DNA from: Thalassotalea sp. PS06
GTDB lineage: Bacteria; Pseudomonadota; Gammaproteobacteria; Enterobacterales; Alteromonadaceae
NCBI RefSeq assembly: GCF_007197775.1
Contig: NZ_CP041638.1
Coordinates: 2,666,001 to 2,730,000, forward strand
Direction: 5' to 3'
Length of the DNA: 64,000 nt
The notes below the pieces were generated by a model. It saw only the letters and a program-made list of their open reading frames with translations, made no database searches and was not told the DNA's origin. Shown piece by piece: positions 1 to 64,000 of the stretch. The translations under genes were made by a program, and so were the position numbers. How positions within the stretch are numbered: the stretch's first letter is position 1; each line of letters starts with the position of its first letter.

Positions 1-530
1 AACGACGACAACGCTTAGCTTTACTAGCTAAGGCTATTCGTTGACACCTGCTCGAAAGTCTTCCATTTCGAGCTGACACAGCCTCCCCCGTCATTTCCAG
101 CCACGACTGGAAATCAAAGCCAAGACCAAGTCCTGAGATCTCCAGTTACCCGGAGATGACGAAGCGAGGCTCACTTCCACCTTCCACCTTCCACTTCCAC
201 CTTCCACTTCCACCTTCCACTTCCACCTTCCACTTCCACTTCCACCCTCCACTTCCTCCCGTCATTTCCAGCCTCGACTGGAAATCAAAGCCATAACCTA
301 ATTCTGAGATCTTCAGTTTCCCGAATATGGTCAAGGATGACCGGTATGCAGAAAATGCACTAATACATGGATGGAAGTATCTAGGTAGAATAACGCACTA
401 ATACACGGATGTATTTAGGTAGAATAACGCAGGAGCAGTTATCGAGGAGCAATTTTCTGTGATGACGAGAAGAGCGCCTAATCCGCCATCTGTCGTCTGA
501 ATTCTCGAGCAAAATCCCGAGAATTCAGCT
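1..530. repeat. Intergenic repeat block (palindromes, TCCACC microsatellite, nested hairpin)
   Basis: No convincing gene. At 50-73 an 8-bp stem (GCTCGAAA / TTTCGAGC) sits between TGACACC punctuation words. Two interspersed TTTCCAG...CTGGAAA palindromes have cores at 94-113 and 265-284. A CTTCCAC-type microsatellite runs at about 170-255. A nested hairpin element at 349-459 has an outer stem AGAAAAT / ATTTTCT and carries the GGAGCA loop word twice. The short reading frame here is a translation of the microsatellite. Confidence 0.8.
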
Positions 531-818
531 TTACAGCCACATATCATAGTTTTGTCGACCTATAATGGCGGTTATTATGATTTTATCACTGACAATCCGA
601 AAATAGATACTATCCGGCTGATGTATAAATCGCCGATATCCGGGTCGGATATGATCAACCGTTGGGTAAGCAAAAGGGTCTGCTGCAATTTTTTCAAAGG
701 CGTCGAATAAACTGTGGTAGTAATTATCGGCTAACGTTTCACCAAACTCTTCAAAGCCAAAACGATAGATACGAAAAAGGTCTTCCTTGGCGTTTTCAGT
801 TAATTCGTATTTATACAT
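531..818 (-). CDS. parE: RelE/ParE-family toxin
   Basis: A 95-residue protein matching the RelE/ParE toxin fold in length and pattern: an N-terminal helical pair (LTENAKEDLFRIYRFG), a central AxxxYPTVDHIRPGYRRF strand region, and a C-terminal IIGRQNYD strand. ParE-type toxins of this family poison DNA gyrase, while RelE-type toxins cut mRNA; the sequence alone favours ParE because of the ParD-like partner. The start codon directly abuts the stop of the antitoxin gene at 819, so the two are translationally coupled, antitoxin first. This is a typical stand-alone addiction module embedded in repeat DNA. The toxin class is inferred from family resemblance, not from demonstrated catalytic residues. 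Confidence 0.85.
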   Translation of the reverse strand: MYKYELTENAKEDLFRIYRFGFEEFGETLADNYYHSLFDAFEKIAADPFAYPTVDHIRPGYRRFIHQPDSIYFRIVSDKIIITAIIGRQNYDMWL

Positions 819-1046
819 TTACTTAAGCTTTGCCTTAAACTCTTTCAATATATCTTCTTTGGATTGTTCAACCGAGCCGCTCGCTTCGGATAAAGCTAGC
901 TTTTGATTTATCATATCGGCGCGGCGAGCTTGCCGAATCAAATCATTGATAAGTTCGCTTTTATTGCTGTACTCGTGGTGAGCAGAAACCTGAGACTTTA
1001 GCCATTCATCATTTGGTTCCGTTAACGTAATACTTTGCCTTGCCAT
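819..1046 (-). CDS. parD: ParD/CopG-type ribbon-helix-helix antitoxin
   Basis: A 75-residue antitoxin. The first ~45 residues (MARQSITLTEPNDEWLKSQV onward) look like a ribbon-helix-helix DNA-binding domain, and the charged C-terminal tail (about residues 50-75, ending KEFKAKLK) would wrap the toxin. The start at 1046 is chosen over an upstream in-frame start at 1112 because TAGGAGGGG, a strong ribosome-binding site, lies just upstream of 1046. The upstream extension also covers a GGTGCAGCATT tandem repeat. ParD-type antitoxins usually repress their own operon, so an operator is expected just upstream but none is obvious. It is adjacent to and co-transcribed with the toxin gene. Confidence 0.87.
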   Translation of the reverse strand: MARQSITLTEPNDEWLKSQVSAHHEYSNKSELINDLIRQARRADMINQKLALSEASGSVEQSKEDILKEFKAKLK

Positions 1047-1112
1047 AATATCCCCTCCTAAACCAGCTCGCGATAGGTGCAGCATTGGTGCAGCATTGGT
1101 GCAAATATACAC

Positions 1113-1993
1113 CTACAAATTCTCCTTGTAAATATTAGTGCAAAGCCCAAGCACCCGGCATCCATTTAAGATCCCTGTCGGCACTGGGATGACATAGCTT
1201 AAAAAGGTCGAATTTGAGTTTCGAACAACGATAACGCAAACCAAGGCTATTCGTTGGCACCTTTAGTCACCCGCGACACCTTGCCTTGAGGCGCACGCAT
1301 ACTACCACCAGCGAAGCTAGACACTTCCACCTCCCACTTCCTCCCGTCATTTCCAGCCACGACTGGAAATCAAAGCCAAGACCAACCCCTGAGATCTCCA
1401 GTTACCCGGAGATGACGAAGCGACGCTCTCTTCCACCTTCCACTTCCACCTTCCACCTTCCACCTTCCACTTCCCCCGTCATTTCCAGCCACGACTGGAA
1501 ATCAAAGCCAAGACTAAATCCTGAGATCTCCAGTTACCCGGAGATGACGACGCGAGACTCACTTCCACCTTCCACTTCCACCTTCCACCTTCCGCTTCCC
1601 CCCGTCATTTCCAGCCACGACTGGAAATCAAAGCCAAATCCGAAGGTATTAACGAAGTTAACCGTTTTAACCCGAAATGAATCTTCGATTCATGCACGGT
1701 TCAAGATCTGACCCCCACCATGTCGCGAGATTTAACTATTCGCGTTAAATCTCGAAGTGCACAGTGCACAGTGCACAGACAACAGAATTCAGAAAGAGCA
1801 TACTTGCCAAGATTTCCGTAGTCTGCAGTCTGCCACCTGAATTTATAATTTAAATTCTAAACTGCCACCTAACGCGATTCATTTATCGCGTTTGACACCT
1901 GATTGGAATCACAGAATCCAATCTGACACCTCACTCTTTCATGCACGGTCAAGACTTGCCCCCTCAGTTTTGACCCCACATGCTATTGAAGAA
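1113..1993. repeat. Intergenic repeat block with TGACACC-punctuated hairpins
   Basis: No supported gene; the 141-codon plus-strand frame at 1286-1711 is translated microsatellite and palindrome DNA. There are three TTTCCAG palindromes (cores 1350-1369, 1482-1501, 1608-1627), each followed by a GAGATCTCCAG...CGGAGATGACG palindrome and CTTCCACC microsatellite. A perfect 11-bp stem with a 7-nt loop lies at 1726-1754. A GTGCACA tandem repeat is at about 1757-1778. The stretch 1850-1945 is a run of hairpins separated by TGCCACCT/TGACACCT, including AACGCGA/TCGCGTT and GATTGGA/TCCAATC stems. The last ~80 bp recur at 8607-8690. Confidence 0.85.
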
Positions 1994-2659
1994 TCACCAA
2001 CGGGAATCGTTTTCACAGGGCTTACCATCATGATCACCATCCATCTTGGTATTCGGGCAATGGCGGATAAAGAATAACGCTTCTTCATAAGAGCGCATTT
2101 GTGAGCAATGCTGGCGACCATCGCACGTAAATTCCGGTTCATCAAATATTGAGCGCTGAGCTTGTCGTGGTTTTGCGGGTTGAGTGTCCTGCGATACTGC
2201 CAATTGCTGTTCAATTTGGCTTGGCTCATCGCTAATTGTCGTTGTGCTGCCGCCTATATAAAGCTGATAGGCATCGATTGCGACAAATACTAACGCCAGA
2301 AAAATGATTGAACGCACAGTGCGGGCGAATCTACTATCTGACTTACCCGAGTAACTGCGCCTATGTCGCGTAGGTCGCTTATGTTGAATGCCCTGAGGCT
2401 TTGTAGATTTCGCCATCACCCCTTCTATGCGCCCGGAAGAAGCTCTAAGCTTTCCTCCCGCGTCCTCAATTACTGTAACGTGTACATAGTCGCCTTGCTT
2501 TGGCTCGCGGCTCATGTGTTTTAACAGGCTAATATGGAGAAACACATCTCTTGGTAATTCATCGACGTTAACAAAGCCAAAGCCTTTATCTTCATTCCAG
2601 TTTTTTATTTTGCCACGGTAAGTTTTCTGACTATCAATTCCGTTCATTACAGCTTCCAT
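1994..2659 (-). CDS. Membrane protein with N-terminal cold-shock domain and C-terminal Excalibur domain
   Basis: 221 residues. Residues ~12-82 form a cold-shock (OB-fold) domain with the KGFGFV RNP1-like motif and VFLHISLL RNP2-like motif. A basic linker (HKRPTRHRRS) precedes one membrane segment at about 112-132. Residues ~178-218 resemble the Excalibur calcium-binding motif (CDGRQHCSQM...DGDHDGKPCE). The topology implied is nucleic-acid-binding domain in the cytoplasm and Ca-binding domain outside. Excalibur and cold-shock domains are each well known; the role of the fusion is not. The start may be Met5 (2647), which has GGAAG about 8 nt upstream. It stands alone between repeat DNA and a divergently transcribed operon. 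Confidence 0.8.
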   Translation of the reverse strand: MEAVMNGIDSQKTYRGKIKNWNEDKGFGFVNVDELPRDVFLHISLLKHMSREPKQGDYVHVTVIEDAGGKLRASSGRIEGVMAKSTKPQGIQHKRPTRHRRSYSGKSDSRFARTVRSIIFLALVFVAIDAYQLYIGGSTTTISDEPSQIEQQLAVSQDTQPAKPRQAQRSIFDEPEFTCDGRQHCSQMRSYEEALFFIRHCPNTKMDGDHDGKPCENDSRW

Positions 2660-2841
2660 TTACATAAATCGGTGGGACTTTGTGATATTAACATGAAAAG
2701 AATTAAGTTCGAATCCAGATATTGTTCAATGATTCTAAGCGAGTAGGTTCTTCGATAAAGAGATGATGTAAGTAGCACGGTTCAAGGCGTTTGAACACAA
2801 TATCAAATTGAAATATCAGATAGCTACACTATTGTTATATT
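2660..2841. other. Divergent intergenic region
   Basis: 182 bp between the minus-strand cold-shock/Excalibur gene and the plus-strand CHASE2 operon. It is AT-rich, has no reading frame, and presumably contains both promoters. No exact promoter hexamers are asserted. Confidence 0.5.
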
Positions 2842-4326
2842 TTGTTAATTGAGGATACCAAGATTAAATTTTCAGCCCTGAATTATAGTAAAATAATGTC
2901 TCCGCTAAAAACACTGTGCTTAGTGGCGATTATTTTGCTCGATCCTCTAGGGCTCGTCACTGCTACAAATCAAGCGTCGTCCAATTTTATCGACCGAATT
3001 AAGTCCGTTTACTACTCAAATTATGGCCAACATAATGTTGTGGTTATATTCATTGATGATGAGTTTTTACGTAACACGAACGAAACTTGGCCGCTTAGTT
3101 ATCAACAGCAAGCGGTCTTGTACCGAAGAGCCCTGAGTCTTAAGCCACAAGCGTTGTTTATCGATTTAATTTTTGCTCAAGATCGCAGTGAGGAAGGCGA
3201 TGAGCTTTATAAATTGAATGCGCTTTTTCGTGACTACCATTCGAAATTTAATATTAAGACCTTTCTCGCAGACCTCGATAGTGCAAACAGTACGTCTCAA
3301 TTTTTAAATAATTACCCTTACAAGGGACTGGTAGCCTGGTCAGGGTACAAAAATCAATACCCGTTACTAAAAGGTAATCAAAAAACGGCAGCCTTTATTT
3401 TGTATCAAGAATACTGTAAGAACTTCGGGTGTAATTTCGATCCTTTCTATTTTCAACAGCCATTGCATGTTCAATGGGGATTCAACTTCTCCGATAAACA
3501 ACAGTACTTTACTAAAACGTCAAATTGCAAACCAAAAGAGTCCATTACAAATTCGTTAACCAATTTATTCATCTCCGATATGTTTTGGCGTTTTCAAGAA
3601 GATAAGTTCATCCAGAATTGTCCGTACACGCTGACCATTCCGGCATCTCTACTATTGAGTAGAGATGAGCAAGTGAAAAAAAGCTTAAAAAAAGCATTAA
3701 CCAATAAAATTGTGTTGATAGGAGCAAGTATTGATGGGGCCAAAGATCTGGTTCATTCTCCTGTACACGGAAAAATTGCCGGCGTTTTCTATCATGCTAT
3801 GGCGCTGGATAATCTGATCTCTTATCGTGAAAATTACACCAGAATGGCTCCTGAAGTATTTTATCAATATAACGTGTTAGAGATCTTCGAAATACTACTG
3901 GTACTGTATATTTGGTATTTTAAAAAACGAATATTACATCAACGAAACAGCGACGAAAACTACGAAGGCAATAGCAAAATGAATTCTGTAGTCCCTAGTA
4001 ACGAAAGCTCTCAAGGAAGTCGCAAAGGTAGTCCCGAGGAAAAAAGTCCAAATAATTCCGTGAACATAGGCCATGCAATTTCTGATCCTCAGGAAGAAGC
4101 GGTTCATTGGATAATCTTTAATGACTTACGTTGGAAAACGCTGAAAAAACACCGTGCATACCCGATGATATTAACCATTTTACTGATCCTATTTATTACC
4201 GTTTGCTTCATGATTTTTACGAATTACGGAACGATAAACTTTATTGGTCTATTATTGTTGTCGATATCGTTAACGATAGAGTTTTTGTTTAAACCGATGG
4301 TGTTCTCTAACCCTGAGCAGGGTTAA
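2842..4326 (+). CDS. CHASE2 domain membrane protein (no cyclase or kinase output domain)
   Basis: Up to 494 residues. An N-terminal signal-anchor (LCLVAIILLDPLGLV) is followed by an extracytoplasmic CHASE2 sensor domain: VVVIFIDDEFL, WPLSYQQQAVLYRRAL and IDLIF near its start, IVLIGASIDGAKDLVHSPV and GVFYHAMALDNLIS near its end. After it come hydrophobic segments at about 345-360, 437-455 and 460-480, with a hydrophilic Ser/Asn-rich insert between the first two. CHASE2 proteins normally carry a cyclase, kinase or GGDEF domain after the membrane segments; none is present here. The start is uncertain: TTG at 2842 or ATG at 2896; neither has a good ribosome-binding site. First gene of a three-gene operon with the periplasmic protein and the M48 lipoprotein. 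Confidence 0.8.
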   Translation: MLIEDTKIKFSALNYSKIMSPLKTLCLVAIILLDPLGLVTATNQASSNFIDRIKSVYYSNYGQHNVVVIFIDDEFLRNTNETWPLSYQQQAVLYRRALSLKPQALFIDLIFAQDRSEEGDELYKLNALFRDYHSKFNIKTFLADLDSANSTSQFLNNYPYKGLVAWSGYKNQYPLLKGNQKTAAFILYQEYCKNFGCNFDPFYFQQPLHVQWGFNFSDKQQYFTKTSNCKPKESITNSLTNLFISDMFWRFQEDKFIQNCPYTLTIPASLLLSRDEQVKKSLKKALTNKIVLIGASIDGAKDLVHSPVHGKIAGVFYHAMALDNLISYRENYTRMAPEVFYQYNVLEIFEILLVLYIWYFKKRILHQRNSDENYEGNSKMNSVVPSNESSQGSRKGSPEEKSPNNSVNIGHAISDPQEEAVHWIIFNDLRWKTLKKHRAYPMILTILLILFITVCFMIFTNYGTINFIGLLLLSISLTIEFLFKPMVFSNPEQG

Positions 4327-4344
4327 TTTCCCAGAGGAGGATTT

Positions 4345-4716
4345 ATGTTTAGAACACTCTTGTTGAGTCTAGGTTTACTCGTATGCCACTCGCTCTTGGC
4401 GCAAGAGAAATTAAAAGCACTTGAGTACTTGAACGATGTTTTTCTTACCTATGATGAAAAAGGCATTCCTACCGGAGAAGTTAACCTAGATGACTTACCG
4501 AAAGACCCCGAAGATCTCAAAATCTTAGCATTTGACGTTGAAAACGATTTACTGCAAGTCGAGACGGTAACACAGCAGCCAGTTTGGATTGATACCTATG
4601 ATTTAGAATTAAATTTAAAGAAAGGCGTGATTATTCCATGCCCTGAAAACCCTAAATCAGAAAAAGACGATAGTAAACAAGCAGGCCTATTAGGTTATGG
4701 GGAGTCTTGTGATTAA
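4345..4716 (+). CDS. Small secreted protein of unknown function
   Basis: 123 residues with a clear type I signal peptide (MFRTLLLSLGLLVCHSLLA, predicted cut before QEKL). The mature part is acidic and has no family I recognise; one cysteine lies in the PCPENP stretch and one near the C-terminus (GESCD). An excellent ribosome-binding site (GAGGAGG) precedes the ATG, suggesting high translation. It lies 18 nt after the CHASE2 gene and overlaps the M48 lipoprotein gene by 20 nt, so all three are probably one transcript. By position it could be a periplasmic partner linking the CHASE2 sensor to the protease, but that is inference only. Confidence 0.75.
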   Translation: MFRTLLLSLGLLVCHSLLAQEKLKALEYLNDVFLTYDEKGIPTGEVNLDDLPKDPEDLKILAFDVENDLLQVETVTQQPVWIDTYDLELNLKKGVIIPCPENPKSEKDDSKQAGLLGYGESCD

Positions 4717-6292
4717 ACTCCATACTTTATTGCTTATCACTGTTACCCTGAATATTGCCTCTTGCAAAACACTCGAGGGTGCCAAAGGCGCTTTGACCAA
4801 TCTGGTTGGAAATGAATCTTATAATGACTTTCAGGGAAAACTAATTGATCAACCGCATATTCAAGCGCATCGAACTAAAAACCTAGACGTTCAGGATCCT
4901 AACCTGGCGTTAAGCTATTCCGGTGAAAAAATCCCAACTTCCCATGTTCGTCGTCACACTATTGTAGAGGCACCAACCTTACAGCGTTACGTTCAAGCTA
5001 TCGCCAACAAATTAGCCAACGCCTGGTCCGACTCATCAGCGAAAACCAATGTGATTATCACGAACAGTTTTGATTACTCAGTCGCGGTGGACGCACGTGG
5101 TAATATTTTGGTGCCTATCGGCTTTATTTTCAATGCAGAAAGTGATGACGAAGTGGCGATGATGTTGGCTCATGAATTGAGTCATTTATTTCTAAATCAT
5201 CATGCACGGGCAGAGTCGTTTGAAGAACAACAGGAACAGGTCGATACCCTGGCGTTTTTAGTGCAAAAGGCAAACATCCTCAAAGACAGTGAGTTAATTG
5301 ATACATCTTCGGGGACAGAGCTCAAATATGAACCTACACAACAAGGTCAGAAAAATATTGAAAAAGCGTCTTATTATGCGAACTTGATCAATACTTTTTC
5401 TAATGATATCTGGAGTACAGCTTGGGGAAGAAAACAAGAAGAGGAAGCAGACTTACTGGGCATGGATCTAGCAACTCAGGCAGGCTATTCACCACGAGCC
5501 AGTAGAACGTGCTTGCAACGCTTGGACAGCATTCAAAAAACCAAGCAGGGTCACTTAGAGCAGTTATACAACCTAAAGCTATCCGCCATGGGAAATGCTA
5601 TTGAAACTTTGGATATTGGGACCATGCAAACCGAAATTGACAGTACCAAAGAGCAACTGCTGGGAGCTGCAGCCAATACGGTTACAGATTGGTTTAAAGA
5701 AACTCATGAAGATCCGATAAAAAGAGAGTTAGCGCTACGTCATTATGTAAAGCGAGAGCACGCTCAGCACCTTAGACGACGGGTTGATAACGACTCCTGG
5801 GAACAAATTCGCAATGCTGACTTTATTCGAGAATTGCAGATATCTTATCGGGCAGCCCGCAACATTAATGTTTTTTTAGCGGATGATAAACCTGAACAGG
5901 CTAAAGCCTTCGTCGATCAGCTATTGCAATCTGATATACATAATCAGCCTGGACTTAGCGAAGCGTTGTTCAATTACTATCAGTATATAAACAATCCCAA
6001 ACTTGCTGAGCAACACCTACTGAACATCAATGAATGGTCATTTGCAAGCGTGGATACTTATCGCAAAGCCATTGAGGTCTATAAAGTCAGGAAAGATTAT
6101 AACAACGTCATTAAATTTGTTGATTCCGCGAAAGACACTTTTAACAATGACGAAATATTTCTATTAGAAGAAATCCTTGCAGCCTATCAGGTTAACGATA
6201 CTCAGAGATTAGAAAGTGCATTATCTGCCTGTAAAGACTATCCAGATAAAGTACCTGATTGTCAGGAGTTTGAGACGAAAGTCGATTTTTAA
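4697..6292 (+). CDS. M48-family zinc metalloprotease lipoprotein
   Basis: 531 residues. The N-terminus (HTLLLITVTLNIASC) is a lipoprotein signal with a lipobox ending in IASC, so the protein is probably anchored in an envelope membrane. The peptidase domain spans about 80-280 with zinc motif HELSH (His159, Glu160, His163) and a downstream EEEADLLGMDLA segment that supplies the third ligand Glu. The C-terminal half is helical and TPR-like, as in BepA/YfgC-type periplasmic M48 proteases that act in outer-membrane protein quality control. The start may be ATG 4697 or GTG 4709; both overlap the upstream gene, implying translational coupling. Substrate unknown. Confidence 0.88.
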   Translation: MGSLVIKLHTLLLITVTLNIASCKTLEGAKGALTNLVGNESYNDFQGKLIDQPHIQAHRTKNLDVQDPNLALSYSGEKIPTSHVRRHTIVEAPTLQRYVQAIANKLANAWSDSSAKTNVIITNSFDYSVAVDARGNILVPIGFIFNAESDDEVAMMLAHELSHLFLNHHARAESFEEQQEQVDTLAFLVQKANILKDSELIDTSSGTELKYEPTQQGQKNIEKASYYANLINTFSNDIWSTAWGRKQEEEADLLGMDLATQAGYSPRASRTCLQRLDSIQKTKQGHLEQLYNLKLSAMGNAIETLDIGTMQTEIDSTKEQLLGAAANTVTDWFKETHEDPIKRELALRHYVKREHAQHLRRRVDNDSWEQIRNADFIRELQISYRAARNINVFLADDKPEQAKAFVDQLLQSDIHNQPGLSEALFNYYQYINNPKLAEQHLLNINEWSFASVDTYRKAIEVYKVRKDYNNVIKFVDSAKDTFNNDEIFLLEEILAAYQVNDTQRLESALSACKDYPDKVPDCQEFETKVDF

Positions 6293-6466
6293 GAGCAGAA
6301 TTAAAAATGGGCTAAGCCTTAACGTTTGCAAATAGCTGGCTAAGGATGGAACTGACAGAAAACGTCAATGGTGGATAATTAAGGATTAAGGTTCGCCCCC
6401 TTCCATCAGCGCCGGTAATATCTCGGGAATATCCGCCCCTGCAAGGATAACGTGTTACCCATACAC
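6293..6466. other. Intergenic
   Basis: 174 bp between the converging M48 and small membrane-protein genes. No gene and no clear terminator seen. Confidence 0.5.
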
Positions 6467-6910
6467 TTAATTATCTTTTGTACTTTGATAATGTTTCGCC
6501 GAAAGTTTCGATAAATAGCTGAACAGCCGGGCAGCAAAATAGCTTGCGAAAGATAACATTAGCCAGAAACTAAAATTGGATTCATCCTCGTACTCAGATA
6601 GGGCAACGATCTCCCCCCACATGCCCTTATAAAAGAGAAAATATCCAAAACTAAACACCGAGGCCACTGCCAAGAGCTCTAACAACGTTGAAAGCGACCC
6701 CTTGGGTTTTTCATTATCAAAAATGACCGTAGGGAATATTTGTACTTCCATAAGCCACATTAGTATATAGAACAGGAGTTTTAATGAGAATACCGCAACA
6801 ATTATCCCGATGATGGCATATATCATGGCGCACCCAGTATGTATCGTCTGTTTAATCAAGGATTCTGCTAAGTAACTATAGTCGGGTTTTAATGCGATAT
6901 CGGTTAGCAA
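6467..6910 (-). CDS. Small three-helix membrane protein (intact C-terminal copy of a tandem duplication)
   Basis: 147 residues with hydrophobic segments MIYAIIGIIVAVFSLKLLFY, TLLELLAVASVFSFGYFLFY and FSFWLMLSFASYFAARLFSY; family not recognised. The frame can be opened by a TTG at 6910, but Met29 (6826) starts the first membrane segment and is a more natural start. The 5' part lies in a perfect 398-bp direct duplication (6576-6973 and 6974-7371). This copy keeps the native 3' end but has lost its original upstream DNA: what precedes it is the 3' end of the other copy. It may be read through from the upstream copy's promoter. Confidence 0.6.
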   Translation of the reverse strand: MLTDIALKPDYSYLAESLIKQTIHTGCAMIYAIIGIIVAVFSLKLLFYILMWLMEVQIFPTVIFDNEKPKGSLSTLLELLAVASVFSFGYFLFYKGMWGEIVALSEYEDESNFSFWLMLSFASYFAARLFSYLSKLSAKHYQSTKDN

Positions 6911-7371
6911 GACCTTAGCACTGCAACCAATTTAAATTGACGACTATCAACTTCGGATACGACAACCAATGACTTGGATTCATCCTCGTACTCAGATAGG
7001 GCAACGATCTCCCCCCACATGCCCTTATAAAAGAGAAAATATCCAAAACTAAACACCGAGGCCACTGCCAAGAGCTCTAACAACGTTGAAAGCGACCCCT
7101 TGGGTTTTTCATTATCAAAAATGACCGTAGGGAATATTTGTACTTCCATAAGCCACATTAGTATATAGAACAGGAGTTTTAATGAGAATACCGCAACAAT
7201 TATCCCGATGATGGCATATATCATGGCGCACCCAGTATGTATCGTCTGTTTAATCAAGGATTCTGCTAAGTAACTATAGTCGGGTTTTAATGCGATATCG
7301 GTTAGCAAGACCTTAGCACTGCAACCAATTTAAATTGACGACTATCAACTTCGGATACGACAACCAATGAC
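6576..7371. repeat. Perfect 398-bp tandem direct duplication
   Basis: Bases 6576-6973 are repeated at 6974-7371. The segments compared by eye are identical over the full 398 bp. Each copy covers the 5' part of the small membrane-protein gene plus about 63 bp upstream. The lack of any divergence indicates a very recent event or possibly an assembly artefact. Confidence 0.93.
6904..7308 (-). pseudogene. Truncated duplicate of the small membrane-protein gene
   Basis: 134 codons. The first ~111 are identical to the downstream copy, after which the duplication junction replaces the last transmembrane segment by an unrelated tail (KSLVVVSEVDSRQFKLVAV). The tail comes from the opposite side of the repeat unit, so this is a truncated gene rather than an evolved variant. 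This copy still has the native upstream region, so it probably holds the promoter. Any product would have two rather than three membrane helices. Confidence 0.7.
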
Positions 7372-7548
7372 AGCACTTTCTAAAATTGGCAGGTATTGGC
7401 GAGAAGAACAACAAAGAAAAATATGAGAAAGGCTAAACAACTGTTAAAAAATCTGACATCCCCATATTGGCTCTATTGCTTGAGTGGTTAATTCAGTGAC
7501 CGTAGAATCGCGCCTATAATTCAACATCAAGCGGAAACTTAAAGGCGT
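7372..7548. other. Intergenic with possible remnant of the DUF1643 gene
   Basis: 177 bp. The segment at about 7379-7404 closely resembles the stretch at about 7950-7979 inside the DUF1643 gene (AATTGGCAGG...GCGAGAAGA). This suggests a leftover of a duplication or rearrangement. Confidence 0.45.
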
Positions 7549-8313
7549 ATGGTTATGGCTGTCACCTGTACTCGAAAAGTAAAACAAACCAAATTCCGGA
7601 TGGACGGGGTGAGTGGCTTGCTAACGCTGCATGATAATGGCACCGTTGCGGTTAGTCAGTCGCACAAAAATATCTTTACCGGCTTAGATTATCTGGAAGT
7701 GGGAAGTTACTACGAGATCAGAAAGCCGGATACGAAAACGATGACGGTTATATGGGACAGATTGTTTGGGATACCTACTGACGTACAAGTTAGTGTTCAG
7801 GAGCGGGTATCTGGGGATGCGACGATTTCATCGTGTGGCGATTATCGTTATCTATTAGATCGGCAAATAGATCCTAATGGTAAAACGGTTATCGCGTATA
7901 TCGGCATGAACCCGTCAACGGCGGATGCAACGACCGATGACAATACTTTAAAGAATTGGCAGGCATTTGCGAGAAGATATGGTGCGAAGAAAATACTGGT
8001 GGGGAATTGTTTTGGGTATCGCTCAACCGATGTAAAAAAGCTTTCACATGTACACGATCCGATAGGCCCGGAGAATGATCACTACCTTGAAAAAATCATC
8101 GAACAAGCCGACATACTTGTTCCCTGTTGGGGTTCCAAGGAGAAGTTAATAACGGCATTGCGCTATAGACTGGAAAATGTGCTCAAACTGCTTATTGATT
8201 CAGGAAAACCGGTCAAAGTGTTAGGGTTTACCGAGTCAGGCGATCCTCGGCATCCCCAAGGCATATCTTACGATACCGAGTTTATTGATTACGTTGTCGG
8301 AAGTAAGAAATAG
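7549..8313 (+). CDS. DUF1643 domain protein with N-terminal extension
   Basis: 254 residues. From about residue 95 onward the protein has the DUF1643 pattern: YRYLLDRQ, YIGMNPSTADATTDDNT near residue 119, GCFGYRSTD-like VGNCFGYRSTDVKKL, PCWGSKEK, and a final PRHPQGISYDTEFIDY. DUF1643 proteins have no established biochemical activity. The first ~90 residues (a beta-rich domain with VSGLLTLHDNGTVAVS) are beyond the usual family length and I do not recognise them. AAAGGCG precedes the ATG; Met3 is an alternative start. It sits alone in repeat-rich accessory DNA. Confidence 0.8.
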   Translation: MVMAVTCTRKVKQTKFRMDGVSGLLTLHDNGTVAVSQSHKNIFTGLDYLEVGSYYEIRKPDTKTMTVIWDRLFGIPTDVQVSVQERVSGDATISSCGDYRYLLDRQIDPNGKTVIAYIGMNPSTADATTDDNTLKNWQAFARRYGAKKILVGNCFGYRSTDVKKLSHVHDPIGPENDHYLEKIIEQADILVPCWGSKEKLITALRYRLENVLKLLIDSGKPVKVLGFTESGDPRHPQGISYDTEFIDYVVGSKK

Positions 8314-8855
8314 CAAACAGTTTACAGTGAGCGAAACGAGCTGAAGCCTAGGTGCAAAACAGACGCTACAAATGAACTAATAAAAATTACCCAGTGAAAA
8401 TGAAAAAGCCCACCCATAAAGTTGAGCTTCCTGCACGGTTCAAGACTTGACCCCGAGTTTTGTCTGGTCTCGTAATCAACTGAGAACTAAGGCTCTCCCA
8501 AAGCGACAATTCGAAATGGAATTTCGAACATCGAAAACGCATAGTTATGGCTTCCCATTGACACCTGTCAAAAATTTTAATTTTAGACAGACACCTAACG
8601 CGACTCTTGTGTCGCGTTTGACACCTGATTGGAATCACAGAATCCAATCTGACACCTCACTCTTTCATGCACGGTTCAAGACTTGACCCCGTATATCCAC
8701 CCCGTCATTTCCAGCCACGACTGGAAATCAAAGCCTTAACTCTCGTTAAACAATTTCCTCTTTGCTGCGCCCTATAATCGAAAAAAGCCCAACCCTAAAG
8801 TTGAGCTTATTGCACGGTTCAAGACTTGACCACGTAGTTTAATACTCGTGATTTT
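8314..8855. repeat. Intergenic repeat block with TGACACC-punctuated hairpins
   Basis: No gene supported. A 19-nt perfect palindrome (TTCGAAAT gga ATTTCGAA) lies near 8510-8530. Hairpins at about 8570-8655 are separated by GACACCT: AACGCGA/TCGCGTT and GATTGGA/TCCAATC recur from 1880-1930. The word TGCACGGTTCAAGACTTGAC occurs at 8432, 8668 and 8811. One TTTCCAG palindrome has its core at 8708-8727. Two copies of a ~50-bp unit (8404-8454 and 8782-8832) contain a terminator-like hairpin followed by the same word. Confidence 0.85.
8781..8808 (-). terminator. Probable rho-independent terminator of the acyltransferase gene
   Basis: Read on the minus strand, AGCTCAAC, a 6-nt loop and GTTGGGCT form an 8-bp stem with one G-U pair, followed by TTTTTT. 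It lies about 50 nt after the acyltransferase stop codon. A weaker second copy is at 8403-8427. Confidence 0.7.
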
Positions 8856-10847
8856 TTAATTGCCTTGAGAAATGCCTTTTGTATCTTGATTGATATCTAC
8901 CCAAATTTTTTCGAACATGGGGATTAATACTTTATTACCGGTTTCATTTAAGTGGTTATCATCATAATACAGTGGAACACCTTGTTTCACTGCGAAACAG
9001 CTGGTGTCATCACACAAATATTCGGACGGATCTAACAAGTTAACATTAAATGTTTCCGCTGCGTTTTCATATAAACCATGCATAAATGCGTTACGCTGGC
9101 CGTATTCATGCTTCGTAATAAACAGTGATGTTTCTTTGATACCTGATTTTAGTTCGCGAGCGTAACTCTGGGGGATATCTACCGAATATTCAGGAACCGC
9201 TTTGACGATGTAAAGCTCTCGATTTGTTGATAATCTCTTAATTGCCATATTAAAGTGCGCTTCAAATTCGTCATATAAAATTTGAATATGATCATTATAA
9301 GGCTCATTAAAGTATACCAAAGGACCATCTAGCCTAATTTTCATGGGGTTTGTTTGATTAAATAGTGCAACAGATGGTCTATTTACAATAACAATAGGAA
9401 CCTCAGGATATTCGCGGTTGAGCCTTTCAATTTGATTATCGACAAATTCCCCGCATTGTGAATCAGGAATATCTCTGCGTTTTATACCTGGGATTGTTGA
9501 GCAAGCAGAATAGCCAATGAAAAGAATTTGGCCACTCGTATATCTTAACATTGCTGACTCTATGGCTGTAACCATTGAATTTGCATGGGAATCACCCAAA
9601 ACAATTAATTTAATGTCTGTTCCGACGCCGTATAAACAATCAGAAGGAGTAACCCCCCTTAAAACAAGGCATTCACTGGTTCTTGGATTTCGGTCATTAG
9701 CCTGAGTTTCAGCCAGAAATACCGCTTCATCAAAACGGTTTGGCATTCCGTCATTATAATTTACGATTATGCTGACCAATAACACAGGGGAAACTAAGCC
9801 AAATAGGCGTCCCAATTGATGAAGCCCGGGAAAACTTTTATCTGATAAATTTCTTTTAATTAACTTCGAATTGCACTCAATATATTTCCACGAAAAATAT
9901 CCCAGTACAAATGACGCTACAATACCCATCATAATCCAGATAACTGAATCTAAATTCTGGTAAGTTAAAAATACAACGATTGGCCAGTGCCAAAGATATA
10001 CAGAATATGATATTTTACCCAACCAAGCAGAGCCAAAGTTATTGGTGAATACGCTATCTTGACGATTCGCCCAGATTATGAGCGCAGTAGATATTGTCGG
10101 TAACAAAGCCCCATACCCAGGCCAAGCATCATTTCCAGAGAATAAATAAATACTCAGCCCTAATCCCACTAACCCCAAGAAATTTAGGCTCTTACTCCAA
10201 ATAATTAGCTGTTTGAGAGGGTATAGAAATACTAACCCGCCGAGGAGCATTTGCCATGCCCTAGAGGGTAACAAATAAAACGCTGAATTGGCCGACTTAT
10301 TCGTCAACCAAAACGACAATCCGAGAGATATTAAAAAGCCAATGACTACTAGGATTTTAATATTATTTTTTGACAAGCACCTAAACGCGATAATCAATAC
10401 CACCGGGTAAAGGATATAAAACTGCCATTCCACAGACAACGACCAGGTGTGCAATAACCACTTAGAATGTGAAGCTAAGTCAAAATAACCACTTTCACGC
10501 CAGTATGTAATATTTGAAACAAACCCCAAGCTCGCTATGACATGCTCGCTTAACGTTTTATATTCACTCGGTAGCAGAAGAAAATAACACCCCACAACTA
10601 CAATCGCACACATCGCTGTCAAAGCCGGTATTATTCTAATCGCTCTGTCAGTATAGAAGTTCGTGAGTGATAACTCATTTCGAGTCTGCCGATGAAAAAT
10701 AATCCTTGTCATTAAATAGCCGCTAATAACAAAGAAAATATCTACACCGATAAAGCCTCCTTGGAACCCAAACACTCCAAAATGAAAAAGTAATACGGAT
10801 AAAACGGCTACTGCTCTAAGTCCGTTTATGTCGTTCCGAAATTCCAT
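8856..10847 (-). CDS. OafA/YrhL-like acyltransferase with SGNH domain
   Basis: 663 residues. Residues 1-~345 are an acyltransferase-3 membrane domain of about ten helices, starting with the family signature (INGLRAVAVLSVLLFHFG, catalytic His in the LLFHF block) and GVDIFFVISGYLM. Residues ~400-650 form a soluble SGNH-hydrolase-like domain: block I LIVLGDSHANSM and block V YYDDNHLNETG with the catalytic Asp/His. Proteins of this layout O-acetylate or otherwise acylate cell-surface polysaccharides. It is close to the exopolysaccharide cluster, but is separated from it by the plus-strand PEP-CTERM gene. The acceptor is not predictable. Confidence 0.92.
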   Translation of the reverse strand: MEFRNDINGLRAVAVLSVLLFHFGVFGFQGGFIGVDIFFVISGYLMTRIIFHRQTRNELSLTNFYTDRAIRIIPALTAMCAIVVVGCYFLLLPSEYKTLSEHVIASLGFVSNITYWRESGYFDLASHSKWLLHTWSLSVEWQFYILYPVVLIIAFRCLSKNNIKILVVIGFLISLGLSFWLTNKSANSAFYLLPSRAWQMLLGGLVFLYPLKQLIIWSKSLNFLGLVGLGLSIYLFSGNDAWPGYGALLPTISTALIIWANRQDSVFTNNFGSAWLGKISYSVYLWHWPIVVFLTYQNLDSVIWIMMGIVASFVLGYFSWKYIECNSKLIKRNLSDKSFPGLHQLGRLFGLVSPVLLVSIIVNYNDGMPNRFDEAVFLAETQANDRNPRTSECLVLRGVTPSDCLYGVGTDIKLIVLGDSHANSMVTAIESAMLRYTSGQILFIGYSACSTIPGIKRRDIPDSQCGEFVDNQIERLNREYPEVPIVIVNRPSVALFNQTNPMKIRLDGPLVYFNEPYNDHIQILYDEFEAHFNMAIKRLSTNRELYIVKAVPEYSVDIPQSYARELKSGIKETSLFITKHEYGQRNAFMHGLYENAAETFNVNLLDPSEYLCDDTSCFAVKQGVPLYYDDNHLNETGNKVLIPMFEKIWVDINQDTKGISQGN

Positions 10848-11183
10848 TTATAACTGCCTTAAAGTAATTGTAATGAGTAATTTACGCTAGACATTAGCGA
10901 TTGGGTCTAAATATTACAATGACTGCTCTCTAATAAAAACCCTAGAAGCATAGTATTCACAACTTTTTTTCGCTGTCAGTTTTTTTTACAAATCTACGAA
11001 ATTGCAAAATTTACAAGAAATCAAGGCTGTTCCTAATCCCCTGAATTAGAGTACTTTTTTAAATGAGGTAATGTCGTTGGCGTGATTTATGCATTGATAC
11101 GCATAGTTTCGTAGTAAGAGTATTCGTTTCTGCTCTAGTAAGAATAACTTGTAGTAAATGCACACTCATTTTGGAGCCAACAC
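10848..11183. other. Divergent intergenic region
   Basis: 336 bp, AT-rich, between the acyltransferase (minus) and the PEP-CTERM gene (plus). It contains the sigma-54-like promoter described separately. No gene seen. Confidence 0.6.
11077..11093 (+). promoter_or_regulatory. Sigma-54 (-24/-12) type promoter candidate
   Basis: TTGGCGTG-ATTT-ATGC matches the sigma-54 consensus TGGCACG-N4-TTGC with the invariant GG and GC at the correct spacing. It is about 90 nt upstream of the PEP-CTERM gene start. PEP-CTERM genes are often controlled by a sigma-54 / PrsK-PrsR system; neither regulator is in this window. Confidence 0.6.
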
Positions 11184-11831
11184 ATGAAGAAATTTACCGA
11201 CCTTTTAAAAGTTGGGTTACTCTCAACTTTACTTGCTTTACCGACCTTTGCTAACGCAGAATTGATTAAACTTTTGGATTTTACGGAAACCGCTGAAGAG
11301 GATGAAGGGCCGGTTCCGGGTGTATTCACGTTCGAAGACTTACTAGGTATATCGGGTTTTGATGTTACGTTTACAACAATTGGAGGGGATTTTCATTGGT
11401 TAGATGCCGGTTCTGGTTTAGGGGTCTGTAAAACCGATGATTGTAACAACAACTCAGATGACAACATAAATGTCGGTGAAGGGATTACTTTTACTTTTAC
11501 ATTAGATGGCTCACCATTCAATGTTGATGACATGACCTTGTTGTTTGTAGGACACGAGAATGAAGGCGGAATTATGGAGTCCATCGTAGAAAAAGTTCCC
11601 GGACAATTCGTTACAATTGACAATAATAGCCCTATGTTCACATACTTGGGCACAACAGATACGTATCCCATGAGCGTAGTTTCTGGAGAACTTTATTTAG
11701 GTTCAGTGTGGATCAGCAATGAACTTCTTCCTCCTCAAAGTATTCCAGAGCCAGGTAACCTTCTTCTTTTCTTGAGCGGTTTAACTGGAATATTAATAGC
11801 TCGTAGAAAAAGTCAAACGGATATAAAGTAA
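11184..11831 (+). CDS. PEP-CTERM sorting-domain exported protein
   Basis: 215 residues. A Sec signal peptide (VGLLSTLLALPTFANA) is followed by a beta-rich acidic body. The C-terminus is a textbook PEP-CTERM signal: SIPEPGN, a hydrophobic helix (LLLFLSGLTGILIA) and a basic end (RRKSQ). Exosortase (XrtA/EpsH type) recognises the PEP motif and cuts such proteins near the membrane; these systems typically accompany exopolysaccharide loci, as here. The exosortase itself is not in this window. ATG is preceded by TTGGAGC. A terminator follows. The body does not match a PEP-CTERM subfamily I can name. Confidence 0.9.
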   Translation: MKKFTDLLKVGLLSTLLALPTFANAELIKLLDFTETAEEDEGPVPGVFTFEDLLGISGFDVTFTTIGGDFHWLDAGSGLGVCKTDDCNNNSDDNINVGEGITFTFTLDGSPFNVDDMTLLFVGHENEGGIMESIVEKVPGQFVTIDNNSPMFTYLGTTDTYPMSVVSGELYLGSVWISNELLPPQSIPEPGNLLLFLSGLTGILIARRKSQTDIK

Positions 11832-11895
11832 GTATAGTGTAGAGGGGTAAGATAAAAGGATTGCTTGCTTCCGCTTAGATGCACTACCGTAAAAG

Positions 11896-11926
11896 AAAAA
11901 CCAGCTCAATTGAGCTGGTTTTTTAT
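11896..11926 (+). terminator. Rho-independent terminator after the PEP-CTERM gene
   Basis: AAACCAGCTCAATTGAGCTGG is a nearly perfect palindromic stem followed by TTTTTTATT on the plus strand, about 65 nt after the stop codon. Confidence 0.9.
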
Positions 11927-12032
11927 TCAAAACAAGAAAGTAATTTAATACTTCACCACTTTCACCTTCTAGCTGACATTTCGTTGATGTGACCCTGAGT
12001 TTCTTTTATTCCTCACCCCTCGTCATCGCACG

Positions 12033-13454
12033 TCAGTACGCATTCTTATTCACAAATCCTTTAAAAATTGTCATTACGATAATTTTCAGGTCCCAGTAAA
12101 TTGACCAGTTATTGATATAATCAAGATCGAAATCTATTCGTTTTTGCATCTTATCTAGGGTGTCGGTTTCACCACGCCAACCATTAATTTGTGCCCAACC
12201 GGTAATACCGGGTTTCACTTTATGACGAAGCATGTATCCGTCAATTAGTTGTCGGTACTCTTCATTGTGCGCTACTGCATGGGGCCTGGGGCCTACAATT
12301 GACATACTTCCCTGCAGCACATTGATAAATTGTGGTAATTCATCCAACGAGGTGCGGCGTAAAAACGCTCCCAGCGGGGTTATTCTCGAATCGCCCTTTG
12401 ATGCCTGCACGACTTTATTGCCATTATCTCCGATGGCACCGTTTTGATGGATTTTCATCGAACGAAACTTCCAAACCTGAATGGCTTTGCCATCCATTCC
12501 GTAACGGTTTTGTCTGAAAAATACTGGGCCAGGAGATGTCCATTTTATCGCAGCACTGATCAACAATAAAATTGGAGAAACCAGCATTAAGATAATTGCT
12601 GACAGGACAATATCGGAAATGCGTTTTACCACCCGATTGCCGCCTTCCATTGGCGTATCATAAATTGAGATAATGGGCATTCCGTTTAAATGCCCCATAC
12701 GAGAATTTAACAATTCAAACGAAAACATATCAGGTACAAAAAGTACTGAGCAGGTTGTATCGGCAAGTTCGGCAACAATTTTTTTGATAAATGCGTCATG
12801 ACGCATTGATAAAGCGATATACACTCTGTCGATTTTAACGCGCTTAGCATCGTCGATAAGATCCTGTGAATTTCCTACAATCTCAAGGGTTTCCCCCGAA
12901 ATCTGCATAGCTCCTGTTCGCACATCATCATAAAAAGCCGCTACTTTTAAGCCCAAACTTGGCGAGGTAATAATGTTATCTGCCAGCTTCCTACCGGTTT
13001 CCCCTGCGCCAACAATAACCACATTACGCTGGTTATAGCCTTTACGGCGCATAAATCGAAGAAATTCTCGTAAACTAAATCGAGACAACGCAAAGTAACC
13101 TAATTGCAGAAAGAACCAGAACAACATGGCTTTATCATACATGACCGAAGATTCGACCAATGCATAAAAACAGCTGAACCCTATTGCGAAACTGACTAAC
13201 CAATATTTACCACACTTGAATATTTCTGTGGCAATGCTCTCACCTCGCATCGATAAGTATAGGCCTCTAAAACTGGCTATAAACTGAAATACGATTGCCG
13301 CAACTGCCGCGCTTAACATAAAGCGCAAATCGAAACTTAATTGATTGGTTAGGTATGTCGCCAATACAAAGCTAAGTGGGATCGATAAGATATCTAACAG
13401 GTGATTACAGAAGGTTACGAGTGTCGAGTGACTTTGAAGAATACCATGCTTCAT
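12033..13454 (-). CDS. Undecaprenyl-phosphate glycosyl-1-phosphate transferase (WcaJ/PssY type)
   Basis: 473 residues, the usual length of the polyprenyl-phosphate hexose-1-phosphate transferases that start exopolysaccharide repeat units. There are four or five N-terminal membrane helices, then a Rossmann-like CoA-binding-type domain (VVIVGAGETGRKLADNI). The C-terminal bacterial sugar-transferase domain has a re-entrant helix (KRISDIVLSAIILMLVSP), then SPGPVFFRQNRYG, VWKFRSM, TSLDELPQFINVLQG and the SIVGPRP motif. It would attach the first sugar phosphate to undecaprenyl phosphate at the inner membrane. It is the last gene of the exopolysaccharide cluster and is downstream of ugd. Confidence 0.93.
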   Translation of the reverse strand: MKHGILQSHSTLVTFCNHLLDILSIPLSFVLATYLTNQLSFDLRFMLSAAVAAIVFQFIASFRGLYLSMRGESIATEIFKCGKYWLVSFAIGFSCFYALVESSVMYDKAMLFWFFLQLGYFALSRFSLREFLRFMRRKGYNQRNVVIVGAGETGRKLADNIITSPSLGLKVAAFYDDVRTGAMQISGETLEIVGNSQDLIDDAKRVKIDRVYIALSMRHDAFIKKIVAELADTTCSVLFVPDMFSFELLNSRMGHLNGMPIISIYDTPMEGGNRVVKRISDIVLSAIILMLVSPILLLISAAIKWTSPGPVFFRQNRYGMDGKAIQVWKFRSMKIHQNGAIGDNGNKVVQASKGDSRITPLGAFLRRTSLDELPQFINVLQGSMSIVGPRPHAVAHNEEYRQLIDGYMLRHKVKPGITGWAQINGWRGETDTLDKMQKRIDFDLDYINNWSIYWDLKIIVMTIFKGFVNKNAY

Positions 13455-13618
13455 AAATACTACTTCTTTTTGCTATCTCACAACTACAATATAAAAAATA
13501 ACAGGCTAGAACAAGAGATGATCAGGAGTCAAACTGGTAAGGAATAAGATGGAACGATGCTGCCCCTTGATACGTAACTTGATTCCTTGAAGCCATAAGC
13601 CCCTCGCCCCCTATTTTC
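13455..13618. other. Intergenic with CCTTGA-type repeat remnant
   Basis: 164 bp between ugd and the initiating transferase. It contains CTTGATTCCTTGAAGCC at about 13577-13595, the same word that is tandemly repeated at 16770-16880. Confidence 0.6.
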
Positions 13619-14788
13619 CTAATCCGATCCAAACAAATCGCGAGTGTAAACCTTGTCTGCAACATCGAACAGCTCATCGGCCATTCGGTTTGAAACAATA
13701 ACGTCGGCTTGCTGCTTAAAAGAATCAATATTCGTAATCACAGGGGAATTGAAAAATTCGGTTTGCTTTAATACTGGCTCATATACAATTACATCAATAC
13801 CCCTCGCCTTAATACGTTTCATGATGCCCTGTATTGACGATGCACGAAAGTTATCAGAATGAGCTTTCATGATTAAGCGATAGATACCCACAACTTTGGG
13901 ACTTCTTGCAATGATAGAATCAGCAATAAAATCCTTACGTGTTCTATTGGCATCGACAATGGCTTGGATCATATTATTAGGCACATTCTGATAATTTGCT
14001 AACAATTGCTTGGTATCTTTTGGCAAGCAATAACCGCCATAACCAAAGGACGGATTGTTGTAGTGACTACCTATTCTTGGATCTAAACTCACCCCTTCAA
14101 TGATCGAACGAGTATCCAAACAATGCGCTTCTGCGTAAGAGTCTAATTCATTAAAATAGGCTACGCGCATCGCCAAATAAGTATTTGAAAAAAGCTTGAC
14201 GGCTTCTGCTTCCGTGGAATCGACAAACAACGTATCAACGTCTTTTTTTGTTGCTCCCTGAATTAACAACCTAGCAAACTGTTTAGCGCGTTCCGTTTTT
14301 TCACCAACAATAATGCGGGACGGATGAAGGTTATCATAAAGAGCCTTACCCTCTCTCAAAAATTCAGGAGAAAACAATATATTTGAGGTATTCAACGCTT
14401 TACTAATACGCTGAGTATAACCAACAGGTACCGTAGACTTTATAATAATCACCGCATCTGGGTTAATATTGATCACATCTTTTATTACGGCCTCAACGGA
14501 GTCTGTATTAAAGTAATTAGTTTCAGGATCATAATCCGTGGGTGTTGCGATAATAACAAAATCGGCACTTTCATAGGCCAATCGTTTATCTAACGTAGCT
14601 CTAAAATTTAAGTTTTCAGTTGCCAGAAACTGTTCTATTTCATCATCGACAATAGGCGACAGCCTATCATTTAACAGTTCCACCTTTCTGGGAACAATAT
14701 CAACCGCAACCACGTCATTATGTTGAGCGAGCAATAGTGCATTAGATAATCCAACATACCCGGTACCGGCTACTGCAATTTTCTTCAT
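13619..14788 (-). CDS. ugd: UDP-glucose 6-dehydrogenase
   Basis: 389 residues, the compact bacterial Ugd form. An N-terminal NAD-binding Rossmann fold ([19 protein letters not shown]) is followed by the central dimerisation helix and the catalytic cysteine in [13 protein letters not shown], with a UDP-binding C-terminal domain. It oxidises UDP-glucose twice to UDP-glucuronate, implying uronic acid in the exopolysaccharide. It lies 25 nt downstream of manB, so it is probably in the same transcript. Length and motifs are normal. Confidence 0.95.
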
Positions 14789-14813
14789 TCAAATGATCCT
14801 TTTCTATTTGAGA

Positions 14814-16277
14814 CTATGCTCTTAAAAGCTCAAGAATTTGCTGCTTTTTGTTCTGCATTAAGGTTACATCACCCTTTGATTCAACGTTTAAACGCACCAC
14901 TGGCTCTGTATTTGATGATCGTAGGTTAAACCGCCATTCAGTTTCACCTACTTTAAAAGCCATTGAGATCCCGTCAGTTTCGTCCACCAAGACTGCGTCC
15001 GGTTCATACTCAGCTCGCACTCGTTGAATCGCTTGCTTAGGACTTTCCAGTTTAGAGTTAATCTCACCCGAAGATGGATAGGCAGCAATACGCTCAGAAA
15101 TTAGCGATGACAGAGCAACGCCTTTTACCGACAATAGCTCTGCAACCAACAGCCAGGGGATCATCCCCGAATCGCAATAGCCAAAATCTCTAAAATAATG
15201 ATGAGCGCTCATTTCACCACCATATATTGCATTTTCCGAGCGCATGCGTTCCTTGATAAAGGCGTGTCCAGTTTTACTCTGAATCGCTTCTCCACCTGCA
15301 GTTTCCACCAAATCAATGGTATTCCAGGTTAACCTTGGGTCGTGAATGATTTTCTCTTTGACGCCTTGATTCCTTGATTCCTGTTGGAGGAATGCTTCGG
15401 CAAGGAGGCCAACAATATAGTAGCCTTCAATGAACTCTCCCTCCTCATCGAAAAGAAAACAGCGATCAAAGTCTCCATCCCATGCAATGCCCATATCCGC
15501 ACCATGTTCGATAACAGCTTTAGCGGTATCTTCACGACATTCCGGTAGCAATGGATTAGGAATACCATTCGGAAATTTCCCATCCGGCTTGTGGTGGACC
15601 TTGATAAATTCGATGCTTGCTCCAGCGCTATTTAGCGCATTTTCTATAGCATCCAGTGCAGGCCCGGCAGCACCATTTCCCGAATTTACAACCAGCTTTA
15701 ACGGCTTAAGCTTTTTCGGATCGATGAACTCCAGCATATGCTGCGCATATTCCGCTTTTAAGTTACGAGTGATATATTTACCACGAATGTCAGCAGAAGG
15801 ACCTTTCATCTCACCACTCACCACTTTTTCTGCGGTTTGTTGGATCGCGCGCAAACCGCTATCCCCTGATATCGGCTTAGAGTCTTCCCTTACGAATTTC
15901 ATCCCATTGTAATCTAAAGGATTATGGGATGCGGTAACTTCAATTCCACCATCAACCCCTAGATGCCTGGTAGCAAAATAGATTTCTTCCGTACCTGTCA
16001 TTCCGAGATCGATGACATCGACCCCCTGGTCTTGCAGCCCTTTTGCCAATGCCAGTTTAAGTATCTCTGAAGTCAGTCGAATATCACCACCAACCACCAC
16101 AGTTTTTGGTTTAATTTCAAGAGCAAAGGCACGACCGATCGCGTAAGCGATGTCTTCATTTAATTCTTCGCCCAACTTTCCGCGTATGTCGTATGCTTTG
16201 AAACAAGTAAGGGAAGTAGGTGTCAAGGAGTCAAGAGGCTTATCTGCCTTCAAGGTGTCAAGTGTGTTGTCATTCAT
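14814..16277 (-). CDS. manB: Phosphomannomutase with repeat-derived insertions
   Basis: 487 residues of the CpsG/ManB alpha-phosphohexomutase family. It has the active-site serine loop [14 protein letters not shown], metal-binding DGDFDRCF, sugar-binding [13 protein letters not shown], and phosphate-binding [14 protein letters not shown]. It converts mannose-6-P to mannose-1-P for GDP-mannose, the substrate of the adjacent ManC. About 20 extra N-terminal residues (before [11 protein letters not shown]) and a ~5-residue insertion ([11 protein letters not shown] region, DNA about 15360-15392) coincide with CTTGACACC / CCTTGATTCC repeat words seen in nearby non-coding DNA. If the repeat-derived start is not used, no internal Met offers a good alternative. 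It overlaps the four-helix-bundle gene by 8 nt. Confidence 0.93.
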
Positions 16278-16623
16278 TGAAATTTTCTTTTCTATATTTA
16301 ATCAGGCCAGTTATCATTTTTGAAATTTCGATACTCTCATCAATCCAACGCTGGCCAACACTTGAATCGATATAATCTATTTCAATACCTAAATAAATTT
16401 GGGTTCGCAGTTCGCCGCATGAACCTCGGGAATACATCAAAAAACGAATCAATTCTTTCGTTGATTGTCTTTCATGACCTTCGGCAATATTCGAAGGTAT
16501 GGATAAACTAGAGCGTGTGATCTGATCTTTGAAACCATAATCAGGACATGATTTGAAATGCAGGTATACTTCTTTTGAAAGCGCTAAGGAGCGCTGCCAC
16601 ACGTTTAACTGTTCAAACTTCAT
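16270..16623 (-). CDS. Four-helix-bundle protein (S23 / bAvd-like)
   Basis: 117 residues with the S23-family pattern: [17 protein letters not shown] at the N-terminus, [25 protein letters not shown] in the middle, [17 protein letters not shown], and a C-terminal [13 protein letters not shown] helix. The family includes proteins encoded in 23S rRNA intervening sequences and the Avd accessory proteins of diversity-generating retroelements; most members have no known role. The start at 16623 has a perfect GGAGG site; an upstream in-frame start at 16653 lacks one. It is inserted between manC and manB and overlaps manB by 8 nt. No reverse transcriptase is present in the window. A second paralogue is at 47864. 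Confidence 0.9.
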
Positions 16624-16653
16624 GGTTCCTCCATGAACCAAGCCAAGTAACAA

Positions 16654-16900
16654 TAGACTAAAAGTTTAGCTTTCTTAGTCTGATAAAGTAACAGTATTCG
16701 TGTTGCCGGGCTCTAAACCGCAGCCTTTGAGTAAATAACAGTTAAAATTACAAAGTCTCCGGACCTTATGCCTTGACACCTTGATTCCTTGAACCTCAGC
16801 CCTTGATTCCTTGAACCTCAGTCCTTGATTCCTTGAACCACAGTCCTTAATCCTTGATTCCTTGAACCAAAGGTCCTCGCTCCTTTAACGTTCCTCGCGC
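16654..16900. repeat. Tandem CCTTGATTCCTTGAACC repeat
   Basis: 247 bp between manC and the four-helix-bundle gene. From about 16770 to 16880 a ~22-bp unit (CCTTGATTCCTTGAACCTCA plus 2 nt) occurs about four times with small changes, preceded by CCTTGACACCTTGATTCC. The same words occur inside the manB and manC coding sequences and at 13577. Confidence 0.88.
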
Positions 16901-18376
16901 CTATACGCGCCCGTAACGATCCTCAAACCTTACAATATCATCTTCGCCGAGATAGCTTCCGCTTTGAACTTCAATTAATTCTAAAGGTAAAACTCCAGGG
17001 TTTTCCAATGCGTGAACGACGCCGGCAGGAATATAAGTCGACTGATTTTCAGTTAGCAGGAATACTTCATCACCATTAGTAACTTTTGCGGTACCAGATA
17101 CAACTATCCAATGTTCGGCACGATGATGATGCATTTGTATCGATAATTTTTCACCAGGCTTTACCGTGATGCGTTTTACCTGATCGCGAGAACCAAAATC
17201 AATGGAATCATAATGTCCCCAAGGACGATAGACCTGACGGTGCAAATCCGCTTCGGTTCTGCCCTTTAGGTTAATCAGTTCAACGATTTTTTTAACATCC
17301 TGAACTTTACTTTTATCCGCAACTAAAACCGCATCTTTGGTTTGCACGACTACGGTATTCTCCAAACCTACCGTTGCAACCAATTTATTTTCAGCAATAA
17401 CAAGGTTGTTTTTAGACTCATGACCTAATACGTCACCTTGGTGAACATTGCCGTTCTCATCTTTATCAGACATATCCCAAATCGCAGAGAAACTACCAAT
17501 GTCATTCCAAGCTGCATCAAGTGGCACTAAAACCGCTGAATCGGAGCCCTCAGCCGCACAAAGAGGTTCCATAACGGCATAGTCTACGGATTCATCTGGA
17601 CATGATTCAAAAGCACTTTTATCGACACGGATAAAGTCCATATCACTAGACGTATCTTTCAGAGATTCTTCACAAGCTTCTAGAATATCTGGTCGAAACT
17701 TTCCTAACTCCTCAATATAACGACTTGCCTTAAACATGAACATACCGCTATTCCACAGATACTCGCCGGAAGCTAGATATGTCTCAGCAGTTGCCAAATC
17801 AGGTTTTTCAACAAAGCAATCGACAGAAAAGGCGTCAAGGGCATTAGCTTCAAGGCTATTGGTCAAGGTAGAGTCAGAGTCTTCCACCTCACCACTTACC
17901 ACTTCCCCCTTCCTTATGTATCCATACCCAGTTTCAGCATGAGTAGGTACGATACCAAAAGTAACAAGCTTCCCTGTTTCGGCCTGTTCCAAACCAATAT
18001 TTACGACAGTTTGAAACTTATTAATATCGCCGATTACATGATCTGCTGCCAGAACCAACAACACAGGATCGTTACCTTGCTTTATCTCCGACAATGCAGC
18101 CAAAGCGATGGCGGGAGCTGTGTTTCGGCCTACTGGTTCAAGAACGATTTGCCCTAACTGATCAATTTCACGTAACTGCTCCGCGACAATAAATCTATGT
18201 TCTTCATTACAAATGGTAATTGGTTCAAACGCAACTAAACCATCCAGACGCTTTACGGTCTCCTGAACCATAGTAAAGTCGGAAGCAATTTTTAAAAATT
18301 GCTTTGGAAAAAGTTTACGACTCATTGGCCACAAGCGGCTACCATTGCCACCTGCCATAATTACGGGTTTAATCAT
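16901..18376 (-). CDS. manC: Mannose-1-phosphate guanylyltransferase / mannose-6-phosphate isomerase
   Basis: 491 residues, type II bifunctional PMI-GMP. The N-terminal nucleotidyltransferase has the pyrophosphorylase signature [21 protein letters not shown] and the FVEKP motif. The C-terminal cupin isomerase has [19 protein letters not shown] and ends RFEDRYGRV. It produces GDP-mannose from mannose-1-P. Between GYGYIRKGE and FVEKP the protein is about 14 residues longer than the E. coli homologue as I recall it. The extra DNA (about 17820-17905) contains GTGGTAAGTGGTGAGG and several CCTTGA words, resembling the neighbouring repeats. The conserved motifs are intact, so the insert probably sits in a surface loop. 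Confidence 0.94.
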
Positions 18377-18409
18377 AATAACTCTTATTACTTTTTATTT
18401 TGGATAAGA

Positions 18410-19078
18410 TTAACTCACAAATGCATCGGTTAATATGCTAGAAGTTAATAACCTAACAATGTTGTTATGAGATTTGGAGGTATCTATGCGTACATCTGCT
18501 TCTTGCCTAGTTGGTAAGATGAACTCAAAAAGTGCATTTCTAACTGTATGTCGATATTGATTTGATATAGATTGGATATCGCGCCCTCGCGCTTTTAAAT
18601 CTCTTTCAATTCTCCGGAGAAGGCAAATATCAATTGGTGTATCTATAAATATGTTTAAAGAAAATTTTGTTTTAAGGTGCTCATTCGTTAATAAAAACAA
18701 CCCTTCAACAATAACAATTTTTGTTGGGTCAATATATTTAAATGTATCCAATTTGGAATGACTACTAAAGCAGTACTCATTAATTTTAATGGAAAGTTTT
18801 TTTTCCAATTGTTCCAAGTCACTTAACAACTTATCATGTTCTATAGACAATGGATTATCAAAATTATAAGAACCGACTTGCACTGGCTCTAAATCTTTGA
18901 GGCACTTGTAATATTCATCCTCGCTAATTACGCTTGCAGTACCAATTCCCCAATAACTATTGATACTATCACACAATTTCCTTGCAAAAGTAGATTTCCC
19001 TGAGCCAGAGGCCCCGGTAACACTAATAAACTTCACTTTATCTATACTTTCGTAATTTTCCATTTTGAAAATCATCAA
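18410..19078 (-). CDS. Uridine kinase-like P-loop kinase
   Basis: 222 residues. Walker A is GASGSGKST near the N-terminus; KIVIVEGLFLL, LNIFIDTPIDICLLRRIERD and RDIQSISNQY match the uridine kinase / phosphoribulokinase fold. Classical members phosphorylate uridine or other small hydroxyl compounds. Inside a polysaccharide cluster, next to a nucleotidyltransferase-like protein and a phosphodiesterase, it more plausibly makes a phosphorylated precursor or modification, but the substrate is unknown. The start is TTG/ATG at 19078-19075 or ATG 19063. It overlaps the upstream glycosyltransferase gene by up to 41 nt. Confidence 0.82.
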   Translation of the reverse strand: MMIFKMENYESIDKVKFISVTGASGSGKSTFARKLCDSINSYWGIGTASVISEDEYYKCLKDLEPVQVGSYNFDNPLSIEHDKLLSDLEQLEKKLSIKINEYCFSSHSKLDTFKYIDPTKIVIVEGLFLLTNEHLKTKFSLNIFIDTPIDICLLRRIERDLKARGRDIQSISNQYRHTVRNALFEFILPTRQEADVRIDTSKSHNNIVRLLTSSILTDAFVS

Positions 19079-19802
19079 TAATCAGTTTTGTTAATGGTAT
19101 AAAAGATTTTAAATATCTACCCAGTAATCTTTTGGGCTGAGATAACATTCTATAAAGCCACTCCAAATGAAGTAATTGTACAATTTGGGGAGCCCTTTTT
19201 TGCCTTCCCACGAGAAAGTCAATTGAAGCTCCAACACAAAGCGCGAAACCTCGAAAATGGGTTTCCTTTAATTTCATGGCTAAAACTTCTTGTCTTGGCG
19301 AGCCTACGGCAAGAAAAACAATATCTGGATTTTCATTTTCAATTGCGTTAATGCATTTTTCTACTTCGTTATCTATTTCGATAAAACCAAAAGGAGGAGA
19401 ATATAAACTTATATGTTTTACATTAAATAAGTTGTAAAGTGTTTCGACATCATCATTTTGCCCACCAATAACCATGACTCGTTTTTTAGACAAGCTATTT
19501 TCAAATAAAAGCTTAGTTAAGTCACTACCAGGAATTACATGTTTGATAGGATGCTTGTATAGTTTTGAGACCAATTTCAAAATTCTACTATCACATACGA
19601 CGTAATCGGCGCCATCATATGCCCTGTGAAACTGAGAATTCGTACCTCCCTTTATCCTTAACACGTGGTCAACGTTAGGCGTTACAAGATAGTTGTATTT
19701 TTGATGTTCATGATTTTCAATTAAATTTACCAGATTATTCATGTTGTGTTGTTGGTGGAGCTTTAGCCCAAATATCTGATTACGCTGCGTGGAATTCATC
19801 AT
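19038..19802 (-). CDS. WecG/TagA/CpsF-family glycosyltransferase
   Basis: 254 residues with the full GT26 family pattern: TPNVDHVLRI, YVVCDSRILKLVSKLY, VIPGSDLTKLL, a central VMVIGGQNDD, PDIVFLAVGSPRQEVLAMK, CVGASIDFLVGRQKRAPQ and EWLYRMLSQPKRLLGRYL. Members transfer an amino or deoxy sugar such as ManNAc onto a lipid-linked acceptor at the cytoplasmic face of the membrane. Its start overlaps the 3' end of the GT4 gene by 23 nt and its end overlaps the kinase gene. Donor specificity cannot be predicted. Confidence 0.93.
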   Translation of the reverse strand: MMNSTQRNQIFGLKLHQQHNMNNLVNLIENHEHQKYNYLVTPNVDHVLRIKGGTNSQFHRAYDGADYVVCDSRILKLVSKLYKHPIKHVIPGSDLTKLLFENSLSKKRVMVIGGQNDDVETLYNLFNVKHISLYSPPFGFIEIDNEVEKCINAIENENPDIVFLAVGSPRQEVLAMKLKETHFRGFALCVGASIDFLVGRQKRAPQIVQLLHLEWLYRMLSQPKRLLGRYLKSFIPLTKLIIDDFQNGKLRKYR

Positions 19803-20867
19803 AAATACTACTTACCCTCTTTGTCATGGCTGTACTAGAAAACTCATTTTCAAATTTGTTCCTAGAACACATCCCTAAATTTTCTCGAAGTAGTTCGTCA
19901 TCGTGCATTCTAATAATAGCTTTAGATAAGGAATCAATAGAGGAGTGCTCAACAATTAAAGCTGAAACATTATTCTGAAGAGTCTCAGATACACCTTCAA
20001 CATTCGTACAAATTATAGGCATCCCAACAGACATTGCTTCCAACAAAACCATTGGCAGCCCTTCACCAGGCAAACTTGGAAGAATGAATAAATCATTTTT
20101 CAACATCTCTTCTTGGACACTATCTCGAAACCCTAGTAAATTAACTTGTATATTGGAGCTCCTGCATTCATTTAGAACCTCTTTTCTATACGATTCTTCT
20201 ACAAATCTACCAACTAGATTTAGATTACAATTTACATTACTCTTTTTGATTGCTTTAACTAAGTTAAGAATACCTTTTCGCTCTCTGAAAAGCCCAACAC
20301 AACAAATATTAAAATTATTATTAGTTACTGAATAATTTCTACTTAGATTTAACTTATATTCAGGAACACCATTATTAACTTGGATTAGCTTATCACTGTT
20401 GAAAAAGGGTTTTGCATAATCAAATATTGATGACGATACACAGATTACTCTGTCACAAAAAAATCCTGAGAAAACCTCTGAAGCAACATTTAAATAATTT
20501 TTTATGCGAGAATTGCCGCATCGAATGGTCGGGCTATGCAAGTGATAAATAAGTTTTTATCACTAAAGGCTGTACATAATACTCCCACCAGCAATGACCG
20601 TGGAGTATGACAGTGAATTATCTGAGTATTACTAAGTCGAACATATTTTCTAATTTTTATTAGATTTTTAAAGTCAAAGAGGCCTTTCAAACCAAACGGA
20701 ACAATATTATCTTTATCACCTTTAAAATTCTTCATAAAATGCCCATTTTTCAACGTGATGAATTTCAATAAATAATCGTAGTTAGTTAACTCCAAAGAGA
20801 GAAGCTCTTGAACTTTTTCCGCCCCTCCATAAAAATCCCCGTTTACTATGTGAACTACCTTACGCAC
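19780..20867 (-). pseudogene. GT4-family glycosyltransferase with an apparent -1 frameshift
   Basis: Two overlapping frames make one glycosyltransferase. The N-terminal part (20867 to about 20555) starts VVHIVNGDFYGGAEKVQELL, typical of GT4. The C-terminal part (about 20553 to 19780) carries NICCVGLFRERKGILNLVKAI, FILPSLPGEGLPMVLLEAMSVGMPII and the GT4 sugar-nucleotide region. At the junction the coding strand reads GAT AAA AAC TTA in the first frame. One extra A in the A5 run (plus-strand T run 20554-20558) would join SDK to LIYHLHSPTIR, restoring the usual YHxHSP motif. It could be a real mutation, phase variation in a short homopolymer, or a sequencing error. Without repair the product is a 121-residue fragment. 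Confidence 0.85.
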
Positions 20868-20980
20868 AAAATACTCTCCAATATAATATAGGACTCACAC
20901 TCCTTCCAATTACAAGCTTTTCTTTGCCACTTCTACTTACATTCAATAAGTTCTCTACCAAGCAGATGTATGCCAACAGC
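20868..20980. other. Intergenic
   Basis: 113 bp, AT-rich, between the GT4 gene and the nucleotidyltransferase-like gene. Nothing recognised. Confidence 0.5.
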
Positions 20981-21940
20981 TCAAAACTCTGCTTTTTTTA
21001 ATCGGTAATATAGGATTCGGGATAACTTTTTTTCTTGTAGCCTGAATATAATCGATCGCAAAATTACAAAAAAATCCATAAAACGATTGTGAAACATAAC
21101 TCTTCTAGCTTTATGATGTTCCGCCAAAATCACTCTATAATTTTTATAAAACGTATCTTTATTGACATTTAAAATTAGAATTATCGCATTTTTAATATCT
21201 TCTACAAAACTTTCAGAACTTCCATTAAAAAACACTCCCGAATTGTCTAACCTTACTCGGTAAGCACTTAAAATATTGGGAATATTTAAGTTAGAGGAAA
21301 TATTGTCATTCTTTAGTTGTTCCCAGCATTTTGCCCTATTCCGATAACCACTAACATACATTCCCTTCGATATTAGAAAGGCATCCCCAACAGCCAAGTA
21401 ACACTTAGTAACCCATCTATATTGTTGTTCATTTAACGAAGAAAGTTCGCTTAAGTCTTCAAAATACTGTAAAGATTCACCATACCGATTCAGAACTAAT
21501 TTCACAGCCTCCCATAGATCTATATTACGAGAATCTAAAAACTCTCCTGGGGGATGGGCTTCCTCTTTCATAAAAATCCATTTTGCGGAATTATAAATAT
21601 CAAACATTAATAGATTAACATGAGACTTAATTCTTGAGCCATTTTGTACTGTGCCCAACTCATAGCGGTTTTTACTAACGCAAAACAGCTCGATATCAAA
21701 AGAAAATTTTTTTCTTAACTTCTTCTCTATGCTTTTTATTTTCCTGAACTGCTTAAAACTACTTATATAAACCCCAATCTCGATATCACTTATTAACTTT
21801 CTTTCTTGTGTATATAACAACTCGTCTAACGCTGCTGAACCAGCGTAAAATAACCCAATTACAGTGTTTAGGCTATACAACTCTTGGGTAAGCAGAAGAG
21901 CAACCTCTTTTGGAGGGGGCCCGACCGTATACTTATTCAT
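20981..21940 (-). CDS. Nucleotidyltransferase-fold protein of unknown substrate
   Basis: 319 residues. The N-terminal ~110 residues carry a Pol-beta-type nucleotidyltransferase pattern: LFYAGSAALDELLY as the GS motif and ISDIEIGVYI as the DxE metal site, with FDIELF as a plausible third acidic position. The rest is helical and unrecognised. Members of this fold transfer nucleotidyl groups to proteins, tRNA or small molecules. The gene overlaps the phosphodiesterase gene by 8 nt, suggesting coupled translation and linked function in polysaccharide modification. The assignment is from motif only. Confidence 0.65.
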   Translation of the reverse strand: MNKYTVGPPPKEVALLLTQELYSLNTVIGLFYAGSAALDELLYTQERKLISDIEIGVYISSFKQFRKIKSIEKKLRKKFSFDIELFCVSKNRYELGTVQNGSRIKSHVNLLMFDIYNSAKWIFMKEEAHPPGEFLDSRNIDLWEAVKLVLNRYGESLQYFEDLSELSSLNEQQYRWVTKCYLAVGDAFLISKGMYVSGYRNRAKCWEQLKNDNISSNLNIPNILSAYRVRLDNSGVFFNGSSESFVEDIKNAIILILNVNKDTFYKNYRVILAEHHKARRVMFHNRFMDFFVILRSIIFRLQEKKLSRILYYRLKKAEF

Positions 21941-23135
21941 CTAACAAACTCTTTCCATCCATGAAGCCAGGCACTTTAATACCAACATAGTTTAAAACCG
22001 TAGGAGTTATATCCACTAAACGACAGTTATCTAAATCTAAATTTAAATTAGATATAATTACGCCATCACACTCTGGATAATTAGGGTTATAACCATGCAT
22101 TGAGTTATTTCCTTTTGACCACCCCCAAATTGTTTTAGTAAATATCGAACCTGGTAATAAAGCGATAATTAAATTGCCATATTTTTCATCAGTTTGGTAC
22201 AAGTTATGATCTTTTAACTTCTGTTCGTCTAAAACTTCAAATAAACCTGCCAAGTGTTTATTAAATACCGAAAGGATCTCTTGCTCTTCTTCTTTGGATT
22301 TGACCCAGAAACGCGCAAAAGTGCCATCGATAACGTGATCATAACGGGTCAACGATAGGTTTTCTTGCTTGAAAACACTATAAAGGTCTACTCTTTCTTT
22401 TACTGTTATGTGTCCGTGGTCGCTCCACACGATAAGGTCCACCGAGCCTACGGTCGATACTAACTCTTCGTATTTATTTTTTAGAAGTGCATCAAGTGCA
22501 CGAAGCTTTCTCTTCGCCTCCGAAGATTCTTGCGTGTACTTATGTGAAAAATGGTCTACATCACCTAAAAACCAGTAAGTTACATCTTCTTTTCGATGCT
22601 CACTAAAACGATTTAAAATCTCACTTTCTTCCTTGAAACTCTTGTCCATACCAACAACGGTGTAAGAAACCGTATTCTTTCGAAAATAGTCAAATAAGCT
22701 GGGAACTAAAGTTAGATAGTCAGGTTCGTCATAATTACGTTTTTCAATAACATCTAACATAGAAATCATTTTATTATTTACATGAACAAACCTCGGTATT
22801 CCAAAAAACGATGTATTAAATCGCCCAACAGTCATCGATACCAGTTTATGTATCAAAAGTTTATAGATTAAAAAACTAGAAAAGAACCTATTATTGAAAG
22901 AATTAAATATCGAAAATGGTCCTCCAAACTTATTTTTAAACCACACAAACCACAAGCCATGATCTTTTGTATGCACCCCAGAATACATGCTCCCATGACA
23001 AGCTATACTGTAACCATATTCGCCCTTAATTCTGCCCTTCGTTCGAAATGAATTTAAGAAAGGCATTTCAGATAAACTCTCTGGCTTTAACCCGTCTAAA
23101 AATATTAGAAGTAGTTGTTTGTTTTTTTGAACCAC
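21933..23135 (-). CDS. Alkaline-phosphatase-superfamily phosphodiesterase
   Basis: 400 residues. Type I phosphodiesterase/nucleotide pyrophosphatase pattern: LLLIFLDGLKPESL with the first metal-binding Asp, a Ser/Thr-rich nucleophile region (GYSIACHGSMYSGVH), then GDVDHFSHKY and WSDHGHITV as the remaining metal ligands, and a C-terminal VDITPTVLNYVGI. No clear signal peptide, so it is probably cytoplasmic. The superfamily hydrolyses or transfers phosphoryl groups. The location between the polymerase and the nucleotidyltransferase points to a phosphate-containing substituent on the polysaccharide, though this is inference. It overlaps its neighbours by 8 nt and 1 nt. Confidence 0.85.
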   Translation of the reverse strand: MVQKNKQLLLIFLDGLKPESLSEMPFLNSFRTKGRIKGEYGYSIACHGSMYSGVHTKDHGLWFVWFKNKFGGPFSIFNSFNNRFFSSFLIYKLLIHKLVSMTVGRFNTSFFGIPRFVHVNNKMISMLDVIEKRNYDEPDYLTLVPSLFDYFRKNTVSYTVVGMDKSFKEESEILNRFSEHRKEDVTYWFLGDVDHFSHKYTQESSEAKRKLRALDALLKNKYEELVSTVGSVDLIVWSDHGHITVKERVDLYSVFKQENLSLTRYDHVIDGTFARFWVKSKEEEQEILSVFNKHLAGLFEVLDEQKLKDHNLYQTDEKYGNLIIALLPGSIFTKTIWGWSKGNNSMHGYNPNYPECDGVIISNLNLDLDNCRLVDITPTVLNYVGIKVPGFMDGKSLLDE

Positions 23136-24325
23136 TATAATTTCCTACTCAAAATTTTATGTTGAAAATCGTAAAAACTAGATATTACGACAATTCCCCA
23201 AAATACAATCTGAAAATTGGTATCTGAATAAATATTGTCTGTTATTGACATAACAACGAAAGCTGCCGACAAACTTCCCCCTAAAAACCTAGCTATCATT
23301 ATTTTACCCGAGCAAACTCTTTTCGTTAAACACCTAAAAATAAGAATGAAAGCGGGCGCGAAATAAAAAATCAAGCCAAAAACTCCAGCGTTAATAAACA
23401 CTCTTAGGTAATCATTATGTGGCTCGCTAACATAGGCTATATTCAATTTCTGAGTTATATAATAGGTCGAAGCATCGCTCCCAGCCCCAAATAAGTAATC
23501 CTTCAATTCCACCATTGAAAATAGACGATGCCATAAATCTAGCCTCCACATTATTGAGCGAATTCCCTTGCCTGAAGATATTACTTCCTCGTAGAAAAGA
23601 GAAGAGGCCATAATCACTACTATTAGTGCTATGACCCAAAGGATTATATTTTTTTTCCCATATTTAAATGTGAGATAGAACAAAACAATCGAGGCAATAC
23701 CGACGTAAGCAACTCTAGCCTTGGTTAAAACTACAGCGAATAGTAATGCCCCAATCGCTATATAGAAAAATTTCCTTTGCGGCTTAACAAACAGGGCATA
23801 ACTAAACAACAAAGAAAAAATCGCAACCAAGTACACACCGAACGCATTTGGATGAACAAAAATCGACCTAATTGCATGCGAACTAACATCGGTTCCACCT
23901 CTAGTTTCGTAAAAATTGTAATAGTCTCCAACAGCCAATTGAAAAAAACCAAAACCTAAAGGAATAAGAGAGCCTAGAAAAGTAATTTTAGCTAGCGAGA
24001 AAGATTGATAGTTAGTAATAAAATTGATGGCTAAAACTTGAAAAGAGAGAATTGAAAACAATCTTACATATTCACTAAAACTAACATTTAGTCCTAAGTT
24101 CAATATATCGCCGACAACACTGATCAAAATAAAGTAAAGATATGCTCGAGAACAACGAAATTTTTGATCTTTAATGATGAGATAAACACACAATACCGAT
24201 GCCGATAATGCGATAAATCCATTCATCAGATAGGAGTAATCACCGAGTAGCCCTGTTGAAGGCCGCATTAAAATTAACATTAAAAACGCTGTCGATGTAA
24301 ACCCGTATGTTGTAATTTTTAGCAT
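23135..24325 (-). CDS. O-antigen ligase / polysaccharide polymerase-like membrane protein
   Basis: 396 residues, about ten to eleven hydrophobic helices. The periplasmic loop signature of the Wzy/WaaL family is present: LFGAGSDAS...YVSEPHNDYLRVFINAGVFGLIFYF, with the conserved His-Asn-Asp. Such proteins polymerise lipid-linked repeat units or ligate glycan to an acceptor in the periplasm. With a flippase and Wzc in the same cluster, a polymerase role is more likely than a ligase. Its end overlaps the phosphodiesterase gene start by one base. Confidence 0.85.
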   Translation of the reverse strand: MLKITTYGFTSTAFLMLILMRPSTGLLGDYSYLMNGFIALSASVLCVYLIIKDQKFRCSRAYLYFILISVVGDILNLGLNVSFSEYVRLFSILSFQVLAINFITNYQSFSLAKITFLGSLIPLGFGFFQLAVGDYYNFYETRGGTDVSSHAIRSIFVHPNAFGVYLVAIFSLLFSYALFVKPQRKFFYIAIGALLFAVVLTKARVAYVGIASIVLFYLTFKYGKKNIILWVIALIVVIMASSLFYEEVISSGKGIRSIMWRLDLWHRLFSMVELKDYLFGAGSDASTYYITQKLNIAYVSEPHNDYLRVFINAGVFGLIFYFAPAFILIFRCLTKRVCSGKIMIARFLGGSLSAAFVVMSITDNIYSDTNFQIVFWGIVVISSFYDFQHKILSRKL

Positions 24326-24338
24326 TGTCTAAGGGCGA

Positions 24339-25208
24339 CTAATTATGGTTACTTAAATTCAGGCTTTGGGCTAACTTCTTTACTTCTCGTAAACTCATTT
24401 TCAATACTGGCCAAAAGGGCCCGCCTTTCAACAACTTTAGGTATTCATGCATAGAAATCTGCATGTTATATTCCATTTTCCAAAGAGTTTTTATCAGTTC
24501 TATTTCATTGTTATTAATACTATGTTTATCTTTTACAATACTCAGCCCCCTAACTCTTCGCTCGAAATTACTTATTCGAGAAAACCCATGATCAAAATCT
24601 TTAACTTGTGTTCTATGCCTAAATCGCTTTGCTAACCCTTTTGCTTTTATCAACCTAATCCATAATTCCCAATCTTGAAGAGCAGGTAAGCGTTCGTCAA
24701 ATAGCTCGGACTTTAAGCGAGAAGCCTTAGTAAACACTTGATTTCCAACGCAATTAAACTTGATCAAATCTTTATGACCAAAAATCAAATCTTTATTTAA
24801 TTTTGAGAAAAGTGCATAGAAGACACTATCTAAACGTTTTTCAAAAATTGACTTCGTACAAATGAATGAATACTTATCTTCCCATTTACTTACTAGAAAC
24901 TCTATTCTATCTTCGGTAAAATAATCATCATCATCTAACCCAGTAATAAAAAAACCACTAGCTTTATTAATAGCTAAGTTTCTAGCGACACAAGCCCCTT
25001 TAGGTTTATCATACTTCAAATAAATCAAATTAGGATATCGAATTAAATAATTATCCATTAACTTATCTGTTTCTGGATCTAGTCCGTCGGAGACAACGAT
25101 TAATTCTATATCTTTATAACTCTGCTTCAACACGGACTCGATAGCTCGTTTTAGCAGTTTCGGCCTTCTGTGTGTAGGTATGTATACCGTTACTTTGTTT
25201 TTATTCAT
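24339..25208 (-). CDS. GT2-family glycosyltransferase
   Basis: 289 residues. GT-A fold pattern: VTVYIPTHRRPKLLKRAIES, LIVVSDGLDPE, GACVARNLAINKASG and the metal-binding acidic motif GLDDDDYF. LQDWELWIRL later in the protein is typical of family 2 enzymes. It would add one sugar to the growing lipid-linked unit on the cytoplasmic side. The start overlaps the end of the upstream glycosyltransferase gene by 8 nt. Confidence 0.92.
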   Translation of the reverse strand: MNKNKVTVYIPTHRRPKLLKRAIESVLKQSYKDIELIVVSDGLDPETDKLMDNYLIRYPNLIYLKYDKPKGACVARNLAINKASGFFITGLDDDDYFTEDRIEFLVSKWEDKYSFICTKSIFEKRLDSVFYALFSKLNKDLIFGHKDLIKFNCVGNQVFTKASRLKSELFDERLPALQDWELWIRLIKAKGLAKRFRHRTQVKDFDHGFSRISNFERRVRGLSIVKDKHSINNNEIELIKTLWKMEYNMQISMHEYLKLLKGGPFWPVLKMSLREVKKLAQSLNLSNHN

Positions 25209-26133
25209 TATTATTTATAAAGGTGTTGTAATTATTCTTTATTCGAAAATAATCAAAAATATTAACTAACTGGAGATCATTTCCACTCTCGAAGTAATTC
25301 TCGTTTTTTAAACCAATATCTTGCACCGATTCTACAGATATAAACCTTGTTCTAAAATCTCTATCGTCCTTTACTTTCTTGCATGGTATATTATGCTTCA
25401 AGCAAAACGCTTTAAACCAAATATCATCGGCATTAGGGCAAAGTTCCAGTACCATTTCAATATTAATATCAGAAGGGTCGATTACCCCTCTAGGAACAAA
25501 AGTTCCCCCTCCCGTCGTAATAAACGTGGTCCTATCCACTTCATGCGACGATGACTCCATACCCCAGTGCCTATAAGGTTTGATATTACCTTGACTATCG
25601 AACGTAACTTTATGAGCTCTATGTCCCACAATAACACCTGGGAACTTTTCATGTTCAATTAATAGCAATTCAATTAGATCATGAGGGTACAAAATATCAT
25701 CATCTATAAGAATCAAATTGGAATCAGGAAACGACTGAAGAGAGGGTATCAATTTTTTATATGATCTAAGGTTTTTACAAAACCTTATTTCAAGCCCCCT
25801 TTCAACTTGCTTTCGAATCAATATTGGTAATTGTTCAAACGTAAATTCTTCCTCATCTAACCAAAGTACTACCCTATGAGGCTTTATGGTCTGTTCTGAT
25901 ATCGATTCGATAGTTAAATGCACTTCATGAATACGTTTACTGTAAGTAGTAAGACTTACTACAGTGGGGGTTTCACTATCACTTAAATCACGTGTTATCA
26001 TACCTTTTGAATTTAACGTCGAATTCAATAAGTGATTTGCCCTAATTTTTAGTTCAAAAGTTCTTTCTATTCGCTCTGCAGTATTTACGGAAGCAATAAA
26101 CTTCTGGCAAAAGTTGATCAATTTTTTAAACAC
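25201..26133 (-). CDS. GT-A fold glycosyltransferase-like protein
   Basis: 310 residues. TPTVVSLTTYSKRI, SISEQTIKPHRVVLWLDE, RSYKKLIPSL and the acidic SNLILIDDDILYP (DDD metal motif), then NADDIWFKAFCLKH, match a capsular-polysaccharide glycosyltransferase-like family. In its members the DDD motif binds the nucleotide-sugar metal. The family is commonly found beside sulfotransferases in capsule clusters. Acceptor and donor unknown. It lies 13 nt downstream of a sulfotransferase gene. Confidence 0.85.
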   Translation of the reverse strand: MFKKLINFCQKFIASVNTAERIERTFELKIRANHLLNSTLNSKGMITRDLSDSETPTVVSLTTYSKRIHEVHLTIESISEQTIKPHRVVLWLDEEEFTFEQLPILIRKQVERGLEIRFCKNLRSYKKLIPSLQSFPDSNLILIDDDILYPHDLIELLLIEHEKFPGVIVGHRAHKVTFDSQGNIKPYRHWGMESSSHEVDRTTFITTGGGTFVPRGVIDPSDINIEMVLELCPNADDIWFKAFCLKHNIPCKKVKDDRDFRTRFISVESVQDIGLKNENYFESGNDLQLVNIFDYFRIKNNYNTFINNNE

Positions 26134-26146
26134 GATAAGTTATCCT

Positions 26147-26851
26147 TTAAATTTTATCATATCCAAAAAGGTCAAAATCCTTAGAATATAAATAATTAAT
26201 TTTTTCAACCACCTGTCTATTTTTGTAATATGACAAATAATGTTCCCTGACAACTTTATTCTCACACTTCAAAGGAACATTAAGTTTCAACACTTGAGAA
26301 ATATGCGAATACGATTCTTCTATATTTTCAAAATAAAAAATCTCATCGACTTGACACTCTAATTTATGATCATAAATAAATAGGTATTGAGGTTTAAATA
26401 ATTTATGAAGTTGTATTTGTTCTTTATCTAAATAATCCAACACAAACATTTCAAATGTAGGATAATGCTTATTTATAAGTTCTTTAAAATATAAACCGCC
26501 AATTTGATTACCACCTCTCTTTAAATATTCGTAAGTTGAAACTGCCCTATCGTAAGGATTTCTAACGAATGTAAACTTAAAGAATTCGCTGTACTTTATA
26601 ACATCACTCCTAGAGTATTCGTGAAAACTACAGTGGTCTCGATTTACTTTTTTGCCTTGTAAAGCATTAAGTATGCTAGTACCTGCTGTTTTAGGTATAT
26701 GAATAAAAATACATTCATATTTCTTTGTATATGCTCGGTATGGATAATCAGATTGCCACTTTATTTTTAAATCACGAACGATTGAGAAAGGTGATACTAA
26801 TGAAAGTGATCTAAAATATCTCCTAAAAATTGAATTATTTCGACGAATCAT
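26147..26851 (-). CDS. Sulfotransferase family 2 protein
   Basis: 234 residues. The PAPS 5'-phosphosulfate loop is CIFIHIPKTAGTSILNAL, followed by FKFTFVRNPYDRAVSTYEYL, the 3'-phosphate binding region of carbohydrate sulfotransferases. Such enzymes move sulfate from PAPS to glycan hydroxyls. Together with the next gene it indicates a sulfated exopolysaccharide, common in marine bacteria. Bacterial sulfotransferases of this type act in the cytoplasm on lipid-linked or nucleotide-linked sugars. Confidence 0.9.
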   Translation of the reverse strand: MIRRNNSIFRRYFRSLSLVSPFSIVRDLKIKWQSDYPYRAYTKKYECIFIHIPKTAGTSILNALQGKKVNRDHCSFHEYSRSDVIKYSEFFKFTFVRNPYDRAVSTYEYLKRGGNQIGGLYFKELINKHYPTFEMFVLDYLDKEQIQLHKLFKPQYLFIYDHKLECQVDEIFYFENIEESYSHISQVLKLNVPLKCENKVVREHYLSYYKNRQVVEKINYLYSKDFDLFGYDKI

Positions 26852-26886
26852 TTAAAACCTTTAAATATTGGAGATGTGATGGACCA

Positions 26887-27711
26887 TTACTTCAAATAGG
26901 GACTTAACCAAGGGAAAGAACGTCCGGTTAGAGTTTCTAAGCTTTGAAATTTTCCTTTATAAAATTCTAGGAGATACGCTCTATCTTGATCTAGCATTTT
27001 GAATGTCTTATTGGAGTTATACTTCTCATTGAGGTTAAGTTTCTTGGTATCGATAGTTATCCCAAGGAAGTCAAATACCTCTTTAATCTTCAACTCATTT
27101 TTCAAGTCGGATATATCTAAAAATAACAGTTGTTCCTCATTGAACAGTTTTTTATACCTGATTATTTGTTCTTCATATAATCCACGAGCTTTATACGAAA
27201 AGTACTTGTATTCGTAGAAGAAAGGAGACTCATGGTGGACCTGGTAGCGTTCACTTTCCGTGCGAATAGCTCGACTAAAATCAAGAGGATCGTACGCTGA
27301 AGTTTTGTTAGTAAAATTCTGGTGATTATATTGTGAAAAAGCTCTATCAATAGGATCTCTTAATAAAATGACTAGTTTTGCTTCCGGATGATGTTGGGCT
27401 AAATGCTCTGGAACTTTATGATGGAACAAATAATCTGGGGTTGCTTCACCTGAAACACTATTTCTGCCTTTCCAAAAAGGGAATGCTGACCTGTAATAGC
27501 CCTTACCACGGGAGTAATTTTCTGTGTAAAAATATAATTCTTTTTGTCTAGGAGGTTTAAAATTAACTCCGGCTTGCTCAATGTATTTGAACAAAGAAGT
27601 GGTTCCTGCTTTTTGAGCTCCTAGAATGAAAAAATCGGGGTCGCTCCCTAACTTTAAAAAGCTTTTTACCTTACGAAATAACAATTTTTGTACCTTAGAG
27701 GGAGTATTCAT
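26887..27711 (-). CDS. Sulfotransferase domain protein
   Basis: 274 residues, a heparan-sulfate-sulfotransferase-like enzyme distinct from its neighbour. The PAPS loop is FFILGAQKAGTTSLFKYI; KLVILLRDPIDRAFSQYNH is the 3'-phosphate site; DISDLKNE and FLGI follow as usual. KELYFYTENYSRGKGYYRSAF is a typical substrate segment. It begins one codon after the flippase stop region and is clearly co-transcribed. Two different sulfotransferases imply at least two sulfation positions or sugars. Confidence 0.92.
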   Translation of the reverse strand: MNTPSKVQKLLFRKVKSFLKLGSDPDFFILGAQKAGTTSLFKYIEQAGVNFKPPRQKELYFYTENYSRGKGYYRSAFPFWKGRNSVSGEATPDYLFHHKVPEHLAQHHPEAKLVILLRDPIDRAFSQYNHQNFTNKTSAYDPLDFSRAIRTESERYQVHHESPFFYEYKYFSYKARGLYEEQIIRYKKLFNEEQLLFLDISDLKNELKIKEVFDFLGITIDTKKLNLNEKYNSNKTFKMLDQDRAYLLEFYKGKFQSLETLTGRSFPWLSPYLK

Positions 27712-27712
27712 T

Positions 27713-29071
27713 TTAAATTAACCTTCTGGGCCTATATCCAATAAAAATATTGAATCTTTTATAAATTACAACTGTTGAAATAACATTCCAAAATATAGTA
27801 CTAACTAAACTTGCGACGGCGGCCCCTTCTATGCCGTATGGCGGAATCAATAAATAATTTAAAAAAACATTTATTAACGCACCACAACAAACGATAGAAT
27901 TAAATATCTTTTGGTTACCAGTCATATTTAAAAAATATCCAACAGAACCACAAGTTGAATTTATTAGTTGACTCACGGCAATTATAAGCAAGGCATAATA
28001 GCCCGTTACAAACTCTTCACCAAACACACCCAACAAGTATTTTCCAAACAGGAAAAAAGTAATTATTATTGGCAATGTAGTATAAAAAATAAGCTGAGAT
28101 GACTTTTGCGCTAAAGCTTTCAAATCTTCCAGTCGCGATGAAAAATAGAGTTCTGAGAATTTTGGAGCGACAACCATGTTTATAGATGTTAAAACGAAAG
28201 TTAATAACATACCTAACTTCATTACTACCGCATAAATGCCAGCATCTTTGGTTCCTGCCAATGCACCAAGCATTAAAGTATCAGTATTTAAAACTACAAC
28301 AGACATCCCGTTTGTCATAAACATTGGCCAAGAAATCGAAATTATCTGGATAACTGTGTATGGAGAATTTCCAATGTTCTTTTCGCCATAGTCAGTTTTT
28401 TTAGCTAAACTCGTGACGATTAAAATAGAAGTTAAAATAAATCCAAATGCAATAGAACAAAAAAATATATATACAGGATTATTAACGTTCCAAAAAAAAC
28501 TCGTAACTAAAACTAGTAGAACTAGATTTATTAAAGGCTGAACAGTTTGTATAGCTGCAAATAACTTAACTTCCTTCAAAGCTCGAATGATTGATTGATT
28601 TAGATTGAAAAGACTAGATAGCAAAATAAAGAAAATTGCTATATGAAACCATTCAGTTAAAGCTTCTCCGTTAGGTATATAATTAGCAATGAGTTCAATG
28701 TTAAACCAAAGTAAAATGGAAACTGCGCTAGAAGCGAAGATAACTATAGCGAATGATTTAAAAATGATTTTCTTTACATCATGTAACGTCCGAGTAGCTA
28801 ACTGCTCAGGTATCAACCTCAATATTGACGTGCTCAACCCTACCGAAGACAACATTGTTGCGAACGCTAAAAACGACACTATGATCGCAATAATTCCAAT
28901 TATCTCCGCACCATAGTATCTTGCTATAATAATATTTACTGCAAAGCTAAATGCCAAAGCGAGAATTTTTGAGCCAAAAGTCAAAAAGCTTCCACTCAAC
29001 AGTTCAGAAAAGTTTTTATCAGAAAGGGTTATTTTAAGATTATGTTGGATTTTTGTTTTTAATGTATCCAT
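27713..29071 (-). CDS. Wzx-type polysaccharide flippase
   Basis: 452 residues with about twelve to fourteen hydrophobic helices. The MOP-superfamily pattern is present: SGSFLTFGSKILALAFSFAVNIIIARYYGAE at the N-terminus, SIIRALKEVKLFA, and LMLGALAGTKDAGIYAVVMKL. It moves undecaprenyl-linked repeat units across the inner membrane. It is the first gene after an 830-bp gap following wzc, so it probably heads its own transcript. Confidence 0.9.
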   Translation of the reverse strand: MDTLKTKIQHNLKITLSDKNFSELLSGSFLTFGSKILALAFSFAVNIIIARYYGAEIIGIIAIIVSFLAFATMLSSVGLSTSILRLIPEQLATRTLHDVKKIIFKSFAIVIFASSAVSILLWFNIELIANYIPNGEALTEWFHIAIFFILLSSLFNLNQSIIRALKEVKLFAAIQTVQPLINLVLLVLVTSFFWNVNNPVYIFFCSIAFGFILTSILIVTSLAKKTDYGEKNIGNSPYTVIQIISISWPMFMTNGMSVVVLNTDTLMLGALAGTKDAGIYAVVMKLGMLLTFVLTSINMVVAPKFSELYFSSRLEDLKALAQKSSQLIFYTTLPIIITFFLFGKYLLGVFGEEFVTGYYALLIIAVSQLINSTCGSVGYFLNMTGNQKIFNSIVCCGALINVFLNYLLIPPYGIEGAAVASLVSTIFWNVISTVVIYKRFNIFIGYRPRRLI

Positions 29072-29903
29072 CGTATGGTGACTATTTATTCCTAAATGGC
29101 AATCTTTATATATCCCTCTTGAATTGACTCATGTCATATTCAAGATATCAACATAACTAATATTTTTACTTTAAATTCTTACCATACTGGTAGGTTCTGC
29201 TTTTAATAAACTGATGAAAAATCGAGTAAAACAGTCATAAAAAGGATGATAGCAAAGGCAAAGTATTTATTGGGTTGGTGCGGACAAAATTCAAATCTAT
29301 TCTGTGTCAATTCGGCTTGCACTTTTTGAAATTTGCCTTTGACCGTTGAGCACTAATTAATTTCTCTTATAAAGATAATGCATTCAGTATTTAATTAATA
29401 TATCAAGAAATCCCAAACGACGTTTGCCGACGTCTAAAAAAGAAGATCAAGCGATTCTTATAAGCTTTCTCCAGTAAGATGAGTTTTATTTTAAAACAAC
29501 AGAAGTTGTAGGCAGGTCAAATATTAATTAGCCTCGTACTTTAATACCCTACAGTTGGTTACTTATTAATCTTTAATATTTATCGCACCTTACGACATAA
29601 TACTGTTTAAATTAAACGTACGACTTTTTGTTAGTTAAAAGTTTAGAGATTAGGCGTAATAATGTAAAATGAGTCGGTAATGGAGATTTTCAGTTAGAAA
29701 TTCCGGCATTAAATTCTACCGGACAATATTGGGAAGTATCTACTTTTGGTCAGTAGTTTAGTAAGGCTAAAACAGTATTGTTCTTCTACTCGAAAAGTTT
29801 AATACAACGTTAGCATAAACCTAGTACTAGTAGTAATTACGTCGTCTTGTAACTATATACAATAAAATCTCTTCCCCTTCCTGAAAACAAAGCAGCAGTA
29901 TTT
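29072..29903. other. Long AT-rich intergenic region between wzc and wzx
   Basis: 832 bp without a reading frame, RNA gene or hairpin array that I can support. Probably it contains the promoter and leader for the wzx-to-wcaJ operon on the minus strand. I looked for a JUMPstart/ops element (GGCGGTAG core) on both strands and did not see one. It is the one large gap of this window free of the repeat families. Confidence 0.6.
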
Positions 29904-32240
29904 CTATTGGGAAATATCGATTGCTTTTTTATATTCGTACTGATAATAACCGTAATCTGAGTAATACGAGCTGGATTTTGCTTCCATCGCATTAAAGATC
30001 ACGCCTTTGATATCAACGCCATTAAGTTCAAATCGCTCAAGTGCTGCGCCGATTTCTTTTAAGGTGCTTACTTCATAACGGGTAAGCATAAAAGAGGTAC
30101 CGGCATGGTTGCCCACAACCGCAGGATCGGTTACTGCCATAATTGGTGGTGTATCAATAAGCACCAAGTCGTATTCTTTAGAAGCTCGATGTACGAACTC
30201 TTCAAAGTTTTTACCCATTAGTAATTCTGATGGATTAGGCGGGATAGCACCACGAGTGACGATGTCCAGATTTTCTACATCGGTAGACTTAATCACATCC
30301 TCAAAAATTGCTTTATTAGAAAGTAAATCGGACAGGCCGGTATCCCATAACAAATCGAACATTTTCTGCAGATAGCCACGGCGCATATCGGCATCGACAA
30401 TCAACACCTTTTGACCACTTTGAGCGATAACCGTTGCCAGGTTAGCACTGACGAAGGATTTACCTACTTCCGGGCTAGCACCGGAGATCATCACTACGTT
30501 GTTTTTCGCTTCAAGCATGGCGAAATGCAAAGATGTGCGGAGGCTTCGGATAGCTTCAACAGCTAAATCTGTAGGATGTTCTTTAGCTAATAGCAACTCA
30601 TGATCTTTACGACGATTGGTGCCAAAATCGATTTTGCTCTCGGACTTAGCTTTCTTGGAACTAGGTCGATATTTATTTAATTTTGCTTTTAGTTTGCTAA
30701 CGCGCTCCCGCTTTTTATTAAACGCATCCTGCACTTCACTCACCGGAATAGTGGCATATAGAGTAAGGCCGATATCTTCGAAATCGCGGGGATTGGAAAT
30801 TGCGCGATTAAATGCCGCTTTTAGCAATACAATAGCCACGGCAAACATACCGCCGAGCATAGTAGCCAGTACAACAATCAATGATTTCTTAGGTTTTACC
30901 GGATGCTTGGCAACCTGTGCCTGGTCAACAACGCGAACATTGCCTACCGTGCCTGCTTTGGCAACATTAAGCTGTTGAACATTGTTAAGAAGAGATAAAT
31001 ATATTTGTTGATTGACTTCAACATCGCGGGTTAAGCGAAGAATTTGTTGTTGCGTGGAAGGTAAGTTTTTAACGCTATTGGCCAAGGACTGCTTTTGCGC
31101 TAATAAATCTTCTTTTTTCTTAATTAGCGATACATAACTTGGATGTTCTTTCGTATAGCGCTGGGAGATTTCCGTTTCTTTGAACGACAATTCATGGATA
31201 CGGGTATCGATATCGACAATTTGATTAAGAATTGATTGGGTTTCTAATGAAAGGTCAACAGATTGGTTTTCCAGGCGGAAGTTGTTGAGTAAACCCTCTG
31301 CGGTTTCTAACTGCTTTTTAACCTGGGGAAGTTCCTGCTCTAAAAAACGGATGGAGTTTTGCACTTCCGCAGACATGCGCTCAACATTTTGCAGCACATA
31401 GGAGTGGGTGATGGCATCAAGGATTAATTCCGTTTTCGCTTTATTGGTACCTTCCATCGTCAGGAATAAGATACCTGAACTCTTGCCCTTTTCCGATACG
31501 CTTAAACCTGACTGTAAATCTTTAATGGCATCACTTCGTGCTTGCTTGGTTAGATTAAACTGAGTTCCTTTAAGGGCTAACAAGTCAGTGATAAGCAGAC
31601 GAATATCGCCGCCGCGTAAGCCCTCACTAACTGCCAGCTGGTTAACGCGCCCTTTTAGCAATACTTTTTCCGCATTATCCGCCAATGATAACTGATACTC
31701 ACCATCCCCGAGGTTTGTAACAATAAAGCCCTTGCCTTCAAGGTTTCTCGGTACAGAAAAGTTCGCGACATTGATAACTTCGCCGCCCCAGGCGTATTTA
31801 TCTGACGTTAAATTTGCTAACCAAGGTTGATTGAAATCATCATCAGATATTTTGCTATAACGACGGGCAAAGAACTCGCCAACACTGCCTAAATAGTTCG
31901 GTGTTACCACATTGGTCAGTTTTAAATCATCAACCACTTTACCCATTACCATGCGCGATTTTAACAGTTCGATTTCGGTAACCGCTTCACTATCGGTAGC
32001 AAACATCTCACCTAGATCATCAAGACCAGGAAGACCTGCGCTCTTTTGCTCAATTTGAATAAGGGCATCAGCTTTGTATACCGGCGTGGCAAGTAACGCA
32101 TACGCGATACCGATGAAGGTAAAGATGGCGGTTACCGCAACAATGAAGAGTTTTTTCTCCAGCAGTAAGCCAAATAGGCGGGATAAATCAATTTCATCGC
32201 TGTCAGAGACAGGTGCTGTTTTATTGGGGGTAGTAGACAT
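29904..32240 (-). CDS. wzc: Wzc-type polysaccharide chain-length determinant / tyrosine autokinase
   Basis: 778 residues, normal for fused proteobacterial Wzc. The Wzz domain includes a first membrane helix (LFIVAVTAIFTFIGIAYALL), a long periplasmic coiled-coil region and a second helix near 455-480 (SLIVVLATMLGGMFAVAIVLL) preceded by the proline-rich HPVKPKK. The C-terminal BY-kinase has Walker A GASPEVGKS (587-595), Walker A' VLIVDADMRRG, Walker B LVLIDTPP and a tyrosine cluster at 759-770 with seven Tyr. It controls polymerisation and export through the cycle of autophosphorylation. No wza or Wzb-like phosphatase gene is in the window. Confidence 0.95.
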   Translation of the reverse strand: MSTTPNKTAPVSDSDEIDLSRLFGLLLEKKLFIVAVTAIFTFIGIAYALLATPVYKADALIQIEQKSAGLPGLDDLGEMFATDSEAVTEIELLKSRMVMGKVVDDLKLTNVVTPNYLGSVGEFFARRYSKISDDDFNQPWLANLTSDKYAWGGEVINVANFSVPRNLEGKGFIVTNLGDGEYQLSLADNAEKVLLKGRVNQLAVSEGLRGGDIRLLITDLLALKGTQFNLTKQARSDAIKDLQSGLSVSEKGKSSGILFLTMEGTNKAKTELILDAITHSYVLQNVERMSAEVQNSIRFLEQELPQVKKQLETAEGLLNNFRLENQSVDLSLETQSILNQIVDIDTRIHELSFKETEISQRYTKEHPSYVSLIKKKEDLLAQKQSLANSVKNLPSTQQQILRLTRDVEVNQQIYLSLLNNVQQLNVAKAGTVGNVRVVDQAQVAKHPVKPKKSLIVVLATMLGGMFAVAIVLLKAAFNRAISNPRDFEDIGLTLYATIPVSEVQDAFNKKRERVSKLKAKLNKYRPSSKKAKSESKIDFGTNRRKDHELLLAKEHPTDLAVEAIRSLRTSLHFAMLEAKNNVVMISGASPEVGKSFVSANLATVIAQSGQKVLIVDADMRRGYLQKMFDLLWDTGLSDLLSNKAIFEDVIKSTDVENLDIVTRGAIPPNPSELLMGKNFEEFVHRASKEYDLVLIDTPPIMAVTDPAVVGNHAGTSFMLTRYEVSTLKEIGAALERFELNGVDIKGVIFNAMEAKSSSYYSDYGYYQYEYKKAIDISQ

Positions 32241-33024
32241 AATAGTTTCTTGTTTTTAGGTACACAATCGAGGATTGTTTCGGGTACACAAAATTAAAAA
32301 TTTTGTTTCGAGTACGTGAAACGAAAAACATGTTTCACTTCGGGTACATGAATCAGAGATTCATTCCGGGTACACAAAATCATTTGATTTTTTTGGGTAC
32401 ATGAATCAGAGATTCATTTCGGGTACACAAAATTAAAAATTTTGTTTCGGGTACGTGAAACGAAAAACATGTTTCACTTCGAGTACATGAATCGGAGATT
32501 CATTCCGGGTTAGAGCGCTTTAACTCGAAGAGACGCTGTTTGTCTCGTACCCGGAGTAACGTTGTTTGTTACGTTCTCGGAGCGATGCTGTTTATCGCGT
32601 ACTCGGCGCAACGCTGTTTGTTGCATACTTTCGCAACGATGGGGTCAGAGCTAAAGATCTGACCCCATGGTTGCGTTTTAGGCACGCTTCCGCCCTTAGG
32701 TTTGGCTCCTAAAGGCAAAAAATTCGGTGATTAAAAATTTTGATTCGAAATTTTTAAGAACTTCGAATTTTTTCTAAGTGCGGGGCAAACCGCGCCCCTC
32801 CGAGTACGCGAAACGATAAAACTGTTTCGCTTCGGGTACATGAATCGAAGATTCATTCCGGGTACGCTGATAAATCAGCTTCGGGTAAATTGCTTTTGCT
32901 CGAAGAGACGTTGTCTGTCTCGTACCCGGAGTAAAAATCTTATTTTTACGTACCCGAAACCGAAATTTACTTTCGGTGTTCTCGAAGCCAATGTTTTTTA
33001 TTGGCGTACTAGTCGTGGTTCCAA
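32241..33024. repeat. GGGTAC-punctuated hairpin array between rfaH-like gene and wzc
   Basis: 784 bp. From 32258 to about 32510 at least nine units alternate a short palindrome with the linker TTCGGGTAC: stems include ACAATC/GATTGT, ACAAAAT/ATTTTGT, GTGAAAC/GTTTCAC and ATGAATC/GATTCAT. At CGGGTTAGAGCG (about 32507) the polarity reverses and linkers read GTACCCGGAG, with stems AGAC/GTCT, TAAC/GTTA, CGAT/ATCG and CAAC/GTTG. A second forward/reverse set is at about 32800-33010. A 42-nt palindrome lies at 32633-32674 (one mismatch, 8-nt loop). All of this would lie in the leader between the rfaH-like gene and wzc. Confidence 0.9.
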
Positions 33025-33561
33025 TCAATCCTCTTTATCTATGTCCTGATTGGAAACCACGACTTCGTTCTGTTGGCCGAGCATGTTCAATAGAATGATT
33101 GAACGTTCGAGGCCATCTGACGATTTATATATTGCGGATAAGCCCTTGAACGGGCCATTGGTGACAATTAGCGCATCACCCCGGTGATAATTTTCTAGGT
33201 CAGCTAAGGTTGGTAGCTGGTCTGAATCGCCGGTTATTTCCGTATCTTGTTTTAATTGTTCAATTAACGGTTCGTTTACGGTAGCCATATTGGCACCAAA
33301 ACGAACAAAATTCGCCACCCCGCGGGTGGAGCGAATTGCATTAAAATTGGCATTCACTGAATCCAGTTTTACGAAAAGGTAGTTTGGAAAAAGAGGTTCA
33401 ACGGAAACCGACTTAACTCCCTGTCGTTTTTTTACTGCAGAAATCTTGGGATAGAAAACTTCAACCCCCTGACTTACCAGGTTGTCGAACGCTCTACGCT
33501 CATCCCTGGGTTTTGAAGTAATTACGTACCACTTCTGTGTCGAATTTACTGCGTTAGACAT
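33025..33561 (-). CDS. RfaH/NusG-like transcription antitermination protein
   Basis: 178 residues from the start at 33561 (an upstream in-frame GTG at 33591 would add 10). An N-terminal NGN domain begins KWYVITSKPRDERRAFDNL and includes PLFPNYLFVKLD and the STRGVANFVRFG segment. A C-terminal KOW-like domain has FKGLSAIYKSSDGLERSIILLNMLGQ. RfaH paralogues are recruited by ops sites to let RNA polymerase read through long polysaccharide operons. The position at the head of the cluster fits that job. No ops core (GGCGGTAG) was seen downstream; instead the leader holds the hairpin array. Confidence 0.9.
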   Translation of the reverse strand: MSNAVNSTQKWYVITSKPRDERRAFDNLVSQGVEVFYPKISAVKKRQGVKSVSVEPLFPNYLFVKLDSVNANFNAIRSTRGVANFVRFGANMATVNEPLIEQLKQDTEITGDSDQLPTLADLENYHRGDALIVTNGPFKGLSAIYKSSDGLERSIILLNMLGQQNEVVVSNQDIDKED

Positions 33562-33591
33562 ACTGCACTCAGCAAAAGGCGTGTTGCACAC

Positions 33592-34657
33592 ACCCTCATT
33601 AATTAACTATTTTTATTGCCGTATTGCCTCTTAGATTTTTCAAGAGGCGACATCGCCTATTTAACCATCAACCATGATGGAAAAACAACCAAAAACAGGT
33701 TGGATTCGATGTTTCGACTGTCGTTATAGATTACCGGAAAAAACAGTGGATACAAAGGGGGAAGGGAGAAAAATTTTTGCGCGAAGCGTCACCGAAGGTC
33801 AACTTGTTGATTCGGCGACACTTCGCGTGGGTACACAATTGAAAATTGTTCCGGGTACGTGACAATCAACGTCACTGCGGGTACATGAACCAAAAGTTCA
33901 TTTCGGGTACGCTGCAGAAAAACGCAGCTTCGGGTTAGAGCGAGCTTTATTGGGAACACAATCGAAGATTGTTCCGGGTACGTGAAACGAAAACGCGTTT
34001 CACTTCGGGTACATAAACCAAGGTTTATTCCGGGTACGCGATGAAAAGCATCGCTACGGGTTAGAGCGAGCTTTATTGGGTACACAATCGGAGATTGTTT
34101 CGGGTACGAGGCGAACAGCGCCTCTTCGAGTACATGAATCAAAGATTCATTTCGGGTACGCTGCGGAAAAACGCAGCTGCGGGTTAGAGCGAGCTTTGTT
34201 GGGTACACAATCGGAGATTGTTCCGGGTACGCGATGAAAAGCATCGCTACGGGTTAGAGCGGCTCTTAACTCGAAGGGCGCAGTTTGCCCGTACCCGAAG
34301 TAAAAATCCTATTTTTACGTACCCGAAACAAAATCTTGATTTTGTGTACCCGGAGCCAATGCTGTTTATTGGCGTACCCTTTCACTCGAAGGGCGTAGTT
34401 TGCCCGTACCCGGAGTAAAAATCTCATTTTTACGTACTCGAAACAAAATCTTGATTTTGTGTACCCGAAGCCAATGCTGTTTATTGGCGTACCCTTTCAC
34501 TCGAAGGGCGTAGTTTGCCCGTACCCGGAGTAAAAATCCTATTTTTACGTACCCGAAACAAAATCTTGATTTTGTGTACCCGGAGCCAATGCCGTTTATT
34601 GGCGTACCCTAAAAAGCAAAAAACCGGCATCAGCCGGTTTTTAAACTTGGTTCTTCC
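33592..34657. repeat. GGGTAC-punctuated hairpin array between rpoS and the rfaH-like gene
   Basis: The array runs from about 33781 to 34610. The forward half (to about 34255) has units such as ACAATT/AATTGT, GTGAC/GTCAC, ATGAAC/GTTCAT, GCTGC/GCAGC, GTGAAAC/GTTTCAC, CGATG/CATCG and GAGGC/GCCTC joined by YCGGGTAC. It is divided into blocks by CGGGTTAGAGCGAGCTTTAT. The reverse half is a 115-bp tandem (starts 34271, 34386, 34501) with stems GGGC/GCCC, TAAAAAT/ATTTTTA, ACAAAAT/ATTTTGT and CCAAT/ATTGG joined by GTACCCG. The promoter of the rfaH-like gene and the rpoS terminator lie at the edges. No gene. Confidence 0.92.
34618..34642 (-). terminator. Rho-independent terminator of rpoS
   Basis: AAACCGGC, loop ATCA, GCCGGTTT, with a run of A on the plus-strand left side giving a T tract on the minus strand. 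It lies 16 nt after the rpoS stop codon. Confidence 0.88.
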
Positions 34658-35596
34658 TTAGCCTTGGAAGAGCGCCTCGATACTGAGATTTTGCGCAGAC
34701 AGAATATCGCGCAGGCGCTTCAGTGCTTCTACTTGAATCTGGCGTACGCGTTCGCGTGTTAAGCCAATTTCCAGGCCCACATCTTCGAGGGTGGCTGGTT
34801 CATAGCCTAACAGGCCAAAGCGACGAGCAAGGACTTCGCGCTGTTTCGAGTTCAACTCGTTCAACCAGTGCACGATGTTTTCTTTGATATCGCTATCTTG
34901 CAGATCGGATTCTGGCCCCTGGCTTTTCTCATCCGCGAGCACATCCAATAAGGCTTTTTCAGAATCGCCGGCAAACGGCGTATCTACTGAAGTGATGCGT
35001 TCATTTAATTTGAGCATTTTCGAGACATCAGCAACGGGCACATCGAGTTTGGTTGCGATTTCTTCAGCGGTTGGCTCATGGTCAAGTTTTTGCACCAGTT
35101 CACGTGCCGCACGCAGGTAAACATTGAGTTCTTTGACAACATGGATGGGAAGTCGAATCGTGCGGGTTTGGTTCATAATGGCACGTTCGATGGTTTGACG
35201 AATCCACCAGGTGGCGTAGGTGGAGAATCTAAATCCGCGTTCAGGGTCGAATTTTTCGACGGCTCGGATCAAACCTAAGTTTCCTTCTTCGATTAGGTCA
35301 AGAAGGGGTAAACCACGATTATTGTATCGTCGGGCGATTTTGACAACCAGTCGCAAGTTACTCTCGATCATCCTGGCTCGAGATGCCTGGCAACCTTTCA
35401 GCGCTTTGCGGGAAAAGTAAACCTCTTCCTCGGCTGACAATAAAGGTGAAAAGCCAATCTCACTCAGATACAATTGCGTTGCATCTAAATTAGCGCCAGA
35501 ATCTTCTGGAGTTATCTTCTCTTCCTTGAGTTTGTTGGTTTCAGTTTCGGCTACTGCTTCAACTACCGCTTCGTTGCTTTTACTCTTACTCATCAA
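34658..35596 (-). CDS. rpoS: RNA polymerase sigma factor RpoS
   Basis: 312 residues. Sigma-70 group 2 layout: region 1.2 ([26 protein letters not shown]), region 2 with [42 protein letters not shown], region 3, and region 4 with [26 protein letters not shown]. It is the general stress and stationary-phase sigma factor. The neighbour nlpD is the standard RpoS partner, and in enterobacteria the main rpoS promoter lies inside nlpD; only 62 nt separate the two here. The usual mutS/csrA neighbourhood is replaced by the hairpin array and polysaccharide cluster. Confidence 0.97.
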
Positions 35597-35658
35597 TATC
35601 TCCCAATACTAATCGTAATTTGTCTAGGTTTTATTCACTGCTTGCCTCTGTTTTTTTA

Positions 35659-36516
35659 TTAACGCTTCGGTAAATACCTGGCTGGATTCACCGACTTGCC
35701 CCGAAATCGAATTTCAAAATGTAGCATGGTTTTATCTGTACCCGTGCTACCCATTTTGGCGATTACCTGCCCTGCCCTGACGTTTTGCTGTTCCTGAACC
35801 AACAAGGTGTCGTTATGCGCATAAGCACTTAGGTAATCGTCATTGTGTTTTATAATTATTAGGTTTCCATATCCTCGCAAGGCATTTCCGGAATAGACAA
35901 TCAAGCCATCGGCTGATGCTTTAATTTCCTGCCCCTTAACGCCGGCAATACTAATGCCTTTGTTGCCTTGCTTCGCGCTCGAAAAACCAGAGATGACTTT
36001 TCCTGCCGCTGGCCAGAGCCAGGAATCAACTTTGGAGTTGATAGACGGGACTTTCACATTGGTTATTTTTTCGTCACTTTTTTTAACATACTCCTCTGAT
36101 TTTTGATTTGCAACAACTTTTGTTTGAGATTTTTGTGGTTTTTTTGAGGCAGTTTTATTTTTTGCCTTATTAGTTGTGCTTTTCTTTGCTGCAGCTCGCT
36201 TTGAGGAGGGTTTACTGGCGACCAAGGATAAGGTCTGACCAGGGAATATTCGATAAGGCGCAGATAAATTATTGAGGGCCGCAAGGGTTTCTACATCGCT
36301 TCCTGAGCGCCAGGCAATAGAGTAAAGGGTCTCTCCGGCTAGTACTTTATGGGTTGAGCCGGACAAGGTGTTTTTTTCTTTTTGCAACGTCGGTTTGGAA
36401 CCACCGATGCTCACCACTTCTGCGGGTCGAATTCGCTCAGCACAGGCGCTAAGTAAAAACGTAACGCCGAGCAACAGTGCAGTAATTTCCTTTTTCAGCA
36501 ACACAATGACTCTCAC
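35659..36516 (-). CDS. nlpD: Murein hydrolase activator NlpD
   Basis: 285 residues. A lipoprotein signal (LLLGVTFLLSAC) is followed by a LysM domain at about 56-98 (HKVLAGETLYSIAWRSGSD...), a Lys/Ser-rich linker and a C-terminal LytM (M23) domain. The first metal-binding His of active LytM enzymes is absent (GNKGISIAG), as in E. coli NlpD, so this is an amidase activator (AmiC type) rather than a peptidase. HFEIRFRGKSVNPARYLPKR ends the protein as expected. It is part of the surE-pcm-yqaA-nlpD-rpoS series. Confidence 0.96.
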   Translation of the reverse strand: MRVIVLLKKEITALLLGVTFLLSACAERIRPAEVVSIGGSKPTLQKEKNTLSGSTHKVLAGETLYSIAWRSGSDVETLAALNNLSAPYRIFPGQTLSLVASKPSSKRAAAKKSTTNKAKNKTASKKPQKSQTKVVANQKSEEYVKKSDEKITNVKVPSINSKVDSWLWPAAGKVISGFSSAKQGNKGISIAGVKGQEIKASADGLIVYSGNALRGYGNLIIIKHNDDYLSAYAHNDTLLVQEQQNVRAGQVIAKMGSTGTDKTMLHFEIRFRGKSVNPARYLPKR

Positions 36517-36570
36517 ACTGACAACATATTAATTTGAATTTATTAGTCTTTATATTTTCTATTGTAGCGT

Positions 36571-37149
36571 TTAGCGCATCATAAAATAAAGTATCACAAC
36601 AAGCGCGACAACGCTCCAGCCGATAACATCAATACTTTTACGCAACTTAGCTTCCATTTTTGCACCGCCCCAGGCAATTAAACCCGCGACCAAAAAGAAG
36701 CGCATTCCACGCCCTACCGCCGAAGCAATCAGGAACGGCAGGAACATCATTTGCAGGAATCCTGCAGATAACGTAAACACTTTATAGGGGATTGGCGAAA
36801 AGCCAGCGAGAAAAACTACCCATACGCCATATTGTTCAAACCAGTCCATCGCTCTTTGAAACTTATCCATGTAGTTAAATTCTATTAAAAGCGGTTGAAT
36901 AAGCGGTTCAAACATCAGATAACCGAGAAAATACCCGACTACTCCTCCGATCACTGACGAAATGGTTGTAATTGTCGCTAATCGCCATGCGCGATGAGGT
37001 TTTGCCAAGACCATAGGGGCAAGTAACACATCCGGTGGAATTGGAAAAAACACCGATTCAGCGAAGGTAATAGCAGATAATACCGCAGGGGCGAATTTGT
37101 GTTCGGCCCACTTTAAAGTCCAATCGTATAGGGCGGTAAAGATTTTCAA
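36571..37149 (-). CDS. YqaA-family membrane protein (DedA/SNARE-associated superfamily)
   Basis: 192 residues. [19 protein letters not shown], a glycine-rich [17 protein letters not shown] and [19 protein letters not shown] match the VTT/DedA domain as found in YqaA. DedA-type proteins are implicated in lipid translocation and membrane homeostasis. Four to five hydrophobic segments. It overlaps pcm by 4 nt, so it is translated from the same message. Placement between pcm and nlpD is conserved in many Alteromonadales. Confidence 0.9.
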
Positions 37150-37799
37150 AGCAGTTCTCCGGGAACAAGCGGTACAAATCTAACCGCCTCTATCATTTGT
37201 TGTTGAAAATTATTGTTGTTACGGGTGATCAGTCTCAATATCTGGTGATCCTGACCGACCGGAATAATCATTTTTCCGCCATCATCGAGTTGCTCAAGCA
37301 ATTGTGGCGGAACGTCGTCAGGGGCTGCGGTAACAATAATGGCTTTATAGGGCCCTTTGTTTGCCCAGCCCTTCCAGCCATCACCATGTTTCATCGAGAC
37401 ATTATGTAGGTCGAGGTTTCGCAGCCGCCGTTTTGCCTGCCATTGCAAAGATTTTATCCGTTCAACGGAAAATACCTTAGCAAATATTTGCGCCAAAATC
37501 GCGGTTTGATAGCCAGAGCCGGTGCCAACTTCAAGTACCTGGTCGTTATTGTCGCTCAAGATTAACTCTGTCATTCGGGCGACAATATAAGGTTGCGATA
37601 TGGTCTGCCCCTGGCCGATAGGCAACGCGGTATTATCATACGCTTTATGCGCCAATATCTCAGGCACAAATAAATGACGAGGGCAATTTGCAATGGCTTC
37701 AAGTACTTTGGTACTCGTAATACCACTGGCTTGCAATTGTTTGGCGAGAATTAATCCTGAACGTTGGGATTTACCGCCTAATGAGGAACTTCGACTCAT
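37146..37799 (-). CDS. pcm: Protein-L-isoaspartate O-methyltransferase
   Basis: 217 residues, usual length. [17 protein letters not shown], the SAM motif [15 protein letters not shown], post-[11 protein letters not shown] and the [22 protein letters not shown] segment are diagnostic. It methylates isoaspartyl residues as the first step of damaged-protein repair. It overlaps surE by 4 nt and yqaA by 4 nt in a compact operon. Confidence 0.97.
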
Positions 37800-38545
37800 A
37801 GTTTTAATTCATTTACCCATTCGGTCATTGGCATCAAACTTCGATACGCTGTCATATCAACCGTTAATGGCGTAATCGACGCGTAGCCTCGCTCAATCGC
37901 ATAAAAATCGGTTCCTTCCGCGCAATCAAGGCCAGCCCCTAAAGAGCCATACCAATAAATATCGCGATTCCACGGGTCCAATGTTTTGGTCATCGATTCA
38001 GCACGATGGCGATGTCCTAGCCTGGTAACCTTAATGCCTTTCAATTCTGATATCGGCACATCTGGTACATTGATATTGATTATTTGATCGCTATTTAATG
38101 GGTGCTCACCAAGGCGTTTGATAAACTTTGCGGCAACAATGGCTGCCGTTTCAAAATGTTCGTTGCCCGCCAGAGACACGGCAATTGCCGGTAGGCCCAT
38201 GTGTCGTCCTTCGGTAGCAGCAGCTACCGTGCCAGAATACAATACATCATCACCAAGGTTGGCGCCGTGATTGATGCCGGCAACAACTAAGTCTGGCGTT
38301 CCATCGAATAGTTGCGATATTCCCACGTGCACGGAATCCGTTGGCGTCCCATTGACGGCAATAAAGCCATTGCTATGGGTTTCGGCTCGTAACGGGTTTA
38401 CTAAGGTAAGCGAGTTACTGGCACCGGAACAATTCCTGTCGGGCGCAATGACCATGGTATTGGCAAATTTACTCAACTCATCATTGAGAACGGCAATGCC
38501 CCTGGCATTTACGCCATCATCATTACTGACCAGAATTTTCAACAT
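37796..38545 (-). CDS. surE: 5'/3'-nucleotidase SurE
   Basis: 249 residues. The N-terminal [16 protein letters not shown] and [14 protein letters not shown] carry the metal-binding Asp and Ser ligands of the SurE fold; [21 protein letters not shown] follows. SurE removes phosphate from nucleoside monophosphates and short polyphosphate, and is linked to stationary-phase survival. The start at 38545 ([11 protein letters not shown]) is the family start; a longer frame to 38587 overlaps truD more and adds no conserved sequence. It overlaps truD by 23 nt. Confidence 0.96.
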
Positions 38546-39584
38546 GATTCTCTGTCCTTTTAAGCTCACTCGCATCTTGATAGTCAACTAACTCTCGCAA
38601 AACCGTGGTAGCAAAACTACCAGCCGGCAAGAAAAAGCTTAACTTCACATTATCGTTCGCAGTTTGAATGTCGGCATCGGTGGGCATCAGTCGAATACGA
38701 CGACGCTCCTGCTGCAAACCAAAAGCTTCTAAGCCTTCGCACAAATCCGGAAAACACCTTGCTAAATTCTGCTCACGTTCTGCGGCTGCGCCCTCAGTCA
38801 TTAATCTGCCCCTGCCCCACATCGGCGCAGTTAAATCAATATCTTTGCGGTTAAATCTATCCTGAATATCATCGTTTAACTCGTCAATGATAAACACCGA
38901 CTGACTACCCGCCATCATCATCACATCGCCAACATCTAAATGACTGAATAAGCCCTGTTCGATGCGTTGATTCAATACCTGGTTAAATAAATAAGAGCGA
39001 ACTGCAGATAAATAAAAACCGCGTTTTTTCTTATCTTTTACTTTGGCGCCGGCAAACATGTCTTTTGCCCGGTCTAAATTATTACCATTGATTCCGAATC
39101 GCTGTTCGCCAAAGTAATTTGGTACTCCGGTTTTACAAATGTGTATCCAGTGTCGGTAGATGTCATCGACATCGGTAACATTGCGGATCACTAATTCAAA
39201 GCGATTTCCTGAAAGGGCGCCGGTTTTCAGTTTTTTATTGTGACGATATTTTGCCAGAACCTCGACACCTTCAATCTTCAAATCGCTGATATCATCGTCA
39301 GGCTTACCCGGTAAATGAATACTGAAATATTGCTCTGTTACTGCATTTCTATCCTTCATACCGGCGTATGAAACCAAGGCATCTTTTACCTTAAAGTAAC
39401 GGGCCAATTGCCGGGCGACAAATGTGGTATTGGCGCCGGTTTTGCGAATATGTAATACCAGGTGCTCACCTTCTCCACTGAACGTAAACGGCAGTACTTC
39501 GAAAACCTTAAAGTCTTCAGGATTGGTACGGATAACACCCGTGGATTGTGGTTTTTGATATAGATACGCTAATTCATTATTCAT
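38523..39584 (-). CDS. truD: tRNA pseudouridine(13) synthase
   Basis: 353 residues. The catalytic Asp78 is in [37 protein letters not shown] and the [12 protein letters not shown] segment are typical TruD motifs. It isomerises uridine 13 of tRNA-Glu. It is located between ispF and surE, the usual order in gammaproteobacteria; 18 nt after ispF. Confidence 0.97.
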
Positions 39585-39602
39585 AATGGTTTACCAGGCA
39601 AT

Positions 39603-40112
39603 TTACCTTATCGCTCTTCGAAGTGCCCGGCGTCCGGCGCTCGCACCCGATAACAGGACTACGGCGTGCACACTCACACCTTCTTTGCGGCCAACATAGC
39701 CGAGCTTTTCGGTGGTCGTTGCTTTGACATTGACGTTATCAATATCGGTGAGCAAGTCTTCTGCAAGCACTTGTCGCATCGCTAATAAATGTGGTGCGAT
39801 TTTTGGCGCCTGAGCGACAATGGTGATATCGACATTGCCGATTTGAAAGGATTTTTGTTGCATCAGGCCGACCACGTGGCGCAGCAAAATGCGTGAATCG
39901 ATATTTTCGTAATCTGCGTCGGTATCAGGGAAATGGTTACCGATATCGCCAAGGCACAATGCCCCAAGGATAGCATCGCAAAGCGCGTGAATGGCGACAT
40001 CACCGTCGGAATGGGCAACGAAACCCTGATCAAAATTAATTTTCACACCGGCAAGGGTAACCGGGCCTTCTCCGCCAAACTTGTGAACGTCAAAACCGTG
40101 TCCTATTCGCAT
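39603..40112 (-). CDS. ispF: 2-C-methyl-D-erythritol 2,4-cyclodiphosphate synthase
   Basis: 169 residues from Met at 40112 ([14 protein letters not shown]). Zinc ligands are in GFDVHKF and [40 protein letters not shown] is the C-terminal signature. It closes the MEP-pathway intermediate to the cyclodiphosphate. About ten residues ([15 protein letters not shown]) extend past the usual end and are unusually basic. It overlaps ispD by a few nt. Confidence 0.96.
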
Positions 40113-40114
40113 GT

Positions 40115-40825
40115 TCATTCCACTGTCCTTTGCTGTTGTTTGAGGATGAATTGAGCCAAATCCAAATCTTCCGGCTGGGTGACTTTGATATTATCCGCCC
40201 GACCCACAACAACATCGGCGGGATGATTGCAATATTCCATTGCCGAAGCTTCATCGGTAATGGTTTGTTTCGCCGCAAGGGCTTTTTCAAGCGCTTCGAT
40301 GAGCAAGCCAGTTGCAAAAAGTTGTGGGGTTAAAGCATGCCAAAGATTGTCTCGCGACTCGCTGTGAGATATTTGATTGTCGGCATTGGTGCGTTTCATC
40401 GTATCTCTTACCCGAGATGCTAAAATAGCGCCACGTCCCGTTTGCTGGTAATGATTGATTAACTGGCTGATGTCTTCATGGGTCAGGCAAGGCCGAGCGG
40501 CGTCATGAACCATGGCAACGGGACTATCCTTAACTTGCTTTAAACCGGCTAAAACCGAATCACATCGTTCGCTGCCGCCAGTTACGGTAATCACATCAGG
40601 ATTATCATTTAGGGGTAATTTGTTGAAGAAGGTATCTTCGCTATTTAAGGCGACAATGACCTTGGAAACATTTGGATGGGCTAACAAACGTTCAACGGTA
40701 TGTTCGAGAATCGTTTTTCCAGCCAGAGTTAGGTATTGTTTGGGGATATCGCTGGCCATGCGTTTACCAATACCCGCGGCAGGAACCACTACCGGAACCT
40801 GAAGATTATCGTCTTTATCGATCAC
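40115..40825 (-). CDS. ispD: 2-C-methyl-D-erythritol 4-phosphate cytidylyltransferase
   Basis: 236 residues. The nucleotide-binding signature is [21 protein letters not shown], with [11 protein letters not shown] and TDEASAMEY as further family motifs. It transfers CMP to MEP in isoprenoid biosynthesis. In the conserved ftsB-ispD-ispF-truD-surE order; 51 nt separate it from ftsB, and that gap holds a 9-bp stem hairpin. Confidence 0.97.
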
Positions 40826-40847
40826 GATTCGTTCTCATTAAGAAGTA

Positions 40848-40870
40848 TTGGGGTCAAGACCTGACCCCAA
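40848..40870. repeat. GGGGTCA palindrome between ftsB and ispD
   Basis: TTGGGGTCA, loop AGACC, TGACCCCAA: a perfect 9-bp stem. The same arms appear at 32639-32668 (ATGGGGTCAGA / TCTGACCCCAT), and the TTGACCCC half is common in the 8.4-8.8 kb repeats. No T tract, so not a clear terminator. Confidence 0.75.
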
Positions 40871-40876
40871 TGACCT

Positions 40877-41155
40877 TTAGTTCTCTTTAGGGATCACCCG
40901 GAAGAAGACTTCGCCCTCTTTGATCATGCCAAGTTCGTTACGGGCATTCTCTTCGATGGCTTCCAGGCCATTTTTTAAATCATCAATATCCGCATAAACC
41001 AGCTTATTTCGTTGCTGCAGTTTTTGATTTTGTTCTGTTTGATGAACCACCCTCTCTTCAAGAGCAATGTAATCACCGATACTATTTTTACCAAACCACA
41101 GCCGGTACTGCAGTAACAGCACAAGAATGATGAGAATGGCATTGATGATTTTCAT
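40877..41155 (-). CDS. ftsB: Cell division protein FtsB
   Basis: 92 residues. A single N-terminal membrane helix (IINAILIILVLLLQYRLWFG) is followed by a leucine-zipper-like coiled coil (ALEERVVHQTEQNQKLQQRN) and the conserved GLEAIEENARNELGMIKEGEVFFRVI end. It forms the divisome core with FtsL and FtsQ. In relatives it directly follows eno; here ~3 kb of arrays, a hypothetical gene and a GIY-YIG gene lie between. Confidence 0.96.
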   Translation of the reverse strand: MKIINAILIILVLLLQYRLWFGKNSIGDYIALEERVVHQTEQNQKLQQRNKLVYADIDDLKNGLEAIEENARNELGMIKEGEVFFRVIPKEN

Positions 41156-42617
41156 GAAGATACGGGCCGTTAACGGAGTTAAGGAGATAATAGCAACTTC
41201 GCCCGTAAAACGGAATGGGTTTTACAGCAGAGCTGTATAGGGGGAGTCGAAACCAAAGATGTTTCGGAGGTGGAGTCGAAGCCAAAGATGTTTCGGAGGT
41301 GGAGTCGAAACCAAAGATGTTTCGAAGGTGGAGTCGAAACCAAAGATGTTTCGAAGGTGGAGTCGAAACCAAAGATGTTTCGGAGGTGGAGTCGAAACCA
41401 AAGATGTTTCGGAGGTGGAGTCGAAACCAAAGATGTTTCGAAGGTGGAGTCGAAACCAAAGATGTTTCGCAGGTGGAGTCGAAACCAAAGATGTTTCGGA
41501 GGTGGAGTCGAAACCAAAGATGTTTCGAAGGTGGAGTTGACGAACAGCGTCAATGGTGGAGTAAATACTCCCTAGCGTCGTATTTATGGTGGACTCTAAC
41601 GATGCACTTGGCTTTGATTTCCAGTCGTAGCTGGAAATGACGAGTTGGAAGTGGAAGAGGAAGGTGGAAGTGGGAGGTGGAAGTGAGCCTCGCTTCGTCA
41701 TCTCCGGGTAACTGGAGATCTCAGGATTAGGTTTTGGCTTTGATTTCCAGTCGTAGCTGGAAATGACGAGTTGGAAGTGGAAGAGGAAGGTGGAAGGTGG
41801 AAGTGAGCCTCGCTTCGTCATCTCCGGGTAACTGGAGATCTCAGGATTAGGTTTTGGCTTTGATTTCCAGTCGTAGCTGGAAATGACGGGAGGAAGGTGG
41901 AAGTGGAAGGTGGAAGTGAGCCTCGCTTCGTCATCTCCGGGTAACTGGAGATCTCAGGATTAGGTTATGGCTTTGATTTCCAGTCGTAGCTGGAAATGAC
42001 GAAAAGCGACTTTATGTTACGCAGTTTAATTACCGTCATCACAGAAAATCGCTCCTGCATTTTCTGCATACCGGTCATCCTTGACCATATTCGGGTCACT
42101 GAAGATCTCGTGCTTAGGTTACGGCTTTGATTTCCAGTCGTAGCTGGAAATGACGAAAACCTACCTCGAGACGACTCGTCTCGACTCCACCATTGACGCT
42201 TTGCGTCAACTCCACCTTCAAAATTTTATTTTGACTCCACCATTTCAGCTTCGCTGAAACTCCACCAAAAATTGCTCCTCGATAACTGCTCCTCGATAAC
42301 TGCTCCTCGATAACTGCTCCTCGATAACCGCTCCTCGATAACTGCTCCTCGATAACTGCTCCTGCGTTATTCTACCTACATACTTCCATGTATTAGTGCG
42401 TTATTCTACCTACATACTTCCATGTATTAGTGCATTTTCGGCATATAAACCGTCCCTGGTTAAAACCCTTGCAGCTTTGCTGCAACTCCACCTTTTACGC
42501 TTTGCGTAAACTCCACCATCGACGCTCAGCGTCGACTCCACCTTCAAATCGTATTCTGTTTTGACTCCACCTGCGAAGCGTCCCTCTAAAAAGATAAAAG
42601 CTCCCGACGGGAGCTTT
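41156..42617. repeat. Large composite repeat region: 29-bp hairpin tandem, palindrome composites, nested hairpins
   Basis: No gene; the overlapping long frames on both strands are translated repeats. (1) 41241-41535: ten copies of a 29-bp unit, GGTGGAGT plus the hairpin CGAAAC/GTTTCG. (2) About 41600-42000: four TTTCCAG palindromes (cores 41618, 41744, 41864, 41977) alternating with CTCCGGGTAACTGGAG palindromes and GGAAGTGGAAG microsatellite, with a fifth core at 42131. (3) 42185-42265 and 42470-42580: CTCCACC hairpins. (4) 42264-42440: nested GCTCCT hairpins with a 14-bp CTCGATAACTGCTC tandem. (5) A terminator at 42596. Confidence 0.92.
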
Positions 42618-42619
42618 TT
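42596..42619 (-). terminator. Terminator of the 213-residue hypothetical gene
   Basis: AAAAGCTCCC, loop GA, GGGAGCTTTT. The right arm overlaps the stop codon at 42618-42620. The stem and about 70 nt beyond it closely resemble the eno terminator region at 44120-44216. Confidence 0.8.
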
Positions 42620-43259
42620 AAAACTTCTCCGCCGGCGGCAAAGGCTTTTGAAAATTCTTCCAATTAATTTGTGAAGACAACAATAGCTCTCTTAAATCAA
42701 GAGATCTGGGGTTAGATTTTTTACCTGCAACCCATCGATGTCCACTGCATGCGGCAAGCATTACTTTGCGGTTCGGTTTTAAAAGCTGATAGCCATACTT
42801 ATTTTCGATTCCGGAACTGGTCAGCTGGAACCGACCTGAAAAATTACAGCGTATGGTATTAGCCTCAAGGTCAATTTTATCGATGCAATCGAGGAAAATA
42901 AATTCTATACCTTGTGCTTGTTGATACACAGGCACAACTAATCCCAGTGACAGTGTTTTCGTTTGAAACCAACTAGCGACGGTATCTGGGGTTTGATCAT
43001 TTATGGGTATCTTAGTGGATTGTTTTGCTGACCAACTTGCATTTTGACAATCAACCTGAATTGGTGCGTCAGAGGCTAAGAGCGCATGGGCTGTTCTCGA
43101 TATGTAATGGCTGAGACTTTTTAGCTTGGCTTGAATAGGTGCAACGCTGCTAGTTTCCAAAGCAGACAACTTGTCAACTTCACGCTCATATAAAGCGTGG
43201 CAAAGCTGATGAAATTGAGGGTGGGATCCAGCCCCTTGCCAAAAAGAGTCTTGTTCCAT
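42618..43259 (-). CDS. Conserved hypothetical protein
   Basis: 213 residues, no signal peptide and no membrane helix; I do not recognise the family. The body has mixed alpha/beta composition, with an HQLCHALYEREVDKLSALE helix near the N-terminus and cysteines at several spots. No catalytic motif is evident. Base composition and codon use look native and the frame is long for this AT content, so it is likely real. Flanked on both sides by hairpin repeats. Confidence 0.7.
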   Translation of the reverse strand: MEQDSFWQGAGSHPQFHQLCHALYEREVDKLSALETSSVAPIQAKLKSLSHYISRTAHALLASDAPIQVDCQNASWSAKQSTKIPINDQTPDTVASWFQTKTLSLGLVVPVYQQAQGIEFIFLDCIDKIDLEANTIRCNFSGRFQLTSSGIENKYGYQLLKPNRKVMLAACSGHRWVAGKKSNPRSLDLRELLLSSQINWKNFQKPLPPAEKF

Positions 43260-43623
43260 TTTCCGTGAGAGTTGCCTGAACCAGCAATGCTCCTTGCTAT
43301 CCGTTATTATTGGTTGTTTATTAATTAAACATAAGTTCCCTAAAAAAAGCCAGCGTAATAAACGAATCGTTTGGATGGTAAAGTCGAGACGACTCCTGGG
43401 TAGTGAAATTGAAAATCAGCGTCAACAATGGATTTGGCGACACAAAAAGAGGTTTCGAGAATTGAGTAAGCCGCTGCTATGTTAGTGGCGTGCTGGGAGC
43501 TCATAGAGCGGGTGCGTCGTCTTAAATTGGATGGAAGGGCATAGAGCGTTTGAGTCATTCCCTGCCACGACAGGGAATCAAGGTCTACACTTTTCTAATC
43601 AGTCATAGAAATGGATTTCTCTG
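43260..43623. repeat. Intergenic with variant palindrome upstream of the GIY-YIG gene
   Basis: 364 bp. A variant of the interspersed palindrome, TTCCCTG-CCACGA-CAGGGAA, has its core at 43558-43577, with the usual TCAT left and TCAAGG right flanks. It lies 46 nt before the GIY-YIG start. The rest (43260-43550) contains no supported gene. Confidence 0.75.
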
Positions 43624-43911
43624 ATGAAACAACCTGCAATTTATATAGTCACTAACAAAGAAAACACTGTCGTATATATCGGTGTTACTAGCAACTTACC
43701 GCAGCGCATATACCAACACAGAGAGAAACTGGTTGCAGGTTTTGCCAGTAAATATAGTTTGTCTAAATTGGTTTACTTCGAGCTTTTCGACGATATGGTC
43801 AATGCTATTTCACGGGAAAAGCAGCTAAAAAAATGGTCCCGAGCCTGGAAAGATGAATTGATAGGAAGCTCTAACCCTGATTGGCGCGATTTGTATCCGG
43901 AGATACTCTGA
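43624..43911 (+). CDS. Small GIY-YIG nuclease domain protein
   Basis: 95 residues, all one GIY-YIG domain: AIYIVTNKENTVVYIGVTSNL (GIY..YIG equivalent), the catalytic Arg in LPQRIYQH, and the metal Glu in AISREKQLKKWSRAWKDELI. Small stand-alone members (UPF0213-like) have unclear cellular roles. It is one of few plus-strand genes here and is bracketed by palindromes in inverted orientation (43558-43577 and 43939-43958). The last codons (LYPEIL) come close to CCGGAGAT words shared with the repeats. Possibly a mobile or repeat-associated nuclease. Confidence 0.88.
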   Translation: MKQPAIYIVTNKENTVVYIGVTSNLPQRIYQHREKLVAGFASKYSLSKLVYFELFDDMVNAISREKQLKKWSRAWKDELIGSSNPDWRDLYPEIL

Positions 43912-44220
43912 TGGTTAAGGTTTTGGTTTTGGCTTTGATTTCCAGTCGTGGCTGGAAATGACGGGAGGAAGAGGAAGGTGGAAGTGGAAGGTGGAAGTGA
44001 GCCTCGCTTCGTCATCTCCGGGTAACTGGAGATCTCAGGATTAGGTTTTGGCTTTGATTTCCAGTCGTAGCTGGAAATGACGGGTTAAGCTTTTCAGCTT
44101 TGCTGAAACTCCACCCTTGACGCTGCGCGTCAACTCCACCTTCAAAACATATTCAGTTTTGACTCCACCTGCGAAGCCTCCCTCTAAAAGCAAAAAAGCT
44201 CCCGAAGGAGCTTTTTAAAG
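43912..44220. repeat. Palindrome composites and CTCCACC hairpins between GIY-YIG gene and eno
   Basis: TTTCCAG palindromes have cores at 43939-43958 and 44058-44077 with a CTCCGGG palindrome and GGAAGTGGAAG microsatellite between. From 44090 CTCCACC-linked hairpins (TTTCAGC/GCTGAAA, TTGACGC/GCGTCAA, TCAAAAC/GTTTTGA) lead to the eno terminator. Confidence 0.9.
44193..44216 (-). terminator. Rho-independent terminator of eno
   Basis: AAAAAGCTCC, loop CGAA, GGAGCTTTTT, immediately before the eno stop codon side on the minus strand (5 nt after the stop). Confidence 0.9.
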
Positions 44221-45534
<1,314 letters not shown>

Positions 45535-45535
45535 T

Positions 45536-45573
45536 TAATAAAAAAGCCGTAGCTAACATCCTTAGCTACGGCT
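45536..45573 (-). terminator. Terminator hairpin between pyrG and eno
   Basis: AGCCGTAGCTAA, loop of 5 nt, TTAGCTACGGCT (12-bp perfect stem), followed by T residues on the minus strand. It lies just after the pyrG stop. Confidence 0.9.
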
Positions 45574-45586
45574 CGCTTTGAACTTA

Positions 45587-47863
<2,277 letters not shown>

Positions 47864-48220
47864 ATGTTTCATGAAAAGCTTGTGGTTTGGCAAAAGAGTT
47901 GTGACCTAGCGGTTCAAATTTTTAAATTAACGGCATCGATAACCGATTTTGGCTTTCGCGATCAAATAACCAGAAGTAGTTTGTCTATCGCCAGCAATAT
48001 AGCTGAAGGCATAGAGAAACCGACTATAAATGACAAAAAGAAGTATTTGTATATCGCGAAAGGCAGCCTTGCAGAGCTTAAGACCCAGTTAATAATTGGC
48101 GAGCGAATAGGTTATCTAGATTTTCATTCTGTAAAAAATTATAGACAAGAAGCCGAGCTTATAGATCGAATGATAATAGGGTTGATTAAGAAGGTGGAGT
48201 CAAGACAGAAGACGTCTTGA
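47864..48220 (+). CDS. Four-helix-bundle protein (S23 / bAvd-like), C-terminus formed by repeat DNA
   Basis: 118 residues. [63 protein letters not shown] and a C-terminal IDRMIIGLIKK helix are the S23/four-helix-bundle pattern; it is a divergent paralogue of the gene at 16270. The last ~10 codons (KVESRQKTS) and the stop come from the first unit of the following GGTGGAGT hairpin array: AAGGTGGAGTCAAGACAG onward. A ribosome-binding site (AAGGAG) lies upstream. Direct repeats of ~115 bp lie on both sides. The family's role is not known. Confidence 0.9.
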   Translation: MFHEKLVVWQKSCDLAVQIFKLTASITDFGFRDQITRSSLSIASNIAEGIEKPTINDKKKYLYIAKGSLAELKTQLIIGERIGYLDFHSVKNYRQEAELIDRMIIGLIKKVESRQKTS

Positions 48221-48587
48221 AGGTGGAGTTGACGTAAAACGTCAAGGGTGGAGTTGACGCAAAGCGTCAATGGTGGAGTTGACGTAAAACGTCAAGGGTG
48301 GAGTTGACGTAAAACGTCAAGGGTGGAGTCGACGCAAAGCGTCAATGGTGGAGTTGACGTAAAACGTCAAGGGTGGAGTTGACGTAAAACGTCAAGGGTG
48401 GAGTCGAGACGAGTCGTCTCGAGGTAGGTTTTCGTCATTTCCAGCCACGACTGGAAATCAAAGCAAGATTCTTCGTCAGTCTCCACCAAAAATTCGAAGG
48501 CTGGGAGAATTTTCTCCAACATCGGTAGACGCCACCCAATATACGACGCAATGGAGTATATTATCCCTCTTTAATAGGAGAATAAAA
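48188..48587. repeat. GGTGGAGT hairpin array downstream of the four-helix-bundle gene
   Basis: About nine units at 48190-48425 with stems AAGACG/CGTCTT, TTGACG/CGTCAA and GAGACG/CGTCTC, then a TTTCCAG palindrome (core 48438-48457) and a tail ending near 48513. The last ~115 bp duplicate 47631-47746. The array starts inside the coding sequence. Confidence 0.92.
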
Positions 48588-48608
48588 ATGACGTATTATT
48601 CTCCTATT
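48573..48608 (+). promoter_or_regulatory. Hairpin containing a ribosome-binding site upstream of yjbQ
   Basis: AATAGGAGAATAA (48573-48585) and TTATTCTCCTATT (48596-48608) form a perfect 13-bp stem with a 10-nt loop that includes an ATG (48588). The left arm contains AGGAG. The yjbQ start at 48630 is 21 nt after the stem. Confidence 0.75.
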
Positions 48609-48629
48609 TTAATGATCGGGATAATTTTT

Positions 48630-49052
48630 ATGTGGCATCAACAAACGATTCAATTGCAGCCTAAATCCAGGGGCTTTCACTTGGTAACCGATGAGATCAC
48701 CTCGAAAATTTCGGCGCTTTCGGATTTTCGCGTTGGCTTTATGCAATTGTTTATTCAGCATACGTCGGCTTCCTTAACCATAAATGAAAATGCAGATCCG
48801 ACGGTGCGTATGGATATGGAGAGCCATTTTAATCAGTTCGTACCGGAAAATCAGCCTTATTACCTGCACGATTATGAAGGTTCGGATGATATGCCTGCTC
48901 ATATTAAGAGTTCAATTCTGGGTTGCCAGTTAATGGTCCCTATTGAAAATGGCCGGTTAGCTATGGGCACCTGGCAAGGCATCTACTTGTGCGAGCACCG
49001 TAATCATGGTGGTGCGAGAAGGATTGTCTGCACGCTAAATGGCGAAAGTTAA
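48630..49052 (+). CDS. yjbQ: YjbQ family protein (UPF0047)
   Basis: 140 residues from [10 protein letters not shown], the family's usual start; an in-frame ATG at 48588 would add 14 residues encoded by a hairpin. [42 protein letters not shown] and [16 protein letters not shown] with conserved His/Asp/Glu residues match E. coli YjbQ. Homologues show thiamine-phosphate-synthase-like side activity, but the true role is not settled. Arrays precede and follow it. Confidence 0.92.
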
Positions 49053-49348
49053 TTAAAACACGTCGCTACATCGAGTTTTAAGGAGGAGTAAAATATTCCA
49101 CTGCGTCATATTTTATGGTGGAGTCTGACGAGGGTGGAGTAAATACTCCCTAGCGTCGTATTTAAGGTGGACTCTAACGATGAACTTGGCTTTGATTTCC
49201 AGTCGTAGCTGGAAATGACGGAAACCCACCTCGAGACGACTAGTCTCTACTCCACCATCGAATCGTTTTCTGATTCGACTCCACCCTCAAGATGTTTTCC
49301 ATCTTGACTCCACCAGCGCAGCTTACCTCTCTAACCCAGAGCGAGGCG
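49053..49348. repeat. GGTGGAGT/CTCCACC hairpins and a palindrome between yjbQ and the DUF3083-like gene
   Basis: Hairpins with fixed loop TCCACTGCGTC or TCCCTAGCGTC (AAAATAT/ATATTTT and AAATAC/GTATTT) at 49090-49165, a TTTCCAG palindrome (core 49196-49215) and CTCCACC-linked GAATC/GATTC and AAGATG/CATCTT stems at 49240-49315. Confidence 0.9.
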
Positions 49349-50482
49349 TTAGCCTTGCTCTGGAAGCTGGTGCATCAAATGCTGATGAATCCGCAAGGTA
49401 ATCGCATCTTTTTCCTTGCTGTAACCTAACTGGGTTGTCAGCTTGGCCAAAACTTCCGAAAGCTGGTTTACAAAGCGGCCATAACCTCTATGGGTACAAT
49501 TATGATCACTAGCGATAAATACTAAACGAATGGTATCCACCAGCTTACTTGCATCCCATTGGCTAACTAACAGACCATTTATCGCCATTGTATTAAAACC
49601 AAGGTTTAACAGCTCACCATCGGGAACCACAAAATCCTCATCACTTTGACGAATAATAGGCATCTTGCCATTAGCAACCATTGCCAAATGATTAAGATTA
49701 TATTGGCGTGCCAGCTTAGTGAATTTATCAGCGACCATGGTATACAAAGGATTGTAAGGATCGACGGCATTGGCATCAATTTCACATTGACTTAACAACG
49801 CATTGGTAACCGGCAAACTGGCAACTGCAAAGGTCATGGCTTGACGCTTAGCTGGAAGGATCAGCTGTTGTTGCTGGTATCGTTTGCTAATCGGTCGAAA
49901 CCCATGAGTTAGTGTTTTTTTATCGCCTTTGTGTGGCGCGAACACATCATAGGTTAAATGCTGAAAGTCTTTTACTTTAATACTCGCTGATTGCAAACCT
50001 TGTGTTGTTACAAATTCCGTCACAAGTTGGGTGATTTGTATATGAAACTCTGGCGCATGCTCGCGAATCGTATCGCCTGTTGCTAAAAACAATAACTGTA
50101 TTTTTTTCGCCCACGTGTCACCATCATAAAAGTGTTGGCGACCATAGTGCGCCACCGGATTATAAAGAAACAGCAATTGCTGCTTGGTTTCCACGACCTG
50201 CTGCTCTGGTGAATACATGACCCGAACCAATTTGTCCTGGGCTATAAAACTGGCATTTTCAACCTTATGCTGAGCGCAAAGCTGAAAGAATACACTGCTT
50301 AATGACTGATAAAGTTGCTCAGCTGAAGCTTGGGGAAAATCGCTGCGAAACTTAGCAATCAAATCATCAGGCTTGATTTCGATAAGAAGATACTGATTTT
50401 CGCGAGCCGACGATGGCACGTAAACTTTATGAGCGGCACTGCGTTTACGAATCAATGAAGTACGTGTTCGGTGTTGCAACAT
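49349..50482 (-). CDS. Uncharacterised conserved protein (possibly DUF3083)
   Basis: 377 residues, soluble, no signal peptide. I think it belongs to DUF3083, a family I associate with Alteromonadales; this is recognition from general appearance, not a search. Features: LIEIKPDDLIAKFRSDFPQASAEQLYQSLSSVFFQL, LLFLYNPVAHYGRQHFYDG, VVPDGELLNLGFNTMAINGL and FIASDHNCTHRGYGRFVNQL. No catalytic motif I can name. The 3' end (encoding LPEQG) lies in an AGAGCAAGG...GCTCTGG palindrome that recurs in the 50.8-51.2 kb tandem repeats. Confidence 0.78.
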   Translation of the reverse strand: MLQHRTRTSLIRKRSAAHKVYVPSSARENQYLLIEIKPDDLIAKFRSDFPQASAEQLYQSLSSVFFQLCAQHKVENASFIAQDKLVRVMYSPEQQVVETKQQLLFLYNPVAHYGRQHFYDGDTWAKKIQLLFLATGDTIREHAPEFHIQITQLVTEFVTTQGLQSASIKVKDFQHLTYDVFAPHKGDKKTLTHGFRPISKRYQQQQLILPAKRQAMTFAVASLPVTNALLSQCEIDANAVDPYNPLYTMVADKFTKLARQYNLNHLAMVANGKMPIIRQSDEDFVVPDGELLNLGFNTMAINGLLVSQWDASKLVDTIRLVFIASDHNCTHRGYGRFVNQLSEVLAKLTTQLGYSKEKDAITLRIHQHLMHQLPEQG

Positions 50483-51359
50483 AATTGACCTCTGGGGCTG
50501 ATTAGAAAAATCGCTGCCACTTTAAAGTGAGTTTGTGACGGTTGGATGACTGGGGAATGAAAGAATTGTTACAGATGCAAAGCTAGCGCTTTGCATCTGG
50601 TAATGGAGGGATTCTGCGAAGTCGGAGTCAAACACTCCTCTGCGTCGTGTTTTATGGTGGAGTCAAACACTCCTCTGCGTCGTGTTTTATGGTGGAGTCA
50701 AACGAAGGTGGAGTAAAACGTTCCTCTAGGTCACGTTTTAGGATAACTCATTCCATTGCAGCTTTGCTGCAACTCCACCATTGACGTATTACGTCAAATC
50801 CACCATCAAGATGTTTTCCATCTTGACTCCACCAGCGAAGCTTACCTCTCTAACCCAGAGCAAGGCGTTAGCTTTGCTCTGATATGGTTTTGATTTTGAT
50901 TTCCAGTCGTGGCTGGAAATGACGAAAACCTACCTCGAGACGGCTGGTCTCGACTCCACCCTCAAGATGGCTTCCATCTTGACTCCACCAGCGAAGCTTA
51001 CCTCTCTAACCCAGAGCAAGGCGTTAGCTTTGCTCTGATATGGTTTTGATTTTGATTTCCAGTCGTAGCTGGAAATGACGAAAACCTACCTCGAGACGGC
51101 TGGTCTCGACTCCACCATCAAGATGTTTTCCATCTTGACTCCACCAGCGAAGCTTACCTCTCTAACCCAGAGCAAGGCGTTAGCTTTGCTCTGATATGGT
51201 TTTGATTTTGATTTTCAGTCGTAGCTGGAAATGACGAAAACCTACCTCGAGACGGCTGGTCTCGACTCCACCATCAAGATGGCTTCCATCTTGACTCCAC
51301 CATTGACGGTTTACGTCAACTCCACCTTCAAGGCTACGCCTTGACTCCACCCGCAAAAC
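50483..51359. repeat. Hairpin array with a 156-bp tandem repeat between DUF3083-like gene and mazG
   Basis: 877 bp without a gene. At 50625-50745 three GTGGAGT hairpins share the loop TCCTCTGCGTC/TCCTCTAGGTC with stems AAACAC/GTGTTT and AAAACGT/ACGTTTT. From 50806 a 156-bp composite unit is repeated (starts 50806, 50962, 51118, partial at 51274): an AAGATG/CATCTT hairpin, a CAGAGCAA/TTTGCTCTG palindrome, a TTTCCAG palindrome and a CGAGAC/GTCTCG hairpin, all joined by CTCCACC. The array ends 11 nt before the mazG stop. Confidence 0.93.
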
Positions 51360-52166
51360 TTAATAGCCATTAAGTTTTGCTTGTTGCCAAAGCCTTTCCA
51401 GCTCTTCGAGGCTGGCATGGGTGATATCCGTATTGGTATTAAAGAAATGGTTTTCAATCGACTGAAAACGGCGAGTGAATTTTTGGTTTGCCTGTCGTAA
51501 GGTTTGTTCCGGGTCCAGCTTTGCATGGCGAGCGAGATTTACAACAGCAAACAGTAAATCGCCTATTTCTTCCGATAAAGCCTGCTGGTTTACATCTTTC
51601 GCATTTAACTCTGCTGAGATTTCATCACATTCTTCACGAACCTTATCAAATACGTCTGCAATATTGTCCCAATCAAAACCAACGTGGGCGCAACGTTTTT
51701 GAATTTTTGCAGCTTGCGATAGCGCCGGCAGGCTGCGTGGTATATCGGCCAGCATGCTTAATTGTGATTGCGCAGTTTTTTGCTGCCGCTCTTTGGCTTT
51801 TTCTGCTTCCCAATTGGCTTTTATCGCGGCTTCATCGGCAAATTGGTTATCGGCAAAAACATGGGGATGGCGACGAACCAGTTTTTCACAGATTTTTTCA
51901 ACGACAGAATCGAAATCAAATAACTCCTGCTCTTTACCAAGCTGAGCGTAAAATATCACCTGAAACAAGAGATCGCCGAGCTCCTTTTCAAGCTCTTCGA
52001 AGTCTTGGTTTTCTATGGCTTCTGCAACTTCGTAAGCTTCTTCGAGCGTGTATGGCACAATCGTGGCAAAGCTTTGCTTTTGGTCCCAGGGACAACCCTC
52101 GTCAGGATCCCGTAACGATTTCATGATCCAAATGAGCTTTTCAACACTCCCGGGCGATGACAACAT
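51360..52166 (-). CDS. mazG: Nucleoside triphosphate pyrophosphohydrolase MazG
   Basis: 268 residues, two MazG domains. Domain 1: GCPWDQKQSFATIVPYTLEEAYEVAEAI and ELEKELGDLLFQVIFYAQLG with the EExxE..ExxD metal sites. Domain 2: RCAHVGFDWDNIADVFDKVREECDEI and EIGDLLFAVVNLARH. It hydrolyses NTPs to NMPs, and in E. coli lowers ppGpp effects. Nine nt downstream of relA, the conserved arrangement. Confidence 0.97.
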   Translation of the reverse strand: MLSSPGSVEKLIWIMKSLRDPDEGCPWDQKQSFATIVPYTLEEAYEVAEAIENQDFEELEKELGDLLFQVIFYAQLGKEQELFDFDSVVEKICEKLVRRHPHVFADNQFADEAAIKANWEAEKAKERQQKTAQSQLSMLADIPRSLPALSQAAKIQKRCAHVGFDWDNIADVFDKVREECDEISAELNAKDVNQQALSEEIGDLLFAVVNLARHAKLDPEQTLRQANQKFTRRFQSIENHFFNTNTDITHASLEELERLWQQAKLNGY

Positions 52167-52175
52167 ATTCCATCC

Positions 52176-54368
52176 TTACTGACGAATGCGATCGACTCTG
52201 ACCACATCGTCTAATTGCATTATTTTATTAATTAAACGATCTAAAACCGAGGTGTTAGCCAGCTCAAGTTTGAAGGTCATCACATTTTGATGAAGTTTTT
52301 GGTCATTCTTCGAGGACATATCAAGAACGTTTATTTTTTCATTGGCAATGATGGTCGTAACATCCCGCAATAACCCCTGCCTTTCACCGGTAATAATTTG
52401 TACAGAAACCTGATAACCGGTTTTTTGATCATCCCCCCATTGCACATCAACAATACGCTCAGGATTTTGTTTTTCAGCGTTAAGTAACTGCTCACAATCG
52501 CTGCGATGTATGGATATCCCCCGCCCCTGAGTAATAAATCCAGTGATGGTATCACCAGGTACTGGCTGACAACACTTGGCCATATGAGTTAACAAATTCC
52601 CGACACCGGAAACGGTAATGCCGTTTTTGTCGGTTTGCCGCTTCTCTGAGGAACCTTTGATAATAAGTTTAGGATCGACTTCTTCCTGAGGTTGCTGCTT
52701 TTGCCATTGCCCCTGTAATTGATTAATGACCTGCGCAACTTTTACATGACCGGCACCGATAGCTGCGTGCAAATCCTCTAAGGACAGCACATTAAAACGC
52801 TTCAACACCGGCGCGTAATCGAGTTCCAAATCTTCAAATTTCTGCAGCTGGCTTTCCAACTGTTCTTTACCTTGAGAAATGTTTTTATCTTTATCCAGCA
52901 ATTTAAAGAAGTGCTGTACCTTAGACCTTGCCCTCGCAGTGTGGATATAACCAAGGCTTGGGTTCAACCAATCCCGACTCGGATTAGGTTGCTTCGAGGT
53001 AAGGATTTCAACCTGCTCTCCGGTATTCAGCTTATAAGTAAAGGGAACGATTCGTCCCGAGATCTTGGCGCCAATACAGCAATGGCCGACATTTGAGTGG
53101 ATGTAATAAGCAAAATCCAGAGGCGTTGACCCATTAGGTAAATCGATGACATCGCCATTGGGTGTAAATACGTAAATTCGGTCTTCGAAAACCTCATTGC
53201 GCAATTCTTCAACCAGCTCATCGGATTCGACAACATCTTCCTGCCATTTCAGCAGTTTGCGAAGCCAGTTGATCTTATCGTCAAAACTTCCTTTACCCTG
53301 ACCACTGCCTTCTTTGTACCGCCAGTGGGCGGCGACACCAAGCTCAGCATCATCGTGCATTTGCCTGGTTCGGATCTGTACTTCAACAGACTTTCCTTCT
53401 GGCCCCAATACTACGGTATGAATGGATTGATAACCGTTAGGTTTTGGGGTTGCAACATAGTCGTCAAATTCGCTCGGTAAATGTTTCCAGCTGGTATGCA
53501 CAACGCCCAAGGCACCATAGCAGTCCTGCAGTTTATCGACTACAACCCTTACCGCCCTGACATCGTAAAGCTGTTCAAAATCGAGGCCCTTTTTCTGCAT
53601 CTTCTTCCAGATACTGAAGATATGTTTTGGGCGGCCATAGACCTCACCCGAGATGTGCATCTGTTTTAATTTCTGCTGAATATAATCGACAAAGTCGCTT
53701 ACGTATTGCTCCCTGTCCAAGCGCTTTTCATCAAGAAGTTTAGCGATACGCATGTAAGTGTTTGGGTGCAAATAGCGAAATGAAATATCTTCCAGCTCCC
53801 ATTTCAGTTGTCCAATCCCCAGGCGATTCGCCAATGGTGCATAGATACTTTGGGTTTCACGGGCAGCAATGACTCGCGTTTCTTCATCGCTTTCTTTGAT
53901 CTCACGCAAGTTACATATTCTTTCCGCTAGCTTAATTACCACGGCCCGCACGTCTTCAACCATGGATAACAGCATTTTACGAAGATTGTCGATTTGGCCA
54001 CTGGCAAAATGAGTACCACTAGGTTGCTGTAGACTGCGGATAGCATCCATCTGCACAACACCGGAGACTAAGGTATGAATGGATTTCCCATATTGATTTT
54101 CTACCTGTGTAGCGTCAATCAGATTATGCTCAACCAGTGGCACCAATAAGGCGGCGATTAAGGAATCACTATCCATATTCAGGCCAGACAAAATCTCAAC
54201 CATTTCCAACGCTTTTACCTGGCAGTCGAGGTTTTCGGAGTACAGCGATTGATTCTCAAGCCAGACAGACTCAACACTCTTTTGTTTGTCGCCAGAGAGA
54301 TTGAGCTGTTCTAACCAGGCCTCAAAGCTGGCACTGGTCATTTGGTGAGATTTTCTAACGGAAACCAT
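52176..54368 (-). CDS. relA: GTP pyrophosphokinase RelA
   Basis: 730 residues, RelA rather than SpoT: the N-terminal hydrolase domain lacks the HD pair (LLVPLVEHNLIDATQVENQYG). Synthetase domain has PKHIFSIWKKMQKKG, DVRAVRVVV, YVATPKPNGYQSIHTVVLGPEG and VEVQIRTRQMHDDAELGVAAHWRYKEG. TGS domain (IYVFTPNGDVIDLPNGSTPLDFAYYIHS), zinc-finger region (MAKCCQPVPGDTITGFITQGRGISIHRSDC) and C-terminal ACT domain follow. It makes (p)ppGpp on stalled ribosomes. Confidence 0.98.
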   Translation of the reverse strand: MVSVRKSHQMTSASFEAWLEQLNLSGDKQKSVESVWLENQSLYSENLDCQVKALEMVEILSGLNMDSDSLIAALLVPLVEHNLIDATQVENQYGKSIHTLVSGVVQMDAIRSLQQPSGTHFASGQIDNLRKMLLSMVEDVRAVVIKLAERICNLREIKESDEETRVIAARETQSIYAPLANRLGIGQLKWELEDISFRYLHPNTYMRIAKLLDEKRLDREQYVSDFVDYIQQKLKQMHISGEVYGRPKHIFSIWKKMQKKGLDFEQLYDVRAVRVVVDKLQDCYGALGVVHTSWKHLPSEFDDYVATPKPNGYQSIHTVVLGPEGKSVEVQIRTRQMHDDAELGVAAHWRYKEGSGQGKGSFDDKINWLRKLLKWQEDVVESDELVEELRNEVFEDRIYVFTPNGDVIDLPNGSTPLDFAYYIHSNVGHCCIGAKISGRIVPFTYKLNTGEQVEILTSKQPNPSRDWLNPSLGYIHTARARSKVQHFFKLLDKDKNISQGKEQLESQLQKFEDLELDYAPVLKRFNVLSLEDLHAAIGAGHVKVAQVINQLQGQWQKQQPQEEVDPKLIIKGSSEKRQTDKNGITVSGVGNLLTHMAKCCQPVPGDTITGFITQGRGISIHRSDCEQLLNAEKQNPERIVDVQWGDDQKTGYQVSVQIITGERQGLLRDVTTIIANEKINVLDMSSKNDQKLHQNVMTFKLELANTSVLDRLINKIMQLDDVVRVDRIRQ

Positions 54369-54786
54369 TTAACATCCTTAGTTAAGTTTTTATCCTAGCG
54401 GTTAAAAACTTTTTATAGAGGGAATCTAACGATGGTGGAGTAAAATATTCCACTGCGTCATATTTTATGGTGGAGTCTAACGAAGAATAAAATCACTCTC
54501 TATCCTATATCGCGCTTTTGGGTGGAGTCTGACGAAGGTGGAGTAAAATATTCCACTGCGTCATATTTTATGGTGGAGTCTACCGAAGGTGGAGCAAAAC
54601 GCTCCACTGCGTCGCGTTTTGGGATATTAAGTTCACTTCCTTTGCAGCTGAGCAGCAACTCCACCATCGAATCGTTTTCTGATTCGACTCCACCTTTGAA
54701 ACGCTTTCCGTTTCAACTCCACCATTGACGTTTTACGTCAACTCCACCATCGACGCCATACGTCGACTCCACCTTTCACAAAACCG
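54369..54786. repeat. Hairpin array between relA and rlmD
   Basis: GGTGGAGT-linked hairpins with the fixed loop TCCACTGCGTC and varying stems (AAAATAT/ATATTTT twice, AAAACGC/GCGTTTT) at 54430-54625. Then come CTCCACC-linked stems GAATC/GATTC, GAAACG/CGTTTC, TTGACG/CGTCAA and TCGACG/CGTCGA at 54655-54775, running up to the rlmD stop. Confidence 0.92.
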
Positions 54787-56121
54787 CTACCGGGGGTTGG
54801 TTTTGTGAAAGAGCGCCATCGTCTCAACATGGCGGGTCTGGGCAAACATATCTAATAACGCTATTTTTTCGAGTTTGTATCCAGATGCTAGCAATAGTTG
54901 GCTGTCCCGAGCCATAGTTGCAGCATCGCAAGAAATATAAAGTACCTTATCTACCCCTAACTCAGCAATAGGCTTAATCGCACCAATGGCTCCTGCCCTT
55001 GCTGGATCTAACAACACTTTATTAAAAGCAAGGTTTTCCTGCCATGGCCACACTAGATTTTCGGCGTTTAGGTCGGCCTGATAAAACTGACAATTGTTGA
55101 CACCATTCGCCTTGGCGTTGGCAGTGGCCCTGTCTACCATTTCCTGAACACCTTCAACACCAACCAGAGAATTAACCCGCTTTGCAATGGGTAAGCTGAA
55201 ATTACCCAGGCCGCAAAATAAGTCCAAGACACTGTCATTCATATCCAACGACAACCACGCTATCGCCTGCTCCACCATTGCCTTGTTCAGTTCTGCATTT
55301 ACCTGAATAAAATCCCTTGGCGAAAAGTATAATTGGCAATCATCGATTTGATAGGACAATTGAGAATTGCCATTGGCTGACAAATCTATGGTCTGTTGAT
55401 CATCGACAACCAATATCCGGTAATCATGTTCAAGGCCAAACTGACGCAAAGATTGGCGGTTTTTTTCGGATAATTTTCCTAGATATCGAAACACCAGAGT
55501 CACGTAGGCAGTATAAAAAGCCTCAACGTGGCCTATGACCTGACGACCAGCCAATTGTTCGATAAGTTTTTGTAGTGGCGGAAATACATCCGCGAGGGGG
55601 CGTACCAAAGTTGGGCACGATTTAATGGGCGTAATATGCTTGGAATTTTTCTGGCGAAAGCCAATGCTCGGTTCGTTTAAGCGATTGTATTGAACGCCAA
55701 TCCTCGCCTTGCGTCGATAATGCCAGGGTTCCGATACCACTGGCGGCTGCCAAGGTAGATTTTCAGCGCCAGCATTTCTCTTGAAAACCTCATCGATTTT
55801 TTGTTTTTTAACACTGAGTTCCAACTCACCATCCATATGCTGGAAATCACAACCACCACACTGATAAAAGTGCTTACAATCTGGGGTGATGCGCTGAGCA
55901 TTGGCATTACTCACCTTAATAGCCTTCGCCCGGATGAACTTTGACTGTTCGCAGACCACTTTGGCTTCCACTGTTTCGCCAGGTAATGCGCCGGCAACAA
56001 ATACAGATTTTTGTCCGTGGCGGGCAACACCGTCACCGTTCATATCAAACCGCAAGATATCGACTTGAATTTTTTGCTCAGTGTTGTTTTGCCGTTTAGG
56101 GGATTTAAAAATTTTTACCAT
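54787..56121 (-). CDS. rlmD: 23S rRNA (uracil(1939)-C(5))-methyltransferase
   Basis: 444 residues. N-terminal TRAM domain (about 17-72, DILRFDMNGDGVARHGQKSVFVAGALPGE), a 4Fe-4S cluster site CKHFYQCGGCDF, SAM motif VLDLFCGLGNFSLPIA, and the catalytic Cys in VLYISCDAATMARD. It methylates U1939 of 23S rRNA. Between relA and barA, as in many gammaproteobacteria. Confidence 0.97.
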   Translation of the reverse strand: MVKIFKSPKRQNNTEQKIQVDILRFDMNGDGVARHGQKSVFVAGALPGETVEAKVVCEQSKFIRAKAIKVSNANAQRITPDCKHFYQCGGCDFQHMDGELELSVKKQKIDEVFKRNAGAENLPWQPPVVSEPWHYRRKARIGVQYNRLNEPSIGFRQKNSKHITPIKSCPTLVRPLADVFPPLQKLIEQLAGRQVIGHVEAFYTAYVTLVFRYLGKLSEKNRQSLRQFGLEHDYRILVVDDQQTIDLSANGNSQLSYQIDDCQLYFSPRDFIQVNAELNKAMVEQAIAWLSLDMNDSVLDLFCGLGNFSLPIAKRVNSLVGVEGVQEMVDRATANAKANGVNNCQFYQADLNAENLVWPWQENLAFNKVLLDPARAGAIGAIKPIAELGVDKVLYISCDAATMARDSQLLLASGYKLEKIALLDMFAQTRHVETMALFHKTNPR

Positions 56122-56569
56122 AAGAATTCCGATAGTTCGTCAGCTAAAGACTTATAGCTGACGAAGTGGGAGTAAAATGTTCCGCTGCGTCTCATTTTAA
56201 GTTGGAGTCTAACGATGGTTATGACCACGGATGGTCGGTATACAGAAAATGCAGGAGCAATTTTCTGAGGAGTAAACACTCCCTAGCGTCGTATTGATGG
56301 TGGATTCTAACGATGAACGACTGTGTCTGTTCATTGCAGCTTTGCTGCAACTCCACCTTTGAAACGTTTACGTTTCAACTCTACCATCGACGCTCAGCGT
56401 CGACTCCACCTTCGAAACGATAAACGTATGCCGTTTAACGTTTCGATTCCTCTCTCGTGCAAAAGTTGTAGTCGAAGCGAGTGTCGCTTCGACTACAACT
56501 TTTGCACGAGTTATGCCATGATGAGAGAAGTTTAAACAAAAACAATTCTAACACGGTTTCTGTACCTAT
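56122..56569. repeat. Repeat DNA and two strong hairpins in the barA leader
   Basis: GGAGT-type hairpins with loop TCCGCTGCGTC at about 56165-56205, a nested-type hairpin core (CAGAAAAT GCAGGAGCA ATTTTCTG) at about 56250-56275, CTCCACC-linked stems at 56335-56410, then two large hairpins at 56412-56446 and 56454-56510 described separately. No gene. Confidence 0.9.
56412..56510. promoter_or_regulatory. Two large palindromes in the barA 5' region
   Basis: 56412-56446: 15-bp arms (one mismatch) around a 5-nt loop. 56454-56480 and 56484-56510: a perfect 27-bp inverted repeat with a 3-nt loop GTG. They end 59 nt before the barA start. Confidence 0.9.
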
Positions 56570-59350
56570 ATGTTTAAAATCAGTCTGCGCGATTGGGTAA
56601 TATTATTAACCATCTTGCCAACTACCGTAATTGGACTCAGTTTGGCCGGCTTCTTCACGTTTTCACGAATATCCGATCTCGAAGCCAGCTTGTTTTACCG
56701 TGTTAATGCGATTTCCCAGCCCCTAAAAATCAGCGCTCAGTCTGGGCTAAGAAATAATAACGTACGATTCCTGGATGAGTTATTAAAAGAATTACAGGTA
56801 AATCAAAACGATTTACTCGATAACATGCTGATATTGAGCGACCGGCTGGAGACGGTTGCGGTTAGTCGCCAAGACGTTGATAGCAGTGTTTTGCTAACAG
56901 CTGAGATACGCAACAACCTTGCTAACACTCAGTTTGTTGCTTTTGAAGATTACTACCTTTACACCTCACCAATTACCTTAAATCAATATACCGTAGATGG
57001 GCAGCGTGAAAGGCAGTTACTGGGATATCTGCTGCTGGTCGTAGACAGAACCGATATCACCATGCATGAACAAAGCCTGTATATCGTCTCATTTTTGATA
57101 ATCCTGATGTCGGTATTGTTATCTGGTGTGTTTGCAAACCGGCTCATTAACCGGATTGCGATTCCGGTACAACAAATGAACCTGGCTATCGACCGGATGC
57201 GCAACGGCCTCTACGACACGCAAATCGATGCTTATTATAAAGGTGAGCTTGAGGAGCTTCGCAAAGGCTTGAACATTTTGTTTTTCTCGTTGCGCGATTA
57301 TCACAATGATTTAGACCGAAACATTGATCAGGCGACAACGGATTTACGAGAAAGCCTTGAGCAATTTGAGATTCAAAACGTCGAACTCGATTTAGCCAAG
57401 CGCCGAGCATTAGAAGCTAGCCGGGTTAAATCTGAATTCCTCGCGAACATGAGTCACGAATTACGCACACCATTAAACGGCGTTATCGGCTTTACCCGTC
57501 AGGTATTAAAAACCCCGTTATCGAATACTCAGCGAGATTATTTAAGTACCATTGAACGTTCAGCCAATGGTCTGCTTACTATCATCAATGATATTCTCGA
57601 TTTCTCGAAACTTGATTCCAACCGTCTCATCATAGAAAACATACCGTTTGCTTTTAACGCCACGATTGAAGAAGCCGTAACCTTGTTGGCGCCAGCCGCC
57701 AACGACAAGAACCTGGATTTTTCGGTACGTATCAACCCTAATTTACCGGATGCTCTTATCGGTGATGCGATGCGTATTCAACAGGTTCTGACGAATCTGG
57801 TAGGTAACGCGATTAAATTTACCGATACCGGCTCGATCGAGATTGATATTGATTATAAGATACTTGAAGACTCGAATATTCAACTTGTGATTGCGGTTAA
57901 AGATACCGGCATTGGAATTAGTTCGCAGCAACAGGAAAACTTGTTTGAAGCCTTTGGCCAGGCTGACAATAGTATTACCCGTATGTATGGTGGTACGGGG
58001 TTAGGTCTGGTTATTTCCAAACGTCTTGCTCAGGAAATGAATGGCGATATTCGTTTTGAGAGTCGCCCCGATCAGGGAACGACTTTCTGGTTCGAATGGC
58101 AATGCCAACTTAATCCCCTGCCAATTGACAGCAAACCATACCCGAGTGACTTAAAGGGCAAAAGCGTCATAGTTTACGACCCCCTACCGCACTGTCGCCT
58201 GGCGATTAACGAATTGCTTAAGTTTTGGCAAATGCAGGTAGCAGTGGTAACCAGCACCGAACAGCTTTTGCAAACCAGTGAAGAACAATCCTTTGATATG
58301 GCCGTAGTAGGTATTCACTTGCTTGAATCCAACATCGATGATTCAAGGCAATTAGTTCACAACTTACATCAATATGTTGAAGACATTTTCGTTGCCGTTA
58401 ACTCCAATGCCGTGAACCTCTCGGAAGCCTTTATCTCTGCTGGGGCACGCAATTGTTTTAGCAAACCGATGATGGCGAATAAGCTCGCACAGCTCATATC
58501 AAAAGACGATAAGATTGCAGCGCAGTCTTCACCGAAAGCCCTACCTCAGAAAAAACTTGCAATCAAAGTTCTCGCTGTTGATGACAATGAGGCCAATTTA
58601 AAATTAATCAGTACATTATTGTCTGAGCTGGCTGAGTCGGTTGTCACCGCCAGCAATGGTAAAGAAGCTGTTGATTTGGCCTCTAAAGAGCGCTTCGCGT
58701 TTATCTTTATGGATATTCAGATGCCAATCATGGACGGTATCACCGCCATGGAAAAAATTCGCTTAACGACGCTCAATAGTGATACCCCAGTAGTGGCAGT
58801 GACAGCGCACGCATTGCAGGGCGAAAAAGATAAAATGCTGGAAACCGGGTTCTTTGGTTATATGACCAAGCCGATAGATGAAACCCTGTTAAAGCACTAT
58901 TTATATGAGCACGGAATGGAAGAGCCGGCACTGGTTTATAGTCGCCCGGAAGTCGCCCCACAGGACATATTCCCGATAAGTAAGTACAAGAGTGTCATCG
59001 ACTGGTCACTCGCCATCGAGCGTTCGGGTAATCGACCGGAACTTGCCAAAGATATGCTGTCGATGTTGTTAAAATCGTTGCCGGAGACCAAAGCGACGCT
59101 GCAAAAACATCTGGAAAATAACGACCAACAAGGCTTTATTCAGGCCGTCCATAAACTTAACGGCGCATGTTGTTATAACGGTGTTCCAAGATTAGAAAAA
59201 GTTTGCCGGGAAATTGAAACCCAGTTAGGTGAGCAGGATCTGGCGAGCATCGAGCCGGAGCTTCTGGAAATGTTTGACGAGATTGACAAACTTATCGATG
59301 CCAGCGAAGAAATAACGAAAAGCCTGGATGGGAAAAACTCAACTAGGTAA
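56570..59350 (+). CDS. barA: Hybrid sensor histidine kinase BarA
   Basis: 926 residues. Two membrane helices (about 10-30 and 170-190) flank a periplasmic sensor region, then a HAMP domain (IPVQQMNLAIDRMRNG). The dimerisation domain has His296 in FLANMSHELRTPLNG, followed by the ATPase domain (VLTNLVGNAIKFT, GTGLGLVISKRL). A degenerate receiver (no clear Asp) comes next, then a receiver with Asp715 in FMDIQMPIMDGI, and an HPt domain with His861 (AVHKLNGACCY). It is the Bar/Uvr sensor that controls CsrA sRNAs. The stop codon lies in an 11-bp-stem hairpin (59344-59389). Confidence 0.97.
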   Translation: MFKISLRDWVILLTILPTTVIGLSLAGFFTFSRISDLEASLFYRVNAISQPLKISAQSGLRNNNVRFLDELLKELQVNQNDLLDNMLILSDRLETVAVSRQDVDSSVLLTAEIRNNLANTQFVAFEDYYLYTSPITLNQYTVDGQRERQLLGYLLLVVDRTDITMHEQSLYIVSFLIILMSVLLSGVFANRLINRIAIPVQQMNLAIDRMRNGLYDTQIDAYYKGELEELRKGLNILFFSLRDYHNDLDRNIDQATTDLRESLEQFEIQNVELDLAKRRALEASRVKSEFLANMSHELRTPLNGVIGFTRQVLKTPLSNTQRDYLSTIERSANGLLTIINDILDFSKLDSNRLIIENIPFAFNATIEEAVTLLAPAANDKNLDFSVRINPNLPDALIGDAMRIQQVLTNLVGNAIKFTDTGSIEIDIDYKILEDSNIQLVIAVKDTGIGISSQQQENLFEAFGQADNSITRMYGGTGLGLVISKRLAQEMNGDIRFESRPDQGTTFWFEWQCQLNPLPIDSKPYPSDLKGKSVIVYDPLPHCRLAINELLKFWQMQVAVVTSTEQLLQTSEEQSFDMAVVGIHLLESNIDDSRQLVHNLHQYVEDIFVAVNSNAVNLSEAFISAGARNCFSKPMMANKLAQLISKDDKIAAQSSPKALPQKKLAIKVLAVDDNEANLKLISTLLSELAESVVTASNGKEAVDLASKERFAFIFMDIQMPIMDGITAMEKIRLTTLNSDTPVVAVTAHALQGEKDKMLETGFFGYMTKPIDETLLKHYLYEHGMEEPALVYSRPEVAPQDIFPISKYKSVIDWSLAIERSGNRPELAKDMLSMLLKSLPETKATLQKHLENNDQQGFIQAVHKLNGACCYNGVPRLEKVCREIETQLGEQDLASIEPELLEMFDEIDKLIDASEEITKSLDGKNSTR

Positions 59351-59939
59351 AAGCCTAATTAGGTAAAACCCTAATTAAGCTTTTACCTAAGTCGGAGTAA
59401 ATACTCCCTAGCGTCGTATGTAAGGTGGAGTCTGACGAGGGTTATGACCACGGATGGTCGGTAAACAGAAAATGCAGGAGCAATTTTCTGAGGAGAAAAT
59501 ATTCCACTGTGTCACATTTTGGGTGGACTCTACCGATGTGCTGTACTTTGATTTCCAGTCGTAGCTGGAAATGACATAACATCTAGTTGGCAGACTATCG
59601 TCGGTGGATAAAACCTGCTCCGCTTGCGGTTTTTAGGTGACAGCTAACGCACTGACAAAAAACTGTCTCCTTCCGAGTCATCCCGGCGTAGGCCGGGATC
59701 TAGCTGTTATGTTGGTTTGCGAAAAGCAACCTCGAGACGAATAGTCTCGACTCCACCATTTCAGCTTCGCTGAAACTCCACCCTTTACGCATGCGTAAAC
59801 TCCACCTTTGAAACGTTTTTTGTTTCAACTCCACCTTTGAAACGTTTTTTGTTTCAACTCCACCTTCGAATCACTTTTGATTCGACTCCTCCCTCGGCGC
59901 TCTGCGTCGACTCCACCTTTAAAACGTCTTCTGTTTTGA
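59351..59939. repeat. Hairpin array between barA and acpS
   Basis: 59344-59389: 11-bp stem TAGGTAAAAGC / GCTTTTACCTA, whose left arm includes the barA stop. Then hairpins with loops TCCCTAGCGTC and TCCACTGTGTC, a CAGAAAAT-type hairpin, a TTTCCAG palindrome (core 59552-59571) and a common TCATCCCGGC..GCCGGGATCTA palindrome at about 59678-59702. CTCCACC-linked stems GAGAC/GTCTC, TTTCAGC/GCTGAAA, GAAACG/TTTC twice, GAATC/GATTC, CGACG-type and AAAAC/GTTTT at 59735-59938 end at the acpS stop. Confidence 0.93.
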
Positions 59940-60320
59940 TCACTTGCTTAAAACGACAAAGGCGATTGCGTAATGTTGTTCATCGGAAAGGCTTATGTGA
60001 AAGGAATTGGCACCAAGCTGCTCGGCAATTTCTAATGCGCGGCCAGAAAGGGTGAGTTGTGGTTGGCCATTGTCCAGGTTAGTCACTTCAAAGTGCTGGA
60101 ATGATACACCGTCAGCAATGCCCTTCCCCAGAGCCTTTGCTGCTGCTTCTTTTGCCGCCCAGCGCTTAGCGAGAAATCTCTCTGGGAAATTATGGCTGCC
60201 ATAAATATGCAACTCTGATTCGGTTAATACCCGTCTAGAGAGTTTCTCCCTGGCTCTGTCTGCCATCTCAGTAATCCGAGCGATTTCAATTAAATCGTTG
60301 CCAATGCCAACAACGGACAT
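59940..60320 (-). CDS. acpS: Holo-[acyl-carrier-protein] synthase
   Basis: 126 residues. SVVGIGNDLIEIARI with the Mg-binding Asp and RFLAKRWAAKEAAAKALGKGI are the two family motifs; HISLSDEQHYAIAFVVL ends the fold. It transfers 4'-phosphopantetheine from CoA to ACP. It normally directly follows pdxJ, from which it is separated here by a 583-bp hairpin array. Confidence 0.97.
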   Translation of the reverse strand: MSVVGIGNDLIEIARITEMADRAREKLSRRVLTESELHIYGSHNFPERFLAKRWAAKEAAAKALGKGIADGVSFQHFEVTNLDNGQPQLTLSGRALEIAEQLGANSFHISLSDEQHYAIAFVVLSK

Positions 60321-60903
60321 AATGTACTCCTGAAGTCGTAATTAAGGTGGAGTAACACTCCCACCTTATTTGGTGGAGTAAAATTTCCACTGCGTCAATT
60401 TTATGGTGGAGTCTACCGAAGGTGGAGTAAATACTCCCAAGCGTCGTATTTATGGTGGACTCTACCGATGTGCTTTACTTTGATTTCCAGTCGTAGCTGG
60501 AAATGACGAAAAGTTACCTCGAGACTAATAGTCTCGACTCCACCATTTCAGCTTCGCTGAAACTCCACCGAAAATTGCTCCTGCATTTTCGGCATATAAA
60601 CCGTCCCTGGTTAAAACCTTTGAAACGTTTTTTGTTTCAACTCCACCATCAAAACGCCTTTTGTTTTGACTCCACCTTCGAATCACTTTTGATTCGACTC
60701 CACCTTCGAATCACTTTTGATTCGACTCCACCTTTTACGGTTTTTGTAAACTCCACCTTCGACGCTTTGCGTCGACTCCACCGAAAATTGCTCCTCGATA
60801 ACTGCTCCTGCGTTATTCTACCTACATACTTCCATGTATTAGTGCATTTTCGGCATATAAACCGTCCCTGGTTAAAACCTTCAAAACGCTTAGCGTTTTG
60901 AGT
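60321..60903. repeat. CTCCACC hairpin array between acpS and pdxJ
   Basis: 583 bp. The most regular forward run: at about 60525-60780 stems GAGAC/GTCTC, TTTCAGC/GCTGAAA, GAAACG/GTTTC, CAAAAC/GTTTTG, GAATC/GATTC (twice), TTTAC/GTAAA and CGACG/CGTCG are each separated by CTCCACC. Upstream, hairpins with loop TCCACTGCGTC/TCCCAAGCGTC occur at 60370-60460. Nested GCTCCT hairpins appear at 60570-60605 and 60780-60870. A TTTCCAG palindrome has its core at 60484-60503. The last hairpin (CAAAACG/CGTTTTG) ends 3 nt before the pdxJ stop. Confidence 0.95.
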
Positions 60904-61671
60904 TTAATGCCCGCTTGCGGCAGTAAACGGATTTAATTCCATCGCTCGCGCTTCGAGCATTAGCTGCTTCATATCACGCACCGCTTTGTCCAAACCATCA
61001 ATAGCGGCGCGAGCAATAATGGCGTGGCCAATATTAAGCTCAATAATTTGAGGTATCGCGGCGATAGGTTTTACATTGAAGTAATGCAAACCATGACCAG
61101 CATTTACCTTCAGGCCAATGGAATCTGCGTATTCAATTCCTTTGATTAAGCGCGCCAATTCCTCGTGCATTTCAGCTTCGGTTTCAGCTTCTGCATACTG
61201 ACCGGTATGAATCTCAATAAATGGCGCCCCTGCTGACTTAGCGGCGTCTATTTGCTGTATATCCGCATCAATGAAAAGGCTTACCGTCGTACCATGGCTT
61301 TTGAGTCTTGATACCGCGTCGGTAACTTTGTCTAGTTGTCCGGCTACATCCAATCCGCCCTCAGTAGTTAACTCTTCACGTTTCTCTGGAACCAGACAGC
61401 AAAATTTCGGTTTAATGGTTGCGGCAATATTGAGCATTTCTTCCGTTACCGCCATTTCCAGGTTCATTCTGGTTTGCAGAGTTCTGGCCATGACTTCGAC
61501 GTCGCGGTCGTTAATATGGCGTCGATCTTCGCGTAAATGAATCGTGATGCCATCAGCGCCAGCGTGTTCGGCAACAGATGCCGCATGTACCGGGTCTGGG
61601 TAACTGGTGCCCCTGGCCTGTCTAAGTGTTGCAATGTGATCCACATTTACACCCAATAAAATATCTTTCAT
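60904..61671 (-). CDS. pdxJ: Pyridoxine 5'-phosphate synthase
   Basis: 255 residues. [36 protein letters not shown], and C-terminal [19 protein letters not shown] motifs are typical. It condenses 1-deoxyxylulose-5-P with 3-amino-1-hydroxyacetone 3-phosphate in vitamin B6 synthesis. It follows recO with a 27-nt gap. Confidence 0.97.
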
Positions 61672-61698
61672 GGTTTTACTACTCTCAATGTTCCAAAG

Positions 61699-62418
61699 TC
61701 AGGATTTGCTATAGGCAAATAACTTTCGGCTTTGTAATGGTTTGTTGCCTAGCAATGGCTTAAATATCTGTCGCATCAGTACCTTGCAGGTCAATAGTAC
61801 GTCTGGATCCTGCAAATTACCATCCCGGATCGCGAATAAGTGCTGACGAGAATATCGATTTGTGCGACTCTGGTAATCGGCAGCAACAAAGCCCTGCTCG
61901 GGCAAAAAGTACCAATACTCAGAGTCCCCTTCCTGGACCTGATTTTCGTCATCCAGCACTGAAAAATCGAGACTCAGGCCAAGCTCGTTTAGCAAAGTGA
62001 ATTCAAACTTACGCAAAACCGGTTCAATAGGGTTTTGATGATTTAACGCTATTAATGAGTGATGATAATGACGGAACAGATCATCACAGCTGATATTTTG
62101 CGGCAGGATGCGAACACAAAGCTCATTTAAATAAAAGCCGCTATACAAGAATTGCTTTGTCAGGGGTAATGGTAGTTCCGCAGCTTCAATTTGAGTTAAG
62201 TTCAGCAACTGGCCTTTGCCTTTAAGTTGAACCTGAAGCAATGAGAAAGGTTGGAGCTGGGCGCGAACAGAGCTCTTGCGGTTTGCGCCTGCACGGGCTA
62301 CGGCACTAATGTGCCCATGCTGTTCTGAAAGCAGGTTCAATAGCAGGCTATTTTCCCGATATGGACGAGAATGCAGCAAGTAAACAGTCTGTAACCCTAA
62401 TTCCTCGTCCCTGCCCAT
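61699..62418 (-). CDS. recO: DNA repair protein RecO
   Basis: 239 residues. N-terminal OB fold (GLQTVYLLHSRPYRENSLLLNLLSEQHG, AVARAGANRKSS) and a helical C-terminal domain. As in many gammaproteobacterial RecO proteins there is no zinc-binding cysteine cluster. It loads RecA with RecR at gaps. It follows era by 3 nt. Confidence 0.94.
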   Translation of the reverse strand: MGRDEELGLQTVYLLHSRPYRENSLLLNLLSEQHGHISAVARAGANRKSSVRAQLQPFSLLQVQLKGKGQLLNLTQIEAAELPLPLTKQFLYSGFYLNELCVRILPQNISCDDLFRHYHHSLIALNHQNPIEPVLRKFEFTLLNELGLSLDFSVLDDENQVQEGDSEYWYFLPEQGFVAADYQSRTNRYSRQHLFAIRDGNLQDPDVLLTCKVLMRQIFKPLLGNKPLQSRKLFAYSKS

Positions 62419-62421
62419 GGT

Positions 62422-63333
62422 TTATCCTGAATAATCGTCTCCGTAACCCAAGCTACGTAACGCTCTTTCATCATCGGCCCAACCGGATTTGACTTTCACC
62501 CAGGTCTCTAAAAATACTTGTCGTTGCACAAGGTTTTCGATATCACGACGCGCTTCACGGCCAATCACTTTAAGTTTTTCGCCCTTGTTGCCGATGATCA
62601 TACGTTTTTGTGAATTGCGCTCAACCAATATCAAAGCGTTAATATGAACAATGCCACTTTGATCAATTTTAAACTGCTCGATTTCCACTGTGGTTGAGTA
62701 AGGAAGTTCATCACCGGTAAATCGCATTAATTTTTCACGGATGATTTCCGATGCCATAAATCGAGAAGAACGATCGGTGATATAGTCCTCCGGAAACCAG
62801 AAATCTCCCTCAGGTAACGCCTCTAAGCAACGCTGGCGAATTTCATCGACATTATCGCCTTTGGTAGCACTGATAGGAATAATATCTTTGAAGTCATGTA
62901 ACTGACCAAGAGTCTGCAGATGAGGCAGCAGCGCTTCTTTATCCTGAACGTTGTCTACCTTGTTGATAGCCAATATTACCGGGCGGCCACTCTTTTTGAT
63001 TTTGTTGAGCACCAGCTCGTCATCGTCGGTCCAATGGGTACCTTCAACCAGAAAAACAATTAACTCAACTTCGGCAATTGAGCTACTCGCAGCTCGGTTC
63101 ATTAGTCGGTTAATGGCGCGTTTTTCTTCTGAATGCAAACCTGGAGTATCCACCAACACTGCTTGCCTGTTATCTTCGGTCAAGATACCCAGAATACGAT
63201 GGCGGGTAGTTTGCGGTTTTCGAGAGGTTATACTTACTTTTTGCCCCAGTAAGGCGTTTAGTAGTGTCGATTTACCGACATTTGGACGACCGACTAAGGC
63301 AACCAGACCACAATGTGGGGTTTGTTCAGACAT
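62422..63333 (-). CDS. era: GTPase Era
   Basis: 303 residues. G domain with [17 protein letters not shown] (G1), DTPGLH (G3) and NKVD (G4), and a C-terminal KH domain ([23 protein letters not shown]). It binds the 3' end of 16S rRNA during 30S maturation. Its start overlaps the rnc end by 8 nt. Confidence 0.98.
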
Positions 63334-63979
63334 TTAGTAACTCCAAGGCCTGTTGTGCCGCCGCCTGCTCTGCTTTGCGACGAGATGTGCCCTTACTAAT
63401 AATAGTTTGTTCGATACCAGTTACCTGACAACTCACGGTAAATTCCTGATTATGGGACTGGCCGGCAGTATCAATAACTTCATAGCAAGGAAGAGGCAAC
63501 TTTCGCCCTTGCAAATATTCCTGCAATCGTGTCTTAGGGTCTTTCTGCGCTTTACCCGGCTTGATGTCATCAAGGCGCTTAGCAAACCATTGACCTATTA
63601 GCTTCTGACATTGGCGCAGATCGGAATCAAGGTAGACTGCACCAATAATGGCTTCTGTAGCATCTTCTAATATCGATTCGCGGCGAAATCCACCACTTTT
63701 CAGTTCTCCCGGTCCCATCAACAGGTAATCGCCTAGTTCAAACCCTCGGGCAATTTCAGCAAGTGTTACGCCTCTTACAAGGCTGGAACGCATTCTGGTA
63801 AGTTCGCCTTCTGATGCACCTGGGAATCGCTGGTATAGTTCGTTGGCGATGATGTAGCCAAGAATCGAGTCACCAAGAAACTCCAGACGCTCATTATTGT
63901 TGCCCTTGGCACTTCGATGGGTAAGAGCCTGGGTTAACAGGCTCTTATCATTAAACTGGTATCCCAGTTTATTACTCAA
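63326..63979 (-). CDS. rnc: Ribonuclease III
   Basis: 217 residues. The catalytic signature [21 protein letters not shown] and the second acidic site [16 protein letters not shown] are intact, followed by a double-stranded RNA-binding domain ([13 protein letters not shown]...[17 protein letters not shown]). It processes rRNA and cleaves double-stranded RNA. Of interest here, transcribed long hairpins from this window are potential substrates. The upstream lepB gene would lie beyond the window edge. Start at 63979 leaves 21 nt to the end. Confidence 0.97.
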
Positions 63980-64000
63980 ACGTTGTAATTTATCGATACC

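Follow-up and report, generated by a model that had tools for sequence, protein, structure and literature searches.

What kind of element fills the space around an rfaH-like gene in Thalassotalea sp. PS06 with strings of small hairpins, and what keeps those hairpins paired while their sequence changes? The stretch of DNA that we analyzed, 64 kb in length and called the window below, contains the rpoS-rfaH-wzc locus, whose intergenic regions (32253-33010 and 33826-34612) are packed with small perfect hairpins separated by YCGRGTAC. A preliminary description had reported more than 30 palindromes joined by a nearly constant word, YCGGGTAC, and these palindromes are real. Counting perfect, non-overlapping hairpins with a stem of at least 5 and a loop of 3-9, we found 49 in the two regions, compared to a mean of 10.4 and a maximum of 16 in 200 dinucleotide shuffles; 37 had stems of at least 6 (shuffle mean 3.0, maximum 8). 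Linker-bounded hairpins numbered 28 and were absent from all 200 shuffles. The linker itself is near-constant, being YCGRGTAC and not strictly GGGTAC, and it runs in both orientations, with a pivot in each array. The window has 39 copies of GGGTAC (shuffle mean 13.4, largest 25), 34 of them at 32282-34609, where 32 of the 34 copies of YCGRGTAC (3.1 expected in the window) also lie.

All three arrays share one plan: a plus block, a pivot that reads GGGTTA...TAACTCG or similar, and a minus block, with the words inverted across the pivot, as is seen at other loci too. Array A starts with a plus block (32253..32506, + strand) of nine hairpins by reading (ACAATC, ACAAAAT, GTGAAAC, ATGAATC and others), linked by YCGRGTAC or near forms. 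Linker orientation flips at the pivot GGGTTAGAGCGCTTTAACTCG (32507..32527), which has similar counterparts at 34251-34273 and other loci, and the minus block (32528..32630, − strand) holds four hairpins of a direct repeat family (GAGAC.., GTAAC.., GCGAT.., GCAAC..). Array B (32795..33010) has three plus-orientation hairpins, then a pivot, then four minus-orientation hairpins. The plus block of array C (33826..34250, + strand) is built from tandem cassettes of 123-126 nt with four hairpins each, and stems differ between cassettes; one cassette position bears GTGAC, GTGAAAC or GAGGC, paired each time. After the pivot GGGTTAGAGCGGCTCTTAACTCG (34251..34273, taken from the sequence) comes a minus block (34274..34610, − strand) of three 115-nt cassettes (register 34266-34610), which is orthologous in T. 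litorea. The CGRGTAC words of the arrays stand about 24-32 nt apart. Rfam returned no match up to E = 1 over 31800-34800. A 151-aa open reading frame at 33789-34244 and similar frames in T. litorea were considered as proteins and are read as open frames across the repeats.

The central claim of the preliminary description, that the two arms of a stem change together, was borne out. Among 77 distinct linker-bounded units (22 from the rpoS-rfaH-wzc region, 50 from other loci of this genome and 14 from T. litorea, some of them shared), a mean of 5.35 of the six outer positions were paired, compared to 2.49 ± 0.14 when 3′ arms were swapped between units and 1.61 after shuffling. At least four of the six were paired in 75 of the 77. 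In 35 distinct 17-nt units, doubly changed cells numbered 55 against 12.4 ± 2.9 and the covariation score was 0.699 against 0.228 ± 0.027 (0 of 500 shuffles in each case); kinship among units alone can beat such shuffles without structure, and the score falls from 0.70 to 0.17 or less when partner columns are slid. Two cruder measures on the same units showed no excess, namely double-change pairs (6 vs 5.0, 146 of 500 shuffles) and pair types (11 vs 12.2, 440 of 500 shuffles). RNA folding z-scores (40 shuffles) were −18.7/−17.6 for 33826-34612, −10.2/−7.3 for 32795-33010 and −6.2/−6.2 for 32253-32640, compared to −0.4 to −2.0 for two coding controls. Because pairing is kept without sequence, far beyond chance, structure is what is conserved.

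Every unit counted begins with a purine (76 of 76), and loop centers are A-rich on the CGRGTAC strand. Judged from wobble pairs, RNA rather than DNA as the paired molecule is weakly supported. In CGRGTAC stems, A.C outnumbers G.T by 21:0 in the 17-nt subset and by 29:2 over the outer six pairs of all units; we keep the RNA-strand reading as a weak one because the ratio is 7:2 when only positions enclosed by inner pairs are taken and 2:3 in the stems of a second family with the linker GGTGGAGT. Identical adjacent stems were found in 0 of 68 cases against 6.7 when stems were permuted globally (P 0.001), but against 1.5 when they were permuted within arrays (P 0.17), and we claim no avoidance.

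The preliminary description had offered, besides selection on structure, a copying process in which template-switching or hairpin repair rewrites the second arm from the first. The linker would then be a polymerase jump point and structure an unselected by-product. Such copying could produce near-perfect stems in many sequences, as well as tandem cassettes with wholly different stems at an equal position. A sister species, T. litorea, speaks against it. The nearest named relatives of the RfaH protein are in T. litorea (93%) and T. mangrovi (86%), and the PS06 genome is described as clustering with these two species (PMC7564069). The T. litorea rpoS-rfaH arrays are orthologous to those in the window (412 nt at 90.5%; 115 nt at 90.4% in the post-pivot part), so the array is not an assembly artefact; the rfaH-wzc stretch is less similar (194 nt at 77%). 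Since the two genomes share the 115-nt cassette and have most of the stems after the pivot in common, rewriting of the second arm is not frequent. In one orthologous stem, a whole pair has been exchanged (GAGGCG..CGCCTC vs GAGGCC..GGCCTC). Copying also fails to explain why the word is constant, why all 76 units counted start with a purine, and the IVP gene discussed below, and intermediates changed on one side only do exist. Stepwise compensation together with whole-module exchange fits the A.C-type intermediates present in some stems and the modules shared with T. litorea at least as well, and we consider copying an unlikely source of the pairing.

The layout had been described for the surroundings of rfaH. 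Arrays do lie on both sides of that gene, but this is one site of a genome-wide family. In PS06 we counted 80 CGRGTAC pairs at 28 places, of which 26 have hairpins (the others lie near 2375689 and 3063326); the reversed pattern gave 5 pairs at gaps of 10-40 and 1 at gaps of 10-36. Each of 58 relatives has 0-6 CGRGTAC pairs, about the level of the reversed-pattern control; one match, in the relative G005, consists of a hairpin with such a word on either side. The words recur at the remaining 25 places with hairpins (14 of them viewed), where the stems are in some cases the same and in others not. Several CGRGTAC loci carry a larger unit of about 204-245 nt, with about six tandem copies at one of them (L002).

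Other linkers have families of their own. The linker GGTGGAGT forms 110 pairs in PS06 (control 3), none in 14 congeners, and 11 clusters in the window. Its stems covary as well: in 38 distinct window units, 5.66 of six positions were paired against 3.39 ± 0.20 when swapped (best of three register offsets). A third family, built on the word CCTAGCA, comprises 16 pairs, of which many overlap.

No known element type could be named for this layout in the preliminary description. We can now point to a relative, the intervening-sequence elements that carry an IVP/S23p gene (PF05635), since this gene lies within the arrays of the sister species. The window element at 32253-34612 has no IVP/S23p reading frame and no IVP profile match, but the frame is present at the same site in both T. 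litorea (L028 4857-5210) and T. mangrovi (L027 5093-5434), inside rpoS-rfaH arrays with the linkers CGRGTAC and YCCTAGCAC, respectively. Linkers are thus species-specific at this site. In T. litorea, the blocks that flank the gene most closely have GTACYCG upstream and CGRGTAC downstream. T. mangrovi resembles the window over the rfaH gene region and over a 178-nt leader that includes an ops-like element (92%); it shows no array sequence similarity at the rpoS-rfaH-wzc site, where its arrays have other stems.

The PS06 genome has three IVP genes of its own, none of them inside a CGRGTAC array, though the third (L072) has one such array about 1.1 kb upstream of it. The IVP/S23p gene at 47864..48220 (+ strand) sits inside the GGTGGAGT hairpin family, with one variable-stem array 5′ of it (47418..47721, + strand) and another covering its 3′ end and the sequence downstream (48193..48405, + strand). 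By sequence, the IVPs of PS06 and T. litorea match the structure 2GSC; the Avd structure was not among their matches.

Intervening sequences of 23S rRNA are inserted at helix 25 or 45. In the one described from Coxiella burnetii, a 28-bp terminal inverted repeat has the S23p gene in its loop, tandem heptamers stand just upstream, and RNase III excises the element; the structure of S23p/IVP has been solved and its function is given as unknown (PMC4990558). A PF05635-type gene and tandem heptamers beside it link such elements (PMC4990558) to the IVP loci studied here, probably together with inverted repeats around the gene, a trait that does not apply to the gene-less window locus. Unlike them, the Thalassotalea arrays lie outside rRNA, the window element being in the rpoS-rfaH-wzc intergenic region and not in 23S rRNA; their words alternate with variable-stem hairpins, and their copies are dispersed, many, and nearly all without an IVP gene. 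PF05635 proteins are also reported to resemble Avd of diversity-generating retroelements, which is essential to retrohoming, a likeness at the protein level (PMC10053308).

Our preferred reading, which we hold at a probability of about 55%, is that the arrays form a modular family of dispersed repeats that is selected for RNA secondary structure and belongs with the IVP/S23p elements. We affiliate them in this way because both sister species have the IVP gene within their arrays at the corresponding site, and because about half of the IVP genes examined have an iterated, locus-specific flanking word, mostly inverted. The constant short word CGRGTAC would alternate with small hairpins whose stem sequence is freely replaceable, and RNA would be the selected molecule: an array co-transcribed with the rpoS, rfaH and polysaccharide genes would fold into a string of hairpins. 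Opposed words could pair around the pivot, or around the IVP gene if present, much as 23S-rRNA intervening sequences do with their terminal stem, and RNase III may cut the element out, which would spare the host gene some damage. IVP, a pentamer related to the retroelement accessory protein Avd, may recognize its own word or hairpins and may aid the spread of copies. The window locus would be an IVP-less derivative.

The flanking words were found in a wider set of IVP genes. Of the 59 genomes in the near sample, 15 carry PF05635 (PS06 among them), as do 57 of 274 in the class sample, 52 of these over the curated cut-off. Of 62 loci in the first set, 55 were usable (L094, L102, L103, L110, L112 and L114 are cut by contig ends, and L121 has internal stops), with near-duplicates retained (L099/L101, L082/L088). 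A locus was word-positive if, in the 350 nt next to the gene, the most frequent canonical 6-mer beat all 100 dinucleotide shuffles. This was the case at 29 of the 55 IVP loci and at none of 25 loci with a ParE toxin gene (Fisher 7.5e-7), the latter being from the same class and partly the same genomes (e.g., G099, G106, G116, G129), with 5 of 30 dropped and gene edges taken from the match for ParE and from the reading frame for IVP. The near flank beat the far flank, a control drawn from the tested IVP loci themselves, by 38:6. Words are locus-specific (TAGGGA, GAACTC, CTGTTC, AGGTGA, ATTCTG and so on), and 7 nt is their commonest spacing at 22 of the 29 positive loci. Across the gene they are inverted at 21 loci (narrowly at L073, L076 and L099), direct at 3, tied at 3 and one-sided at 2. 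A same-strand version of the test was weaker (p 0.009; shared 7-mers, p 0.23).

Because the both-strand test was devised after part of the flanks had been viewed, we examined a second IVP set, from which 2 of 20 loci were dropped (L176, L177). Ten of 18 were word-positive, and the near flank beat the far flank by 12:3. Seven of the ten have spacing 7; five are inverted, two direct and three one-sided. This set is only partly independent: the search behind it had also supplied part of the first set, and the two overlap in some genomes. Three of its loci are from G143; G183 and G307 had contributed to the first set as well. L164 matches L100 in both word and genus, L163 and L107 have a word in common, and L173 resembles L174.

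IVP genes, iterated words and hairpin arrays could instead merely gather in permissive intergenic space and be functionally unlinked. Consistent with this, the three IVP genes of PS06 lie apart from its CGRGTAC arrays, and the matching of word to IVP is uncertain. The correlation between the two gave a Mantel r of 0.37 near and 0.22 far with base composition left in. GTTCCTA forms arrays beside the IVP gene of G006 (L090) and has 55 matches in G005, where an 88%-identical IVP (L087) has flanks that failed the word test; it also has matches in genomes without a detected IVP (24 in G011, 4 in G007, 1 in G002) and none in G010, whose IVP has the word AGGAAC. Word and IVP are not one-to-one across the genus. 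Against a mere shared habitat stand the words themselves: they lie within 350 nt of IVP genes and were seen at none of the 25 ParE loci, differ from locus to locus, are usually spaced by 7 nt and are mostly inverted across the gene. The second set gave similar counts, and tandem heptamers were described independently for the Coxiella element (PMC4990558). We regard mere co-occurrence as improbable.

Other observations run against the link between the arrays and IVP. The window locus has no IVP gene, the spacing of its CGRGTAC words is 24-32 nt and not 7, and the GGTGGAGT words around the IVP gene of PS06 are mostly direct, not inverted. Hairpin richness is confined to a single clade: the mean number of hairpins at IVP loci is 3.04 near and 2.60 far, and at least nine occur at 3 of 57 loci. 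In favor of a link, these hairpin-rich loci, L027, L028 and L071, group with L072 in one clade (95/86). On the IVP tree, the hairpin-rich label takes 2 changes, reached by 20 of 500 shuffles.

A broader proposal is more speculative, and we put it forward as a tentative one. An Avd-like IVP, together with a private word in inverted arrays on both sides of its gene, may define a new class of RNA-structured mobile elements, in which the word-hairpin strings of Thalassotalea would be non-autonomous chromosomal copies with stems that are free if paired, and to which many bacterial heptameric repeats might belong. There is a real chance that the entire class is new. Our literature search, made mostly without subscription papers, found no link between an IVP gene and an iterated flanking word beyond the Coxiella case. 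Heptameric tandem repeats are also called STRR. Described examples are GGGAATC in Xanthomonas, GGGGA(C/T)T in Nostoc and TAACTGA in Beggiatoaceae (PMC4692102, PMC4679880). Like our words, they are 7 nt long, largely intergenic and sometimes in inverted pairs (PMC4692102, PMC4679880); unlike them, the array words stand 24-32 nt apart with hairpins between, not at a 7-nt period. The main texts of PMC4692102 and PMC4679880 contain no S23 or four-helix term. Such a class would join two old puzzles, namely the role of the S23p/IVP protein and why bacterial genomes bear iterated intergenic words. The word that is particular to each locus and lies next to the gene provides a concrete candidate for the recognition target of IVP, and an IVP gene ringed by hairpin strings in two sister species offers a handle on how the element works and spreads. 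The arrays themselves amount to a natural library of hairpins, constrained in pairing and free in sequence.

The setting of the locus invites a local explanation, in which the arrays would be a regulatory leader made of attenuators or of structures for RNA stability, in the service of RfaH control over the polysaccharide operon. The gene that they flank (33025..33591, − strand), a NusG paralogue with a PF02357 domain, is indeed rfaH, as had been supposed: its product scores 166 bits against the NCBIfam equivalog model TIGR01955 (cut-off 144.5). Between arrays A and B lies GGCGGAAGCGTGCC (32681..32694, − strand), an ops-like element by the RfaH/ops consensus. The element is common to three relatives, and the word GGCGG[AT]AGCGTG also occurs in L027, L028, L029 and L092. 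Terminator-like sites in 32200-34700 number 8 against 3.5 ± 1.6 expected, though only 2 of the 8 are inside arrays; with that count, we rejected the arrays as intrinsic terminators. Against a local role, hairpin arrays of the same family occur at 25 other places with neighbors in every orientation (10 co-directional, 9 convergent, 3 divergent and 3 undecided, by mechanical ORFs), and T. mangrovi lacks any similar array sequence here. We consider a leader of this kind very improbable.

Movement as a REP/RAYT-like single-stranded DNA transposon, with GTAC before the hairpin standing in for the GTAG tag and a Y1 transposase moving the units, is largely refuted: the tetranucleotide at the hairpin foot, the inverted arrangement and the dispersal do resemble REPs, and most GTAG families are reported to have sub-families with alternative complementary stem residues (PMC3733652), but the tag is GTAC and neither GTAG nor CGTC, stems vary from unit to unit inside single arrays, and the sole Y1_Tnp match found in the genome (22.1 bits) is below the cut-off of 23 and has no linker array in its 3.3-kb locus. 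REPs and REPINs are likewise short, dispersed, intergenic palindromes, often paired, with alternative complementary stem residues (PMC3733652); here we found no GTAG/CGTC tag and no array-adjacent RAYT gene, and it is the linker that is constant. REP families have one stem sequence each, alternative complementary residues aside, whereas among the 77 distinct units a single array can hold stems of several classes and lengths. The repetitive hairpin-forming elements (RHE) of sponge mitochondria and the double-hairpin elements are also intergenic hairpin repeats thought to be mobile. In the RHE discussed in PMC2800124, stems are conserved and loops vary, whereas in Thalassotalea the stems vary with compensation. 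Among plasmids, 10 of 16 records were considered, and in 3 of these 10 the IVP gene lies between CRISPR genes, like an inserted passenger.

Besides the CGRGTAC family, the window carries a second family of variable-stem hairpins with its own linker word, GGTGGAGT, which forms 11 clusters between 41269 and 60783. Two of these 11 clusters adjoin a gene of the S23p/four helix bundle family (IVP, PF05635) at 47864–48220. Another IVP gene of the window, at 16270–16623, has iterated copies of CCTTGA on its flanks in place of hairpins.

At 1–1100 of locus L002 in the same genome, about six copies of one CGRGTAC-family composite unit, 204 nt long, follow each other in tandem. At G000:C1:2733705-2733903, 16-nt units (TCCTAGCAC) stand in tandem together with very short palindromes such as GCTTCGC and ATTGCAT; this may be the word-hairpin array layout in a minimal version. 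With regard to a REP/RAYT origin, which would involve a Y1_Tnp transposase, a lone weak Y1_Tnp-like gene (L026, G000:C1:2328484-2328765) scored 22.1 bits, below the cut-off, and its 3.3-kb locus holds no CGRGTAC arrays.

An ops-like element, GGCGGAAGCGTG, lies on the minus strand at 32681–32694 and is shared with the rpoS-rfaH-wzc sites of T. mangrovi (L027, 6838) and T. litorea (L028, 6845), with L029 (6628) and with L092, from another Thalassotalea genome. In L092, an IVP gene is found about 100 nt from an ops-like element.

Further afield, CRISPR genes stand on both sides of IVP genes in three cyanobacterial plasmid loci (L125, L126, L131), and long iterated words adjoin the IVP genes in two of the three (L125, L126). 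By eye, sulfate-assimilation genes (cysD/cysN-like) appear to flank the IVP genes of several genomes, at loci L075, L077, L079, L083, L085 and L089.
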